DNA of 64,000 bases. It comes from Verrucomicrobiaceae bacterium (GTDB lineage Bacteria; Pseudomonadota; Gammaproteobacteria; Pseudomonadales; CAMLJR01). The DNA is taken from NCBI GenBank assembly GCA_028293825.1, contig JAQGNY010000053.1, positions 124,001 through 188,000 on the forward strand, written 5' to 3'. The notes below the pieces were generated by a model, which worked only from the letters and a program-made list of their open reading frames with translations, did not search any database and was not told where the DNA came from. A program made the translations under genes and the position numbers. Positions 1 to 64,000 of this stretch are shown one piece after another; within the stretch, counting starts at the first letter, position 1, and every line of letters starts with the position of its first letter.

Positions 1-434
1 TTGCCGGTGTGGCGGCCGCCGATCACTTCCGGCTCGGTGGCCAGAATTGCATCGACGCCAAGGCTGTCGGCAATCGGCCGCGTGATGAAGGCGTTGGTGG
101 CGGTGATGATCAGCAGGAAATCGCCGCGCGCGCGGTGCTCGGCGAGCAGCGCGTCGGCTTTCGGCAAGCGCATCGGCGCGATCATCGTGCGCATGAATTC
201 GGCGTGCAGTTCGCGCAGCTCGTCGGCGCTGTGACGCGTCAATGGCTGCAACGCGAAACTGAGATAGGAGTGAATATCGAGCGTGCCGTTTTGGTATTCG
301 CGATAAAAGCGATCGTTGGCGGCGCGGTATTCGGCACCATCGACGATACCTTTGCGCACCAGAAACTCGCCCCAGGCGTGATCGCTATCGCCGTCGAGCA
401 AGGTATTGTCGAGATCGAAAATTGCCAGAGCCAC
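1..434 (-). CDS. HAD-IB family hydrolase (SerB-like phosphatase), 3' end outside window
   Basis: Predicted phosphohydrolase of the haloacid dehalogenase superfamily. The GTG start at 434 gives VALAIFDLDNTLLDGD, the DxDxT motif I whose first Asp becomes phosphorylated, and about residue 107 has LIITATNAF, a motif II (T/S) region. These features and an all-helical cap after motif I fit subclass IB, which includes SerB and related phosphatases. The reading frame runs off the left edge, so motif III is not visible and substrate cannot be judged. It is divergent from rppH and ptsP, an arrangement also seen in Pseudomonas. A true phosphoserine phosphatase is possible but not shown. Confidence 0.85.
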   Translation of the reverse strand, partial: MALAIFDLDNTLLDGDSDHAWGEFLVRKGIVDGAEYRAANDRFYREYQNGTLDIHSYLSFALQPLTRHSADELRELHAEFMRTMIAPMRLPKADALLAEHRARGDFLLIITATNAFITRPIADSLGVDAILATEPEVIGGRHTG

Positions 435-614
435 TGCGTTTAACCTCGGGATTTACGAAGCCGCACAGAATACCTCTCCGCGCGCGATTGTTCACTGCGC
501 GATATTTGCCAAATCGCGCGTGTTGGCGCGTGTCTCGGCATTTGTGGAGCTCTCTGTATTTATGGAACAATGCCGTCGACTTACTTTACGAATTCATTAA
601 TAAAAGAGATTGCC

Positions 615-1106
615 GTGATCGACACCGACGGTTTCCGTCCCAATGTAGGCATCGTGGTAGCGAATACGCTCGGCGAAGTGCTATGGGCGCGGCGAGTCGG
701 CCAGGACGCGTGGCAATTTCCGCAGGGCGGCATCAACGCCAACGAAGCGCCGGAAGAAGCGCTGTATCGCGAGTTGCACGAAGAAATCGGGCTGCTGCCG
801 GATCACGTCGAATTGCTCGCCTGCACGCGCGGTTGGTTGCGTTACCGTTTGCCGGAGCGCTTGGTGCGCCGCGGCGGCGATGGGCCGATTTGCATCGGTC
901 AAAAACAAAAATGGTTTTTACTGCGCATGTTGGCGGAAGATGGCGAAGTGCGCATGGATTGCGGCGACAAGGCCGAATTCGACCATTGGCGCTGGGTCAG
1001 TTATTGGTATCCGCTGGGACAGGTAGTGTCGTTCAAGCGCGAGGTCTATCGACGCGCAATGAAAGAGCTGTCCGTGCGCCACAGTAAACTTGTTAGTTCG
1101 GGTTAA
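615..1106 (+). CDS. rppH: RNA pyrophosphohydrolase RppH (Nudix)
   Basis: Removes pyrophosphate from the 5' end of primary transcripts and so opens them to RNase E decay. The Nudix box is intact ([12 protein letters not shown], then [10 protein letters not shown]), preceded by WQFPQGG as in E. coli RppH. The GTG at 615 is preferred over the in-frame ATG at 570, because [14 protein letters not shown] aligns with the first residues of known RppH proteins and AGAG lies just upstream; the extra 15 residues of the longer form match nothing known. That gives 163 aa, the usual family length. It is followed 65 bp later by ptsP, the classical rppH-ptsP pair. Confidence 0.95.
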
Positions 1107-1171
1107 GCATCGCGCCCAAGCTTTTCCGCCAGCCTTTTTCGCCAGGACAGAACGTGGAAAGAAGAACCAGC

Positions 1172-3463
1172 ATGCTCGACGCCCTGCGCAACATTGTGCA
1201 GGAGGTCAACGGCGCCAAAGATCTGCAAACCGCGCTTGATGTCATCGTCAGTCGCGTGCGCGAGGTCATGGGCACGGAAGTATGCACGGTATATCTGCGA
1301 GACCCCGACACCGAACGCTTCGTGTTCATGGCCAACGAAGGTCTCAATCCCGATTTCATCGGCAAGGTCAGCCTCGGCGCCGCCGAAGGTTTGGTCGGCC
1401 AGGTGGCGACGCGCGAAGAGCCGCTGAATACCGACGACGCCGAAGCGCAGCCCAATTTCCGTTTTCTGCCCGGCATCGGCGAGGAGCGTTACAGCTCATT
1501 CCTCGGCGTACCGATTATTCACCAGCGCCGCGTGCTCGGTGTGCTTGTCGTGCAACAGGTCGAGCGGCGCCGTTTCGACGAGCGCGAAGAGGCATTCCTC
1601 GTCACCTGCTCCGCGCAATTAGCGGGCGTCATCGCCCACGCGCAGGCGACCGGCTCGATCAGCCATATCGATCAGAGCGGCGTGAAAACCTCCGGCAGCG
1701 CGCGCTTCCAGGGCGTGCCCGGCGCGTCCGGCATCGCCATCGGCCACGCCGTGGTGGTATCGCCGCCGGCCGATTTGTACGCGGTGCCGCATCGCGTCAG
1801 CACCAATGTCGAAGAGGAGCTGCACTTCTTCAACGACTGCCTGATCGCGGTGCGCAAGGATGTGCAGGATCTCAGCAGCAAGCTCTCCGATCGCCTCGCC
1901 CCGCAAGAACAAGCGCTGTTCGATGTGTATCTGGCGATGCTCGACGACAACGCGCTGCCTGCCGAAGTCGTCGAAAAAATCCGCGGCGGCGAATGGGCGC
2001 AAGGCGCGCTAAGCCAAGTCATTCTCGCCCATGTGCGCACCTTCGAGATGATGGAAGACCGCTATCTGCAGGAGCGTTCGGTCGATGTGAAAGACCTCGG
2101 CCGCCGTCTCCTCGCGTATTTACAGGCAGCCGATACCGATCCGGTGGTGTATCCCAAGCGCGCGGTATTGGTCGGCGAAGAGCTCACCGCATCGATGCTC
2201 GGCGATGTGCCGAAAGAAAATCTCGTGGGCCTAGTATCCGTGCAAGGTTCAGGCAACTCGCACGTCGCCATTCTGGCGCGGGCGATGGGGATTCCCACCG
2301 TAATGGGCTGCCTCGATTTGCCGTTCACCCAGGTCGAAGGGGCCGAACTGATTCTCGACGGCTACAACGGCATGGTGCATTACAACGCGCCGCCCGAATT
2401 GCGCGCGCAGTTTCAAGCCATTGCCGCCGAAGAGCAGCAGATTTCCAAAGAGCTCGAATCGCTGCGCGATTTGCCCTGCGAAACCACCGACGGCCACCGC
2501 ATTCCGCTGTGGGTGAATACCGGCTTGATGGCCGACGTGGTGCGCTCGCTTGAACGCGGCGCCGAAGGTGTCGGTCTGTATCGCACCGAAGTACCTTTTC
2601 TATTGCGCGACCGTTTTCCCAGCGAAGAAGAGCAGCGCGCGATTTATCGGCAACAATTAGAGCCGTTCGCGCCGCTGCCAGTGACGATGCGCACGCTCGA
2701 TATCGGCGGCGACAAATCGCTGCCGTATTTCCCGATCGAGGAGGCGAATCCATTCCTCGGCTGGCGCGGCATTCGCGTAACGCTCGATCACCCGGAAATT
2801 TTTTTGGTGCAAGTGCGCGCGATGATGAAGGCCAGCCAAGGCCTGAATAATTTGCGCATCATGTTGCCGATGGTCAGCAACGTGCAGGAGCTCGACGACG
2901 CGCTGCAATTAATTTATCGCGCGCACGACGAATTGCTCGAAGAAGGATTACAACTGGAATTACCGCCGATCGGCGTGATGGTTGAAGTGCCGTCGGCCGT
3001 TTATCAGGCGCGCGAACTCGCGCGGCGCGTAAGTTTTCTGTCGGTCGGCTCGAACGATTTGACGCAATATTTACTGGCGGTCGATCGCAACAATGCTCGC
3101 GTCGCCGATCTGTATCACGCCTATCACCCGGCCGTATTGCAGGCGTTGCAAAAAGTCGTCACCGACGGCCATGCCGAAGGCAAACAGGTCAGCATTTGCG
3201 GCGAGTTGGCCGGCGATCCGGCGGCGGCGGTTTTATTGTTGGCGATGGGCTACGACATGTTGTCGATGAACGCGACCAACCTGCCGAAAGTGAAATCGGT
3301 GATTCGCAATATCAGTTTTAGCGACGCGAAGAAGCTGCTCGATAGCGTAATGAAGATGGAAACATCGCAAGAAATCCGCTTGTTCCTCGAGGAGCAATTA
3401 GTCGCAGCCGGCGTCACCCGCATGCCGCGCAGCCCCACCGCCTCATATAAATTTATTGCCTGA
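1172..3463 (+). CDS. ptsP: PEP-protein phosphotransferase PtsP (EI-Ntr)
   Basis: Enzyme I of the nitrogen phosphotransferase system: takes phosphate from PEP and passes it to NPr and EIIA-Ntr, linking carbon and nitrogen status and potassium balance. An N-terminal GAF domain (about residues 1-155, TEVCTVYLRD, FLGVPIIHQRR) is followed by the EI phosphohistidine domain with His364 in GSGNSHVAILARAMG and a C-terminal PEP-binding barrel (LYRTEVPFL, MLPMVSN, SVGSNDLTQYLLAVDRN). The ATG at 1172 (MLDALRNIV) follows GGAAAGAAGAA and matches the E. coli N-terminus; the GTG at 1154 overlaps that ribosome site. The product is 763 aa. A hairpin terminator follows at 3475. Confidence 0.96.
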   Translation: MLDALRNIVQEVNGAKDLQTALDVIVSRVREVMGTEVCTVYLRDPDTERFVFMANEGLNPDFIGKVSLGAAEGLVGQVATREEPLNTDDAEAQPNFRFLPGIGEERYSSFLGVPIIHQRRVLGVLVVQQVERRRFDEREEAFLVTCSAQLAGVIAHAQATGSISHIDQSGVKTSGSARFQGVPGASGIAIGHAVVVSPPADLYAVPHRVSTNVEEELHFFNDCLIAVRKDVQDLSSKLSDRLAPQEQALFDVYLAMLDDNALPAEVVEKIRGGEWAQGALSQVILAHVRTFEMMEDRYLQERSVDVKDLGRRLLAYLQAADTDPVVYPKRAVLVGEELTASMLGDVPKENLVGLVSVQGSGNSHVAILARAMGIPTVMGCLDLPFTQVEGAELILDGYNGMVHYNAPPELRAQFQAIAAEEQQISKELESLRDLPCETTDGHRIPLWVNTGLMADVVRSLERGAEGVGLYRTEVPFLLRDRFPSEEEQRAIYRQQLEPFAPLPVTMRTLDIGGDKSLPYFPIEEANPFLGWRGIRVTLDHPEIFLVQVRAMMKASQGLNNLRIMLPMVSNVQELDDALQLIYRAHDELLEEGLQLELPPIGVMVEVPSAVYQARELARRVSFLSVGSNDLTQYLLAVDRNNARVADLYHAYHPAVLQALQKVVTDGHAEGKQVSICGELAGDPAAAVLLLAMGYDMLSMNATNLPKVKSVIRNISFSDAKKLLDSVMKMETSQEIRLFLEEQLVAAGVTRMPRSPTASYKFIA

Positions 3464-3474
3464 TCGTTCCGAAC

Positions 3475-3499
3475 AAGTCCGCAATTGCTGCGGACTTTT
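3475..3499 (+). terminator. Rho-independent terminator after ptsP
   Basis: Inverted repeat AAGTCCGCA / TGCGGACTT with a 3-4 nt loop, followed by TTTTC, 12 bp after the ptsP stop codon. Confidence 0.8.
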
Positions 3500-3548
3500 C
3501 ATTTCTCGATGCCCTTCTCGACATACCCACGTCTCGACAACACAAACT

Positions 3549-4961
3549 TCAATCGAAAATTTTGCCGGGATTCATCACCCGGTTCGGATCGAACGCGAGT
3601 TTGATTTGCTTCATTAGCGCGATTTCGCCGGCGCTGCGGCCGAAGTGTAAATAGTCTTTTTTCAGCAGGCCGACACCGTGTTCGGCGGACACACTGCCTT
3701 CATATTTCTGCACGATTTCGAAAACCCATTTCGACACGTGGTGACACTTTTCGTGAAACTCGGCGACGCTGAGTGCATCGGGTTTCAGAATATTTAAATG
3801 CACGTTGCCGTCGCCGATATGGCCAAACCAGACGATTTCGAAATCCGGGTATTCGCGATTTACCAGCGCATCGACTTCGGCAATGAACGCCGGAACTTTG
3901 GAAATCACCGTGGCGATATCGTTTTTGTACGGGGTCCAGCGCGACAGCGTTTCCGAAATATCCTCGCGCAGGCGCCACAAATTTTGCAGTTGTTCGATGC
4001 TCTGACTCATCACGCCGTCGACCACCCAGCCCTGCTCGACGCAATGCTCGAACAATGCCATCGCCTGCGCTTCGATTTCTTCATTGAGATTTTCGAATTC
4101 GAGCAGTGCGTAAAATGCGGCGGGCGTCTCGAACGGCTTTTGCAGATTGCTGTGCGCGACCACTTTCGCCAGCGCTTTATCAGAGAAAAATTCGAACGCG
4201 GTGAGGTCGAGTTTGCCCTGGAATGTATGCAACACATCCATGATATTGGCGAAAGTTGGCACGCCGAGCACCAGCGCGGTGAGATTCTTCGGCTGGCGCG
4301 TCAGCTTCATCGTCGCCTCGACAATAATGCCGAGCGTGCCTTCCGCACCGATAAACAATTGGCGCAAATCGTAACCCGCGTTGTTTTTAATCAGGCCGCG
4401 ATTCAGTTCGAGAATCTCGCCCGCGCCGGTCACCACTTTCAAACCGAGCACCCACTCGCGCGTCATGCCGTAGCGAATCACTTTGATGCCGCCGGCGTTG
4501 GTGGCGATATTGCCGCCAATGCGCGACGAACCGGCCGAGGCAAAATCAACCGGGTAATACAGGCCTTTTTCTTCGGCGAATTGCTGCAATTGCTCGGTGA
4601 CGACACCGGCCTGGCAGATCACGGTGCGGTCGATCGCATCGAACGCGAGCACTTTGTTCATGTAATCGAGCGCGACCACCACTTCGCCGTTGGTCGCCAC
4701 CGCGCCGCCGGATAAACCGGTGCGACCGCCCGATGGCACCAGCGCAAACTGTTCCGCATTGGCGAGCTTCACCACCGCCTGCACGTGTTCGACGCTGCGC
4801 GGAAACACAATTGCCAATGGCTTGGGCACAAAGGCCTTGGTCCAGTCGCGCCCGCAACGCTCTAAATCGTCGGCGGCGGTACTGACATTGGCGGCGCCGA
4901 TCAATGCAGAAAGCTGCGTGACAATGGAATTAGCCGCGTTGGTCGATGCGGTCGAAGACAT
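3549..4961 (-). CDS. FAD-linked oxidase, D-2-hydroxyglutarate dehydrogenase / GlcD-like
   Basis: FAD-dependent 2-hydroxyacid dehydrogenase of the VAO/GlcD family (470 aa). FAD-binding signatures are VPSGGRTGLSGGA near residue 76 and GGNIATNAGG; the FAD-oxidase C-terminal domain carries WFGHIGDGNVHLN and SAEHGVG. The ATG at 4961 follows CGAGG and is preferred over the in-frame start at 4988. It is divergent from serA. In Pseudomonas a D-2-hydroxyglutarate dehydrogenase next to serA recycles the D-2-hydroxyglutarate made when SerA reduces 2-oxoglutarate, pulling serine synthesis forward. The same role is inferred here from position and family; D-lactate or glycolate oxidase activity cannot be excluded. 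Confidence 0.85.
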   Translation of the reverse strand: MSSTASTNAANSIVTQLSALIGAANVSTAADDLERCGRDWTKAFVPKPLAIVFPRSVEHVQAVVKLANAEQFALVPSGGRTGLSGGAVATNGEVVVALDYMNKVLAFDAIDRTVICQAGVVTEQLQQFAEEKGLYYPVDFASAGSSRIGGNIATNAGGIKVIRYGMTREWVLGLKVVTGAGEILELNRGLIKNNAGYDLRQLFIGAEGTLGIIVEATMKLTRQPKNLTALVLGVPTFANIMDVLHTFQGKLDLTAFEFFSDKALAKVVAHSNLQKPFETPAAFYALLEFENLNEEIEAQAMALFEHCVEQGWVVDGVMSQSIEQLQNLWRLREDISETLSRWTPYKNDIATVISKVPAFIAEVDALVNREYPDFEIVWFGHIGDGNVHLNILKPDALSVAEFHEKCHHVSKWVFEIVQKYEGSVSAEHGVGLLKKDYLHFGRSAGEIALMKQIKLAFDPNRVMNPGKIFD

Positions 4962-5095
4962 GCGAAAACCTCGTGAAGACTGTTGCAATACAGGCAGTCG
5001 CGGCGGGACTAAAGCAGCGTGCCGCAGCGCTCAAAAGCGGCGGCCATGATACCATAGCGCCCCCGTTTTCCCGGCCAGACTGCACGGAGTTTCCG

Positions 5096-6325
5096 ATGGC
5101 GAAGACCTCGCTCGACAAAAGCAAAATCAAATTTCTCTTGCTGGAAGGCGTGAGCCAAACCGCCATAGATAATTTGCAGGCCGCCGGTTATTCGAATATC
5201 GAGTACCACAAAAAAGCACTGCCTGAAGCCGAATTGAAAGCGGCGATCCGCAATGCGCATTTCGTCGGCATTCGCTCGCGCTCGCAATTGACGCGCGACG
5301 TATTCGAAGCGGCGGAAAAACTGATCGCGGTCGGCTGTTTTTGCATCGGCACCAATCAAGTGGATTTGCGCGCGGCGATCGAGCACGGCGTGGTCGTTTT
5401 CAACGCGCCGTATTCGAACACGCGCAGCGTTGCCGAACTCGTCATCGCCGAAGCGATTTTATTGTTGCGCCGTATCGCGGAAAAAAATGCGGCGGCGCAT
5501 CGCGGCGAATGGCAGAAAAATGCCGATGGCGCGTATGAGATTCGCGGCAAGACGCTCGGCATCATCGGTTACGGCAGCATCGGCATGCAGTTGTCGGTGA
5601 TCGCCGAATCGCTCGGCATGAAGGTGTGCTTCGTCGATGTCGTCGCCAAATTGCCGCTGGGCAACGCGGTGCAGAAAGGCTCGCTCGATGAATTACTCGC
5701 GTGCTCGGACATCGTCACGCTGCATGTGCCGGAAATTGCATCGACTAAAAACATGTTCGGCGCGCGCGAAATTGCGGCGATGAAACCCGGCGCTATTTTA
5801 ATCAATGCCTCGCGCGGCACCGTGGTCGATATCGACGCGCTGGCGGCGGCATTGGAAAGCAAACATATCGGCGGCGCCGCTATCGATGTGTTCCCGGTCG
5901 AGCCGCGTTCGAACGACGACGAATTTATTTCGCCGCTGCGCAAATTCGACAATGTATTTTTAACGCCGCATATCGGCGGCTCGACGCAGGAAGCGCAGGA
6001 AAATATCGGTCTGGAGGTGGCGGAAAAATTGGTGCGCTACAGCGATACCGGCACCACGACCACTTCGGTGAATTTTCCGGAAGTCGCGCTGCCCTCGCAT
6101 CCCGGCAAGCATCGTCTGCTGCACGTGCATAAAAATATTCCAGGCGTGATGACGGCGATCAACAAAGTATTTTCCGACAACAGCATCAATATCAGCGCGC
6201 AGTATCTGCAAACCAACGAGCATGTCGGCTACGTGGTGATGGATGTCGATCAGGCGTATAGCGAATTGGCGTTGGAAAAATTACTGCAAGTCAGCGGCAC
6301 GATTAGCTGCCGCGTTTTATTCTGA
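5096..6325 (+). CDS. serA: D-3-phosphoglycerate dehydrogenase SerA
   Basis: First committed step of L-serine synthesis: oxidises 3-phosphoglycerate to 3-phosphohydroxypyruvate with NAD. The ATG at 5096 follows CACGGAG and gives 409 aa, one residue shorter than E. coli SerA. Visible parts are the Rossmann fold IIGYGSIGMQLSV, the catalytic His292 in LTPHIGGSTQ (same number as E. coli), and a C-terminal ACT domain (HVHKNIPGVMTAIN) that binds L-serine for feedback inhibition in this type. The gene is divergent from the FAD-linked dehydrogenase at 3549-4961 and ends in a strong terminator. Confidence 0.97.
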   Translation: MAKTSLDKSKIKFLLLEGVSQTAIDNLQAAGYSNIEYHKKALPEAELKAAIRNAHFVGIRSRSQLTRDVFEAAEKLIAVGCFCIGTNQVDLRAAIEHGVVVFNAPYSNTRSVAELVIAEAILLLRRIAEKNAAAHRGEWQKNADGAYEIRGKTLGIIGYGSIGMQLSVIAESLGMKVCFVDVVAKLPLGNAVQKGSLDELLACSDIVTLHVPEIASTKNMFGAREIAAMKPGAILINASRGTVVDIDALAAALESKHIGGAAIDVFPVEPRSNDDEFISPLRKFDNVFLTPHIGGSTQEAQENIGLEVAEKLVRYSDTGTTTTSVNFPEVALPSHPGKHRLLHVHKNIPGVMTAINKVFSDNSINISAQYLQTNEHVGYVVMDVDQAYSELALEKLLQVSGTISCRVLF

Positions 6326-6330
6326 GTAAA

Positions 6331-6366
6331 AATTCCCGCGCCGGTTACCCAGCGCGGGAATTTTTT
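6331..6366 (+). terminator. Rho-independent terminator after serA
   Basis: AATTCCCGCGC / GCGCGGGAATT stem around a short loop, followed by a T run; 5 bp after the serA stop. It may also stop the convergent reductase transcript. Confidence 0.88.
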
Positions 6367-6390
6367 GCATACTTCTGTCTAATTTATTCC

Positions 6391-7458
6391 TCAATATTTT
6401 TCGGCTGCCATCATCGCGCTATCCGGCGCGGTTTCGCCGTTTACCGTCATGCCCGCATTTCTAAATAGCGCCGACGTTTGAATGTAGCTCGCCGGAAACT
6501 GCAGCGCGGGCGTGGTCAACTCGTTCAGTCGTTTTAAATGTTCTGCACTTAACGTGACGTCGAGCGACTGCAAATTATCATCGAGCTGCTGCAATGTGCG
6601 CGCGCCGATAATTGGCGACGTTATACCCGGCTGCGCGCAGACCCATTGCAACGCTACGCGCGATGGCGTCGAACCGATTTCTTCGGCAATTTGCACGATG
6701 ACTTCAATCACGTCGTAACAGCGATCATCCAAATTCCCGCGCGACCACGAGCGACTCGGCTCTTGCTGCAAACCGCGCCGGTATTTGCCGGATAATAATC
6801 CACCGCGCAGCGGACTCCACGGCGTAATACCCAACCCCAACTCGCGCGCCATCGGCATCATGTCGCTTTCAATGGTGCGCTCAAGCAGCGAATATTCGAG
6901 CTGTACGGCAATCACGCGCTCCCAGCTATGGCGATCGGCCAACAGCTGCGCCTGCGTGACTTTCCACGCCGGCGTATTGGAAAAACCGATGTGGCGAATT
7001 TTGCCGGCACTGACCAAATCGTCGAGTGCGCGCATCGTCTCCTCAATCGGCGTGTGATAGTCCCAGCAATGCATCCAATACAGATCGATGTAGTCGGTGT
7101 TCAAGCGACGCAGCGACTCCTCGCAGGACCAGATAATATTTTTACGGCCGGCGCCGCCGGAGTTCGGATCGTTTTTACTCATCCCTCCGAAAAATTTCGT
7201 AGCGATCACCAATTGCTGACGTTTGGCCACGTCACCGCGATAGTAATCGCCGATGATTTTTTCCGAGTGGCCGTTGTTGTACGCATTCGCGGTATCGACG
7301 AAATTGCCGCCGCGCTCGGTAAAGCGGTCCAAAATGCGATGACTGTCCTCAGCGCTGGCGCCAAAGCCCCAGTCCTCACCGAAAGTCATCGTGCCGAGAC
7401 AGAGCGGACTGACGCGTAAACCGGAACGGCCGAGGGTGATGTAACGATCGAGCGACAT
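6391..7458 (-). CDS. Aldo/keto reductase
   Basis: NADPH-dependent oxidoreductase of the AKR superfamily (355 aa, cytosolic TIM barrel). The tetrad is visible: Asp and Tyr in FVDTANAYNNG, Lys in VIATKF and His in LYWMHCWD; the C-terminal cofactor loop is PIIGARTLQQLDDN. It resembles YajO/Tas-like reductases more than sugar reductases. The ATG at 7458 follows TAAGGAG; a GTG two codons earlier overlaps that site and was rejected. Physiological substrate unknown. It stands alone, convergent to serA. Confidence 0.9.
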   Translation of the reverse strand: MSLDRYITLGRSGLRVSPLCLGTMTFGEDWGFGASAEDSHRILDRFTERGGNFVDTANAYNNGHSEKIIGDYYRGDVAKRQQLVIATKFFGGMSKNDPNSGGAGRKNIIWSCEESLRRLNTDYIDLYWMHCWDYHTPIEETMRALDDLVSAGKIRHIGFSNTPAWKVTQAQLLADRHSWERVIAVQLEYSLLERTIESDMMPMARELGLGITPWSPLRGGLLSGKYRRGLQQEPSRSWSRGNLDDRCYDVIEVIVQIAEEIGSTPSRVALQWVCAQPGITSPIIGARTLQQLDDNLQSLDVTLSAEHLKRLNELTTPALQFPASYIQTSALFRNAGMTVNGETAPDSAMMAAEKY

Positions 7459-7690
7459 GGGCACTCCTTATTAGATTATTGAATCGCGAAGGGCTTCGAT
7501 TTTTGCGCGCTGCCGCAGCAAACGCCAGCGATACTATTTGTCATTCGGACAATAGCCGCAGGCCCAAATTGATGCACGCTACGAACAATCATTACCCTTA
7601 CGTTGCTTGGCTTTAATTATCGGGTCAGTGAAGCGCACGCCTTTTTACACCTGCATGCCGTCGCATCAGGTTTGATGCACAGCCCGTATA

Positions 7691-7727
7691 AAATTGTTTG
7701 CAATTAAATTGTGTGCAATATAAATTG
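7691..7727 (+). promoter_or_regulatory. Probable OhrR-type operator over a promoter
   Basis: AT-rich block with the odd-centred palindrome CAATTAAATTG (7701-7711), a repeated TTGCAAT/TGTGCAAT theme and AAATTG again at 7722. OhrR regulators of proteobacteria bind sites built on CAATT/AATTG. TTGTTT at 7694 could be a -35 element with an AT-rich -10 about 16-17 bp on, so the operator would overlap the promoter of the marR-gpx pair. Confidence 0.5.
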
Positions 7728-7764
7728 CCTCGATACAAGCTTCACAATCAAAGACCGCGCGCGC

Positions 7765-8229
7765 ATGCCCAAAGCACAAAAAATGACAGTTCCATCTAGC
7801 AAACGCGCGCAGCTGTTGAAGCTGGATAATCAGCTATGTTTCGCGCTATATGCCCTCAGCAACCGCATCACGCGCTTGTATCAACCGCTGTTGGCCGAGC
7901 TCGGTATTACCTATCCGCAATATCTGGTGCTACTGGTGTTGTGGGAACACGACGCGCGCAGCGTCGGCGAATTGGGCCGAGCGCTGGACTTGGATTCCGG
8001 TACGCTGACGCCACTGTTAAAACGCATGGAAAGCAATGGCTTTGTCAGTCGTCTGCGCGATGCAGACGATGAACGGCGCGTCGTGGTTTCTTTAACGACC
8101 GCCGGCTTAAAGTTGCGCGAACACGCGTTGGAAATTCCCGGCGCACTCGCGTGTCAAATTGATCTTCCGCTCAGCGAATTATCGGCGCTGCGTATTCAAT
8201 TGCAGCACCTGCGCCAAACAATCGAATAA
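7765..8229 (+). CDS. MarR/OhrR-family peroxide-sensing repressor
   Basis: Winged-helix MarR regulator, about 154 aa. LDNQLCFALYALS near the N-terminus matches the reactive-Cys motif of OhrR, in which oxidation of that Cys by organic hydroperoxides releases DNA. The wing region reads DLDSGTLTPLLKRME and RDADDERRVVVSLT. The frame is open to a GTG at 7711, but that lies within the probable operator; ATG at 7765 or 7783 is more likely, neither having a clear Shine-Dalgarno. It lies 41 bp before a glutathione peroxidase gene, the expected kind of target, so autoregulation and peroxide induction of both are inferred. Confidence 0.85.
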   Translation: MPKAQKMTVPSSKRAQLLKLDNQLCFALYALSNRITRLYQPLLAELGITYPQYLVLLVLWEHDARSVGELGRALDLDSGTLTPLLKRMESNGFVSRLRDADDERRVVVSLTTAGLKLREHALEIPGALACQIDLPLSELSALRIQLQHLRQTIE

Positions 8230-8270
8230 TTATTTTTACAGTAACTCAATCACAACCAAGGAGTTCTCAA

Positions 8271-8825
8271 ATGAGCAATGCACTTTCGCAAATTTCCTTC
8301 AAAAAAATGGACGGCAGCGATGCCTCGTTAAGCGATTACACAGGCTCGGTCGTACTGATTGTCAATGTTGCCTCCGCTTGCGGTCTGACACCGCAATACG
8401 AAGGCTTGGAAAAATTGTACGAAGCCAATCGCGAACGCGGTCTGGTCGTACTTGGTTTTCCCGCCAATAATTTCGGCGCGCAAGAGCCCGGCAGCAACGA
8501 CGAAATCGTTGAATTTTGTCGCGGTAATTTCGGCGTGCAATTTCCATTAGCACAAAAAATTTCCGTAACCGGCGACGATACGCATCCGCTGTATCGCCAA
8601 TTGGTCGCGGCTAAACCGAAAGCCGAAAAAAATGCCGACAGTCAACTGCTGCAGATTCTCGAAAAAAATAATCTCGCACCGAAAAACGACACCGACGTGA
8701 TGTGGAATTTTGAGAAATTTCTGGTGAACCGCAAAGGTGAAGTCGTCAATCGTTTCGCGCCGGATATCGCGCCAGAAGACGAACGCATTGCTAAAGCAGT
8801 AGAGGCAGAATTGGCGAAAAGTTAA
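8271..8825 (+). CDS. Glutathione peroxidase family protein
   Basis: Thiol peroxidase that reduces hydrogen peroxide or lipid hydroperoxides with thioredoxin or glutathione; 184 aa, cytosolic, no signal peptide. Catalytic Cys37 is in NVASACGLTPQY (Cys, not selenocysteine); the other catalytic elements are FPANNFGAQEPG (Gln) and MWNFEKFLV (Trp, Asn). AAGGAG precedes the ATG. Directly behind an OhrR-like regulator and followed by a terminator, so it is probably the regulated output of a two-gene peroxide response operon. Confidence 0.94.
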   Translation: MSNALSQISFKKMDGSDASLSDYTGSVVLIVNVASACGLTPQYEGLEKLYEANRERGLVVLGFPANNFGAQEPGSNDEIVEFCRGNFGVQFPLAQKISVTGDDTHPLYRQLVAAKPKAEKNADSQLLQILEKNNLAPKNDTDVMWNFEKFLVNRKGEVVNRFAPDIAPEDERIAKAVEAELAKS

Positions 8826-8850
8826 TTCGCGCTAAGCAGTGATAATAAAG

Positions 8851-8875
8851 AGCCGCCCTTGAGGCGGCTTTTTTT
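8851..8875 (+). terminator. Rho-independent terminator after gpx
   Basis: AGCCGCC-CTTGA-GGCGGCT stem-loop followed by seven T residues, 25 bp after the stop codon. Confidence 0.9.
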
Positions 8876-8910
8876 GCCGTGCTGAATCGGCAATAAAATA
8901 GGATTCTCGA

Positions 8911-9330
8911 TTAACTTTCTATCCTTCCATCCACATAAAACCAATGATCATTTTCGCGAACGAAATTACTCGTCTCTTGCAATACATACGCACGGCTGGC
9001 AATTTTGTAGCGTGCGGTAAATTCAACCTGTGCATGATCTGCGTCGATTATTGTGTGGCGTTTTATTTTTAAACCGATCCAGTGCGATGCGTCGCTACCT
9101 GAGGCCCGCAATTGATCAAGCAAAGGACGCGTGGAGCTGTGCCAGCTGCGCGCAATATATTCGGGTAGATTTAATGCAAACGCGGCGTAGCGCGAGCGCA
9201 TCAATGCTTCCGCGCTGCTCGCTGGTTCGCCATTATGTAATCGACCGCAACACTGCGTGTAATTGCTGCCGCTTCCGCACGGACATGCGTCTGCCCGTAT
9301 CGATTTATTTTTTGTATTGCGTTGTGGCAT
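8911..9330 (-). CDS. YchJ-family SEC-C zinc motif protein
   Basis: 139 aa protein of the YchJ/UPF0225 family. The N-terminal SEC-C motif ACPCGSGSNYTQCCGRLH binds zinc in SecA and relatives; the body (SAEALMRSRYAAFAL, then an NTF2-like C-terminal part ending NDHWFYVDGRI) matches the family layout. Exact role is not established; the metal motif suggests protein or ribosome contacts. No strong Shine-Dalgarno before the ATG. Its neighbours are unrelated single genes. Confidence 0.88.
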   Translation of the reverse strand: MPQRNTKNKSIRADACPCGSGSNYTQCCGRLHNGEPASSAEALMRSRYAAFALNLPEYIARSWHSSTRPLLDQLRASGSDASHWIGLKIKRHTIIDADHAQVEFTARYKIASRAYVLQETSNFVRENDHWFYVDGRIES

Positions 9331-9404
9331 GTAACCGGCGCCATGCGATTAATTAATTTTCGGACTGTAGAGATGCAACCGCAAAACGCGGCCGCTTAAT
9401 TTAT

Positions 9405-10355
9405 CTATTCGATAAGCTGCAACACAATTTTGCCGCGCGTATGGCGCTCGGTGATGCGTTGCAATGCGTCGTGAAATTGCGCCATCGGATAAACCGCGTT
9501 GATTAATGGCTTAACGACTTTCTGTTCGACAGCTGCGGCCATTTGCGGATATTCATGAATACTGGCCGGACCGCTTGCCGTTGCGCACCGCACACTGGCT
9601 GCTTTTTGTTTTTCGATAAACTCTGCCGGCAACGCGCCGCGCAAACCAACGTAAGCGCCGCCGGGTTTAATCAACGCACATAATTGCTCGGCCATTTCGC
9701 CGGTTGCAGTATCAAGCACGCCATCGACGCGCCCGGCTTTCGTTTGCCAATCGGGGCTCGAATAATCCAGCGCTACCGCAATGTTCAATTCTTGCAACCA
9801 CGCGACATTTGCAGTCGATGCCGTACCGATAACAATCGCGCCGCGCCATTTCGCCAATTGCACGGCAACGCTACCGATACCGCCGGCGGCGCCATGAATT
9901 AATACAGTTTGGCCCGGTTGCAAATTCAAGCCCGATTCGCTCGAGAACAATCCATCCCACGCGGCGAGCAATACATTGGGCAGCGAGGCCGCTTCAATGT
10001 GGCTTAAAAATTCCGGTTTTTTCGCAACGCGAAAATCTTCCATGCAGGTGTAATCGGCAAAAGTGCCGTGCGAAATCGGATCGGTCTGACCGTATACCGC
10101 ATCGCCGATTTTAAAATCGCGCACATCGGCACCGACTTGTTCAATCACTCCCGACACATCGCGGCCCAACACCGCCGGCAATTGGAATTGCACGTATTGA
10201 TTTACGTAACCTTCGATGGCGTAGCGATCGAATGGATTTACCCCAGCAGCGTGCACGCGAATCAACACTTCATTGTCGCGCGGTACCGGTTTCGGCGCCT
10301 CTTCATAACGTAGGCCTGACAATCCGCTGTAATCGTGAAAACGCACGGCGCGCAT
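9405..10355 (-). CDS. Zinc-less medium-chain reductase, quinone oxidoreductase type
   Basis: NADPH-dependent oxidoreductase of the MDR superfamily, 316 aa. GroES-like N-terminal domain (VLIRVHAAGVNPFDRYAIEG) and a Rossmann domain with VLIHGAAGGIGSVAVQLA; the structural and catalytic zinc ligands are absent, as in quinone oxidoreductases. Its ATG is preceded by GGGAG. The probable substrate class is quinones or enones, but the sequence gives no more. Monocistronic on the minus strand. Confidence 0.9.
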   Translation of the reverse strand: MRAVRFHDYSGLSGLRYEEAPKPVPRDNEVLIRVHAAGVNPFDRYAIEGYVNQYVQFQLPAVLGRDVSGVIEQVGADVRDFKIGDAVYGQTDPISHGTFADYTCMEDFRVAKKPEFLSHIEAASLPNVLLAAWDGLFSSESGLNLQPGQTVLIHGAAGGIGSVAVQLAKWRGAIVIGTASTANVAWLQELNIAVALDYSSPDWQTKAGRVDGVLDTATGEMAEQLCALIKPGGAYVGLRGALPAEFIEKQKAASVRCATASGPASIHEYPQMAAAVEQKVVKPLINAVYPMAQFHDALQRITERHTRGKIVLQLIE

Positions 10356-10526
10356 AGTGAATCTCCCGCATAGAAATTAATTTTTATGAATTCGGCGATT
10401 ATTTTTCTGTATTTTCAGCGCATTAATTTATCAGAAATAGTTGCGGACAAATGACGTTTCACCAACCTGTAACGCGATGGCAATCTTAGCTATCTGCAAG
10501 ATGCCGATTCGTTGCCGCCGCCGGAC

Positions 10527-10550
10527 TAAAAGCGGCCACAGTGGCCGCTC
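10527..10550 (-). terminator. Hairpin terminator downstream of the thioredoxin-fold gene
   Basis: AGCGGCCAC / GTGGCCGCT inverted repeat. Read on the minus strand it is followed by TTTT and lies about 55 bp after the stop codon at 10604. Confidence 0.6.
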
Positions 10551-10603
10551 CTATTTCTTTACGTGATTGAATAGGAAGAATGGGGCACGAATCTATTTTT
10601 ATA

Positions 10604-10984
10604 TCAGCCCGCGTCTTTGACCTGCTGCTTCAACGCGATATTTTCTTTGTACAAATTAACGTACTGCGTAAATAGACCGTCTTTGTAGAACGACAACACC
10701 GGCAACTCTTTAGGTACATTATTTTTTTCCGCGTAATATTCGATCAGCTTATCGGAATCCAATTTGAAAACGCCGGGCTCGATTTCAACCGCTGGAAACG
10801 AAGCCTTCGCCTGCGTCGCGTCGGCAATTTTATTTTTCAAATGTTCGGTGGCCGGATTTTGCGGATCGACTACGCTGATTTCGATCTGATCGAGCAATTT
10901 TGCTTCAGTCATAAATAATAAAAACTTGAAGCAGAACGGGCAGCCCGACAATAAATAGGCTGTGGCTTTTTGTGGTTGGGTCAT
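10604..10984 (-). CDS. Glutaredoxin/GST-N-like thioredoxin-fold protein
   Basis: 126 aa. The N-terminus AYLLSGCPFCFKFLLFMTEA is a CxxC thioredoxin-type active site followed by an all-alpha and cis-Pro (ASFPAVEI) arrangement as in GST N-terminal and glutaredoxin-like domains; the C-terminal 50 residues are a short helical tail ending in a coiled stretch. The ATG at 10984 follows AAGGAG, so the longer open frame to 11041 is not used. Likely a cytosolic thiol redox protein; partner unknown. Same strand as the FMN reductase 80 bp upstream. Confidence 0.75.
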   Translation of the reverse strand: MTQPQKATAYLLSGCPFCFKFLLFMTEAKLLDQIEISVVDPQNPATEHLKNKIADATQAKASFPAVEIEPGVFKLDSDKLIEYYAEKNNVPKELPVLSFYKDGLFTQYVNLYKENIALKQQVKDAG

Positions 10985-11064
10985 GGTGGTCTCCTTCGAA
11001 GCGTTACTGCGAACATGATGCTGCAAAAAATATTGCAGCAAAATCTCAGATTATTTATTCGGCG

Positions 11065-11610
11065 CTATTTGCTAACAATCTCTATCCACTGCGCGAAGCG
11101 ATCGGTATAACTTTTCAGAAATTTTTTCGAGCCCTCATCGGCAACTGTGCCTTGATCGTCGATAGAGTCGGGCTTGAACACGAAATAAACTTCGGGCGCG
11201 CCCAATAAAAATACGTCTTGCGTGACCAGGATGCTACGCAAATGCGATTGCGCTGCGGCAGATCCAACGGCGCCGGGGGAGCTGCCGACGATGCCCACGG
11301 GTTTATTTTTCCACGAGCTTTGTCCCCACGGACGCGAGCCCCAATCGATGACGTTTTTAATAACGGGAGGAATCGAGCGGTTATATTCGGGCGTGACGAA
11401 AAGCACAGCATCCGTGGCGGCCAGATCGGCTTTCAATTTCAGCACGCTCGCTGGCGGATTTTTCCACAGATCCTCGTTGTAAAGCGGCAGGTTGAGATCG
11501 GGGTAGTGAAATTCAAAATGTTCGGCACTGAGTTTTTCCAATGCCTTGGCCAATTTGCCGCTGTTGGACCCTTCACGCAGACTACCGACAAGTACCGTAA
11601 TTTTACGCAT
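11065..11610 (-). CDS. NADPH-dependent FMN reductase
   Basis: 181 aa flavodoxin-like reductase. The FMN phosphate loop is VGSLREGSNSGKLA; VLFVTPEYNRSIPPVIKNVI is the family hallmark, and GIVGSSPGAVGS completes the flavin site. Members include ChrR and azoreductase-like proteins that reduce quinones, chromate or flavins. AGAGGAA precedes the ATG. With the downstream CxxC protein it may form a redox pair, inferred from the 80-bp spacing only. Confidence 0.9.
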   Translation of the reverse strand: MRKITVLVGSLREGSNSGKLAKALEKLSAEHFEFHYPDLNLPLYNEDLWKNPPASVLKLKADLAATDAVLFVTPEYNRSIPPVIKNVIDWGSRPWGQSSWKNKPVGIVGSSPGAVGSAAAQSHLRSILVTQDVFLLGAPEVYFVFKPDSIDDQGTVADEGSKKFLKSYTDRFAQWIEIVSK

Positions 11611-11936
11611 GTTATTTCCTCTCGTTTAAGGGGTCGATACAACGCCATCAAAGTTGTCGAAGGCGCTAATTGGGTTCCGCTGAATTCTTTTAGAAAGTGC
11701 CATTTATCGAAGCGCACTTGCAAATAGGTTCCGACCGGTCGATTAAACCATTGTTCCAATCCAAATAATCATTCGACTGCGTTTTAATAATCCTCTGCAA
11801 ATACGCTATATCTCCAGCGTCGTCCGCTATATGCATTAATAATTTCATTCAATGGCTCGGTGACGAAGTGGAAAGTGTTTGCTGTTAGCGCGGCCTTTCA
11901 ACCTAAATAGCGCCTGGGTGCTTTTCCAAACTTCAA
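11611..11936. other. Spacer without recognisable gene
   Basis: About 325 bp between the FMN reductase start and the PhnA-like gene end. No family-like reading frame, RNA fold or repeat was recognised. Promoter elements for the FMN reductase should lie near its right side (minus strand). Confidence 0.5.
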
Positions 11937-12278
11937 TTAAACCTTGCGCACGAATTCCGATTTCAATGCCATCGCGCCGATGCCGTCAATTTTGCAATCG
12001 ATATTGTGGTCGCCGTCGACCAGACGAATATTTTTTACTTTGGTGCCGACTTTCACCACGGACGACGTGCCTTTTATTTTCAAATCTTTAATGACGCTAA
12101 TCGTATCGCCATCGTTCAACACGGTGCCGCTGGCATCGCGCACACTTTTTTCAACGGCATCGTTTTGCACCGCTGCAATTTTGGGCCATTCATACGCGCA
12201 TTCGGGACAGACGAAATTGCCGCCGTCTTCGTAGGTATATTCGGAATTGCAGCTGGGGCACGGCGGTAAATCACTCAT
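11937..12278 (-). CDS. PhnA/YjdM-family zinc-ribbon protein
   Basis: 113 aa. A CPSC...CPEC zinc ribbon occupies residues 8-28 ([26 protein letters not shown]), followed by the small beta-barrel PhnA domain ([18 protein letters not shown]). The name derives from the phn locus of E. coli, but the gene is not needed for phosphonate use and its role is unknown. AAGGTG precedes the ATG. Stands alone. Confidence 0.92.
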
Positions 12279-12483
12279 GAAGCACCTTGGTATTAAAGAC
12301 GCGCTAGCGCGCTGGAAAACATTTGTTAAAACCTAAATTCGCGTGACAATAATTTCGCGCGAAATAGCTCACCAAAAAATAAACAGTCGCGCGTTTCGAA
12401 TATGCAATTAATCCCCGGCAAAAAATCGCCGCGCTGTTGTTACCTCTTGCCTCTAAGCATCTACTTATTTTTGGCGAGCACTT

Positions 12484-13419
12484 TTATTGCGCGAATGCGT
12501 TGCGCAGCGCGACGGCGCGATCGGCAAAAGCACGCTGCGTGATGGCTGCCGTCGTCACCATATCGAATGCATGCGGCGCACCCGCCAGCACGCGCAAATC
12601 AGTGGAAACCCCAGCCTGCAACAACCGCAGCGCGTAATCGATGGTTTCGTCGCGCAGCGGATCGAGCTCACCCGCTTCGATATAGGCCGGCGCCAAATCG
12701 GTTAAATCGGTGACGCGCGCCGGCGCCGCGTACGGCGAAGACGCGATGCCGGATTCGCCCAAATAATGCCGCCACATATGTCCGACCACGCCACGCGTCA
12801 CACCATAACGCCGCTCCGCGCCATTGATCGACTGCGCCGTCATGCGATCATCGAACGCCGGATAAATCAGCAGTTGCAGCACCGGCGCCGGGCCGTTGCG
12901 GTCGCGCGCCATGATCGCCACCGACGCCGCCAGTGTTCCGCCGGCGCTGCTGCCGCCGACCGCAATTCGCTGCGTATCGATGCCGAGCTCCACTGCATTG
13001 TGCGCGAGCCACAGCAATGCCGCGTAGCAATCCTCAACCCCCGCCGGAAAGCGATGCTCGGGCGCCAGCCGATATTGCACCGACACCACCACGGCGCGCG
13101 CATCGCGGGCGTACTGCAAACAGGGGCGGTGATCGGTATCGAGATCGCCCATCACGAACGAGCCGCCATGAAAATACAGCAGCACCGGCGCCGCGCTGGT
13201 CAGCGTCGACAGCGGTCGATAAATGCGCACCGAAACCGCTGGGGCGCCGGCTGGCCCCGGAATAGTCTGGTCGCTGATTTCGATATCGCGCGTCAGCTCG
13301 GCCGGCAGTAGCCCCGCCATCGCCGAAAAACTCTGCGCCCAGCGGCGCACGCCGACGATATCGGCAAAATCCGGCAGCGCGAATCGTTCGAAAATTTGCA
13401 GTTCGGAATCCAGCGGCAT
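12484..13419 (-). CDS. Alpha/beta hydrolase, hormone-sensitive-lipase-type esterase
   Basis: Carboxylesterase of family IV (HSL), 311 aa, cytosolic. The oxyanion-hole motif YFHGGSFVMGD and nucleophile elbow VGGSSAGGTLAA are present; the acid is the Asp in ELDPLRDE and the His is in GAPHAFDM. GGAG precedes the ATG. Expected to cleave short-chain acyl esters; native substrate unknown. GC-rich and monocistronic. Confidence 0.92.
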   Translation of the reverse strand: MPLDSELQIFERFALPDFADIVGVRRWAQSFSAMAGLLPAELTRDIEISDQTIPGPAGAPAVSVRIYRPLSTLTSAAPVLLYFHGGSFVMGDLDTDHRPCLQYARDARAVVVSVQYRLAPEHRFPAGVEDCYAALLWLAHNAVELGIDTQRIAVGGSSAGGTLAASVAIMARDRNGPAPVLQLLIYPAFDDRMTAQSINGAERRYGVTRGVVGHMWRHYLGESGIASSPYAAPARVTDLTDLAPAYIEAGELDPLRDETIDYALRLLQAGVSTDLRVLAGAPHAFDMVTTAAITQRAFADRAVALRNAFAQ

Positions 13420-13677
13420 GAGAAATCTCCAGTAACGGGACGCCTATAGAACCATGGCGTCGCCAACCCGTAAACGCCGAGCCATGGACTTCGGCCGGCG
13501 CCGTCTTCTTTCTATAAGACGTGGCCCTCTTTCTATAAAGGCCAACGACAACTAATTAAGCGCGAAAAAGCATCGATACCGTCGCATGGCGGTAACTACG
13601 GATTTCCAAGTCGGATTTGCCGACTAGACTTTCAGTTCGCGCATTCCGCCTTAACCTTTTTGCGAACTCCTGCTGCC

Positions 13678-15503
13678 ATGCCGAGAAATCCCCTGAACAA
13701 GCGCCAGTGGCGCATTGCCGCCCTCCTCGCCACGCTGCTGACGGTGGCGACTGTCGCAATTTTTCTGCGACCGAGCCAGCCCGTCGCCGCGCCCAGCAGC
13801 TTGAACCCGACCATTCACGCGATGCGGCAGGATGCGACGCCGTGGTTGCAGCACGAGCGTGAAGCGTCTTATTTATTCAGCGCGCTCGATCAACAAAAAG
13901 TGGCGACGGTCGGACTGACAGCGGACGCGGTGCTGGTATCGATGCCGACAACGGCAAGTACTACGTCGCCGACGCGAATGGCGTGCTGACGCGCGCGCTG
14001 TATCAGCGCCTTGGCGAGAAGCCCGGTTTTACGCTGGCCATTGTCGCCGGTCGCGGCGTCGATATCGGTCTGTTGTTGTCGTTGTTGCCGACCATTTTGC
14101 TGCTGGCACTGCTGGCGATGATCGTGGCGAAACCGCTGGCGCTGGCCGGCAATAAATTCCGCTTCAGCAAGCGCGATACCGGCGTGCGTTTTCAAGACAT
14201 CATCGGCGCCAACGAAGCCAAAGGCGCATTGCAGGAGGTCGTCGCCTTTTTGCAAGACCCGCAGCGTTTTGCCAAAGTCGGCGCGCGGCCACCGCGCGGC
14301 GTATTACTCTCGGGCCCGCCCGGCACCGGCAAAACGTTAATGGCGAAAGCGCTGGCCGGCGAATGCGGCATCCACTTCATCGCTGCTACCGGCAGCGATT
14401 TTTCTTCGATGTTCCTCGGCATGGGCATCATGCGAGTGCGCAGTTTGTTCCGCAAAGCGCGCGCGCATGCGCCGTGCATTTTATTTATCGACGAGATCGA
14501 CGGCCTGGGCCGCCGCTCCGCCAACGAGCGCGGCGAAGCCGCCGAATCCGAAGGCAACCGCATCATCAACCAGCTGCTGGCCGAGCTCGACGGTTTTGCC
14601 AACGACAGCGGCGTGATGGTGATCGGCGCTACCAACTTCCCCGATCGCGTCGATCCGGCGCTGACCCGCGAAGGCCGCTTCGATCGCAAGATTCAAATGT
14701 CATTGCCGACCGTCGCCGACCGCGAAGGCTTGTTCCGCCTGTACGCGCAAAAAGTCACCGCGACCGCAGACATCGATTATGCGCAGCTGGCGCGTCTGAC
14801 CATCGGCCTGGCGCCGGCAGCGATTGCCTACATCGTCAATCACGCCGCGCTGGTCGCAGCCAAACGCAGCGGCGATACCGTCGCCATGACCGACTTTGCC
14901 GAAGCGATCGAAGTCTGCCGCATCGGCGAATTACCGCTCACCGCAGCGGCGCTGACCGAAGCCGAGCGCGAGCGCATCGCCATTCACGAAGCGGGGCACG
15001 CGCTGGCGGGTTATCTGCTGAACGTCGGCAATGTCGAAAAAGTCACCATCGTGCCGCGCGGCCCGAGTCTCGGCGTCACGCTGATCACACCGGTCAGCGA
15101 TCAACGCCTGTACGTGCATTCGTTTCTGGAAAACCGCATCAAGATGCTGCTGGCCGGTCGCGCCGCCGAATTGCTCGGCTACCGCGAATGCTCAAGTGGC
15201 GCCGCGCAGGATTTGAAAGAGGCATCGAAAATTGCGCTGTCGATGGTGGCCAATCTCGGCCTCGGCGACGACGGCAATCTGTTCAGCATCGAGGCGCTCG
15301 GCGAAATGAATCTACGCCCGGATATGAAAGAGCCGATCGCCCGCGCCGAGCAATTGCTGCAGCGCTTAGGCGGCGAATGCGAGCAATTACTGCACGCGCA
15401 TCGCGGTGCACTCGACGCGATCACGCAGGCATTGCTTGAAAAAGAATCCATCGACGGCGACGAATTGGCCGCGTTGATTGCGCCGCATCGAATCGCCGCG
15501 TGA
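13678..15503 (+). pseudogene. FtsH-like membrane AAA+ metalloprotease, interrupted by a frameshift
   Basis: Two frames together encode one FtsH-type protein. Frame one (ATG at 13678) gives a membrane segment (WRIAALLATLLTVATVAIFL) and a periplasmic part ending AVLVS near 13942. Frame two, open from before 13945 to 15503, continues DADNGKYYVADANGVLT, then a second membrane segment, the AAA+ module (SGPPGTGKT, FIDEIDGLGRR, second-region TREGRFDR) and the zinc protease site HEAGH with the third ligand in AAQDLKEAS. One extra G near 13943 would join them. The pore motif is FLG, not the usual FVG. It may be a real mutation, a sequencing error, or expression only from GTG 13983. It is unlikely to be the housekeeping FtsH, being short and divergent with no rrmJ neighbour. 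Confidence 0.82.
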
Positions 15504-15521
15504 TTTAAGTTTTCGATGTTC

Positions 15522-15548
15522 CAGCCGCTCGATGAGCGGCTTTTTTTT
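15522..15548 (+). terminator. Rho-independent terminator after ftsH-like gene
   Basis: GCCGCTC-GAT-GAGCGGC stem-loop followed by eight T residues, 20 bp past the stop. Confidence 0.9.
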
Positions 15549-15709
15549 GCGCCGCAATTCGCCGTTAATGGGTCGCGAGCCCATTTGACCGACCGTCAAT
15601 TAAAATCCGGGATCGTTTCTCGACGCTAGCCGGAAGCAATGGGAGAATCGCCGCTCGCCGCTATTTCGATTATTCCCTCCGTATTCTCGCCAACAAAAAG
15701 GAAGCAATT

Positions 15710-16087
15710 ATGAGCCTGTCTAAAAATGCACAAATCGTGCAGGATTTTTGCGATGCGTGGAGCGCGCTCGACGCAACGCGCCTCGCCGCCTATCTCACCG
15801 ACGATATTTTTTATCACAACATTCCGGTTGAACCGCTGGTCGGTCGCGACGTTATCGGCGGCATGTGGGGACATTTTTTTCAGACCATCGAATCGGTGCA
15901 ATTCGACATGCTGCATATCGTCGATAACGGCGATGTGGTGCTGACCGAGCGCGTCGATCGCTTTCGCATGAAGAATGGCCGCGTCTGCGATCTGCCGGTG
16001 ATGGGCACGTTCGAATTGCGCGACGGCAAAATCGCAAAATGGCGCGACTATTACGACGGCCCGACCTCAGCGCCGTTGGCCCCGTAA
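15710..16087 (+). CDS. Limonene-1,2-epoxide hydrolase / SnoaL-like (NTF2 fold) protein
   Basis: 125 aa NTF2-fold protein. VLTERVDRFRMKNGRV matches the region of limonene epoxide hydrolase that supplies the catalytic Arg and Asp, and the end KIAKWRDYYD carries the second Asp; VQDFCDAWSALD is the family start. AAAAGGAAG precedes the ATG. An epoxide hydrolase or isomerase role is plausible, but the fold is used by many small enzymes. No pathway neighbours. Confidence 0.8.
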   Translation: MSLSKNAQIVQDFCDAWSALDATRLAAYLTDDIFYHNIPVEPLVGRDVIGGMWGHFFQTIESVQFDMLHIVDNGDVVLTERVDRFRMKNGRVCDLPVMGTFELRDGKIAKWRDYYDGPTSAPLAP

Positions 16088-16197
16088 CATTGTGTTATAG
16101 GTTGCGCGAGCGGTCGGCGCGCAACCGAAAATTTCCGCAGTGCCGCCGAATATTTTTTCGGCCGAGTGGTCAGAGATTTCTCGCGGAGGAATTGATC

Positions 16198-16812
16198 ATG
16201 CGCATCTCATCTATCCTTTCGACTAGTCACTCAAATTATTTGTCCCGTATCCGTTTGTCGTGCAACTTTTTAGGCGTCTCTTGTTTATTAGGTCGCTCTT
16301 GCTTAACCCACACGGCCCTAATGGCTGTCGCATTCAGTGCAGCATTGAGTACGTTCGCCGCTCACGCGGAAGTCGCGGTTACGCTCGATAATCCCGAAAA
16401 CTATACCGACATCGGCACTGGCGCCGACAACCAACGCAATACCGCGACGCTGGAAAGATATTTTAAAGAGGAAGGCGGCCGCTGTTTACGCGAAGGCCAG
16501 CAATTGAATATCGAAGTGCTGAATGTCGATCTGGCCGGCTACAACGAATGGTGGCATCACCCTGGCCAGGATCTGCGTGTGATGCGCGATGCAACCTGGC
16601 CGCGCATCGAATTGAAATACAGTTGGCGCGACAGCGGCGGCGCTGTACTGAACGAAGGTCACGAACATCTCGCCGATGTAAATTACCTGCTGCACAACTC
16701 GATCGCGCATAACAATCGGGACTCGTTACCGTACGAAAAAATAATGCTGCACGATTGGTTCGAGAAAAATTTGTGTCGCGCCAATGAGCAGCACGTGAGT
16801 GCCAATCAGTAA
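16198..16812 (+). CDS. DUF3016 exported protein
   Basis: 204 aa protein of a family with unknown function. The first 60 residues contain a long signal peptide (LMAVAFSAALSTFAAHA, cleavage expected after AHA); the mature part shows DUF3016 hallmarks NYTDI, LNVDLAGYNEWW and WPRIELKYSW. The ATG at 16198 follows GCGGAGGA. A periplasmic or outer-membrane-associated location is inferred. Monocistronic. Confidence 0.85.
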   Translation: MRISSILSTSHSNYLSRIRLSCNFLGVSCLLGRSCLTHTALMAVAFSAALSTFAAHAEVAVTLDNPENYTDIGTGADNQRNTATLERYFKEEGGRCLREGQQLNIEVLNVDLAGYNEWWHHPGQDLRVMRDATWPRIELKYSWRDSGGAVLNEGHEHLADVNYLLHNSIAHNNRDSLPYEKIMLHDWFEKNLCRANEQHVSANQ

Positions 16813-16828
16813 ACAACAATTTATTAAT

Positions 16829-16873
16829 CCGGCCGCCAGCATTTAATTTTCCGGCGGCCGCGCTTATTTTTTT
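16829..16873 (+). terminator. Probable terminator after DUF3016 gene
   Basis: CGGCCGCC / GGCGGCCG arms around a 15-nt AT-rich loop, followed by CGCTTATTTTTTTA. Confidence 0.7.
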
Positions 16874-16919
16874 ATCGCCACTTATTTTCGCTAGCGCCCC
16901 TTAATTTTCGCTATCGCTT

Positions 16920-17645
16920 TTACCACGCGATGCGACCGTGAATATCGAAGTAACCGCCGCTCGGACCGTCCGCATCGATGGTCGCGTATTTCACGATGGC
17001 CTTCGCCGCTTGCTCGACCGTTTGTAAGCCGTTGCCCTTGGTCATGTCGGTCGCGGTGTAGCCCGGCTCAACCGAATTTACTTTCACCGTTGTGCCAACC
17101 AATTCCGCCGACAACAGCGCGGTAAATCCATTCAACGCCGTTTTCGAAATACTGTACGACGTGCACAGCGTTTGATGCCCGACCCATTGCGGATCGGATA
17201 AATGAAACAGCGAGCCGAGCATGCTCGATACGTTGACAATGCGCCCCGCCGCCGCTTTGCGCAGCAATGGCAAAAATGTTTGCGCAGTTATTAATGCGCC
17301 AAAAAAATTGGTCTCTAATACTTCGCGCAAATGCGCGATATCCACTTCGCTCGGCAGCAACCGATCCAAGCCGATACCGGCATTGTTGATCAGAATATCG
17401 AGCCGACCGAAGTCGCGCGTAATTGTTGCGGCGGCGGCTTTAATAGAAGCGGCATTGCTCACATCAATAATTACCGCGTGTGCGCTTACGCCCTCGTCTT
17501 TTAATTTTGCGACGGCCTCTTGTCCGCGCTGACTATCGCGCGCACCGATTAATATCTCGATACCCTGCGCGCCGAGCTGGCGTGCAGCTTCGAAACCAAT
17601 ACCTTTGTTAGCGCCTGTGATTAGTGCGAGCAGTGAAGTTGTCAT
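16920..17645 (-). CDS. Short-chain dehydrogenase/reductase
   Basis: Classical SDR of 241 aa. TGANKGIGFEAARQLG binds NADP(H), ILINNAGIG is the structural motif, and Tyr and Lys of the catalytic set occur in YSISKTALNG; the Ser lies in VNVSSMLGS. AAGGAG precedes the ATG. It resembles carbonyl reductase-type SDRs; substrate not predictable. Lies head to tail 44 bp from the TraB/GumN gene. Confidence 0.9.
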   Translation of the reverse strand: MTTSLLALITGANKGIGFEAARQLGAQGIEILIGARDSQRGQEAVAKLKDEGVSAHAVIIDVSNAASIKAAAATITRDFGRLDILINNAGIGLDRLLPSEVDIAHLREVLETNFFGALITAQTFLPLLRKAAAGRIVNVSSMLGSLFHLSDPQWVGHQTLCTSYSISKTALNGFTALLSAELVGTTVKVNSVEPGYTATDMTKGNGLQTVEQAAKAIVKYATIDADGPSGGYFDIHGRIAW

Positions 17646-17689
17646 GGCTTTTCTCCTTATCGATTATTGTTGGCGTGGGAGTTACTGAT

Positions 17690-18667
17690 TTATTTTTTTG
17701 GATCACTGTTTACCACATTAAACGCGATTGGCAATACAACATAACCTTTGCGTTGCAGCAATGCTGGCAAACCCTGCACGCCCATCATATGCAGCGCGCC
17801 AACACCGACGAAAATGGGTTTACCCTGCCGGTGCAATGCATCGATTGAATCAGCTAACGGACCGTTGCGATCATCGAGCAGTCGTTTCATTTCCTCGCGC
17901 TGAATTGGCGTGTTCAAACAATCGCACCAGTTTTCGTATCGCTGCAAATCGGCGATATCGCCTTGCGCCCACGCCAGTGCCAAACGATCGGCCACTGTTT
18001 GCGCGCCGTCTTTTTCAAGCTCGGTCAGCGCCGCTTCGAATTCGACCATATCCACTTTCCCGTCATCGCCCAATAATGCGGCCATCTGACTTTCGGCAGT
18101 TTCTAGCGGAATTATTTTTTTATGCGCCGTACGCGCATAACCGATCAGCACTGACTCCACGCCGTAAGCGAATTCCAATCCTTGTTTGCGCAGCGCCTGA
18201 ACTTCAATCGTGCTCAACAATAAAATCGGATTGAATTGATCGATGGCCGATTCCGCCATGCACACCGCTTCCAATTGTTTTTTCAAACGCGGGCGCAGCG
18301 CAGCGGGAATTTGTCCGGCGCCTTGCTGCGATAACTCCGCTAATTTTTGCACGGTAGCCGGATCGGTCGGGTCAAGCTCCAGCGCAAACACTTCGCTCGA
18401 ACGCATTGCACTCGATACCAACGGCCCCGGCATTATCCAATCGAGCTTGCCGACATGCATGGTGCCGTACAACCACGAGTCGTGCCCGTCCTTGGACAGC
18501 TTCCATAAAAATCCACGGTCTTGCGCGGTCGCGGCAAGTTGCTGCATTACCTCTGGTGTCGGCGCTTGCGGCAACGGTAAGCAGTCGGCAGCACGTACCA
18601 GCGGCGCTTGCAAAATTACCAAGGTTAGCGCGGCGGTCAGCAATTGTTTAACTCGATGAAGCGGCAA
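17690..18667 (-). CDS. TraB/GumN family exported protein
   Basis: 325 aa protein of the TraB/GumN (Tiki-like) family, whose eukaryotic members are metal-dependent proteases. A signal peptide (LTLVILQAPLVRAADC) is followed by the first family motif SWLYGTMHVGK, and the second, FVGVGALHMMG, lies near the end with conserved His and Glu residues between. It begins with TTG at 18667, eight bases after CGGAG. Periplasmic location inferred; function in bacteria not established. Confidence 0.88.
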   Translation of the reverse strand: MPLHRVKQLLTAALTLVILQAPLVRAADCLPLPQAPTPEVMQQLAATAQDRGFLWKLSKDGHDSWLYGTMHVGKLDWIMPGPLVSSAMRSSEVFALELDPTDPATVQKLAELSQQGAGQIPAALRPRLKKQLEAVCMAESAIDQFNPILLLSTIEVQALRKQGLEFAYGVESVLIGYARTAHKKIIPLETAESQMAALLGDDGKVDMVEFEAALTELEKDGAQTVADRLALAWAQGDIADLQRYENWCDCLNTPIQREEMKRLLDDRNGPLADSIDALHRQGKPIFVGVGALHMMGVQGLPALLQRKGYVVLPIAFNVVNSDPKK

Positions 18668-18747
18668 CAGTGAGACTCCGTTGTGGTTCTATTTCAAATT
18701 AATTTATGCCTTTTATTTTCAGGTGAACTGAAGCGAACGTAGCGCCG

Positions 18748-20157
18748 TTAATGAATCGTTTTTTCAAACGCGGACAATTTTTCCCGCATCTCTTTCCCCA
18801 CCGAAATCTGCGGATTGGATGGTGTTTGCTGCTCGTCCAATTCGCGCTTAGTGACAATGTCCCTGGCGAGGTCAAACGCATCGATTAACGAATTGGTTTT
18901 GCTCAGCGCTTCTTCGAAATACGCTCTGCCGAAATAGGTGTAATCGTTTTCGTCGCTGCAACCGAAAGAAGTTCGGTCCGCTGCCGCAGCGGTGATAACC
19001 AGTGTTTTGTCGTCTGCTAACGGTTCGATAAAACCGCCGGAATAACAAGCCGAAACAACAATTACGCGCCACTGAATGCCGGCGTCATCCAATATTTTTC
19101 GCAGCACGATGGGGTCAAGATCCTTTATTTGCAGCGGGATGAAACTCAATGACAATTTGTGTTGCTTGGAACCGTGCGAGGTGAGATAGACAAACAAAAT
19201 ATCGTTGTCCTTATCCATAACTTCGCCGATTTTTGCGACGCTCATTTGAATCGATGTGGTGGTGGCAATCGGCTCGGTCTTTAATGTTTCTTTGTTGTTC
19301 ACCAGCAGCAGGCTGTGATCCTCGGTAGAAAATCGAGGCAATATAATTTCTTTTACCGAGCGAATTTCGCGCATGAAAACGCCCTGCTCCGCATAGCCGG
19401 CGACGCCGAGAAAATACAGATTGCTAGTGCCGGCTTGACCCGGTTTCAATTTATTTAAATGATCGGCCAATAACTGCGGCTGCAGGTAAAGAATTTCTTC
19501 CGAAACTGCCGCGTAATAATCCTGCGTATTTTCGGCGGTCTGCTCCTCGTCGTAGGTGACGCTCCACACTGTTCGCTCGCGCCATACATCGTTCATTGCC
19601 CACGCGAGGATAAAAGCGGCAGGCATTGTTACGATCAATTTAAGGACGATCCATTTTTTGCCATTTCCGACCAACTGCACACGCAATAAAACCACGGCAA
19701 AAACAGCACCCAGCCAGTAGCCGGTAAGATCGCCGATATGCGGACCCACAAAGCGAATTACTTTAGGGAAGTGCTTCAAAATATAGGGCAACGAATAATC
19801 GGCGGCGTCGATAACAATGCTGGCACTCAGCATCGTCAGAATAATTGCTTTCGCTTGAGCGTCAACGTTCAACAGTTTTGCCGCAAGCACTGCCAGAATA
19901 AAAATCGCCGGAAAGGGAAATAGAATTCCGGGCAATCCATACGATGAAAATTCGCCTGCCCAACCCACGTCGAGCAGTTGCGCCACCAGTGATGGCAAAA
20001 AACTCAGCAGTAGCAACGCAGCGATCTGGAACCAGGAAGCGCCGATATCGTTCAACGCTAGCGGGCGTAGCAATGCGGCTTTAACACCGACGAGTAAATT
20101 GCGCAGCAGTAAACTTTTAAAATTGATAAAGCGACGGACCACTTCCGATTGTGCCAC
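18748..20157 (-). CDS. Membrane-anchored C13 (caspase-like, legumain family) peptidase
   Basis: Five or so hydrophobic segments in the first 190 residues (for example AALLLLSFLPSLVAQLL, AIFILAVLAAKLL, LGAVFAVVLLRV) are followed by a soluble C13 peptidase domain. The catalytic dyad is visible: His328 in YLTSHGSK and Cys371 in VVSACYSGGF, followed by AAAADRTSFGC. The GTG at 20157 has GGGAGG 11 bp upstream; the frame is open to a TTG at 20202 that lacks a ribosome site. The domain likely faces one compartment of the inner membrane and cleaves proteins after Asn or Asp. Neighbours give no substrate. Confidence 0.85.
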   Translation of the reverse strand: MAQSEVVRRFINFKSLLLRNLLVGVKAALLRPLALNDIGASWFQIAALLLLSFLPSLVAQLLDVGWAGEFSSYGLPGILFPFPAIFILAVLAAKLLNVDAQAKAIILTMLSASIVIDAADYSLPYILKHFPKVIRFVGPHIGDLTGYWLGAVFAVVLLRVQLVGNGKKWIVLKLIVTMPAAFILAWAMNDVWRERTVWSVTYDEEQTAENTQDYYAAVSEEILYLQPQLLADHLNKLKPGQAGTSNLYFLGVAGYAEQGVFMREIRSVKEIILPRFSTEDHSLLLVNNKETLKTEPIATTTSIQMSVAKIGEVMDKDNDILFVYLTSHGSKQHKLSLSFIPLQIKDLDPIVLRKILDDAGIQWRVIVVSACYSGGFIEPLADDKTLVITAAAADRTSFGCSDENDYTYFGRAYFEEALSKTNSLIDAFDLARDIVTKRELDEQQTPSNPQISVGKEMREKLSAFEKTIH

Positions 20158-20250
20158 GAGTGAAAATGCCTCCCTTCCTTTAAGCCGAAGCGGTTTAATC
20201 AAGGAGGAAACTATAAATCAATGCGTGCACTTGCGGGATGAGGATTTTAT

Positions 20251-20276
20251 AAATGCCTGCAAACTGCGCAGGCATT
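20251..20276 (-). terminator. Hairpin in the intergenic region downstream of the DUF1330 gene
   Basis: AAATGCCTGC / GCGCAGGCATTT inverted repeat with a short loop. The T tract is weak on either strand. Confidence 0.45.
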
Positions 20277-20305
20277 TGCTGTTAAGGCAGCAGTAACGCT
20301 ATGGC

Positions 20306-20632
20306 TCAGCCTGCGCGCAGGTACGAAATAGTGCCGGCGACATCGGTGTCGTCAATCGTAAACAAATTGCTGATGCTGCCGGCCTGTCGCGCTTTGCCAT
20401 ACGGTTGGTATTCCGGGCTGCGAATAAATCCCTCCAGCGCGTCCTTCGAAGGAAACTGAATAATTGCGATCAGCGAATTATTATTTTGCGACCCCTCAAG
20501 CGTGGCGATATTGCCGCTGCGCGACAGATATTTGCCGCCGTGTTTTTCGACGATGGAATGTACGTTGGCCGCGTAGGCCGGAACCCATGCATCGTCCGTG
20601 ATTTTTATTTCAGCAATTAAAAATATGCTCAT
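20306..20632 (-). CDS. DUF1330 domain protein
   Basis: 108 aa dimeric alpha/beta-barrel (ferredoxin-like) protein. Family marks are the early MSIFLIAEIKITDD, GKYLSRSG and a FPSKDALEGFIRSPEYQPY segment. The ATG at 20632 follows GGAG; the open frame extends upstream into the divergent promoter and is not used. Function unknown. It is divergent from an HxlR regulator, its likely controller. Confidence 0.88.
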   Translation of the reverse strand: MSIFLIAEIKITDDAWVPAYAANVHSIVEKHGGKYLSRSGNIATLEGSQNNNSLIAIIQFPSKDALEGFIRSPEYQPYGKARQAGSISNLFTIDDTDVAGTISYLRAG

Positions 20633-20710
20633 TGCGTTTCTCCACAAATTTTCCGATTGATCGACGGCTCCATTGCGCGTCGCCATAAAGTGTCCGCTGT
20701 GGCGACATGG

Positions 20711-20758
20711 TTGACTAGTCATGAGACTGGAGTGGCTAATACAGTTTCTGTACTAGTC
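20711..20758. promoter_or_regulatory. Divergent promoter/operator between DUF1330 and hxlR
   Basis: TTGACT at 20711 and GCTAAT at 20735 (18-bp spacing) can serve hxlR as -35 and -10. The palindrome GACTAGTC covers part of the -35, and ACTAGTC recurs at 20752, a pattern expected of an HxlR binding site. Confidence 0.4.
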
Positions 20759-20809
20759 GCGGCATAACCGAATCCCTATTCTTGTCCTACAGATAAAAAG
20801 GAGCACGCA

Positions 20810-21502
20810 ATGACTCAGGCCAGTTACAAACAATTTTGCCCGCTTGCGATGGCAACGGAATTACTGTGCACACGTTGGACGCTGGTTTTAATTCGCGAGC
20901 TTATCGCCGGCTCGACGCGCTTCAACGATCTGCGGCGCGGCATTCCGCGAATGTCGCCGACTTTATTGTCGCAGCGCCTGACCGAGCTGGAGCAAGCCGG
21001 CGTAGTCGAACGCAAAGTGCTGCAATCGGAAAAAGGCGTGTTCGAATATCACCTGACCGAATCGGGTCGCGATCTCAATGCCGTGGTCGAAGCGCTCGGT
21101 TGTTGGGGGCAGCGTTGGATAAGCACGGAGTCGTCGCTGGAAAATCTCGACCCGACCTTATTGATGTGGGATATGCGGCGCAATTTGAATCCGACACCAT
21201 TGCCGAATAAACGCACGGTGATTCAATTTTTATATTCCGATCTGCCGGAAGCGCAAAGCCTATGGTGGTTGGTGGTGGAACCCGAGGGCGATGTCGATCT
21301 GTGTTGGTACGACCCGGGCTTTGAAGTCACGCTGTACGTAACGACCGATCTGCGCACGATGACAGCGATATGGATGGGTTATACGTCGGTCGCCAAAGAG
21401 CGCGCGAAAATAAAATTATCCGGCCCGCAGAATATTATTAAAACCATGCAGACGTGGTTAGGGTTAAGTCACTTCGCCAATGTGAAAAAACAAGTCGGAT
21501 AG
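20810..21502 (+). CDS. HxlR-family transcriptional regulator with extended C-terminal domain
   Basis: 230 aa. A winged-helix HxlR domain fills the first 110 residues (CTRWTLVLIRELIAG, RFNDLRRGIPRMSPTLLSQRL, GVVERK). The remaining half, with YSDLPEAQSLWWLVVEP and YVTTDLRTMTAIWMG, resembles the SCP2/helix-grip-type C-terminal domain attached to a subset of HxlR proteins and may bind a ligand. AAAAGGAG precedes the ATG. Probably controls itself and the divergent DUF1330 gene. Confidence 0.88.
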   Translation: MTQASYKQFCPLAMATELLCTRWTLVLIRELIAGSTRFNDLRRGIPRMSPTLLSQRLTELEQAGVVERKVLQSEKGVFEYHLTESGRDLNAVVEALGCWGQRWISTESSLENLDPTLLMWDMRRNLNPTPLPNKRTVIQFLYSDLPEAQSLWWLVVEPEGDVDLCWYDPGFEVTLYVTTDLRTMTAIWMGYTSVAKERAKIKLSGPQNIIKTMQTWLGLSHFANVKKQVG

Positions 21503-21795
21503 AGCCGTCGTTTTCTATTTTTACCGCACATTAAATCGCTCAAATACGGACGTCCGTCGCAATGACAAGTAGTCGGCGAGCCTGCGTTCAAATTTAATTC
21601 CCCGCCTGATCTATATATAAATCGCATCCACGCGAAAAATATTTTATTCGCGTGTCAACGTTTTCCCGACTGGCGCGTTGTACTGCAAGAATCCGTCGAT
21701 TATTTATGGCGGTGCTCTGCCATCGTGCGCAAATCCATTCCGCGCAGCTGGGTTAAATAGGTTTTTAACGGGACAGACTTTAAAGGGACAACGAC
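21503..21795. other. Spacer upstream of the lipoprotein gene
   Basis: No gene recognised. A perfect 12-bp palindrome, ACGGACGTCCGT (21546-21557), is the only salient feature; AT-rich sequence follows and probably holds the promoter for the lipoprotein. Confidence 0.4.
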
Positions 21796-22854
21796 ATGTC
21801 GAATCGAGCACGGTGGCAAAAATACATGATGATCGTATCGGCGGGCGTGCTGCTATCCGCCTGCGGCGGCGGTGGTGGCTCCGGTGATTCACCGCCACCG
21901 CAACCTGTGCCGCCGTCGACACCGCCTGGCCCGACTACGGCCGAGCGCGCAAGCGCTGCCACACAAACTGCCGACACCAACGGCATGTGCACGGTCATTC
22001 AACCGTTCTATTGGGAGATCGGCGATAAAACTGCGGCGCTGGCTTCAGGCTCCGTCGGCGGCAGTACCTATACCGCGACCACGGTGATGCCGATTGCCTC
22101 CGCGTCAAAATGGATTTTCGGTTCGTACGTGGTGCAATTGCGCGCAGGCCAATTAAACAGCGCGGATATTTCCGCGTTAACGATGCGCTCGGGATATACC
22201 AGCCTCGGCGAACTCAGCTGCGTAGTGCTTCCGTCCAATCAACAGGATGCCGAAACCGTTAGCGATTGTTTTCACGCCGACGGTAACGACGCCTTCGATG
22301 TAAACGCGGTGGATCATTTCTTTTACAACGGCGGACACTTTCAAAAATTAGCCGTCGATTTGGGCTTGGGCAACGACAACAACGCGAGCTTGCAGGCACA
22401 TATTCAAAGCCAGCTGGGCAGCGACTTTGCTTTCAGTTATGGCTTTCCGCAATTGGCTGGCGGTGTTTCGACATCGGCAGCGAATTACGCGGTATTGCTG
22501 CGCAAAATTCTCGGCAACCAATTATTTATGCACGACCGCTTGGGCAGCAATGCGGTGTGCACCAATCTCAACGCACCGTTCAACGCCACCACCTGCCCGC
22601 AAATTCCGTTGGGTACACCATCACCTTCCACCGAGAGCTGGCATTACTCATTGGGCCATTGGCTTGAAGACGATCCCACTGTCGGCGACGGCGCGTTCAG
22701 CAGTCCCGGCGCATTCGGTTTTTATCCATGGATCGACGCGAGCAAAACTTATTACGGTGTATTGGCGCGCAAAGGCCCGCCCGGAAGCGGTTTCGATTCG
22801 GCCAGTTGCGGACGTTTAATTCGCAAAGCCTGGGTAACCGCGACAGTGCAATAA
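21796..22854 (+). CDS. Lipoprotein with a serine-hydrolase / beta-lactamase-like fold
   Basis: 352 aa. The lipobox LLSAC (Cys23) is followed by poly-Gly and Pro-rich linkers, then a domain starting near residue 65. PIASASKWIFGSYV contains an SxxK motif (Ser102, Lys105) in the position typical of class C beta-lactamase-like serine hydrolases, and YNGGH plus a late KGP segment could supply other parts. Conserved Cys residues suggest disulphides. The family could not be named with certainty; outer-membrane lipoprotein is inferred. AAAGGGA precedes the ATG and a terminator follows. Confidence 0.7.
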   Translation: MSNRARWQKYMMIVSAGVLLSACGGGGGSGDSPPPQPVPPSTPPGPTTAERASAATQTADTNGMCTVIQPFYWEIGDKTAALASGSVGGSTYTATTVMPIASASKWIFGSYVVQLRAGQLNSADISALTMRSGYTSLGELSCVVLPSNQQDAETVSDCFHADGNDAFDVNAVDHFFYNGGHFQKLAVDLGLGNDNNASLQAHIQSQLGSDFAFSYGFPQLAGGVSTSAANYAVLLRKILGNQLFMHDRLGSNAVCTNLNAPFNATTCPQIPLGTPSPSTESWHYSLGHWLEDDPTVGDGAFSSPGAFGFYPWIDASKTYYGVLARKGPPGSGFDSASCGRLIRKAWVTATVQ

Positions 22855-22879
22855 TTAGTTGTGCGATTTATTAGATGTG

Positions 22880-22916
22880 CGGCGCATTGATCAAAGAGCA
22901 ATGCGCCGATTTTTTT
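22880..22916 (+). terminator. Rho-independent terminator after the lipoprotein gene
   Basis: CGGCGCATTG / CAATGCGCCG arms with an 8-nt loop, then ATTTTTTT. Confidence 0.9.
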
Positions 22917-22969
22917 GCGCAGAATAAATACTGAAAACCATTAATCGCGAGCGGATTCGGTATAGGCGA

Positions 22970-23665
22970 TTAATTCACTGGCAATACTTGCGCTTTGCTT
23001 TTACCAACACCCAACGCGTGTGTTTTTAATCCCGTTGCCCACGCCGAAATTACGCCGAGCACAGCACCGGCAAAAACATCGAGTGCAACGTGTTGTTTGA
23101 TCGCGAGCGTCGAGTACGCGATAGCAACGCACCACAGCACATTTAAAAGTTGAACCGGCCAGCCCAACTGCAACCGCTTAAAGCGCCAGTACAACCAGTG
23201 CGCAGAAAATACCGCCGTCGCTACGTGCAATGAAGGAAAGGCATTACCTGCGGTATCGACACTTTTCAAAAAAGCGACGTTGGGATATTTCTCCCAATCG
23301 ATAGGGGCCGGCGCAACAGCATTCGGCCAACAATAAAAAATAGCGAAGCCGATCAGACACGGCACCGCGATACGAAATCCATACGCAATAATTTCGCGCT
23401 GCGACAACATCAATGCAACAGGCAACGACACATAAACCCATAGCGATAAATAGATCGGCAACGCGGCAGGTTGAAAACTTAAAAAATTATCCAACCAAGT
23501 GACGGGGATGGTATGCACCGGAAACGCCGGATGCTTGAGCAGATACATATAGCCGACAAAGAAAACCGCCATGCCACTGGAGATGCCGATTGTTTTAAAC
23601 CAACCGTGGGCAAGCAGCGCGGCTAACACATCGGGGATTTTTGAGGTGTCTGTTTTTTGGCTCAA
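22970..23665 (-). CDS. PAP2-superfamily membrane phosphatase
   Basis: 231 aa integral membrane protein with about six helices (GMAVFFVGYMYLL, YLSLWVYVSLPVALML, IAVPCLIGFAIFYCW and others). The PAP2 motifs are FPSLHVATAVFSAHW and YSTLAIKQHVALDVFAGA, with the catalytic His in each. It may dephosphorylate lipid phosphates or undecaprenyl pyrophosphate, or act in phosphatidylinositol-type lipid metabolism. TTG at 23665 has GGAG at good spacing; the open frame runs up to 23857 through a REP repeat, so the longer form was rejected. Confidence 0.85.
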   Translation of the reverse strand: MSQKTDTSKIPDVLAALLAHGWFKTIGISSGMAVFFVGYMYLLKHPAFPVHTIPVTWLDNFLSFQPAALPIYLSLWVYVSLPVALMLSQREIIAYGFRIAVPCLIGFAIFYCWPNAVAPAPIDWEKYPNVAFLKSVDTAGNAFPSLHVATAVFSAHWLYWRFKRLQLGWPVQLLNVLWCVAIAYSTLAIKQHVALDVFAGAVLGVISAWATGLKTHALGVGKSKAQVLPVN

Positions 23666-23799
23666 AACAGCTCCGGGAATTAAAAATTTACAGAAAATAA
23701 ATACAGAGCGTAGGTCGCGCTTAGATACTGAACGATTGATCGAAAAATGTCGATTTACAAATACGCAATACGTACCTATTTGAAATTGGCGGTGTTTTT

Positions 23800-23914
23800 C
23801 GTAGGGCGCAATAAATGAAATGCATTGCGCCGAATGAGGATTTCGTGCGGTCTGCAAGAAAAGCGGCGCAATAACCTAAAGGTCACAAGTGCCCTTCGGT
23901 TATTGCGCCCTACG
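23800..23914. repeat. REP-type palindromic element A, left of the RAYT gene
   Basis: Begins CGTAGGGCGCAATAA and ends TTATTGCGCCCTACG, so the outer arms are perfect 15-bp inverted repeats. The inner right half is the reverse complement of the inner left half of element C. Such paired palindromes are the substrates of RAYT transposases. Confidence 0.85.
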
Positions 23915-23915
23915 T

Positions 23916-24440
23916 TTAATCGGAGAGAGAAAGCTCGGTAGAGGGTCCGGCCCAATCCAGCGAATAAATACCTTTCTCAACATAGCGATGAAATGTGGAA
24001 TACGGCCAATCGCACACGCTGTTAACTAAGCCATGCTTCAGTGGATTAATGTGCACGTAATCGACATGCGCACGCAAATCCCTTTCATCGCGAATCAAAT
24101 GCTCCCAATACCTTCGTTGCCAAATGCCGCGTTCGCCACGGGCAATACGCACCGCCGACCGGCGCTCATTCTTTGGTAAGCTTTTTGAGAAATTCATTTT
24201 GATTAATCGCCATCGTGTCGCGAAATCCGAATCGCCTTCCGGCAATTCAATAACGCAATGCATATGATCGGGCAGCACAACCCATGCGTGAATTTTGAAA
24301 GAATGATTGCGTTTGACGTTTTGAATGGCTTGACGCAGTAAATCGATTTGTTGCGTTAACAGGTTATTGCCGTGCCGCTCAAGCAAATTAACCGTAAAGA
24401 AATACATCCCTCCGGCACACCAAACTCTTCGATATTCCAT
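23916..24440 (-). mobile_element. REP-associated tyrosine transposase (RAYT), Y1/HUH type
   Basis: 174 aa single-strand DNA transposase of the IS200/IS605-like Y1 family that acts on REP sequences. The HUH motif is HMHCVIELP (residues near 70) and the catalytic Tyr lies in HVDYVHINPLKHG; the start MEYRRVW is typical. It is flanked by palindromic elements A and B, as usual for RAYTs, and followed on the right by a decayed copy of itself. The ATG at 24440 is used; the frame extends to 24491 into element B. Confidence 0.93.
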
Positions 24441-24455
24441 CGTCCAAATCCTTTT
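24166..24455. repeat. 290-bp direct repeat, copy 1 (RAYT 5' part)
   Basis: Aligns without gaps to 24546-24835 at a constant 380-bp offset, with only scattered substitutions. This is the N-terminal half of the RAYT gene including the HUH motif. Confidence 0.88.
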
Positions 24456-24457
24456 GG

Positions 24458-24541
24458 CGTAGGGCGCAATAACCGAAGGGCATTGCGCCATTTTCGGGGC
24501 TGGAAAGACGGCGCAATGCGTTTCACTTATTGCGCCCTACG
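24458..24541. repeat. REP-type palindromic element B, between RAYT and its decayed copy
   Basis: Outer arms CGTAGGGCGCAATAA / TTATTGCGCCCTACG with an inner GGCGCAATGCG palindrome. Its right arm supplies the last codons of the decayed copy. Confidence 0.88.
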
Positions 24542-24820
24542 GTCCTCATTCTTCGGTAAGCTTTTTGAGAAATTCATTTTGATTAATCGCCATCGCTTCG
24601 CGAAATCCGAATCGCCTTCCGGCAACTCAATAACGCAATGCATATGATCGGGCAGCACAACCCATGCATGAATTTTGAAAGGATGATTGCGTTTGACGTT
24701 TTGAATGGCTTGACGCAGTAAATCGATTTGTTGCGTTAGTTGGTTGTTGCCGTGCCGCTCAAGCAAATTAACCGTAAAGAAATACGTTCAGCCGGGACAC
24801 CAAATCCTTCGATATTCCAT
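24542..24820 (-). pseudogene. Truncated second RAYT copy
   Basis: Begins with an intact MEYRRIWCPG at 24820 but has an in-frame TGA at codon 11, then continues TYFFTVNLLERHGNNQ as in copy 1. The HUH motif HMHCVIEL is kept. Copy-1 similarity stops after SLPKNE; the catalytic Tyr half is missing and reading passes into element B, ending with DRRAQ and a stop. Non-functional. Confidence 0.88.
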
Positions 24821-24852
24821 CGTCCAAATCCTTTTGAACAAAACATGATTTA

Positions 24853-24954
24853 CGTAGCGCGCAATAACCGAAGGGCACTTGTGACCTTTAGGTTATTGCG
24901 CCATTTTCGGGGCCGGAAAGACGGTGCAATGCGTTTCGCTTATTGCGCCCTACG
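24853..24954. repeat. REP-type palindromic element C, abutting the HEPN gene
   Basis: CGTAGCGCGCAATAA to TTATTGCGCCCTACG, with one mismatch in the left arm. It contains both inner palindrome types seen in A and B. The right arm overlaps the 3' end of the HEPN frame. Confidence 0.88.
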
Positions 24955-25470
24955 GTCCTGAAAAAATTTCTCAATGTAATCCACAAAAAGATTGGCACTT
25001 TTATATCTCTCGTAAATCTCTAAATAAGTTTCCTCAAGTGGCGAAACCACGAAATTTGTATGCACAAGAAGGTTTCGCTTGCTCCCGATAAACATGAAAT
25101 TTTTTTCTTGTTTTTTTAGGCTCTCATTATCTTTTATATTTTCCATATGGCGAAGCTTCGCACCTTCACCAAATTGGCTAAAAAATTTATTTACATTATT
25201 TACCTTCCAATCAAAAAAACTATGGTATTGCCGCTCAAAGGCCTTTGCCTTAAGCAACGACATAACCATTTCATTAGATCGAGCATGATGGCTACAGAAT
25301 TCGTTTACTATTGAAAGTACTCGAGCTTCAAAATAGCTTGCACTAGCAAGTATTAAAGTTTTTGAAAATTTTTTATCTGCGTCACTTTTTAGGGATATTT
25401 CGCTCTTTTCTTCCAAGAACCCGGATAACTCCTGGTGTTGTAAGTAGTAGCTGTCAATAATCGACGACAT
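24940..25470 (-). CDS. HEPN-domain protein (putative RNase), 3' end formed by a REP element
   Basis: 176 aa, mostly helical. Residues 126-140 read MFIGSKRNLLVHTNF: Arg132 to His137 is an RX4H motif as in HEPN ribonucleases of toxin and defence systems, resembling RiboL-PSP/MAE-type HEPNs. It starts one base after the DUF262 gene stop, so the two are translated as a unit. The sequence is AT-rich compared with flanking genes. The final residues DRRAQ and the stop are encoded by palindromic element C, so the original C-terminus may be lost. Function inferred; the subfamily is unsure. Confidence 0.7.
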   Translation of the reverse strand: MSSIIDSYYLQHQELSGFLEEKSEISLKSDADKKFSKTLILASASYFEARVLSIVNEFCSHHARSNEMVMSLLKAKAFERQYHSFFDWKVNNVNKFFSQFGEGAKLRHMENIKDNESLKKQEKNFMFIGSKRNLLVHTNFVVSPLEETYLEIYERYKSANLFVDYIEKFFQDRRAQ

Positions 25471-25471
25471 A

Positions 25472-26626
25472 TCAAACGCCCATTATTGCTCTTGCCCTAG
25501 TTAATCTCTCTTTTACATTTACCGCACTAGCTGTATCGGTTTGCGAAGCGTCTATAAATTTTTTGTCTTCAAAAATCTCCCGAATTAACTCGGGATTTAG
25601 TTTGTTGATCACGAAACCTCGCTTTTCGAATGCATTTTTACATACCGCCGCGAAAACGGCTTCAAAAAATAAAGTAGCAAAGCGCCCACGAACTCCGTAA
25701 AAAACTCTCTCCGGAAGATTGTCAGCCGCGTGTAAAAATGATTCGAATAATTGCTCTAAATAATTAATTCGATCTCTATCGATAGACTTACAGTTATTAG
25801 AAAATTTATTTAGAAATTTGACCATAGATGGTTTGTAGCTATCCCCCTCTATAAGCATGGCGAAACTTCTCAACAAAATTTCTACATCGCGCATATGTAG
25901 ATCGGCCTCGGAAGCATCGAGAAGTTTACGCCATCGAGGATCATTATTTGCTTTTAGCAACATGTCGTAAAAATCAGAGTGATAAAGACTCGCCCTAATT
26001 TCTTGCGGGGTCAGATTTATACCTCCTGAATTTAATCTGTTGAAAATCTCAAATACGGCTGAATTGTCTTCCTCTGGCAAATTTTGCTTAACAATTACAT
26101 TTCGAACGGTGCGCATGTCAAAGGAAAGCTTCATGTCACCCAGCGTTGAATAATTAATGCCATGGAAGCGATTTTTTTGACCCGGCATTGGATCAGATAA
26201 CATCAAGTTGAATTTTCGAAAATAGTCGTCATCGCCAAGCACTTCTTCTGGGATTCGCCCGTGTTCTCCAAATATCTTTCTTAGCTCAACTCTTTTTTCT
26301 TTTCTGGGAAAACGCTGCTTTATGAAGTAAAAAATACTCATCAACCGTTGCTGGCCGTCAATGACGAGAAACCGATTCCTTGTTTCTTCATATAAAAATA
26401 TTTGTGGTATAGGCAAGCCAAGAAGAATTGATTCAATCAATTTTGACGCCCGGGCAATGTCCCATACGTAATTTCTCTGAAACCCCGGTATAACCAAGGC
26501 CCCTGATTCAATAAAATCGAAAAGCGTTTTTAAATTAAAGTCGTTTGGCGAAGCTGTAATGTCGTATTCCTTTATTGAATACTCTTCGTTGAGCGATATT
26601 TCGTCGTCATACCATTCGTTATTCAT
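25472..26626 (-). CDS. DUF262 (GmrSD/ParB-like) domain protein
   Basis: 384 aa. The N-terminal DUF262 domain, a ParB/Srx-fold nucleotide-binding or nuclease domain found in GmrSD-type restriction enzymes, is marked by PGFQRNYVW (residues 47-55) and FLVIDGQQRLMS (87-98); FNRLNSGGINLTPQEIR is also characteristic. The C-terminal half is helical and unassigned. ATG at 26626 follows AGAAG; a GTG two codons upstream is the alternative. With the HEPN gene it makes a two-gene AT-rich module of the kind found in defence islands. No methyltransferase is adjacent, so it is not a classical restriction-modification set. Confidence 0.85.
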   Translation of the reverse strand: MNNEWYDDEISLNEEYSIKEYDITASPNDFNLKTLFDFIESGALVIPGFQRNYVWDIARASKLIESILLGLPIPQIFLYEETRNRFLVIDGQQRLMSIFYFIKQRFPRKEKRVELRKIFGEHGRIPEEVLGDDDYFRKFNLMLSDPMPGQKNRFHGINYSTLGDMKLSFDMRTVRNVIVKQNLPEEDNSAVFEIFNRLNSGGINLTPQEIRASLYHSDFYDMLLKANNDPRWRKLLDASEADLHMRDVEILLRSFAMLIEGDSYKPSMVKFLNKFSNNCKSIDRDRINYLEQLFESFLHAADNLPERVFYGVRGRFATLFFEAVFAAVCKNAFEKRGFVINKLNPELIREIFEDKKFIDASQTDTASAVNVKERLTRARAIMGV

Positions 26627-26697
26627 ATTCACTTCTATCCAAGGCAGTTTTCTGAAGTGCTCGCTGAGCTGCGGATGAAAAATCTAACTACATTCTT

Positions 26698-28530
26698 TTA
26701 CTCCACCGTCACCGACTTCGCCAAATTCCTCGGCTGATCCACATCAGTACCTTTCAACACCGCAACGTGATACGACAATAACTGCAGCGGAATCGTATAA
26801 ATAATCGGTGCGATTACATCGGCAACGTGCGGCACGCTGATAACGCGAATGCCACTTTCGTTTTTGAAGCCGGAATCTTTATCGGCGAATACATATAACT
26901 CGCCGCCGCGCGCCTGCACTTCTTGTAGATTCGATTTCAGTTTTTCGAGCAGTTCGTCATTCGGTGCTACGGCGACGACGGGCATGTCGCTATCGACCAA
27001 TGCGAGCGGGCCGTGTTTGAGTTCGCCGGCGGCGTACGATTCCGCGTGGATGTAGGAGATTTCTTTTAATTTCAGCGCGCCTTCCATCGCCACCGGCCAC
27101 ATGATGCCGCGACCTAAAAATAAGGCGTGGTGTTTTTCGACAAACGATTCGGCGACGGTTTCGATTTCGGCATTCAACTCGAGCGCGGCTTCGAGCAGTT
27201 CCGGCAATTGATGCAGTGCGCGCACGATATTTTCTTCATCGTGTGCGGACAAACCGTTGCGGCGACCGAGTGCGACAGCGAGCAATAACAACCCAACCAA
27301 TTGCGTGCTGAATGCTTTGGTGGAGGCGACGCCGATTTCGCGACCGGCTTGCGTCATCAATACCAAATCGGATTCGCGCACCAGTGACGATTGCGCGACG
27401 TTGCAAAGGGCGAGCGTGGAATTAAAACCCGACGATTTGGCGAGGCGCAATGCGGCAAGTGTGTCCGCCGTTTCGCCCGATTGCGAAATAGTGACGAATA
27501 AGGTGTTGGGGCTGACGACGAATTTGCGATAGCGAAATTCGCTGGCGATTTCGACATGGCACGGCACGCCGGCGAGACTTTCGATCCAGTATTTTGCAAC
27601 GAGGCCGGAGTGATAGCTGGTGCCGCATGCGACGATTTGTACGGCCTTGGTGCTGTCGAGAATATCTTTGGCGGCGGCGCCGAAAGCGGCTTCGAGAACC
27701 GAGGTTGAACTGATGCGGCCTTGCAAAGTATTGGCGACCACTTTCGGTTGTTCGAAAATTTCTTTCAGCATGAAATGACGGAACACGCCTTTTTCGGCGG
27801 TATCGAGCACGTCGTTAATTTTTTCGATGGTGCGTGTTTGTTCTTTGCCGTTTACGTCCCAAATTTTGTAGGTGTCGGGCGTGATTTCGGCGATGTCGCC
27901 TTCATCCAAATAAATAAAGCGATCGGTCACTTGGCGCAGTGCGAGTTGATCGGAAGCGAGAAAGTTTTCGCCAATACCTAAACCGATAACTAATGGACTG
28001 CCGCTGCGCGCGCACACGATGCGATGCGGATCGTCGGCGTGAATTGCGGCGACACCGTACGCGCCATGCAATTGTGGCACGGCGGCTTTTAATGCATCGA
28101 GTAATGATTTGCCGTCGCGCATTTCGTAATGCACGAGATGCACGATGGTTTCGGTATCGGTTTGCGATTTGAATTCGTAACCGAGACCTTTTAAACGCTC
28201 GCGCAATTCTTCGTGATTTTCGATGATGCCGTTATGCACCAGCGCAATGGTGTTGTTGGAAATATGCGGATGCGCATTCGCTTCGGTCGGTTTGCCGTGC
28301 GTGGCCCAACGCGTGTGCGAAATACCGGTGGTGCCGAACAGCGGCTCTTGTTCCTGCGCCTCGCCCAATACCGCAACTTTACCGACGCGTCGATAGCAAC
28401 CGATGTGATTATTTTTATCGATGATGGCGACGCCCGCCGAATCGTAACCGCGGTATTCGAGCCGGCGCAGACCTTCGATCAAAATGGCTGCCACTTCGCG
28501 ACGTGCAACTGCTCCAACGATGCCACACAT
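26698..28530 (-). CDS. glmS: Glutamine-fructose-6-phosphate aminotransferase GlmS
   Basis: Makes glucosamine-6-phosphate from fructose-6-phosphate and glutamine, the first step to UDP-GlcNAc for peptidoglycan and LPS. 610 aa. The N-terminal glutaminase domain starts with [11 protein letters not shown], where Cys2 is the nucleophile; two SIS sugar-isomerase domains follow ([35 protein letters not shown]), ending [15 protein letters not shown] as in all GlmS. Sits 48 bp after glmU on the same strand, an operon seen in many gammaproteobacteria. No riboswitch is evident. Confidence 0.97.
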
Positions 28531-28578
28531 AAATTTGTTTCCTTCGCTATCGAATCTGATTTAGCTGCTTATTTGGAT

Positions 28579-29943
28579 TTAGGATTTTTTCGTGGGCCGT
28601 TTCCAGCCGTCGATATTGCGTTGTTTGCCGCGCGCGACGCCGAGCTGTTCTTCGCCGACATTGCCTGTGATAGTTGAGCCGGCGCCGACGGTGGCATTTT
28701 TGCCGATGGAAACCGGCGCCACGAGCGAACTGTTAGAGCCGATGAAAGCGCCATCGCCGATTACTGTTTTGAATTTATTTACGCCGTCGTAATTGCAGGT
28801 GATGGTGCCGGCGCCGATATTCGCGTTAACGCCGATGGTGCAATCGCCGACGTAGGTCAGATGATTTACTTTGCTGCCTGCGCCGATGTAGGTTTTTTTG
28901 GTTTCGACAAAATTGCCGACTTTGGCGTTGGCGGCTAATTCGGTGCCGGGACGCAAGCGCGCGAATGGGCCGATATGCGCTGCGACGCCGACGATGGCAT
29001 CGTCGATCAACGAGTGCGATTCGATATCGACGTTCGCAGCGATTTTTGCGTTTTTGATCACGCAGTTCGGGCCGATGCGCACGTTGTCGCCGAGTTCGAC
29101 ATTGCCTTCGAATACGCAGTTCACGTCGATGAAAATATCGCGGCCGGTAGTTAATGTTCCGCGCACATCGATGCGCGCGGGATCGGCAAGCGTAACGCCG
29201 TCGGTCATTAATTTTTCTGCAACGCTGCGTTGGAAATGACGTTCGAGCTCGCTCAGTTGCAGGCGATTATTAACGCCCTGCACTTCCCAATGCGATTGCG
29301 GTTGATGCGCGGCGACTTTGATGCCGTTGCTGACGGCAAGGCCGATGATGTCGGTGAGGTAGTACTCGCCCTGCGCGTTGTTCGCCGACAATTGTGGCAG
29401 CCATTGCTTCAGTAATTTTGCCGGTGCCGCGAGGATGCCGGTGTTCACTTCGCGAATTTTCAGTTGCTCGGCATTGGCGTCTTTCTGTTCGACGATGGCG
29501 ACGATGCTATTCGCATCATCGCGCAACATGCGGCCGTAGCCGGTTGGATCGGGTAGATCGACGGTGAGCACGGCGATTTGTTCTTCGTTGACCAGCGACA
29601 GCAGTTTTTGCAGCGTGTCGGTTTGTGCGAGCGGGACATCGCCGTATAACACCAGCACGATGCTGTCGTCATTTACCGCCGGTGTTGCCTGCGCGACGGC
29701 GTGGCCGGTGCCGAGTTGTTTTTCCTGCATGACCCAGCGCGTGGGCAATTGCTGTAATTGTTTTTGCACTTGTTCGGCGCCGTGGCCGATGACCGTGTGA
29801 ATTGCCGCGGCATTGAGCGCGCTGGCGGTATCGATCACATGGTGCACCAGCGGTTTGCCGGCGAGTGGGTGCAGTACTTTCGGCAACGCCGAGCGCATGC
29901 GGGTGCCCTGCCCGGCGGCGAGGATGACGACTTCAAGTTTCAC
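28579..29943 (-). CDS. glmU: Bifunctional UDP-GlcNAc pyrophosphorylase/acetyltransferase GlmU
   Basis: Acetylates GlcN-1-P and joins it to UTP to give UDP-GlcNAc. 454 aa. The N-terminal uridyltransferase begins VILAAGQGTRMRSALPKVLH; the C-terminal left-handed beta-helix shows hexapeptide repeats (for example NVRIGPNCVIKNAKI, GANIGAGTITCNYDG) and the acetyl-CoA site. Directly upstream of glmS, so the pathway steps are co-expressed; the atp operon ends upstream. Confidence 0.97.
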   Translation of the reverse strand: MKLEVVILAAGQGTRMRSALPKVLHPLAGKPLVHHVIDTASALNAAAIHTVIGHGAEQVQKQLQQLPTRWVMQEKQLGTGHAVAQATPAVNDDSIVLVLYGDVPLAQTDTLQKLLSLVNEEQIAVLTVDLPDPTGYGRMLRDDANSIVAIVEQKDANAEQLKIREVNTGILAAPAKLLKQWLPQLSANNAQGEYYLTDIIGLAVSNGIKVAAHQPQSHWEVQGVNNRLQLSELERHFQRSVAEKLMTDGVTLADPARIDVRGTLTTGRDIFIDVNCVFEGNVELGDNVRIGPNCVIKNAKIAANVDIESHSLIDDAIVGVAAHIGPFARLRPGTELAANAKVGNFVETKKTYIGAGSKVNHLTYVGDCTIGVNANIGAGTITCNYDGVNKFKTVIGDGAFIGSNSSLVAPVSIGKNATVGAGSTITGNVGEEQLGVARGKQRNIDGWKRPTKKS

Positions 29944-30107
29944 GGATCGATCCCTGTTAATTGGCGATGGTGGCCGGCAGCGAATATGCGAAGGGATTGT
30001 GCCGGCGCCGAGCTGGCGATACGGAGGTGGCGAATGAATAAGGCTAGTGGCACTTTTTCAGACCGTATCGCGACAAATTTCATTTGGACTGCAACTGTAG
30101 CCCAAAC

Positions 30108-30136
30108 AAAAAAGGGTAGCCATTAAGACTACCCTC
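30108..30136 (-). terminator. Rho-independent terminator after atpC
   Basis: On the minus strand GGGTAG / CTACCC arms with an 8-9 nt loop, followed by a run of six T. Ends the ATP synthase operon 55 bp after the atpC stop. Confidence 0.9.
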
Positions 30137-30189
30137 GTTTGTTGCTGATCTTGTTATTGGCGGCCGTTGCCGGCCGTTATTGGATGGAT

Positions 30190-30615
30190 TTATTTGCCCA
30201 TCTTTTTGCGGATTTGCTGGATCGTGCGCAGTTGTGCAACGGCAGCGGCGAGTTGCGCTGTAGCACGACCGTAATCGATATCACCCTGCGTATCGGACAA
30301 CGCTTCGCGCGCTACTTTTTGCGCTTCGAGTGCCGCCGCTTCGTCGAGATCGTTAGCACGCAAAGCAGTGTCGGCGAGGATCGTTACGATGCCGGGCTGT
30401 ACTTCGAGGAAGCCGCCCGACACGTAGAAGATTTGCTCGTCACCATTTTGCAGTTTGAGGCGCACCGGGCCGGGCTCGAGCGCAGTCAGCAAAGGCGCAT
30501 GACCGTATTCGATACCGAGATCACCCAGCGTGCCGTTTGCCACTACCATCTGCGCGAGGCCGGAGAAAATCGCCTCTTCTGCGCTGACAATATCGCAATG
30601 GATAGTCATAGCCAT
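30190..30615 (-). CDS. atpC: F1Fo ATP synthase subunit epsilon
   Basis: Rotor-shaft regulator of F1. 141 aa: a beta-sandwich ([32 protein letters not shown]) and a C-terminal helical hairpin ending QIRKKMGK that can inhibit ATP hydrolysis. Last gene of the operon. Confidence 0.97.
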
Positions 30616-30650
30616 GTCTCGTATGCCCCGTTAGTCAGCGTCTTCAGCAA

Positions 30651-32961
<2,311 letters not shown>

Positions 32962-33063
32962 GAGGTTTCCTCAACCTTGTGTGTAAACACGAACACATGT
33001 GTAAACGAACAAAAACAGCGTTTGTACCGCGCCGACCTGAACACAGGTCGGCGCGGAAAGGTA

Positions 33064-34608
33064 TTACCAGGTTTGCGTTGCCTTGAACTTCTCGATCGTC
33101 GCCTTGAATTTGGCTTCGATGTCGCCGTTCCAGTCACCGGTCGCTACGATTTGTTTCATCAAATCGCCAACTTCGCTGTGCGCATACGCAATTACTGCCG
33201 CTTCGAAGTCGAGAATTTTATTGACCGCGATATCTTTCAAATAACCTTCGTTGGCTGCGTATAAGAGCAGGCCCATTTCGGCAATCGAACGCGGCGAATA
33301 TTGTTTCTGCTTCATCAGTTCGGTAACGCGCTGACCGTGTTCGAGCTGCGCTTTCGTCGCTTCATCCAGATCGGATGCGAACTGCGAGAACGCTGCCAGT
33401 TCGCGGTATTGCGCGAGTGCGGTACGAATACCGCCGGCGAGCTTCTTGATGATCTTGGTCTGAGCTGCACCACCAACGCGCGATACCGAAATACCGGCGT
33501 TCATGGCCGGGCGTACGCCGGCGTTGAACAAGCTGGATTCCAGGACGATCTGGCCGTCGGTGATCGAGATAACGTTAGTCGGTACGAACGCGGAAACGTC
33601 GCCGGCCTGGGTCTCGATCATCGGCAACGCGGTCAACGAACCGGTTTTGCCTTTCACTTCACCGTTGGTGAACTTCTCAACATATTCTTCGGATACACGT
33701 GCAGCGCGCTCGAGCAGACGCGAGTGGAGATAAAACACGTCGCCGGGATACGCTTCGCGTCCGGGCGGACGGCGCAGCAGCAGCGAAATTTGACGGTATG
33801 CCCACGCTTGCTTGGTCAAATCGTCATAAATGATCAGCGCGTCTTGACCGCGATCGCGGTAGTACTCGCCCATCGTGCAACCGGCGAAAGCCGCCAGATA
33901 TTGCATCGAGGCCGGATCGGATGCAGTCGCCGCAACAACAACGGTGTGAGCCATTGCGCCGTGTTCTTCGAGCTTGCGTACTACGGCTGCAATCGACGAC
34001 GCTTTCTGGCCGATCGCCACATAGATACATTTAATGCCGGAGTTTTTCTGGTTGATGATCGCATCGACCGCGACAGCGGTTTTACCGATCTGACGGTCGC
34101 CGATGATCAGCTCGCGTTGACCGCGACCGATCGGTACCATCGCGTCGATCGCTTTCAAACCGATTTGTACCGGTTGATCAACCGACTTACGCCAGATTAC
34201 GCCCGGTGCCACTTTTTCGATCGGATCGGTCAGCTTGTTGTTAAGCGGACCTTTACCATCGATCGGCGTGCCGAGCGCGTCGACCACGCGGCCTTCGAGT
34301 TCTGGGCCAATCGGCACTTCGAGAATACGGGTGGTGCATTTGCACTTCTGACCTTCGGCGATGCCGAGATAGTCGCCGAGTACAACGGCGCCGACCGAAT
34401 CGCGCTCGAGGTTCAGCGCCATACCGTAACGGCCGCCTTCGAATTCGATCATTTCACCATACATGACGTCGGTGAGGCCGTGAATGCGCACGATACCGTC
34501 GGAAACGGAGACGACAGTACCTTCGTTGCGCGCCTGCGAAGACACATCGAGCTGGTCGATGCGCTGCTTGATGATTTCACTAATCTCGGATGGATTCAGC
34601 TGTTGCAT
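33064..34608 (-). CDS. atpA: F1Fo ATP synthase subunit alpha
   Basis: Non-catalytic nucleotide-binding subunit of F1, 514 aa. P-loop [30 protein letters not shown], and the alpha signature [17 protein letters not shown]. The N-terminal [17 protein letters not shown] is usual. Separated by 24 bp from atpH. Confidence 0.98.
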
Positions 34609-34632
34609 GTCAATTCCTCAATCCTGTCTATG

Positions 34633-35169
34633 TCAGGAGTTCATGGCCTTGGCGAGCTTTTCCAGGCGACCGCGCACGGAGCCGTCGATAACGACGTCAC
34701 CAGAGCGCACCAAAACACCGCCAAGCAGGCTCTTATCCACAACCGTTTTAATCGTGACTTCACGCTGCAATTTGCCGCGCAGAGCCTGCGCCAATCGGTT
34801 CGATACCGCATCGCTAAGCGGAAACGCCGAAGCGATTTCCACGTCGACGCTGTTCTCGCGATTGGCTTTTAATTGTTCGAAGAGCTCGGTGATTTGCGGC
34901 AGTAACAGCAGCCGCTTATTGGCCGCTAAGGCGCGAATGAAGTTGCCGACATGAGCCGACAATTCACTACCGCATAGTGCGATCAATGTGCTGGCCTGCT
35001 GCTCCGCCGTCAACGATGGCGATGAAATCACCAGCCGCACCTTGGCGGTACCGGCTACAGCGGCGGCGAGAGCCAACTGCTGCGACCAGGCGCCGAGCGC
35101 ATTGAGCTCGTCGGCATAGTTGAACGCCGCGTTGGCGTATGGTCGTGCGAGAGTAACCCACTCAGCCAT
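34633..35169 (-). CDS. atpH: F1Fo ATP synthase subunit delta
   Basis: Connects F1 to the peripheral stalk b subunits, 178 aa. Typical start VTLARPYANAAFNYA and C-terminal KTVVDKSLLGGVLVRSGD. Confidence 0.96.
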   Translation of the reverse strand: MAEWVTLARPYANAAFNYADELNALGAWSQQLALAAAVAGTAKVRLVISSPSLTAEQQASTLIALCGSELSAHVGNFIRALAANKRLLLLPQITELFEQLKANRENSVDVEIASAFPLSDAVSNRLAQALRGKLQREVTIKTVVDKSLLGGVLVRSGDVVIDGSVRGRLEKLAKAMNS

Positions 35170-35181
35170 GGCTCACCCCAC

Positions 35182-35652
35182 TCACAGACCGGCGGCCAGT
35201 TTTTCGACCAGCGCTTGGTGCGCGCTTTCGTCGATCGAAGCTTCGAGCACTTTGGTTGCGCCTGCCAACACCAACGCGCCAACCTGTTTGCGCAATGCTT
35301 CTTTGGCGCGGTTAGCTTCCAGCGCGACTTCCGCTTCAGCTGCAACCTTGATGCGACCCGCTTCTTCGCGAGCACGCTCTTTGGCTTCTTCGACGATCTG
35401 ATTGGCGCGCTTGTTGGCGCCATCGATGATGCCGGCAGCTTCTTCTTTGGCCAACCGCAATTGTTGAGCGGCTTTGTCCTGCGCCAGCTCGAGATCGCGG
35501 CTGGCGCGATCTGCGGCTTCCAGGCCGTCAGCGATCTTTTTCTCGCGCACAGTCATCGCGTTCCTGATGAACTTCCACACAAACGCGTGGCAGAACCACC
35601 AGAAGAACATAAACGTGATGATCTGGGCGAAGAGGGTGAGATTGATATTCAC
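35182..35652 (-). CDS. atpF: F1Fo ATP synthase subunit b
   Basis: Peripheral stalk, 156 aa: one membrane helix at the N-terminus (LTLFAQIITFMFFWWFCHAF) and a long charged coiled coil rich in Ala, Glu and Lys. Confidence 0.97.
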   Translation of the reverse strand: MNINLTLFAQIITFMFFWWFCHAFVWKFIRNAMTVREKKIADGLEAADRASRDLELAQDKAAQQLRLAKEEAAGIIDGANKRANQIVEEAKERAREEAGRIKVAAEAEVALEANRAKEALRKQVGALVLAGATKVLEASIDESAHQALVEKLAAGL

Positions 35653-35706
35653 GCCGTTACCTCTGTTCCAGGAAAGAGTTTGCCGTAAGCGATTTCAACT
35701 GAGGCG

Positions 35707-35967
<261 letters not shown>

Positions 35968-36005
35968 TCAAGTGATGTGGAAATAAAATCGTTACTTATG
36001 AAAAT

Positions 36006-36992
<987 letters not shown>

Positions 36993-37011
36993 TTATTGCC
37001 GCACGCATCCG

Positions 37012-37416
37012 CTAAAAAAATGAACTTACGCGCGCCGCTAAAATCTGATGTACGAACATTGCAACAATGTATGCCGACCACAACGCGATTAAATTAATCG
37101 GTTTCACCAGCGTAAATATCAGTGCAAAAGCCACCGCCGTCAGCACAAACTTGGTCGTTTCGCCTCGGTAAAAAGCCCGGGCAATACGGTATGTCGCTTG
37201 GGCGCCGCGAAAGCGGAAGGCCTGACGCGCAAAGAAACCAGTTGGTGCAATAAAGGTGAGGCCGCCTAGCAACACGGAATACGCAGTAACGGTATTCGCC
37301 CAGAGTGTACAGAGACTAACGACTATCAGAAGCGCGATCTGTGTCGCGTACAGTTTGCCCAACGCCGGACTTTTGATAGTAGCGCTAGCTCGCCGAAGTT
37401 CCGGCTGCTGTGCCAT
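37012..37416 (-). CDS. atpI: ATP synthase protein I
   Basis: 134 aa, four hydrophobic helices; chaperone-like factor for assembly of the c-ring. First gene of the operon. ATG at 37416 (MAQQPELRR) follows AGAGG at 9 bp; the open frame to 37590 crosses the promoter and is unused. Confidence 0.88.
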   Translation of the reverse strand: MAQQPELRRASATIKSPALGKLYATQIALLIVVSLCTLWANTVTAYSVLLGGLTFIAPTGFFARQAFRFRGAQATYRIARAFYRGETTKFVLTAVAFALIFTLVKPINLIALWSAYIVAMFVHQILAARVSSFF

Positions 37417-37497
37417 ATGCAAAGACCTCTGGTGGGATTCTGCGAAGTCAGCCTCGTTGCTGTCGTTCACTCTCGTCGATGATGCAAAGCGGGCGCG

Positions 37498-37526
37498 ATT
37501 ATAGGGGCAATGATTAGGCGGTTCAA
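37498..37526 (-). promoter_or_regulatory. Sigma-70 promoter of the atp operon
   Basis: On the minus strand TTGAAC, 17-bp spacer, TATAAT (perfect -10), about 80 bp before the atpI start. Confidence 0.8.
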
Positions 37527-37603
37527 CCGCTTTGTCGCTCACGCAATGCGCAATTTTTGCGTCCGCGTTTTCGCGATTTATGACGACCACTGCATATTGT
37601 GTT

Positions 37604-37638
37604 GGTTATTACAGGCGCCACAAAATGCAGTAATAACC
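37604..37638. repeat. Inverted repeat in the parB-atpI spacer
   Basis: GGTTATTAC / GTAATAACC, perfect 9-bp arms, 17-nt loop, just after the parB stop. No T run on either strand, so it is either a weak terminator or a protein-binding site. Confidence 0.5.
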
Positions 37639-37647
37639 TTATTCTAA

Positions 37648-38541
37648 TTATCGAATATGGGCCAATATTCCATCGAGTTCATCGAGACTATTGTAGGTCA
37701 GCACTAACTTACCTTTGCCTTTCACGGTGTGTTGAATCTGCACCGGCGCGCCGATTTTTTCCGCGAGCGATTCTTCTAAACGCTTGATGTCGGCGTCGGC
37801 GCCAATTGGCTTGCTGACGTTTTGCGGTTTGGCTTCCAACAGCGTTCGCACCAACGATTCGGTTTGCCGCACCGACAATCCTTTTCCTACCACCGTGTGT
37901 GCAGTGCTTGCCTGCAATTCAGGCGATAGACTCAGCAGCGCACGCGCATGGCCCATTTCGATATCGCCGTGTTCCAATAAACGCTGCACGTCTTCGCGCA
38001 ACGCCATCAGGCGCAATAAATTGGTGACGGTAGCGCGTGACTTGCCGACGGCATCAGCAATTTGTTGATGCGTTAATGAAAACTCTTGCTGCAACCGCGA
38101 TAGTGCCAGCGCTTCTTCCATCGGGTTTAAATCTTCGCGCTGAATATTTTCGATCAGCGCCATCGCAATCGCAGCTTCGTCCGGCACTTCGCGAATCAAT
38201 ACCGGTACTTTATCGAGACCAGCCAACTGGCAAGCGCGCCAGCGTCGTTCGCCGGCGATGATTTCGTATTTATCCGGCCCGATCGGACGTACCACGATCG
38301 GTTGCATTACACCCTGCGCGCGAATCGAATTGGCCAGCTCTTCCAACGCTTCTTGATTCATATCGCGGCGCGGCTGATATTTTCCGCGCTGAATAAATTC
38401 GACCGGAATCTGTTTCAGCTGGCCGTCGAGTGGCGCTTCGTTTTCACCATCCGCGACAGCATTGTCCGCTGCAATTTGCTTGGCCGCGTTGTGGCTTCCC
38501 AACAGCGCGTCGAGTCCGCGTCCGAGTCCGCGTTTTTTCAT
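37648..38541 (-). CDS. parB: Chromosome partitioning protein ParB (Spo0J)
   Basis: Centromere-binding CTPase, 297 aa. Start KKRGLGRGLDALLGS is typical; the CTP/ParB motif is EIIAGERRWRACQLAG, and the helix-turn-helix TQQQ-type region is SLTHQQIADAVGKSRATVTN. Binds the parS sites found in recF (54805 and 55441), spreads and loads SMC. Lies 56 bp after parA. Confidence 0.97.
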   Translation of the reverse strand: MKKRGLGRGLDALLGSHNAAKQIAADNAVADGENEAPLDGQLKQIPVEFIQRGKYQPRRDMNQEALEELANSIRAQGVMQPIVVRPIGPDKYEIIAGERRWRACQLAGLDKVPVLIREVPDEAAIAMALIENIQREDLNPMEEALALSRLQQEFSLTHQQIADAVGKSRATVTNLLRLMALREDVQRLLEHGDIEMGHARALLSLSPELQASTAHTVVGKGLSVRQTESLVRTLLEAKPQNVSKPIGADADIKRLEESLAEKIGAPVQIQHTVKGKGKLVLTYNSLDELDGILAHIR

Positions 38542-38597
38542 AATGTGTTGTCCGTACTCATACCGGCTGAGTTGCCAGAGAAAATTGGTGCAAATTT

Positions 38598-39386
38598 TTA
38601 AGCGGTAGGCAGCGCGTTGACCGCATCGCTGCGGCGCAACATTTCACCGGCTAACGCCAGATAAGCCAATGCGCCTTTCGATTGTTTATCGTAACTGAGA
38701 GCTGACATCCCAAAGCTCGGCGCTTCCGCTAGGCGCACATTGCGCGGAATCACCGTGCGGTAAACACGATCGCCGAAATGCGCGGCCAATTGCGCGGATA
38801 CATCGTTGGTTAAACTATTGCGCGGGTCGTACATCGTGCGCAGCAAACCTTCGATTTGCAGATTCGGATTCAACACCTGCTGCACCCGTTGAATGGTATC
38901 GAGCAGCGCGGTTAAACCTTCAAGCGCGTAATACTCGCATTGCATCGGAATTAACACGCCGTCGGCTGCGGCCAACGCATTTACCGTCAGCATGTTCAAC
39001 GACGGCGGGCAATCGATAATGATGTAATCGTATTCGACGCGCTCGATGGCCAGCGCGTCGCGCAGCCGAAATTCTTTTTCCGAGCCGTTCAACAATTCAA
39101 CTTCAGCAGCGGTGAGATCGCCGTTGGCCGGCAAAATATCGTAGCCGGCACTCGGTGCTTTTTGTGCGACCGCAGCGACTGGCACACGATGCACCAGCAC
39201 GTCGTACACGCTGGAAGACACGGCATTTTTGTCGATGCCGGAACCCATCGTCGCATTGCCTTGCGGATCGATATCGATCAACAGCACTTTTTTGCGAGTG
39301 GCGACTAGCGACGCGGCGAGATTGACGCACGTCGTCGTTTTGCCGACGCCGCCTTTCTGATTGGTCACCGCTAAAATTTTACCCAC
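38598..39386 (-). CDS. parA: Chromosome partitioning ATPase ParA (Soj)
   Basis: Deviant-Walker ATPase that moves ParB-parS complexes, 262 aa. KGGVGKTTTCVNL is the deviant P-loop; DCPPSLNMLTVNALAAAD is the switch II region. GTG at 39386 (V-GKILAVTNQ) follows GGGGA and matches the family start; the ATG at 39398 has a poor ribosome site. Same operon as rsmG and mnmG upstream and parB downstream. Confidence 0.96.
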   Translation of the reverse strand: MGKILAVTNQKGGVGKTTTCVNLAASLVATRKKVLLIDIDPQGNATMGSGIDKNAVSSSVYDVLVHRVPVAAVAQKAPSAGYDILPANGDLTAAEVELLNGSEKEFRLRDALAIERVEYDYIIIDCPPSLNMLTVNALAAADGVLIPMQCEYYALEGLTALLDTIQRVQQVLNPNLQIEGLLRTMYDPRNSLTNDVSAQLAAHFGDRVYRTVIPRNVRLAEAPSFGMSALSYDKQSKGALAYLALAGEMLRRSDAVNALPTA

Positions 39387-39479
39387 AGCCGTCCCCATCG
39401 CCAAAATGAAAAGTCCACGCAGTTTTTCGTGCACAGCTTTTTCTGCATTCAAAATTCGCGGCCGCGAATTTTGACGTAA

Positions 39480-40130
39480 TTATTGTTGTGGCCGAATCTC
39501 GATCAGATGCCGTTGGCCGACTACACCCGGCACATTCAGCGCGTGGCAGGCGTCGACTCTATAGTGCGCCGGCAAGGCCTGCAATTCGTCGTCCGGAAGT
39601 GTGCCTTTAAGTGCGAGCAACACGCCATCGGTATCCAGCAGATGCGCGCAACCATCCGCCATATCGTGCAGCGATGCAAACGCGCGCGATAGCACCGCAG
39701 CGTATTTTTGTTGCGGCTGCAGCGTTTCAACCCGGCCCTGAATAGCGCGGACGTTACTAAGTTGCAGCTCGGCAATTGCTTGCGTGACGAATCGAATTTT
39801 TTTGCCGTTGCTATCGATCAGATCGAATTGTTTATCGGGAAACGCAATCGCCAACGGAATTCCCGGCAAACCGGCGCCGGTGCCGACATCGGCAAAACGC
39901 TCGCCGCGAATAAACGGCACTATCGCCAAACTGTCGAGGAAATGGCGCGCAATCATTTCGGCCGGATCGCGCACCGCAGTCAGGTTGTACGCGCGGTTCC
40001 ATTTTTGTAGCAGCGCCAAATATTGCAGCAGTTGTTCGACAGCGGACGACGGCAGCGTTAATTGCAACGCGTCGATACCGCTCTGTAATTGTTCGCGATA
40101 TGACACGTCAGTGGTGGCCGTGGAATTCAA
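39480..40130 (-). CDS. rsmG: 16S rRNA (guanine527-N7)-methyltransferase RsmG
   Basis: SAM-dependent methylation of G527 in 16S rRNA, 216 aa. [17 protein letters not shown] binds [13 protein letters not shown] and [10 protein letters not shown] are family motifs. Its start overlaps mnmG by 4 bp (translationally coupled). Confidence 0.97.
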
Positions 40131-42013
40131 GCGCTTTTGCGGTCGAGCAGGCCGCGCTTTTTTAAATAGATGAGTAACAGCGACACCGCCGCCGCCGTGA
40201 CGCCAGGCGTACGCGATGCCTGCGCCAGCGTTTCCGGCTTGGCGTTATTCAATTTCTGTTTGACTTCGTTGGACAGTCCTTCGACGCCGGTGAAATCAAG
40301 ATCCAGCGGCAGGCGCATATTTTCGTAATGGCGCAGCCGCGAAATTTCTTCGGCCTGGCGCTCGATATAACCGGCGTATTTGATTTGAATCTCGACCTGC
40401 TCGGCGACTTGCGGGTCGGTCGCGGCCGTGCCTTTCAGCGTGGAGATATCGGCGTAGCTCAGCTCGGGGCGTTTCAGTAAATCGTGCAGGCTGTATTCGT
40501 GCGTCAGCGGCAGTTCGAGTAGCGGCAGCAATTGCGCCGCCTCGGCCGAATTCGGCTGAATCCATGTGCTGGCGAGACGCTGTTGTTCGCGCTCGATGGC
40601 TTCGCGTTTTTCGCAGAACTGGCGCCAGCGTTCGTCGTCGATCAAACCGAGTTTGCGGCCCTGCTCGGTCAGACGCAGATCGGCATTGTCCTCGCGCAGC
40701 AGCAACCGGTATTCGGCGCGCGACGTGAACATGCGATATGGCTCGCGCGTGCCGAGTGTAATCAAATCGTCGACCATCACGCCGATATACGCTTCGTCGC
40801 GACGCGGCGACCACGCATCGCGCTCCAATGCTTGCAAACCGGCGTTGATACCGGCCAGCAAACCCTGCGATGCCGCTTCTTCGTAGCCGGTGGTGCCGTT
40901 GATTTGGCCGGCGAAGAACAGGCCTTTCAGATAACGTGTTTCCAGCGAATGCAACAAATCCTGCGGGTTGAAATAATCGTATTCGATGGCGTAGCCGGGG
41001 CGCGTGATGTGCGCGTTTTCGAAGCCTTTGATCGAGCGCACCAACGCCAATTGCACATCGAACGGCAGGCTGGTGGAAATGCCGTTCGGATACAGTTCGT
41101 GCGTGTTCAGGCCTTCCGGTTCGATGAAAATCTGGTGCGAACCCTTGTCGGCGAAGCGATGGATTTTGTCTTCAATCGACGGGCAGTAGCGCGGACCAAT
41201 GCCTTCGATCACGCCGGTATACATCGGTGAGCGGTCGAGACCGCCGCGAATAATTTCATGGGTCTGCGCGTTGGTATGCGTCATCCAGCAGCAGGTCTGC
41301 TCGGGATGTTCCGCCGCCGAGCCGAGAAAACTCATCACCGGCACCGGCGTGTCGCCCCACTGCTGCTGCAGGCCGTCGAAGTTTACCGAGCGCGAGTCAA
41401 TCCGCGGCGGTGTGCCGGTTTTTAATCGATCGACGCGCAATGGCAATTCGCGCAGACGCTGCGCCAACGCGATCGAGGGCGGATCGCCAGCGCGGCCGCC
41501 AGAATGATTATCTAGGCCGATATGAATTTTGCCGCCTAGGAAAGTCCCGGCGCACAACACCACGGTTTTGGCGAAAAAGCGGATGCCGGTCTGCGTTACC
41601 GCGCCGAGCACGCGCTCGCCTTCGACGATCAGATCGTCAACCGCCTGTTGAAAAATGGTGAGATTCGGCTGGTTTTCGAGAATCGCGCGGATCGCCGCTT
41701 TGTACAAAATCCGATCGGCCTGGGCGCGTGTAGCCCGCACCGCCGGGCCTTTGCTGTTGTTCAATACGCGAAATTGAATACCGCCGCGATCGGTGGCGGT
41801 GGCCATGGCGCCGCCCAGCGCGTCGACTTCCTTGACTAGGTGGCTTTTGCCGATGCCGCCGATGGCCGGATTGCACGACATTTGGCCGAGCGTTTCGACG
41901 TTGTGGGTCAGCAACAGCGTTTGGCAGCCGAGCCGAGCCGCAGCCAGGCACGCCTCGGTGCCGGCATGGCCGCCGCCGATCACGATAACGTCAAAGCGCT
42001 GTGGATAATCCAT
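40127..42013 (-). CDS. mnmG: tRNA uridine-5-carboxymethylaminomethyl modification enzyme MnmG (GidA)
   Basis: FAD-dependent partner of MnmE in forming mnm5/cmnm5 on wobble U34, 628 aa. N-terminal FAD fold [43 protein letters not shown] is the signature. Here it is separated from mnmE by a 5-kb insertion. Confidence 0.98.
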
Positions 42014-42519
42014 CGCCGCGTACCTGAAAAGTCTGGTGGGAAAAGGCCGCCGATTATACGGCGACGGCTTCGATGCGCAAGGAGTTGTTGAATTTTTCGT
42101 CAGAGGGTTTTGTTAATGTTATTAATTAAATATTTAATGGTTTAGAGATAGATATATAACAGTAATGTAGTAATTATTAGGGTCCGCTAAATCTGTTTAA
42201 AAGTCTATTTAACTTATATTTTTCAAATAATTAGGTTAATGATAACCGACGGGAAATACGCTTGGCCCAACCTGTATGACAGGGCTAATTGATGTGGATA
42301 GAAAAGCTGTCGCCAATGATCGAAGCCAAAGTTGCCGGGCATTTTTGCTAGTTTCCAATGGACTGTGCACAGATCTATGCATTGACATTGCCCACAGTCA
42401 GCCATAGTTTTCGATAACGGCATTAAGTGCTGTATTAGCTGTGCATAACTTCCGCACAAGATGTGATTAACCCTGTTGAATTGAATTTCAGACGGTTGCA
42501 TCGACCGCGATGATTAAAG
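42014..42519. other. AT-rich spacer with E. coli-like oriC layout
   Basis: Next to mnmG (gidA), as E. coli oriC. An AT-rich tract (about 42110-42240) lies on the mnmG side, then DnaA-like boxes: 42440-42448 (complement reads TTATGCACA, fits TTATNCACA), 42293-42301 (CTATCCACA, one mismatch) and weaker 42363 (CTGTGCACA). GATC sites at 42318 and 42371. The 92-codon minus frame here shows no family. A fossil or secondary origin is possible; evidence is thin. Confidence 0.4.
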
Positions 42520-44412
42520 CTAGGAATTGGGCTGCAGCCAGCGCTGCATTTTTTCGCGCAGAATTTGCATCGTCACCGGCTTGCTCAGATAGTCGTTCAT
42601 GCCGGCGGCAAGACACCTTTCGCGATCTTCAATCATTGCATTGGCGGTTAACGCGACGATCGGAATGGTCGCTAATGCCTGCCGCTCGTCGCGTCTAATT
42701 CGCTGCGTGGTTTGGTAGCCGTCCATTTCCGGCATCTGGCAATCCATCAGGATCAAATCGAACGGATGCTGTTCGAGTATTTCCAGCGCCTCGATACCGT
42801 TGTTAGCCGACTTCACTTGCAGGCCCATGCTTTCGAGCATGTTGCACACCACCATCTGATTGATGGCGTTGTCTTCGACGATCAGCACATTGGCTTTGGG
42901 CAATGGTAGTGGCACATCGGTTTTCAGTTCGCGTGAGGCATTGTTGCGCGCATTGGTACTGAACTTAACGCGGAAGGTCGAACCGCGGCCCGGTGCGCTG
43001 CTCAGATCGATGGTGGCATTCATCAACTCGCATAACTTCTGCACGATGGCCAACCCGAGACCCGAGCCGCCGAAGCGGCGCACGGTCGAGCCATCGGCCT
43101 GACGGAACGGCTGAAATATCAGTTTCTGTTTATCCGGTGGAATGCCGATGCCGGTATCGACCACGGCCAACTCCACGCTCAGCGATTGCTCGTCGTTCCA
43201 TTCGCAATGTGTGAGCAATTGCACGGAGCCGGCGAAGGTGAATTTCAATGCATTGCCGAGCAGGTTGACGATGATCTGCCGCAGCCGCGCCGGATCGACC
43301 AGGATGCGCACTTCGCGCAATTTGTCGTCGATTTGGGTGTGCAAGGTCAGATGCTTTTGCTGCGCGGTCAGGCTAAACGAATTAACGATCTGTTCGAGCA
43401 AGGTGCCGACATCGACATAAATCGGTTCGAGCTGCATAAGGCCGCGTTCGATGCGCGAAAAATCCAACACGTCGTTGACGACGGTCAATAGATGTTCGGT
43501 CGAATCGATGGCGATGCCGACGTACTGCGTTTGCTGCGGATCGAGCGCGGTGTATTTCAACAACTCGAGCATGCCGAGCGCGCCGTTCATCGGCGTGCGC
43601 AATTCATGACTCATCGTGGCCAGAAATTCGCTTTTGGCGTCGTTGGCTTGTTCGGCGGCGATGCGGGCCTGTTCTAACTGCTGCAAATTTTCCTGTAAAC
43701 GCGCCTGGCTTTTTCCGAGTGCCACGGCCATCTGGTTGACCGCGTTTTGCAGAATGCCGATTTCGCCGATGCCGTTTTCGACCACCCGCACCGATAGGTC
43801 GCCGCTGGCGATAGTGACGGTGGTGTCGGTCAATGCGCTGATTGGCCGCGCCAGTCGTTTACCCAAGAACCACACCAGGCCGATGCCGAGCAATAACATC
43901 GGCGTGCCGACTAACGCGCTGATCGCAATCGCATGGTTGCGGCTGGCATTGATGCCGCGTCGCGACAGAGCGATTTCAATATGGCCGATCGATGTGCCGG
44001 CGTGAAGATTGGCGTCGTCGCTGGCGAGCTGATCTTCAACCGCGATCGGTTCCATTTTGATATCGGAATTAAAGACATCGACATTTTGTGCGAGCGGTGT
44101 ATTGCCGATGGTAACCAACAAATGTTGATTGGCGTCCCACACGCGAATGGTGGCCACAGGGTCGTTAATCGAGCGCATTAACAGCGTGCGCAGCTGTTCC
44201 TGATTTCCGGTTAATACCGCGAACTCGCTCGCCACGGCCAATTGATTGACGAGTAGATTGCCGTGTTCGTGTTGCATGTTTTCTTGATCGTTGAGACGCG
44301 CGCTCAACAAAAAACTAAATATGACAATGTATAAGCCCAGCATTGGCAATGTGCTGAGCAACACGATTTGCTGCGCAATTTTTAGCGTTTTCCAATTCGA
44401 TTTAACAACCAT
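42520..44412 (-). CDS. Hybrid sensor histidine kinase/response regulator
   Basis: 630 aa inner-membrane sensor. Two membrane helices (about 16-38 and 163-183) bound a periplasmic domain of ~125 residues; then HAMP ([15 protein letters not shown]), HisKA with His269 in [15 protein letters not shown], HATPase_c ([23 protein letters not shown]) and a C-terminal receiver with the phospho-acceptor Asp in [12 protein letters not shown]. BarA-like overall. The ATG at 44412 has GGGGGAG at 7 bp and overlaps the end of the upstream gene. Third gene of an operon with a binding protein and a TonB-dependent receptor, so it may sense the imported ligand. No output-domain protein is adjacent. Confidence 0.92.
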
Positions 44413-45319
44413 CGCCACACTCCCCCACTTGATTCTGCAACCGTGCGGTCAGTGTTTTTTCGTCCTGGACGGCAAGTCCTAATGAAGCGGCAACTTGCGG
44501 ATTTATCGCCACGCGATACGCGCGCGGGTATTGCGGTCGCGGCAATTTTTGGCTGCGTAGAAATACGCCGACCATTTCTACCAGTTGCTGCATGTATTGA
44601 TCGGGTGCGGTGTAACACGAAGCGAGACTGCCGGCGCTGACAAAGCTGCGCGCTGGGCCGATGAGAAATTTTCCGCGACGATATGTCGTCAATAAAATAC
44701 TGCGGATGGTATCGGCGTTGTAAATGGTGGCGTCGTCGACACCGAGCAGTACGTCGCTGTCCAACATGAGCTGCGATAAATATTTTGGCCAATCGATTTT
44801 ATCTTCGATATCGATGGTTTGAATTTCAAGTTTGCTGCTGCGTTCGAGTTCCGCGAGTGGCTGCGGTAGATTGCGATGACCGGTGACAATGCCGACATGA
44901 TGCAAATTTGGCATCAACATTTTCGCCAGTTGAAGTTGTCGTGCTAACGGTTGATCGCGATACAGTGCGGTGACTTTGTCATCGTTGCGCAAATGAGCCA
45001 GATAAGCAGTGGAACTCACATAAAATGCCAACGTCGCCGCGTAATTATTTTTTTCGGTGGCGAGCCATGGCAATAAATTATCGCTTAGTGCAATAAGCAA
45101 AGTGTTTTGGGTATCGCTACTATTTTTGTTATCGGCGGTGCGGATATTTACCGGAATGGCTGCTGACTGTTGTAGCGCGTGCTGAATACCGCCGGCTAAA
45201 TCAGCCAGTGCGGCGTTGTCCGCTGGGATTACGACATCGATACGGGCGATGACTGCTTCGCCGCTTGCCGGTAAACACACCGGCAACCACAGCAGCAAAA
45301 TTAAAAACATCCGTTTCAA
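44402..45319 (-). CDS. ABC_sub_bind-type periplasmic protein
   Basis: 305 aa with a signal peptide ([17 protein letters not shown]). The rest resembles the PF04392 ABC transporter substrate-binding family (two alpha/beta lobes; [15 protein letters not shown], then [20 protein letters not shown]). No ABC permease or ATPase is nearby, so it probably feeds the sensor kinase rather than a transporter. Overlaps the kinase start by 11 bp. A CxxxxC at the end (GECGDGC) is unusual. Confidence 0.8.
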
Positions 45320-45345
45320 GTTTTCATTCCTTTGTTCCTTAAGTC

Positions 45346-47298
45346 CTAAAAACTCAAATCTACGGACACTAGGAAACGGTTGGGACTGTCATAAGTATTA
45401 TCAGTAAAATAATCCGAATATTTATAGAAATAATGTTGGACAGCGGCGCTCACCGATAAGTTATTCGTGAACAACCGCAACTGTTTGGTAATGCGCGAAT
45501 CCCAACGCGATAATTTGGTGGCGTTAACTGGGTACGCAAAATAATAAAACGAAGACAACGACAGACCATCGCCCAGTGCGTACATTATTCCCGCACTGCC
45601 GGCGTGACGCGGCGTCAGCGTTTGTTCGTTGTAGGCATTGGCGATATCGGTGGATGACGAAGCGTGCGAATTAATTTGCGCATAGTTGATGTGAATGTGC
45701 AGCGGTTCGATCGGATGAATATTTAATTCAGTTTCAAAACCGGTTTGATTCAGCGACGTACTGTTGGTCGGTATCAGGTTCGCATTGGTTAAATTTTCGC
45801 TGATCAAATGCGTTAAGTCGTCATTAAATATTTTCGCGTCGAGTTCGAGCGCACCGCCGAACCACAGTCCGTAGTAACCGAATTCGCGCGAACGAATGTG
45901 TTCTTCAGTCAAGTCGCCTAACGATTTTTTAAACGGTCTTATGAACGGGTCCGGAATTAAATTGGGCGGTGAAATTTTAGTCGCGGTGTAATTCCAATTT
46001 AAATTATTTTCGTAAAGATCCGGCGTGCGTATCGCTTCGGAATAAACGAGACGGAAGGTCTGCGTTTTATCGGGTGCAAACAATAATGCGAGGCGCGGTG
46101 AAAAATCCGAGCCGCCGTGTTCCTGCTTTTCTTCGGAGCCCGCAATGGTTGCCGTCCATTGCGGTAAAAAGCGGTATTCGAAATTGCCGAATAATTGATA
46201 ACTGTTCAGATCGATGGTGCCGGCGTAAAACGTTTGCGAATCGACGTGCTTGCGTTGGAAGTGCGTGCCGGTAACCAGCTTCACGTCTTTGCTGCTGAGC
46301 CACGTATCCTGCAAATCGAAATCAACACGGGTGTTTTGCGAGTTGTCGTTGATATCGCCGCAAATAATTACGCCGAAATTTTCGCAGGTGCGATATTCGG
46401 ATACGTACTGTGTGCGCGAATAATCCAGCTGCCACTTTATTGAATTTTTATCCGATAAAAAAACCTGCGAATTAACACTGCCGTAATAATCCTTCACCCA
46501 GATGTCGGGCGGGATGACATTTGGGGGGTTGAGATCATCGGTTTTAATACCGTTCTTGTAGCCGAATTGAAAGCCGATGTTCCAGCTGTCGGCGGGCGTC
46601 AGCAACCAACGCCCGTTAATAAAATGCGCGTCTTTCGAATCGTTGCGCTCGTCGCCGCGCTGACGTGTGTCGAAACCGTTATCGCGGCGTTTCCCCAATG
46701 TCACGCGATAACTCGAATCCTGCAAATTGCCGGACGTGGACGCGTAATAATTTTCGGTGCCACTGGAACCGTAAGTGGCTTTCACGCGCAGACGTGCGCT
46801 GTCGTCCGGGTGCTTGGTGATGATGTTGATAATGCCGAGAAAGGCATTGGCTCCGTACGCGGCGGTGTCGGGTCCGCGCGTTACTTCGATGCGTTCAATA
46901 TCTTCGATCGCAATCGGAATGTCGCTCCACTCGATGGTCGCGAGACCCGCTTGGTACACCGAGCGGCCATCGATCAACACTTGCATGCGGCGACTGTTGC
47001 GCCGATTGGTGCCGTGGTAACTGACCACGTAATCCCAACCGGAACGCGCGCTGACCACCATGCCGGGCACCAGGCGCAACAATTCTGGCAGCTCGCGCAC
47101 GCCGGCAGCGGCGATAAGTTCGTGATCGATAACAGTGACGCTGGCGGGAACTTCGGTGCGCGGTTGTTTCAGGCGCACCGGCGTCAACACTTCCGGCACC
47201 GGAATCGATTCGAGTTGGGAGTCGTCGAGGTCGGCGCCGTAACTCGGAGCAGTCAGCGAAAATGAAACAACAGCAGTGAGGGCTAATGACTTTCGCAT
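45346..47298 (-). CDS. TonB-dependent outer-membrane receptor
   Basis: 650 aa. Signal peptide (ALTAVVSFSLTAPSYGAD), plug domain (PASVTVIDHELIAAAGVREL, ...VLIDGRSVYQAGLATIEW, IERIEVTRGPDTAAYGANA) and a beta-barrel ending in FLVSVDLSF with terminal Phe. The plug type resembles colicin-I/vitamin-B12-like receptors. No riboswitch or Fur box was seen upstream, so ligand is open. First gene of the operon with the binding protein and hybrid kinase. Confidence 0.93.
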   Translation of the reverse strand: MRKSLALTAVVSFSLTAPSYGADLDDSQLESIPVPEVLTPVRLKQPRTEVPASVTVIDHELIAAAGVRELPELLRLVPGMVVSARSGWDYVVSYHGTNRRNSRRMQVLIDGRSVYQAGLATIEWSDIPIAIEDIERIEVTRGPDTAAYGANAFLGIINIITKHPDDSARLRVKATYGSSGTENYYASTSGNLQDSSYRVTLGKRRDNGFDTRQRGDERNDSKDAHFINGRWLLTPADSWNIGFQFGYKNGIKTDDLNPPNVIPPDIWVKDYYGSVNSQVFLSDKNSIKWQLDYSRTQYVSEYRTCENFGVIICGDINDNSQNTRVDFDLQDTWLSSKDVKLVTGTHFQRKHVDSQTFYAGTIDLNSYQLFGNFEYRFLPQWTATIAGSEEKQEHGGSDFSPRLALLFAPDKTQTFRLVYSEAIRTPDLYENNLNWNYTATKISPPNLIPDPFIRPFKKSLGDLTEEHIRSREFGYYGLWFGGALELDAKIFNDDLTHLISENLTNANLIPTNSTSLNQTGFETELNIHPIEPLHIHINYAQINSHASSSTDIANAYNEQTLTPRHAGSAGIMYALGDGLSLSSFYYFAYPVNATKLSRWDSRITKQLRLFTNNLSVSAAVQHYFYKYSDYFTDNTYDSPNRFLVSVDLSF

Positions 47299-47435
47299 GG
47301 ATGATTGCTATCGAGTGAGTGGTGTAATCCGGTTTCGTTGTCGACTTTCCGTAGCAGTGACAATGATAGACCATGCGGATTTGTTTTCGGCAACGTACGC
47401 AACTTGCCCCGCTTTTATTTGTCGTTGCAAAACCG

Positions 47436-48803
47436 TTATTTGCCGATACAGAAACTCGAAAATATATGGCCGAGCAAATCGTCCGCGCTGACCGCGCCGG
47501 TGATTTCGCCAAGCGCAATTTGCGACAGCCGCAGATTTTCCGCGACCAACTCACCGGCGCTGTTGTTCAATTCGCGCTGGGCTGTTTGCAAAAAGTTGAG
47601 TGCGCGTTGCAGCGCATCGATGTGGCGGCGCCGCGCCAGAAAAGTATCTTCGTTATTGTTTTGATAGCCGACGCTGGTTTTCAAATGCTGGCGCAGCAGA
47701 TCGATACCGGCGCCGGTTTTCGCGCTGAGTGTAATAACGGTAGGCACGCCGTCTTTTTTATCGATCGGCTGATGCGACAGGTCGCATTTGTTGCGCACAT
47801 GCGTCACCGGTTTATCGCGTAAATTCGCGGCGATATCGGCCGGCACCAATGCGCTAAGTTCAACTGTTAGAGCGAGCTGGCTGTCGCTGACCAATAAAAT
47901 ATGATCGGCGTTTTCGATTTCTTTCAGCGCGCGCCGAATGCCCTCGCGCTCCACTTCGTCGGCGCTGTCGCGCAGGCCGGCGGTATCGATGATATGCAGC
48001 GGCAAGCCGTCGATTTGAATATGTTCGCGCAGCACGTCGCGGGTAGTGCCGGCGATGGGCGTGACGATGGCGCTGTCTTTGCCGGCCAGCGCGTTCAATA
48101 AACTGGATTTGCCGGCGTTCGGCGCACCGGCGATCACAATCGTCATGCCTTCGCGCAGTAGCGCGCCTTGATTGGCGCTGCGCAAAATCGTTTCGAGTTG
48201 TTCTAACAGCTTGGATATGTCGCCGGCGATTTTGCCCTCGCCGAGAAAATCGATTTCTTCATCGGGAAAGTCGATAGCCGCTTCGACATAAATGCGCAGC
48301 TGTGTCAGCTGCTGCACTAGGCCGTTAATTTGCGCACTGAATTGACCTTGCAGCGAACGCAACGCCGAGCGCGCCGCTTGCTCGGAAGCGCTGTCGATCA
48401 GATCGGCAATCGCTTCGGCCTGGGCCAGGTCGATTTTGTCGTTCAGAAATGCGCGCTCGCTAAACTCGCCGGCGCGCGCCAGACGTGCGCCGAGTCGAAT
48501 AATTTCACGCAGCAGGCAGTCGAGAATGACGGGGCCGCCATGGCCTTGTAGTTCGAGCACATCTTCGCCGGTGAACGAATGCGGGCCGGGAAAATAAAGC
48601 GCGATGCCTTGATCGAGAACTTGCGGTTCGGCGCTGCGCTCGAAGAAGCTGCCGTAATGCGCAACGCGCGGCGTTAATTCCTTGCCGACGACGCTGGCCA
48701 TCACCGCCCGCGCGAGTGGACCAGAGATGCGGACAATGCCAACACCGCCGCGACCGGGTGGCGTAGCGATGGCGGCGATGGTGTCAGTGCTGAGAGTCGA
48801 CAT
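47436..48803 (-). CDS. mnmE: tRNA modification GTPase MnmE (TrmE)
   Basis: Partner of MnmG in wobble-uridine modification, 455 aa. N-terminal formyl-THF-binding domain, G domain ([25 protein letters not shown]), C-terminal CIGK that carries the essential Cys. Its usual partner gene mnmG lies 5.4 kb downstream rather than adjacent. Confidence 0.98.
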
Positions 48804-48811
48804 AGATAAAG

Positions 48812-48836
48812 AAAAGGCCGGGATGTCCGGCCTTCA
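48812..48836 (-). terminator. Terminator between yidC and mnmE
   Basis: On the minus strand AAGGCCGGA / TCCCGGCCTT stem then TTTTCTTT, just after the yidC stop. Confidence 0.8.
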
Positions 48837-48850
48837 GTCTAACGTAACGG

Positions 48851-50512
48851 TTAAGGGGTTTTGATGATGCGTTTGGTGATGACATATTGCTGCGCGATCG
48901 ACAGCATATTGTTTACCGCGTAATACAGAACCAGACCGGCCGGGAACCATAAAAAGAAGAACGTGAACATCACCGGCATCCACTGCATCACTTTGGCCTG
49001 CATCGGATCGGGCGGCGGCGGATTCAGTTTTTGTTGGATGAACATGGTTGCGCCCATCAACAGCGGCAGCACGTAGTACGGGTCCATTGCCGACAGATCT
49101 TTGATCCATAAAATCCACGGCGCGTGACGCAGTTCGACGCTTTCCAGCAGCACCGAATACAGCGCCAGAAACACCGGCATTTGCACAAGCACCGGCAGGC
49201 AACCGCCGATCGGGTTGATCTTCTCCGTCTTATACAGGCTCATCATTTCCTGCGATTGCTTCTGCTTGTCGTCGGCGTAACGCTCGCGAATTTCAACCAG
49301 TTTCGGCTGCACGCGGCGCATGTTCGCCATCGAGATATAGGCTTTCGCGTTGAGCCAGAAGAACGCTGCTTTAACCATCAGCGTTAACACCATGATCGAC
49401 CAACCCCAGTTGCCGAGCAGACCGTGGATTTTGGTGAGCAGCCAGAACAGCGGCTGCGCGATGGGCGATTGCCAGCCGTAATCGACGCTTAAATCGAGGC
49501 CGGGCGAAATGGTACGCAGGCGGTACTGGTCCTTCGGTCCGGCATAGAAATGCGCGACAAAATCGGCGCTGCTATTCGGCGCCACACTTTGCGTCGGGCC
49601 GGTGAACGAAGCCACGTTGATACCGTTGAGCGCGTTGGTGGCGTATTGAATCGGTTGATCCGCTGCCGGCACCCACGCGCTGAGAAAATAATGCTGTACC
49701 AATGCGATCCAGCCGCCCTGCTGTTGCAGCTTTAATGGCGTAGTGGCGATGTCCTTGAATTTGATCTTGTGATAGCCGTCGTTCTTGGTCGAAGTCGGAT
49801 CGGTGCGATTGATCGCGAAACCCATAAAGGAGCTGACGCCGAAGCCGCCGCTGAACACACTCGGGTCTTCACTGCTGTCGCGCTTGAGCTGGCCGTAGAG
49901 CGAGCCCTGCCATGCGGTATCGCCGTGGTTTTCAACATGGTAAGCAACATCGACTAGATAATTGCCGCGATGCAGCGTGAAGGTTTTGGTGACGATCAGG
50001 TGTTGCTCGGTTTCGATCGTCAACGCGACGGTCAACGCATCGGCGCCTTCTTTCAATTCAAAATTGTCGCCGCTGCTTTGATAAAGCGGTCTGGCGCTAG
50101 TGCGGCTGAGGCCGACCAACTCGCTCTTCGCCACATAGTCGCGCTTGGCGCTTTGCTCTAGCAGCACGAATGGCTCGTTAGGCGTTTCCAGCTTCGCGCT
50201 GTACTGAGGCAGTGCCGCGTAGACAATGTCGCCGCCTTCGCGATCGATTTGAATATCGAGCACGTCGGTGCGCACGCGCACCAGGCGATTGGCCTCGGCT
50301 TTCGATTCAGCGACAGTCGTCGCCAGTGCGTTGGCAGAGGCCGGCACATCGGCAACGTTGCCGCCGTTGGCTGCGGTTGCGCCAGGAATGGCCGGTGCGG
50401 AAGCCGCAATCGGGGCGTCGGCATGATGCTGCCGAAAGCTCACCCATTCGGTCATCAACATGAAAGACAGCACGACTATCGCGGCGGTCAAAAGATAGCG
50501 TTGGATATCCAT
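48851..50512 (-). CDS. yidC: Membrane protein insertase YidC
   Basis: Inserts inner-membrane proteins alone or with SecYEG, 553 aa. N-terminal signal-anchor (YLLTAAIVVLSFMLMTEW), a large periplasmic beta domain, and the conserved five-helix core (LNAKAYISMANMRRVQPKL, IGGCLPVLVQMPVFLALY). Ends the rpmH-rnpA-yidD-yidC operon. Confidence 0.98.
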   Translation of the reverse strand: MDIQRYLLTAAIVVLSFMLMTEWVSFRQHHADAPIAASAPAIPGATAANGGNVADVPASANALATTVAESKAEANRLVRVRTDVLDIQIDREGGDIVYAALPQYSAKLETPNEPFVLLEQSAKRDYVAKSELVGLSRTSARPLYQSSGDNFELKEGADALTVALTIETEQHLIVTKTFTLHRGNYLVDVAYHVENHGDTAWQGSLYGQLKRDSSEDPSVFSGGFGVSSFMGFAINRTDPTSTKNDGYHKIKFKDIATTPLKLQQQGGWIALVQHYFLSAWVPAADQPIQYATNALNGINVASFTGPTQSVAPNSSADFVAHFYAGPKDQYRLRTISPGLDLSVDYGWQSPIAQPLFWLLTKIHGLLGNWGWSIMVLTLMVKAAFFWLNAKAYISMANMRRVQPKLVEIRERYADDKQKQSQEMMSLYKTEKINPIGGCLPVLVQMPVFLALYSVLLESVELRHAPWILWIKDLSAMDPYYVLPLLMGATMFIQQKLNPPPPDPMQAKVMQWMPVMFTFFFLWFPAGLVLYYAVNNMLSIAQQYVITKRIIKTP

Positions 50513-50518
50513 ACGGCG

Positions 50519-50770
50519 TTATACCTTGGACTGAGGATCAGAAGGATGACAGTGGCAATGTGGTACTGGATCGTAGCCACCCGGATGAAAAGGATGGCAG
50601 CGCGCGAGTCGGCAACTAGCAAGCCAGACTCCGCGAAAAGCGCCGTGCGTACGGATAGCCTCGGCGGCGTATTCGGAACAACTGGGATAAAAGCGGCAGC
50701 GCACGCCGAGAAAAGGACTGATGCACCAGCGATAGGTCTTGATCAACGCAAGGAGCAGCCGGCCGAGCAT
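50519..50770 (-). CDS. yidD: Membrane insertion efficiency factor YidD
   Basis: 83 aa. The family core is [27 protein letters not shown], Cys-rich, ending [12 protein letters not shown]. Sits between rnpA and yidC, 4 bp after rnpA and 6 bp before yidC; helps YidC-dependent insertion. Confidence 0.96.
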
Positions 50771-50773
50771 GTC

Positions 50774-51157
50774 CTACTCCTTCGTCTGTTTGCGCGCTTT
50801 GCGCTGCAGTTGTCGCCACAGGTTTGTAAGCAATTCATGCAGAGCGGGATTATCTAACTTATCGAGCCCGCCGCGCGCCAACACAATGATATCGAGGCTG
50901 GCCTCGGTATCGGCGTCAATCGGCAATTGATGACGAAAGCTTTCGCGGGTGATGCGCTTGATTCGATTGCGCGCCGAAGCGCGGCGAACATTTTTTTTCG
51001 CAATCACTAAACCCAGGCGAGCGTATTCAAGCTCATTGGGTCGCGCCAGAATCAACAACTCTTTGCTGGAAACCCGCAACGCCGCGGCATCGAAGACGCG
51101 TTTGAAAGCCGCAGGATTCAGCAGGCGTTGGGCTTTGGAAAACGCAAAGCTTGCCAC
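50774..51157 (-). CDS. rnpA: Ribonuclease P protein component RnpA
   Basis: Protein subunit of RNase P, 127 aa. The RNR motif AKKNVRRASARNRIKR and FSKAQRLLNPAAFKRVF are diagnostic. GTG at 51157 (ASFAFSKAQ) gives the family start 22 bp after rpmH; no Shine-Dalgarno, so it is probably coupled to rpmH translation. The open frame to 51268 overlaps rpmH and was rejected. Confidence 0.94.
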   Translation of the reverse strand: MASFAFSKAQRLLNPAAFKRVFDAAALRVSSKELLILARPNELEYARLGLVIAKKNVRRASARNRIKRITRESFRHQLPIDADTEASLDIIVLARGGLDKLDNPALHELLTNLWRQLQRKARKQTKE

Positions 51158-51179
51158 CGTGCCGGCGCAATTAGTCGCC

Positions 51180-51314
51180 TTATACAGCGAGGCGATGACG
51201 ACCCTTCGCGCGGCGACGCGACAGCACTTTGCGGCCGTTAGCGGTAGCCATACGAGCACGGAAGCCATGGACGCGTTTGCGCTTCAGATTGCTGGGCTGA
51301 AAGGTTCTTTTCAT
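51180..51314 (-). CDS. rpmH: 50S ribosomal protein L34
   Basis: 44 aa, too short for many gene finders. [20 protein letters not shown] and the end [13 protein letters not shown] are the L34 sequence. First gene of the rpmH-rnpA-yidD-yidC operon, transcribed away from dnaA. Confidence 0.98.
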
Positions 51315-51762
51315 GTTTGCGATCTCACCGATTACTGACAGGTTGCCCGAGCGGCACGATACATTTCGCCGTCGGAAAAAGGACGCGGCATTCTATAGAA
51401 CCCAGTCGCCATAAGCAATTTAAACGCAGCTTAAAAAAGATCAACGCTCTTTATAGGCTCTGTCTTTTTATTCATCGGATGGATGCAGCGTCGTTCAGCG
51501 ATATTGTGAAGAGGGTATTCAGAGCTTATCCACAGGTTTGTTGACGCTTTATCCACAGCTGAGAATTAATCTAATTATGCGCGCCGCTGTCAAGCCTTTA
51601 TTAGCGCCAAGCCTATGAAAATTAATAAAAAGTAATACCGAAATTCGTATGTATTGATCCTAAAAATTTTGTGGATAACTTTGTCCGGACAGGCGTAAAA
51701 TTGCGCCCCTGCGCCTACCAAGCCGCGTCGCGGATCTAATTAAAAATGCGCACGGACGAGAC
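51315..51762. other. Candidate oriC in the rpmH-dnaA spacer
   Basis: Three perfect 9-mer DnaA boxes TTATCCACA: forward at 51526-51534 and 51549-51557, and reverse at 51670-51678. Between them lies AT-rich sequence. Position and box form match Pseudomonas oriC. It also contains the divergent promoters of rpmH and dnaA. Confidence 0.8.
51390..51418 (-). promoter_or_regulatory. Promoter of rpmH operon
   Basis: On the minus strand TTGCTT, 17-bp spacer, TAGAAT, about 75 bp before the rpmH ATG. Confidence 0.6.
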
Positions 51763-53199
51763 ATGCTCGCATCACCAAATCAAGAATTCGAAGATTGGGG
51801 AAATACCTTGCCGGAGCTTACATGGCAGAAATGTATTGAATGTCTGCAAGAGGAGCTCCCTGCGCAGCAATTCAATACGTGGATACGGCCACTCGCTGCA
51901 AGTGGCGATGACCGTCGCCTGCGCTTATTAGCGCCGAACCGTTTTGTTAAAGATTGGGTCAACGATAAGTTTTTATCGCGCATTCAAGAATTGATGGCAG
52001 AGCTTTCGCCGGATCGACCTTGTCATGTCGAACTGGAAGTGAACACCCATGCGGCGCAACCAGTACGTGCAGCGCCCATCGAAAAGCCTGCTGTCCCTGC
52101 GCCAGTTGCCGGAGCGACGCCATCACCGCGACGATTGTCCGGCTCGCGCCAAGTTGAAGTAGAAGGCAGCATCAAGCATCAGAATAATCTGATCGAAAAT
52201 TATACGTTCACCAATTTTGTTGAGGGCAAGTCAAACCAGTTGGCGCGGGCCGCCGCAATGCAAGTCGTTGAAAATCCGGGTGGCGCTTACAATCCCCTCT
52301 TTCTATATGGCGGCGTCGGTCTCGGTAAGACGCACTTGATGCATGCAGTGGGAAATGCCCTGCTGACCAAAAATCCGAATGCCAAAGTAATTTATCTGCA
52401 CTCCGAGCGCTTTGTGGCCGACATGGTTAAGGCGCTGCAACTAAACGCCATCAATGAGTTCAAGCGCTACTACCGTTCAGTCGATGCGCTATTGATCGAC
52501 GATATTCAATTTTTCGCCAACAAAGAGCGCTCGCAAGAGGAGTTTTTCCATACCTTTAATGCGCTGCTTGAAGGTGGTCAGCAAATGATCCTGACCTGCG
52601 ATCGCTACCCCAAAGAAATTAAAGGCCTGGAAGAGCGGCTGAAATCGCGTTTTGGCTGGGGTTTAACGGTGGCAGTCGAGCCGCCCGAGCTGGAAACGCG
52701 CGTGGCGATTTTGCTGAAAAAAGCCGAGCAGGCAAAAATGGACTTGCCACCAGATGCCGCTTTTTTTCTGGCACAGCGGATTCGCTCGAACGTGCGTGAA
52801 CTGGAGGGCGCATTGAAGCGTGTCATCGCTAGCGCCCACTTCACCGCACGCAGCATCGATATTCCGCTGATAAAGGACTCTTTGAAGGACTTGTTGGCGC
52901 TGCAAGATAAACAAGTGAGCTTGGATAATATCCAGCGCACGGTTGCCGAATATTACAAAATCAAGCTGGCGGAGTTGATGTCAAAGCGCCGCAGTCGCTC
53001 GGTCGCGCGTCCGCGTCAAGTAGCTATGGCTTTGGCGAAGGAATTGACCAACCACAGCTTGCCGGAGATTGGCGACAGCTTCGGCGGCAGAGACCACACC
53101 ACCGTGCTCCACGCCTGTCGAAAAATTAAGGAAATGCGCGAAATCGATGCCGATATTCGCGAGGACTATCAGAACCTGTTGCGTTCTCTCACCACATGA
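51763..53199 (+). CDS. dnaA: Chromosomal replication initiator DnaA
   Basis: AAA+ initiator that opens oriC, 478 aa. Domain I ends near [10 protein letters not shown]; domain III has Walker [11 protein letters not shown] and Walker [14 protein letters not shown]; domain IV carries the DnaA-box signature [18 protein letters not shown] at 51763 follows GGACGAGAC; a TTG at 51808 nearer to LPELTW is an alternative. Confidence 0.98.
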
Positions 53200-53258
53200 T
53201 AGATTGGCGGCCTCGCCGCCATTTCGTATCCAAAAGACCAATTTAAAGAAGAGCTGCT

Positions 53259-54368
53259 ATGAAATTTTCTATCTCCCGCGAAGCCCTGTTAAAGCCGTTG
53301 CATCTGGCCGCCGGTGTCGTCGAGCGCCGTCAGACGCTGCCGATTCTCGCCAACGTTTTGTTGGTGTTGAACGGCAAACGGCTATCGATTACCGGCACCG
53401 ATTTAGAGGTGGAATTGGTCGGGCATGTCGAGCTGGAATCGGAGCCAGAGGCATCCGGTGAGGTGACTGTGCCCGCCCGCAAGCTGGTTGATATCTGTAA
53501 ATCGCTGCCGGAAGGTAGCCAGCTTGAATTCACGCTGGACGAGCAACGCTTGGTTATTCGCTCTGGCCGCAGCCGCTTCACGCTGTCGACATTATCGGCG
53601 GCAGATTTCCCCAGCGTGCAAGACAGCCCTGGCAGTGTGGAACTACAGCTTAAACAATCCGACCTCAAGCGGCTGATCGAACGCACCAGCTTTGCCATGG
53701 CGCAGCAGGACGTTCGCTACTATTTAAACGGCATGCTGTGGGAGGTTAAACCGACTTCGCTGCGTGCGGTTGCCACCGACGGCCACCGCCTCGCCATGTG
53801 TACGTTGGCGCGCGAAATCCAAGTCGCGAATGACGGTCTGCAGGTCATATTGCCGCGCAAAGGCATTACCGAGCTTGCCCGTCTGCTGGGCGATGAAGAT
53901 GGATCGGTCACCATAGTCATAGGCAGTAATCATTTCCGCGCTAACACGGGTGCGTTCCAGTTCACTTCGAAATTGGTTGATGGCAAATTCCCCGATTACG
54001 AGCGTGTATTGCCGCGCGTTACCTCAAAGATTGTTTACGGCGATCGCGAAGAGTTGCGGCATGCGTTTTCACGTACCTCTATTCTTTCCAATGAAAAATA
54101 TCGCGGCGTGCGTTTGAATTTGATCTCTGGCGGCTTGCGGATCGTTGCTAATAACCCAGAGCAAGAAGAGGCTGAAGAAGAAGTCTCGGTCGACTATCAG
54201 GGCGATGCGCTGGAAATCGGCTTTAACGTGTCGTATCTGCTCGATGTGCTCGGTGTATTAAGCGATCGCAACATCAAGCTGTCGTTATCGGATGCCAATA
54301 GCAGCGTGCTGATGGAAGAAGCCGAAAGCGGTGATTCTGTTTATGTCGTAATGCCGATGCGCCTTTAA
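53259..54368 (+). CDS. dnaN: DNA polymerase III beta clamp DnaN
   Basis: Sliding clamp, 369 aa with three clamp repeats (MKFSISREALLKPL; RYYLNGMLWEV; ending VMPMRL). AGAAGAG precedes the ATG. Second gene of dnaA-dnaN-recF-gyrB. Confidence 0.98.
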   Translation: MKFSISREALLKPLHLAAGVVERRQTLPILANVLLVLNGKRLSITGTDLEVELVGHVELESEPEASGEVTVPARKLVDICKSLPEGSQLEFTLDEQRLVIRSGRSRFTLSTLSAADFPSVQDSPGSVELQLKQSDLKRLIERTSFAMAQQDVRYYLNGMLWEVKPTSLRAVATDGHRLAMCTLAREIQVANDGLQVILPRKGITELARLLGDEDGSVTIVIGSNHFRANTGAFQFTSKLVDGKFPDYERVLPRVTSKIVYGDREELRHAFSRTSILSNEKYRGVRLNLISGGLRIVANNPEQEEAEEEVSVDYQGDALEIGFNVSYLLDVLGVLSDRNIKLSLSDANSSVLMEEAESGDSVYVVMPMRL

Positions 54369-54383
54369 TTTGCCCTTCGTTAA

Positions 54384-55499
54384 ATGTTGATCCAGCGGCT
54401 TCAAATTAGCCATATTCGTAATTTGAGCCGCGCCTCCCTACCCCGCCTCAATCGAATCAACGTGTTTTGCGGTATTAACGGCAGCGGCAAGACGTCTCTG
54501 CTGGAAGCGCTGCATCTGCTGATAATGGGCAAATCATTTCGACATGCCATGGTCCGCCCTGTTTTGCAGGAGGGCGAAGCCGAATGCACAGTATTTGCCG
54601 AACTTTCAACAAGTGCGGGACGGCTGACACTGGGTGCGCAGCGTTATAGAGATGGCTCCAAGCCGCTGCTTAAAATTAACGGCGCTCCGGCAAATGCTCT
54701 ATCAGAGCTGGTTGAGTTAGTGCCGATGCAAGTTTTATCTGCCGATTCATTTGAGTTGATACTTGGTGGCCCAGGATTTCGGCGAGAATTTTTAGATCGC
54801 GGGTTGTTCCACGTGGAACCAAAGTTTTATCCAGTGTGGCGATTGGCCCAGCGTGCGCTTAAGCAGCGCAACAGCCTGCTGCGACATGGTAAAATTTCCA
54901 CCGATCAAATTATTCTGTGGTCGCGCGAATACGCGCGCTACGGCGAAGAAATCGATCGCATGCGGCGGCACTATTTAGACAACCTCTTGCCGGCCTGTCA
55001 CGCGGTGATCGCGCAGCTTTCGCCTGATGCCATGGTTGGTTTAGAAGCCACCTATTCACGCGGTTGGTCTAAGGATGTGGCGCTGGAGCATGCCTTGATT
55101 GCTGGCATTGAAAAAGATCTGCAGCAGGGTTTCACCCGACAAGGCCCGCATCGCGCCGATTTGAAAATAATGATCGATGAAGGCACCGCTGCGGAAACAC
55201 TTTCCCGTGGCCAGCTTAAGATTTTAGCGGCAGGCTTTCATTTAGCGCAGACCAATTTGCTGCATGCGAAAACTGGGAAAAAGAGCATTTTGTTGGTTGA
55301 TGATTTATCTGCCGAGCTTGATAGAAGCCATCGGCAAAGTCTTTGTAGCGCTCTGGAAGATTCGGGGCTGCAAGTATTCGTGACCAGTGTGGAGCCTGAA
55401 GATCTGGCGAACTGTTGGTCCAACACTAACGATGTAGAGATGTTCCACGTGGAACGCGGGCACATTACTCCGTTATCCGAGATTACCCAGGGGAATTAG
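54384..55499 (+). CDS. recF: DNA repair protein RecF
   Basis: SMC-like ATPase loading RecA at gaps, 371 aa. Walker A CGINGSGKTSLLEAL and the signature LSRGQLKILAAG with Walker B ILLVDDLSAELD. The gene also carries two parS sites (see findings). Confidence 0.97.
   Translation: MLIQRLQISHIRNLSRASLPRLNRINVFCGINGSGKTSLLEALHLLIMGKSFRHAMVRPVLQEGEAECTVFAELSTSAGRLTLGAQRYRDGSKPLLKINGAPANALSELVELVPMQVLSADSFELILGGPGFRREFLDRGLFHVEPKFYPVWRLAQRALKQRNSLLRHGKISTDQIILWSREYARYGEEIDRMRRHYLDNLLPACHAVIAQLSPDAMVGLEATYSRGWSKDVALEHALIAGIEKDLQQGFTRQGPHRADLKIMIDEGTAAETLSRGQLKILAAGFHLAQTNLLHAKTGKKSILLVDDLSAELDRSHRQSLCSALEDSGLQVFVTSVEPEDLANCWSNTNDVEMFHVERGHITPLSEITQGN
54805..54820. other. parS site 1 (within recF)
   Basis: TGTTCCACGTGGAACC contains the perfect 14-bp palindrome GTTCCACGTGGAAC, the ParB target used near oriC in Pseudomonas. 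Confidence 0.92.
55441..55456. other. parS site 2 (within recF)
   Basis: TGTTCCACGTGGAACG, same perfect 14-bp core, 636 bp after site 1 and 45 bp before the recF stop. Confidence 0.92.
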
Positions 55500-57917
<2,418 letters not shown>

Positions 57918-57976
57918 CACATTGTTGTAGGATCTCAAAATAATTGACATTTTTCTCAGTAAATGACTTTTGATCC

Positions 57977-57995
57977 GGCCCCATTATGGGGCCTT
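57977..57995 (+). terminator. Probable terminator after gyrB
   Basis: GGCCCCA / TGGGGCC hairpin then TTATTAT, 60 bp after the gyrB stop. A second hairpin, TTTCCC/GGGAAA, follows near 58008. Confidence 0.65.
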
Positions 57996-58458
57996 ATTAT
58001 GCAAAGCCTTTTCCCAGCGCGCCGGGAAAGCCCAGAACGCTATACTAATAAGTAAAAGTGTAAGTCTACCTATCTCTTTGATTTAGCAGTTTTTATTGAG
58101 AGTGCTACATCGAATATCGAATGAATCTTCAGGCCGAATTACTATCAAGTTATCGGTCAACAGGTCAGCCAGTGTTTGAGAGCCTGAAAGGCCGTAAATA
58201 GCCGCTCAACCGAAACATCAATTTCTTGTTTCTGCCGTTAATTACCCGCTGCCGTAACGGCCGAATTTAGGTCGCACGAAAAAATTAAATCACCGTCGGC
58301 TGTTCGGCCAAAGCGGCCAGTCAATCAGGAGCTTATACGAACATTAGCTTGCTAGATGGAAGCGTATATAAGTACGCGGGGATAATCTGTGAATATCAAG
58401 AAGCCAAGTTTTATATTCAACAGAGCGTAGGGCCTAATTTTTAAAAAGTTGAGTATAG
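57996..58458. other. Non-coding spacer after gyrB
   Basis: About 460 bp, AT-rich relative to the operons around it. No tRNA, conserved RNA or mobile-element end was recognised. Contains GGCCGNAA-like scattered repeats without clear symmetry. Confidence 0.4.
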
Positions 58459-58641
58459 AAATTACGAGAGGAACTGAAATGTCATAGGGATGCTTTGCGC
58501 AGATAACTTAAGTATGCAGGAAAAACTGATCGGCTTTACAAAGCTTTTCGAGAAGTAAACCCGACCTATAAAATTCACGGATCAACAGGGAATGCGCCAG
58601 ATTCGTTTCAATTTAAAGGGCTGTCAGTATTAGAAACCTAG
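58459..58641 (+). pseudogene. Possible gene remnant of unknown family
   Basis: A frame without start codon reads KLREELKCHRDALRR, a TAA stop (58504), then KTDRLYKAFREVNPTYKIHG and further to a TAG at 58639. The amino-acid make-up is protein-like and continues the same frame across the stop, suggesting a decayed 3' gene end. No family identified; chance is possible. Confidence 0.25.
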
Positions 58642-58642
58642 A

Positions 58643-59080
58643 TCATTGCCCCCAGCATCCATTCGTTACAGCAGCGGCCGGTCCTCTTTTATTGGCTTCA
58701 TCAAGTGTCAGCGCGGCGCAATTGGTATCACCCGCTTGCGTTCCAATTGCCGTTGCGGTCAACATGAAGCTTTGCGCGTTTGCCCCTGGGACAGCAAAAA
58801 CAATATTGTAGTACCCGTTTTCGGAGGTCTGTGGTTGCGGAATTGCAGCCGAGCAGGCGCCATCATATTTAAATGCCTGTGCGTAACAACGTTCTAAAAT
58901 TCCTTGATCTCTACTCAGGATCGCGTAGGCATCGGAGCGGTGACTTTTGTAAACGTAACGTTGATAGCCCGGATACGCCAAACCGGCCAATACGCCAATT
59001 ATTAAAACGACGATCATTAGCTCGACTAAGGAAAAGCCTTTTGCTCGACGCAATACTCGTGAACTCCATTTGACAGTCAT
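58643..59080 (-). CDS. pilE: Type IV pilin-like protein PilE
   Basis: 145 aa minor pilin. Prepilin peptide ends at Gly15 (RRAKG) and mature protein begins FSLVELMIVVLIIGVLAG with Glu5. Two Cys pairs near the C-terminus form the D-loop (CYAQAF..., NGCWGQ). Last gene of the pilus cluster, downstream of pilY1 and overlapping the small upstream gene by 4 bp. Confidence 0.92.
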   Translation of the reverse strand: MTVKWSSRVLRRAKGFSLVELMIVVLIIGVLAGLAYPGYQRYVYKSHRSDAYAILSRDQGILERCYAQAFKYDGACSAAIPQPQTSENGYYNIVFAVPGANAQSFMLTATAIGTQAGDTNCAALTLDEANKRGPAAAVTNGCWGQ

Positions 59081-59391
59081 TTGCTTTGTATCCCGTTTTG
59101 CGTGGGCGCTTTGGTGACGGTCAACGACCGCAGAGTTCCGTCGGGATCGATTGTTGCCGATCCCACAGCTCTGGCGGGGACATCCTGCAAAGACTTCGCA
59201 CCATTGACAACGAGGCTTGGCGAAGCGCGATAGACCGTTCCACCGATTTTGATTTCCGTGACTCCATTTTTAGCAGGCATCACTGTAACGGGACCGGTAG
59301 CCATTGCAATCGGGATAGATGCAGCCGCGTGCGCGGCCACCACCGTAAATAAAACTCCAATGCTGCGCTTCAAAAACTTTTGCGTATTCAT
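59077..59391 (-). CDS. Small exported protein of the pilus cluster
   Basis: 104 aa with signal peptide (GVLFTVVAAHAAASIPIAMA); the mature part is short and beta-rich (EIKIGGTVYRASPSLVVNG). GAGG lies 6 bp before the ATG and overlaps the pilY1 stop codon. No known family recognised; position between pilY1 and pilE suggests a pilus role. Confidence 0.75.
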   Translation of the reverse strand: MNTQKFLKRSIGVLFTVVAAHAAASIPIAMATGPVTVMPAKNGVTEIKIGGTVYRASPSLVVNGAKSLQDVPARAVGSATIDPDGTLRSLTVTKAPTQNGIQSK

Positions 59392-59399
59392 AGAAAACC

Positions 59400-62300
59400 T
59401 CATGGCAGTTGCCACCAATTGGGCCGATTGGCGAGTCCCCCGGTGGTTTCAGTTGTCGCAGTTATGCCACTGGATAAACGCACCAAAATATCGTTGCCGC
59501 CTGAACTGATATTGATGGTAGTCGGCGATGTCGCATACACGTTACCTAGACTTAAACCAACGGCATTTGCACTGGCATTAGGAATTTTCAGCTGGGAATT
59601 AGTGAAAGCACCACCGGTTGAATAATTGACGTCCATCAACCATGAGGAAAAGTTGACTGTGCAAGCAGTAGCGCTGATCACATTGGATGTAAATATCACG
59701 CCACCGTGAATGATCAATGCTTGCGTCACCACCCGCTCACCACTGTCCGGCAGATCAAAATACCACCCCTGTTTTGTTACCCAATTAACCGGGACTGCGG
59801 TATCGGTACGAATAGCCGTCAATGTTCCGGCCACAGAAGCACTTACGTCTGTAATGGTCTGTGCTTGTAATAACGATCGAGTAGCGGCCGTGGCACTGCC
59901 TTTATCCCACACCCCATAAAAGCTTTGTCTCGCGGTGCTAGTGAGGTCAGTGTTCGCCAATAATTGACCGGTGCCGAAGAACACGATGAATCCTGAGTTT
60001 GAGGGGTAAAGCGGATTTAAGCTCAGCAATGGCGCTGTGGTAATAGGTTGAACATTCCCTGAGCCGTCGCGTGCCTGAAACACCACTCTAACTGTCCAGT
60101 TACTTGGGTTCGGATCGCTGATTGAAATCGCCCACAAATTGCCTTGTAAGTCTCCTGCATAAGCGACGTCAACCGGCTGATCGGCGTAGCTGTTGCTGTT
60201 ACCGACCACTACGCTGGATAGCCCGTTGGGAAGAGTTGCGCTGCATGCGCCGCTGACTGCCGCACATAGATCAATTTTGCGGATTAACGTGCCAGTTTTC
60301 GGATCCACCGCGTAAAAAATAGCGTGTCCGCTTAAGCTGTTATAGCCATTTCCAAAAAATACGGCAAATCCTGGAGCTGCGTTAAACGCTTGGCTGGCGG
60401 CGGTTACGCGACCTAAGGTCGGCGTACTAAAGCTTAGTCCCATGTCCGTATCTGAGAACTCCCAAAGAACGGAAGACGCTAAACCAGTTTCATTGGTGAT
60501 CGTGTCGGGGTTAGTTACATCGAGTCCGAATATTGTTGATCCACCCGCTCCTTCACCACTCACCAAAACCGTGTGCCAAGTACCGTCCGTAAACATGACA
60601 TCTGCCGCTTGAGCGGATCCGTCGGCAAAATAGCGGTGGGCGGAGTTGTACAACGGATTAGTCAAGCTCTGTAAATTGGCAAAGATGCCGTTGGGTATAT
60701 AAGAAAATTTTTCGTTGCCCGTAAGAGGATCGAAACCGTGCAACATTCCATCGTTCGCCCCCACGTATAGCAGCGGCGAGCGGGTGGTGTGAGCCGTCAC
60801 AAATGCAGCGTATGACGTATCCGTGTACGGACCATTAGGGGCACCGATATAGATGGGGTTGCTGTTAACAATATCGCCCAGCAAATGAGATCGATTACGA
60901 AACGCCCCCCCGCGTCGTTTCTCCTGCGCAGAATCACCTCTTAAGTAATTCAACCGAAAGGCGCCGAGGGTGTCTGTGGGTTGCAGTTGCGTCTGTTGAG
61001 CGGGACTTAAGCTGGCCCATTCGAAAGGGGCACCTGCCGCCGTCGCGGGATTCCATGTGGCCACGAGTCTCGTTGTAGGCCAGCCTCCTGTCGCAGCTTT
61101 AGCATCCAACAGTGGTTGGGCTTGCCATAAAGGATGGGCCGCGTCGACGGCGCCACTTACAGCGTTCACGGGAAAAGCCGCGATGTTACCCGTCCAATCC
61201 GAATAAGGACTGTCAGAGACCGTAAAGTTGGCGCCGTAAACAACCGATTGGCTATTTAACACGGTCGAGTTAACCGCAGCCGAACTGGTAGAGGCGGATC
61301 CTGTAAGAACCTGCTGCAATATCGTATCCAGATCGCTAGCGAGGGTGGCCGGGTCAGTGGCTGGAAAATAGCTTGCCGTACCGCCGGCGACCGCCATCGC
61401 AGTAAGCGTATTTGCGGCGGAAGGATTTAAGGTCGGGTCCACCCCAGCGCCAAGACCAATAACAAAAGTCCTGATCCCCGCGGCGTTGAGCGCAGTTATC
61501 TTCGCAATGAGATCTACCACGGCTTGATCATTGGTGGTGTTCAACGATCCATCGGCGTTAAACGATGCAGTGACGCCGTAACCCGCTGCCGCAGTGCTTC
61601 CGAGCGGAGGCCAAAATTTACCACTTAAATCCTCAGTAGGTAGTCCATCTGTAATGAGCACAACATATTGATGCAAGGCGCAACCGCTACCGTTAGTAGC
61701 AGTCGTAGCCAAGTAGGTCTTAGCCTGCGTCATCAATGCTGCCAATGGCGACTGCACCGCAGCGGCCTTAATTTCAGTTGAGGTGGTGCTATTACTTTCC
61801 GGCCCTAATTTTGCGGTAAATGCGGCCAACGCTGTTTGTATGCTAGTTGTGGTGGGGGTTTGCCCGGCGCTGGTAAGGGGGACCGCCACGGTGGCGCTAT
61901 TCGCCGACTGGCTACTGACGTAGAAGCCGAAGCCGCGTTGCGCGTACATAACCTGCGCGCTGAACGGGACATAGCCGGCATTGGTGGGCCCGGTTTGTGG
62001 TGCACACGAGCTCGTCTGCTGAGCGTACGTTTCCAGAATGCCGCCATTTTCGTAATTTAATAGTGAGAAGTTGGGTGGGTAAGGTGTAGCAGGAGTTGGC
62101 CCGTTATAGACCACGCATACTCCTGATAAGCCAGAGGCATACAGCACGTCATTAATACTAGGATCATCGCTGGCGGATGCCACAAACATATACTTATTCG
62201 TTGACAACACCGTAGCGGTAATACCAGTCAATCCGGCCGCCGCTATCGAAGCACAATTGGTTTTGATAGTGGCAGAGCCTGTTGTTATATATAGATAGCA

Positions 62301-62879
62301 GGGGTTTGCCACCCATTTTCCGCTGGTGGAAGGTACCGCCGGCAGAACGTTCGCGAAAGTAAATCCCCCGGGTGCCGACATGTAATAAACCCAGGTCGAA
62401 TAGAGCGCATTGGCCCCTGTTGTGTAGGTTTCCAACGCAAAATCGGTCGTGGCCATATAAGTCTGCAGAATGGCTTGGATCCCGCCTTTCGCCACGTTTA
62501 AACGACTAGGGCTATTGTCGTACAGTGAGCCGCTGCTGGTAACAACGTAAGGGGCGCTGCCGGCTGAACCCGCGTTCAACGGTGGAGTAAAGCCGGTTGG
62601 AATCGTGAAATTTACGGGCGAAGTTGAAGCGTTCAGTGAGTTTAAGCCCGCAGCGAGCGAACCCGAGCCAGTCATAATCGCTCCGGCAAGATTGCCGTCC
62701 ATCGATTGTGAGTTTCCCACCGCAATGAGTACTTGTGGGTGAAGCGGTATCACCGCAGTCAATGGAATTTGCGCAATGGGGATATTGGGGGGAGCGGCAT
62801 GAATGAGCGATGCAAGTGGAAATAGACAAACAGCCAAGATGAGCTGCGCTGCCATTGATCGATTTAGCCACTTCTTCAT
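59400..62879 (-). CDS. pilY1: PilY1-type type IV pilus tip adhesin
   Basis: 1159 aa exported. Signal peptide ends LASLIHA. The N-terminal half is vWA-like (HPQVLIAVGNSQSMDGN, later VVLITDGLPTEDLSG) though its first MIDAS residue is Gly rather than Asp. The C-terminal half is the PilY1 beta-propeller (NYLRGDSAQEKRRGGAF, LGDIVNSNPIYIG, YVGANDGMLHGFDPLTG). Promotes pilus extension and adhesion; calcium site not located with certainty. Between pilX and pilE. Confidence 0.93.
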   Translation of the reverse strand: MKKWLNRSMAAQLILAVCLFPLASLIHAAPPNIPIAQIPLTAVIPLHPQVLIAVGNSQSMDGNLAGAIMTGSGSLAAGLNSLNASTSPVNFTIPTGFTPPLNAGSAGSAPYVVTSSGSLYDNSPSRLNVAKGGIQAILQTYMATTDFALETYTTGANALYSTWVYYMSAPGGFTFANVLPAVPSTSGKWVANPCYLYITTGSATIKTNCASIAAAGLTGITATVLSTNKYMFVASASDDPSINDVLYASGLSGVCVVYNGPTPATPYPPNFSLLNYENGGILETYAQQTSSCAPQTGPTNAGYVPFSAQVMYAQRGFGFYVSSQSANSATVAVPLTSAGQTPTTTSIQTALAAFTAKLGPESNSTTSTEIKAAAVQSPLAALMTQAKTYLATTATNGSGCALHQYVVLITDGLPTEDLSGKFWPPLGSTAAAGYGVTASFNADGSLNTTNDQAVVDLIAKITALNAAGIRTFVIGLGAGVDPTLNPSAANTLTAMAVAGGTASYFPATDPATLASDLDTILQQVLTGSASTSSAAVNSTVLNSQSVVYGANFTVSDSPYSDWTGNIAAFPVNAVSGAVDAAHPLWQAQPLLDAKAATGGWPTTRLVATWNPATAAGAPFEWASLSPAQQTQLQPTDTLGAFRLNYLRGDSAQEKRRGGAFRNRSHLLGDIVNSNPIYIGAPNGPYTDTSYAAFVTAHTTRSPLLYVGANDGMLHGFDPLTGNEKFSYIPNGIFANLQSLTNPLYNSAHRYFADGSAQAADVMFTDGTWHTVLVSGEGAGGSTIFGLDVTNPDTITNETGLASSVLWEFSDTDMGLSFSTPTLGRVTAASQAFNAAPGFAVFFGNGYNSLSGHAIFYAVDPKTGTLIRKIDLCAAVSGACSATLPNGLSSVVVGNSNSYADQPVDVAYAGDLQGNLWAISISDPNPSNWTVRVVFQARDGSGNVQPITTAPLLSLNPLYPSNSGFIVFFGTGQLLANTDLTSTARQSFYGVWDKGSATAATRSLLQAQTITDVSASVAGTLTAIRTDTAVPVNWVTKQGWYFDLPDSGERVVTQALIIHGGVIFTSNVISATACTVNFSSWLMDVNYSTGGAFTNSQLKIPNASANAVGLSLGNVYATSPTTINISSGGNDILVRLSSGITATTETTGGLANRPNWWQLP

Positions 62880-62916
62880 AGCAATCTCTCTTGCATTATT
62901 TCGTTAATTTCTGCGC

Positions 62917-63519
62917 TTAATTACGCACAATTGTTTGAATAGTGGCGACGCGATTCCCATCTGGCCCTACTGCTCTAGCTGTAACTCGATACACACTAGT
63001 TTGGCCGCGCGATGTACCGTAGACACTACTTCCGGCGTTCTCCCCTTTTTGAATAACAGGAGGCAATTGCTCGACCACAAACGCCCCGATTTTTGCGGGG
63101 AGTGTGCCAAACGAAGATTGCTTAGCTTGGGTGGCGCTGGACCAATTTAGCGGCGTTGCCAGCCATGGGCTCGGCGCCCAAACCGGGGGATTTTGCGGGT
63201 TAAAAACGTATTGTCCATTGGCGTTACCGGAATAACCAGTTGGTGCAATGGCGCCCTGGGCGATCAAGCCCTGGGCATTTTTGGCGGTTCCATCGGCAGT
63301 TTGGATGGCGATGTTTTGAGTTTGCACGTTCGTGGCTAGGCGGGTGGATACGCTGATCGAACGCGCCGTAGCCATAACCCCAATTGTCAGGATTGTTAAT
63401 AGAACCAAACTGATGATGAGGGCCATCCCTTCTTGGCGCCCGCGCAACTGAGGAGTTTGTAACCGCCACATTACGCTTGGCGAGCTATTGCCCAATATTT
63501 TCAACAATGAGATTTTCAC
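62917..63519 (-). CDS. pilX: Type IV pilus minor pilin-like PilX
   Basis: 200 aa. N-terminal membrane helix GMALIISLVLLTILTIGVMA follows a basic leader (QLRGRQEG). The GTG at 63519 has AAGGAA at 9 bp and overlaps the pilW stop (GTGA). Ends in VRN. Confidence 0.85.
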   Translation of the reverse strand: MKISLLKILGNSSPSVMWRLQTPQLRGRQEGMALIISLVLLTILTIGVMATARSISVSTRLATNVQTQNIAIQTADGTAKNAQGLIAQGAIAPTGYSGNANGQYVFNPQNPPVWAPSPWLATPLNWSSATQAKQSSFGTLPAKIGAFVVEQLPPVIQKGENAGSSVYGTSRGQTSVYRVTARAVGPDGNRVATIQTIVRN

Positions 63520-64000
63520 AGCTGCGCATTCCTTATGGTGACCGTCATCGTATACACGTGTCGCAACTGACCATCGCTGGGGACGGTTACGCAGGTCCGT
63601 AGCAGGGCCCACCCCGAACAGCCGGCCAACACGCCGCCATCCGTCTGACTCAGGCCCGCCGCATTAGCGCTCGGCCCGCCCTCCACCAAAAATGCCAGCT
63701 GAATTGCGTTGACCACAGTCCAGTCCGTCACTGAGCCCGCCGGCACCCATTTAGTGTTATTACCACTAGCCCCTACCCCGTAGAGAATTTGCATATTTTC
63801 GATGCCGGGAACGAGTTCTTGCTTGGGCGCCCAGGCTCCATTAATCATGATGGCTTTATAAAGCGAGCTCTGCGTGCCCGTGCCCTTACCCACAAAAAAA
63901 ACTGTTTGTACCATCGGAATAAATTGGGCGCCGGCCTTATAGGTAAACGCCGCCGGTATCGTGGCCGTATTACCCGGAGAGCCAACATTGGGCGCAAAAA
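63516..64000 (-). CDS. pilW: PilW-like minor pilin, 5' part outside window
   Basis: C-terminal 160 or so residues of PilW: GIENMQILYGVGASG, then WTVVNAIQLAFLVEG. The frame is open to the right edge, so the prepilin leader is not visible. First visible gene of pilW-pilX-pilY1-small gene-pilE; likely preceded by fimT/pilV outside. Confidence 0.88.
   Translation of the reverse strand, partial: FAPNVGSPGNTATIPAAFTYKAGAQFIPMVQTVFFVGKGTGTQSSLYKAIMINGAWAPKQELVPGIENMQILYGVGASGNNTKWVPAGSVTDWTVVNAIQLAFLVEGGPSANAAGLSQTDGGVLAGCSGWALLRTCVTVPSDGQLRHVYTMTVTIRNAQL

Follow-up and report, generated by a model that had tools for sequence, protein, structure and literature searches.

A widespread gene trio for a TonB-dependent receptor, a TrpX-like binding protein and a GacS/BarA-type sensor kinase as a candidate receptor system

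In the window (the whole stretch of 64,000 nucleotides that was analysed), genes for a TonB-dependent receptor (TBDR), a periplasmic binding protein (SBP) and a hybrid sensor kinase lie between mnmE and mnmG, tightly packed and all on the - strand. The three genes probably specify one receptor system with an exchangeable output, the kinase of which belongs to the GacS/BarA group. This reading draws on the order of the genes and their conservation, on the protein folds, on the exchange of outputs, on the loci occupied and on a kinase tree. The genes and their neighbours are as follows.

47436..48803, - strand: mnmE, upstream neighbour (ORF; query in homologue searches)
45346..47298, - strand: TBDR, 650 aa, Plug and beta-barrel (Pfam)
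44402..45319, - strand: SBP, 305 aa, start TTG, PF04392/TrpX-like, type I periplasmic-binding fold
42520..44418, - strand: BarA-like hybrid sensor kinase without Hpt, 632 aa (Pfam, NCBIfam)
40127..42013, - strand: mnmG, downstream neighbour (ORF; query in homologue search)

The ORF coordinates bear out the placement between mnmE and mnmG given in the earlier note, which had described the genes as overlapping or nearly touching: the TBDR and SBP genes are separated by 26 nt, and the SBP and kinase genes overlap by 17 nt. mnmE and mnmG, said there to be usually adjacent, were found within 1.5 kb of each other in 18 of 30 mnmG loci, which were taken from 55 genomes with an mnmG match. The trio's kinase replaces mnmE next to mnmG in three of these loci (the genome of the window, G001 and G024), and neither is near mnmG in nine. 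The trio also occupies the mnmE-mnmG site in G063, and this placement is a detail of these four genomes. Promoter and terminator scans gave signals no better than those in shuffled sequences.

Co-occurrence of the three families, proposed earlier as a check, was surveyed at 177 SBP loci using fixed rules for an adjacent sensor protein and a nearby TBDR. The homologues are not always separate: a membrane protein with the same sensor adjoins the SBP in 167/177 loci, and a TBDR is near it in 150/177, leaving 10 and 27 loci, respectively, without these partners by the tally rules. In one genus the TBDR and SBP are kept and the kinase is absent (L070, L071 and L073), and in the sister species G001 the trio is without the TBDR. 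Distances among the SBPs, sensors and TBDRs correlate at 0.85–0.89 (122 loci), a value that includes shared species descent. The SBP was found on three plasmids and in no phages, and the trio recurs at unrelated sites, two Massilia plasmids among them. Carriers include Undibacterium, Sulfuricella and Methylotenera. Judged from the window alone, with its unusual site and with gene families that occur commonly, the arrangement might be put down to chance neighbourhood or to operon hitch-hiking at a permissive mnmE-mnmG site; given the recurrence of the trio at unrelated sites, this explanation is extremely improbable, and the 177-locus tally rules out chance neighbourhood. On these sequence comparisons, the trio is considered a widely conserved sensing unit and not a local accident.

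The possibility that a further gene regularly precedes the TBDR as a fourth member was considered and rejected. The recurrent same-strand ORFs of 170–200 aa found there have no Pfam match and were taken as shadow ORFs, since they overlap a divergent cysM gene in the opposite direction. Further same-strand neighbours (ruvA, ruvB, an exonuclease, AI-2E and DUF4349) vary by lineage.

In the TBDR, Pfam revealed only Plug (from residue 48) and the barrel, and no STN signalling domain was found. A profile of trio TBDRs scored it at 671 bits, as compared with no more than 108 bits for seven other TBDRs of the same genome; the former value is partly a self-match, as the profile was built partly from the window TBDR.

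The window SBP matches PF04392 at 22.8 bits, under the curated cut-off of 25.9, and the match begins only at residue 114. PF04392 is matched at E ≤ 0.1 by 25/35 members of the SBP family, and the window protein is best described from its sequence as a divergent relative of PF04392, not a member. Its first lobe is weakly conserved. The AlphaFold model (pLDDT 90.9, pTM 0.86) has a TrpX-type fold and represents a complete two-lobed binding protein; the top structures found by Foldseek were 3lft (the best, E 4e-13), 3lkv and 6hnj, and a profile search gave 3lkv at E 2e-21. Each of 97 SBPs from the order and class sets recovers nearly all the others by BLASTP, and genes with the ABC ATPase signature were found beside the SBP in 0/97 loci checked. 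Thus, the description in the earlier note of an ABC_sub_bind protein without a transporter agrees with the fold and the gene neighbours, with the PF04392 match remaining below threshold, and the ABC transporter partner that would have told against a sensing role was not found at these loci. This ATPase count gives no sign of the cognate permease and ATPase expected of TrpX-like SBPs, and the four BPD_transp_2 permeases of the window's own genome, which form two pairs, are all on other contigs. Among distant PF04392 relatives, an ABC ATPase gene lies beside 5/20, and 11/20 also adjoin a kinase; hence, the pairing of SBP and kinase is not special to the trio SBP subfamily.

The domains of the window kinase identified by Pfam are listed below; an Hpt domain was not found by Pfam.

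44104..44298, - strand: sCache_4 periplasmic sensor, kinase residues 41-105 (30.6 bits, cut-off 22.1)
43717..43869, - strand: HAMP, kinase residues 184-234
43441..43638, - strand: HisKA phospho-acceptor, kinase residues 261-326
42958..43296, - strand: HATPase_c, kinase residues 375-487
42547..42888, - strand: receiver, kinase residues 511-624

The label BarA-like, given to the kinase earlier, holds at 415.8 bits with the NCBIfam BarA model NF008318, below the cut-off of 890. The LuxQ and TorS models match the window kinase through the kinase core only. Searching with a profile of the SBP-linked sensors brings up 5o7j, the periplasmic domain of GacS (E 3.6e-14), and structural neighbours of the sensor model include LapD-like and WalK-like folds. 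As proteins with both folds act through protein partners, and as conservation of the SBP is low in its first lobe, with a PF04392 match from residue 114, the SBP might be a relict binding protein that, free of ligand, serves as a brake or scaffold and keeps the sensor inactive until stress on the envelope releases it, the TBDR being merely co-transcribed. This is improbable, because the SBP is modelled as a complete binding protein and the retention of the TBDR in 150/177 loci points to an imported ligand.

The sensor half of the membrane protein is constant, and the cytoplasmic output alternates between a kinase and a GGDEF diguanylate cyclase. In 40 loci with a GGDEF output, the profile match is restricted to the N-terminal portion, about 257 of 644 positions. 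At least eight switches between the two outputs were counted on the SBP tree and at least five on the sensor tree. That the output is exchanged while the SBP and the sensor stay the same favours an SBP that feeds the sensor.

In 31/60 class loci the trio is located at the gac locus, defined by cysM/rlmD/relA on one side and pdxJ/recO/era on the other, and 14 loci have both flanks. Stand-alone GacS/BarA kinases adjoin the same genes, the order in E. coli being relA-rlmD-barA. The SBP-adjacent kinases of G432 and G334 score 919.6 and 907.5 bits with the BarA model, above 890, and the best BarA match is SBP-adjacent in 39/65 genomes. Full-length matches above 890 bits are as few among SBP-adjacent kinases (2/39) as among unlinked ones (2/28), and the stand-alone GacS-like kinase beside cysM in the window's own genome is also below the cut-off (724 bits), which shows that the BarA cut-off does not separate the two groups. 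The locus, the scores and the best matches together indicate that the genes of many GacS/BarA orthologues are accompanied by those of a TBDR and an SBP. In the kinase tree, the root of which is not fixed, long SBP-linked kinases interleave with stand-alone GacS/BarA, and a single clade of stand-alone kinases was rejected by the AU test (p-AU 0.00086; 58 chosen rows, LG+G4, L355 left out). Rooting with five other hybrid kinases was unsuccessful, as the outgroup was scattered. On sequence grounds the trio sensor is assigned to the GacS/BarA type, and the third gene of the trio in many genomes appears to be a GacS/BarA orthologue. To our knowledge, no SBP or TBDR partner is known for E. coli BarA or P. 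aeruginosa GacS.

The pocket position equivalent to GacS His97 is occupied by His in 16/27 stand-alone kinases; in 48 long and 25 short SBP-linked kinases, His is outside the eight commonest residues there. This bears on the explanation that the kinase controls uptake and is not fed by it, the Cache domain sensing a small molecule directly and the kinase switching on the TBDR and SBP, whose role would be limited to scavenging and storing a nutrient. Sensor domains of the same fold bind ligands directly. GacS and BarA in their stand-alone form are described as sensing with no SBP as partner (PMC8639471, PMC5595915), and the first of these papers reports a direct response of BarA to acetate. However, a permease to take the ligand on is absent (an ABC ATPase gene beside the SBP in 0/97 loci, and the own BPD_transp_2 permeases on other contigs), the SBP remains with the sensor when a diguanylate cyclase replaces the kinase, and the residue at the His97 position differs between the two groups of kinases. 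The explanation by control of uptake is therefore unlikely.

In the preferred reading of one receptor system, the TBDR would admit to the periplasm a molecule that porins exclude, and the SBP, having no ABC transporter, would bind it. The loaded SBP would then touch the small Cache domain and switch the kinase, the output being exchangeable among a hybrid kinase, a kinase with Hpt and a diguanylate cyclase. The import, the ligand, the SBP-sensor contact and the target of the window kinase are parts that we infer. The chain of import and periplasmic sensing proposed in the earlier note, with the SBP as sensor input, thus fits the adjacent sensor (167/177), the lack of ABC ATPase neighbours (0/97) and the output swapping; what it missed is the occurrence, in other genomes, at the gac locus with the GacS/BarA orthologue as the third gene.

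From its sequence, the window kinase is a short Hpt-less paralogue that coexists with the stand-alone GacS; a GacA/UvrY-family regulator above the model cut-off is also encoded in the genome, which has 13 profile matches to Hpt domains. A search for a dedicated regulator was unsuccessful, the best matches to trio-linked NarL-type regulators being the GacA/UvrY-family protein and a regulator encoded after a different kinase. Tentatively, the kinase, having no regulator of its own, may feed the Gac pathway of its genome (GacS Hpt, GacA), as do the auxiliary hybrid kinases RetS and LadS in Pseudomonas. The likeness to these is in the proposed role beside a stand-alone GacS, with putative cross-talk; their sensor domains differ from that of the window kinase (PMC7695008).

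The trio kinases resemble GacS/BarA of the Gac/Rsm and BarA/UvrY systems in sensor type, domain order, BarA-model score and, in other genomes, the pdxJ/recO-cysM/rlmD site, but their genes follow those of a TBDR and an SBP, and the window copy lacks Hpt and is at another site. Adjacent genes for an SBP and a membrane sensor (167/177 loci) are shared with LuxPQ, TorTS and NspS-MbaA. LuxP-LuxQ and TorT-TorS also combine a type I binding protein, with no permease, and a hybrid kinase, whereas the trio adds a TBDR and has a PF04392/TrpX-type SBP and a sensor of the sCache_4 type rather than the LuxQ or TorS type. NspS, which belongs to another SBP family, is encoded beside the GGDEF-EAL protein MbaA. 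This pairing of an SBP with a c-di-GMP enzyme of the membrane recurs in the 40 GGDEF variants; NspS-MbaA is not known to include a TBDR. Among characterised SBP-kinase couples, 10/11 are gene neighbours (PMC11113362). FecA-type transducers likewise tie a TBDR to signalling, but the trio TBDR has no STN, and in place of an anti-sigma factor it has an SBP and a kinase as partners. No description of the trio was found in the open-access literature searched, and one may exist elsewhere.

The GacS signal is a recognised question under debate, and the sensor ligands remain unknown according to a review (PMC7695008). It is quite possible, at somewhat below even chances, that GacS/BarA in much of Gammaproteobacteria is a three-part receptor fed by a TBDR and a TrpX-like SBP. 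The stand-alone forms of Pseudomonas and E. coli would then be reduced, having lost their partners and taken up direct sensing, and the window kinase would be a side branch of the same receptor that informs the Gac network of a molecule brought in by the TBDR. Should GacS/BarA orthologues prove to be encoded alongside an SBP and a TBDR, screening a soluble protein for ligands would offer a way to the GacS signal, for which organisms still holding both partners are suited. If true, an outer-membrane receptor would supply a sensor kinase through an SBP, and phosphorelay and c-di-GMP would be freely interchangeable as cytoplasmic outputs.

A gene for a TonB-dependent receptor (TBDR), one for a periplasmic binding protein (SBP, PF04392/TrpX-like) and one for a hybrid kinase form a trio between mnmE and mnmG in the window, with a gap of 26 nt between the TBDR and SBP genes and an overlap of 17 nt between the SBP and kinase genes:

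47436–48803, minus strand, mnmE, upstream neighbour of the trio
45346–47298, minus strand, TBDR, Plug and barrel only
44402–45319, minus strand, SBP of 305 residues, weak PF04392 match
42520–44418, minus strand, hybrid kinase of 632 residues with sCache_4, HAMP, HisKA, HATPase_c and one receiver
40127–42013, minus strand, mnmG, downstream neighbour of the trio

Domain search found no Hpt domain in the kinase. The SBP scored 22.8 bits against PF04392, below the cut-off of 25.9. Its AlphaFold model (alignment of 62 sequences; mean pLDDT 90.9, pTM 0.86) resembles Streptococcus pneumoniae TrpX with L-Trp (3lft; E 4e-13, TM 0.60) in structure comparison, and also CD0873 (6hnj; TM 0.67). For the sensor-domain model (pLDDT 87.3), the nearest structures in Foldseek were WalK and a LapD-like domain. 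A 92-residue ORF at 42223–42501 (minus strand), between the kinase gene and mnmG, has no Pfam match over the cut-off and is probably not a gene.

The window SBP used as a query gave a match in 36 of 115 relatives, and a profile of 35 SBP homologues gave one in 115 of 369 genomes of the wider class. Loci taken were the 36 from the order, the best 60 from the class and, as a control, 20 weak class matches; 80 more on organism-named contigs were taken out of at least 547 relatives in a scan of genome contigs. At least 6 of these 80 lie on contigs equal in length to those of class loci, hence the named and class sets overlap. Neighbours were counted by profile coordinates over 177 loci including the window (37 order, 60 class and 80 named), since counting by ORFs gave lower figures where start codons overlap.

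The protein adjoining the SBP carries the same N-terminal sensor in 167 of the 177 loci (31/37 order, 57/60 class, 79/80 named), and a TBDR lies nearby on the same strand in 150 (31/37, 48/60 and 71/80, respectively). Among the 20 weak controls, a kinase of this sensor type adjoins in 11 and a same-strand TBDR is present in 3. Looked for on the SBP strand up to 1.5 kb away, a gene with an ABC ATPase signature was found in none of the 97 order and class loci, compared with 5 of the 20 controls. A NarL-type regulator is inside the cluster in 28 of the 177 loci (10 order, 12 class, 6 named). Over 122 loci, the TBDR, SBP and sensor distances correlate pairwise at 0.85–0.89, values that still include shared species descent; the maximum for the SBP–sensor pair in 500 permutations was 0.09.

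Variants of the arrangement were also seen. Two mobilizable Massilia plasmids carry the trio between partition and conjugation genes (L329:2036-8245 and L331:1865-8094), in a row of response regulator, CPBP intramembrane protease, TBDR, SBP (annotated 'hypothetical protein') and HAMP kinase. Locus L052 has a tandem pair of SBP genes between TBDR and kinase (7959-9811), and L061 has two TBDRs in tandem. A distant PF04392 group (L180, L181, L185, L191, L194) with shorter kinases (538–544 aa) and a convergent TBDR is a second arrangement of the same trio parts.

By the profile-coordinate rules, the sensor protein does not adjoin the SBP in 10 of the 177 loci. The TBDR lies between SBP and kinase in L057, the kinase is upstream in L161, and L060 is cut off by the end of its contig. 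No kinase accompanies the TBDR and SBP of L070, L071 and L073, no sensor protein was found at the SBP of L163, L176 and L247, and the neighbour in L074 is a HAMP-GGDEF-EAL protein with a sensor that gives no match to the linked sensor. In L070, from a genus without the linked kinase, a prephenate dehydratase gene (5076-5942) precedes TBDR and SBP, and a 288-residue ORF has the same position in L071 and L073; the gene is possibly a hint at an aromatic ligand, or reflects mere descent. The sister species G001 (L039) keeps SBP and kinase at the mnmE–mnmG site, where mnmE and the SBP gene are just 207 nt apart, hence no TBDR is present there; a close TBDR was not found elsewhere in its genome (89% complete).

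Of the 177 loci, 40 (4 of the class set and 36 of the named set) have a GGDEF protein as neighbour of the SBP; it matches the kinase profile only up to about position 257 of 644, a stretch that comprises the membrane sensor and HAMP. With 158 loci in the FastTree trees, at least 8 switches between kinase and GGDEF output are needed on the SBP tree and at least 5 on the sensor tree. The constant unit is receptor, binding protein and sensor, and the output varies. At L258, the next gene after the SBP-linked kinase encodes a receiver-GGDEF protein (10568-11503), and an ORF of similar size has the same downstream position in L259 and L261.

The gene divergent from the trio belongs to one family in 25 loci, named cysM by NCBIfam in the example L125, where the other neighbours are rlmD and pdxJ. 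The gene order in E. coli K-12 is relA-rlmD-barA. Genes of this gac locus, cysM/rlmD/relA upstream and/or pdxJ/recO/era downstream, flank the trio in 31 of 60 class loci (both flanks in 14) and in 15 of 80 named loci. Across the 37 order loci no such gene was found; the era query alone gave four matches there, which are taken for the related GTPase Der. The window's own genome also has a kinase of 922 residues (724 bits to the BarA model), a stand-alone GacS between recO and cysM-relA, and neither a TBDR nor an SBP gene lies within 1.5 kb of it; the gene names rnc, era, recO and relA there come from reading translations.

A full-length BarA-model match of at least 500 bits is present in 65 of 369 class genomes, and the best one is directly SBP-adjacent in 39. 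A strong SBP (E<=1.3e-44) occurs in 70 genomes; 39 of these also have a BarA-model match, and the best match is the adjacent kinase in all 39. Unlinked matches occur in 28 genomes, only two of which (G245 and G412) have a strong SBP, both with a linked kinase too. Two candidates were scored per genome, making copy counts lower bounds. Two SBP-adjacent kinases pass the curated BarA cut-off of 890 bits (919.6 in G432, 907.5 in G334); most linked and unlinked kinases, including the own GacS, score below it.

Stand-alone GacS/BarA kinases are interleaved with long SBP-linked kinases, with 6 changes, in trees whose root is not fixed (159-row FastTree, 105-row IQ-TREE). Forcing the stand-alone kinases together was rejected (p-AU 0.00086; 58 rows including E. 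coli BarA). A profile from 60 linked sensors matched the GacS periplasmic domain 5o7j (E 3.6e-14). In PMC8639471, E. coli BarA Thr98 is placed over GacS His97 and BarA orthologues are divided by this position; PMC5595915 describes His97 as needed for GacS signalling. Histidine occupies the position in 16 of 27 stand-alone kinases; among the linked kinases (48 long, 25 short) it is outside the eight commonest residues. The residue pattern, which follows clades, would fit direct sensing by stand-alone and SBP-fed sensing by linked kinases and is only suggestive.

SBP-activated kinases are already known, and PMC11113362 gives the couple as gene neighbours in 10 of 11 characterised cases. No report joining TBDR, SBP and a GacS/BarA-type sensor was found among the open-access papers searched. 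In the texts on GacS/BarA signalling as retrieved (PMC7695008, PMC8639471 and PMC5595915), a word search for 'TonB' gave 0 occurrences each.

The window kinase belongs to a clade of 18 short kinases from its order, nearest to those of L040 and L041, which occupy the same mnmE–mnmG site. A short linked kinase and a stand-alone GacS occur together in, for example, G000, G001, G024 and G063; in G067, G073, G077 and G106 the best BarA match is a long SBP-linked kinase. The window's own genome encodes a GacA/UvrY-family regulator above its cut-off and 13 Hpt matches, and nothing more closely related to the cluster-linked regulators was found in it. Given these and the coexisting stand-alone GacS, the most likely target of the window kinase would be the Gac pathway. 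It would then have the same Gac-feeding role as RetS and LadS of Pseudomonas (PMC7695008).
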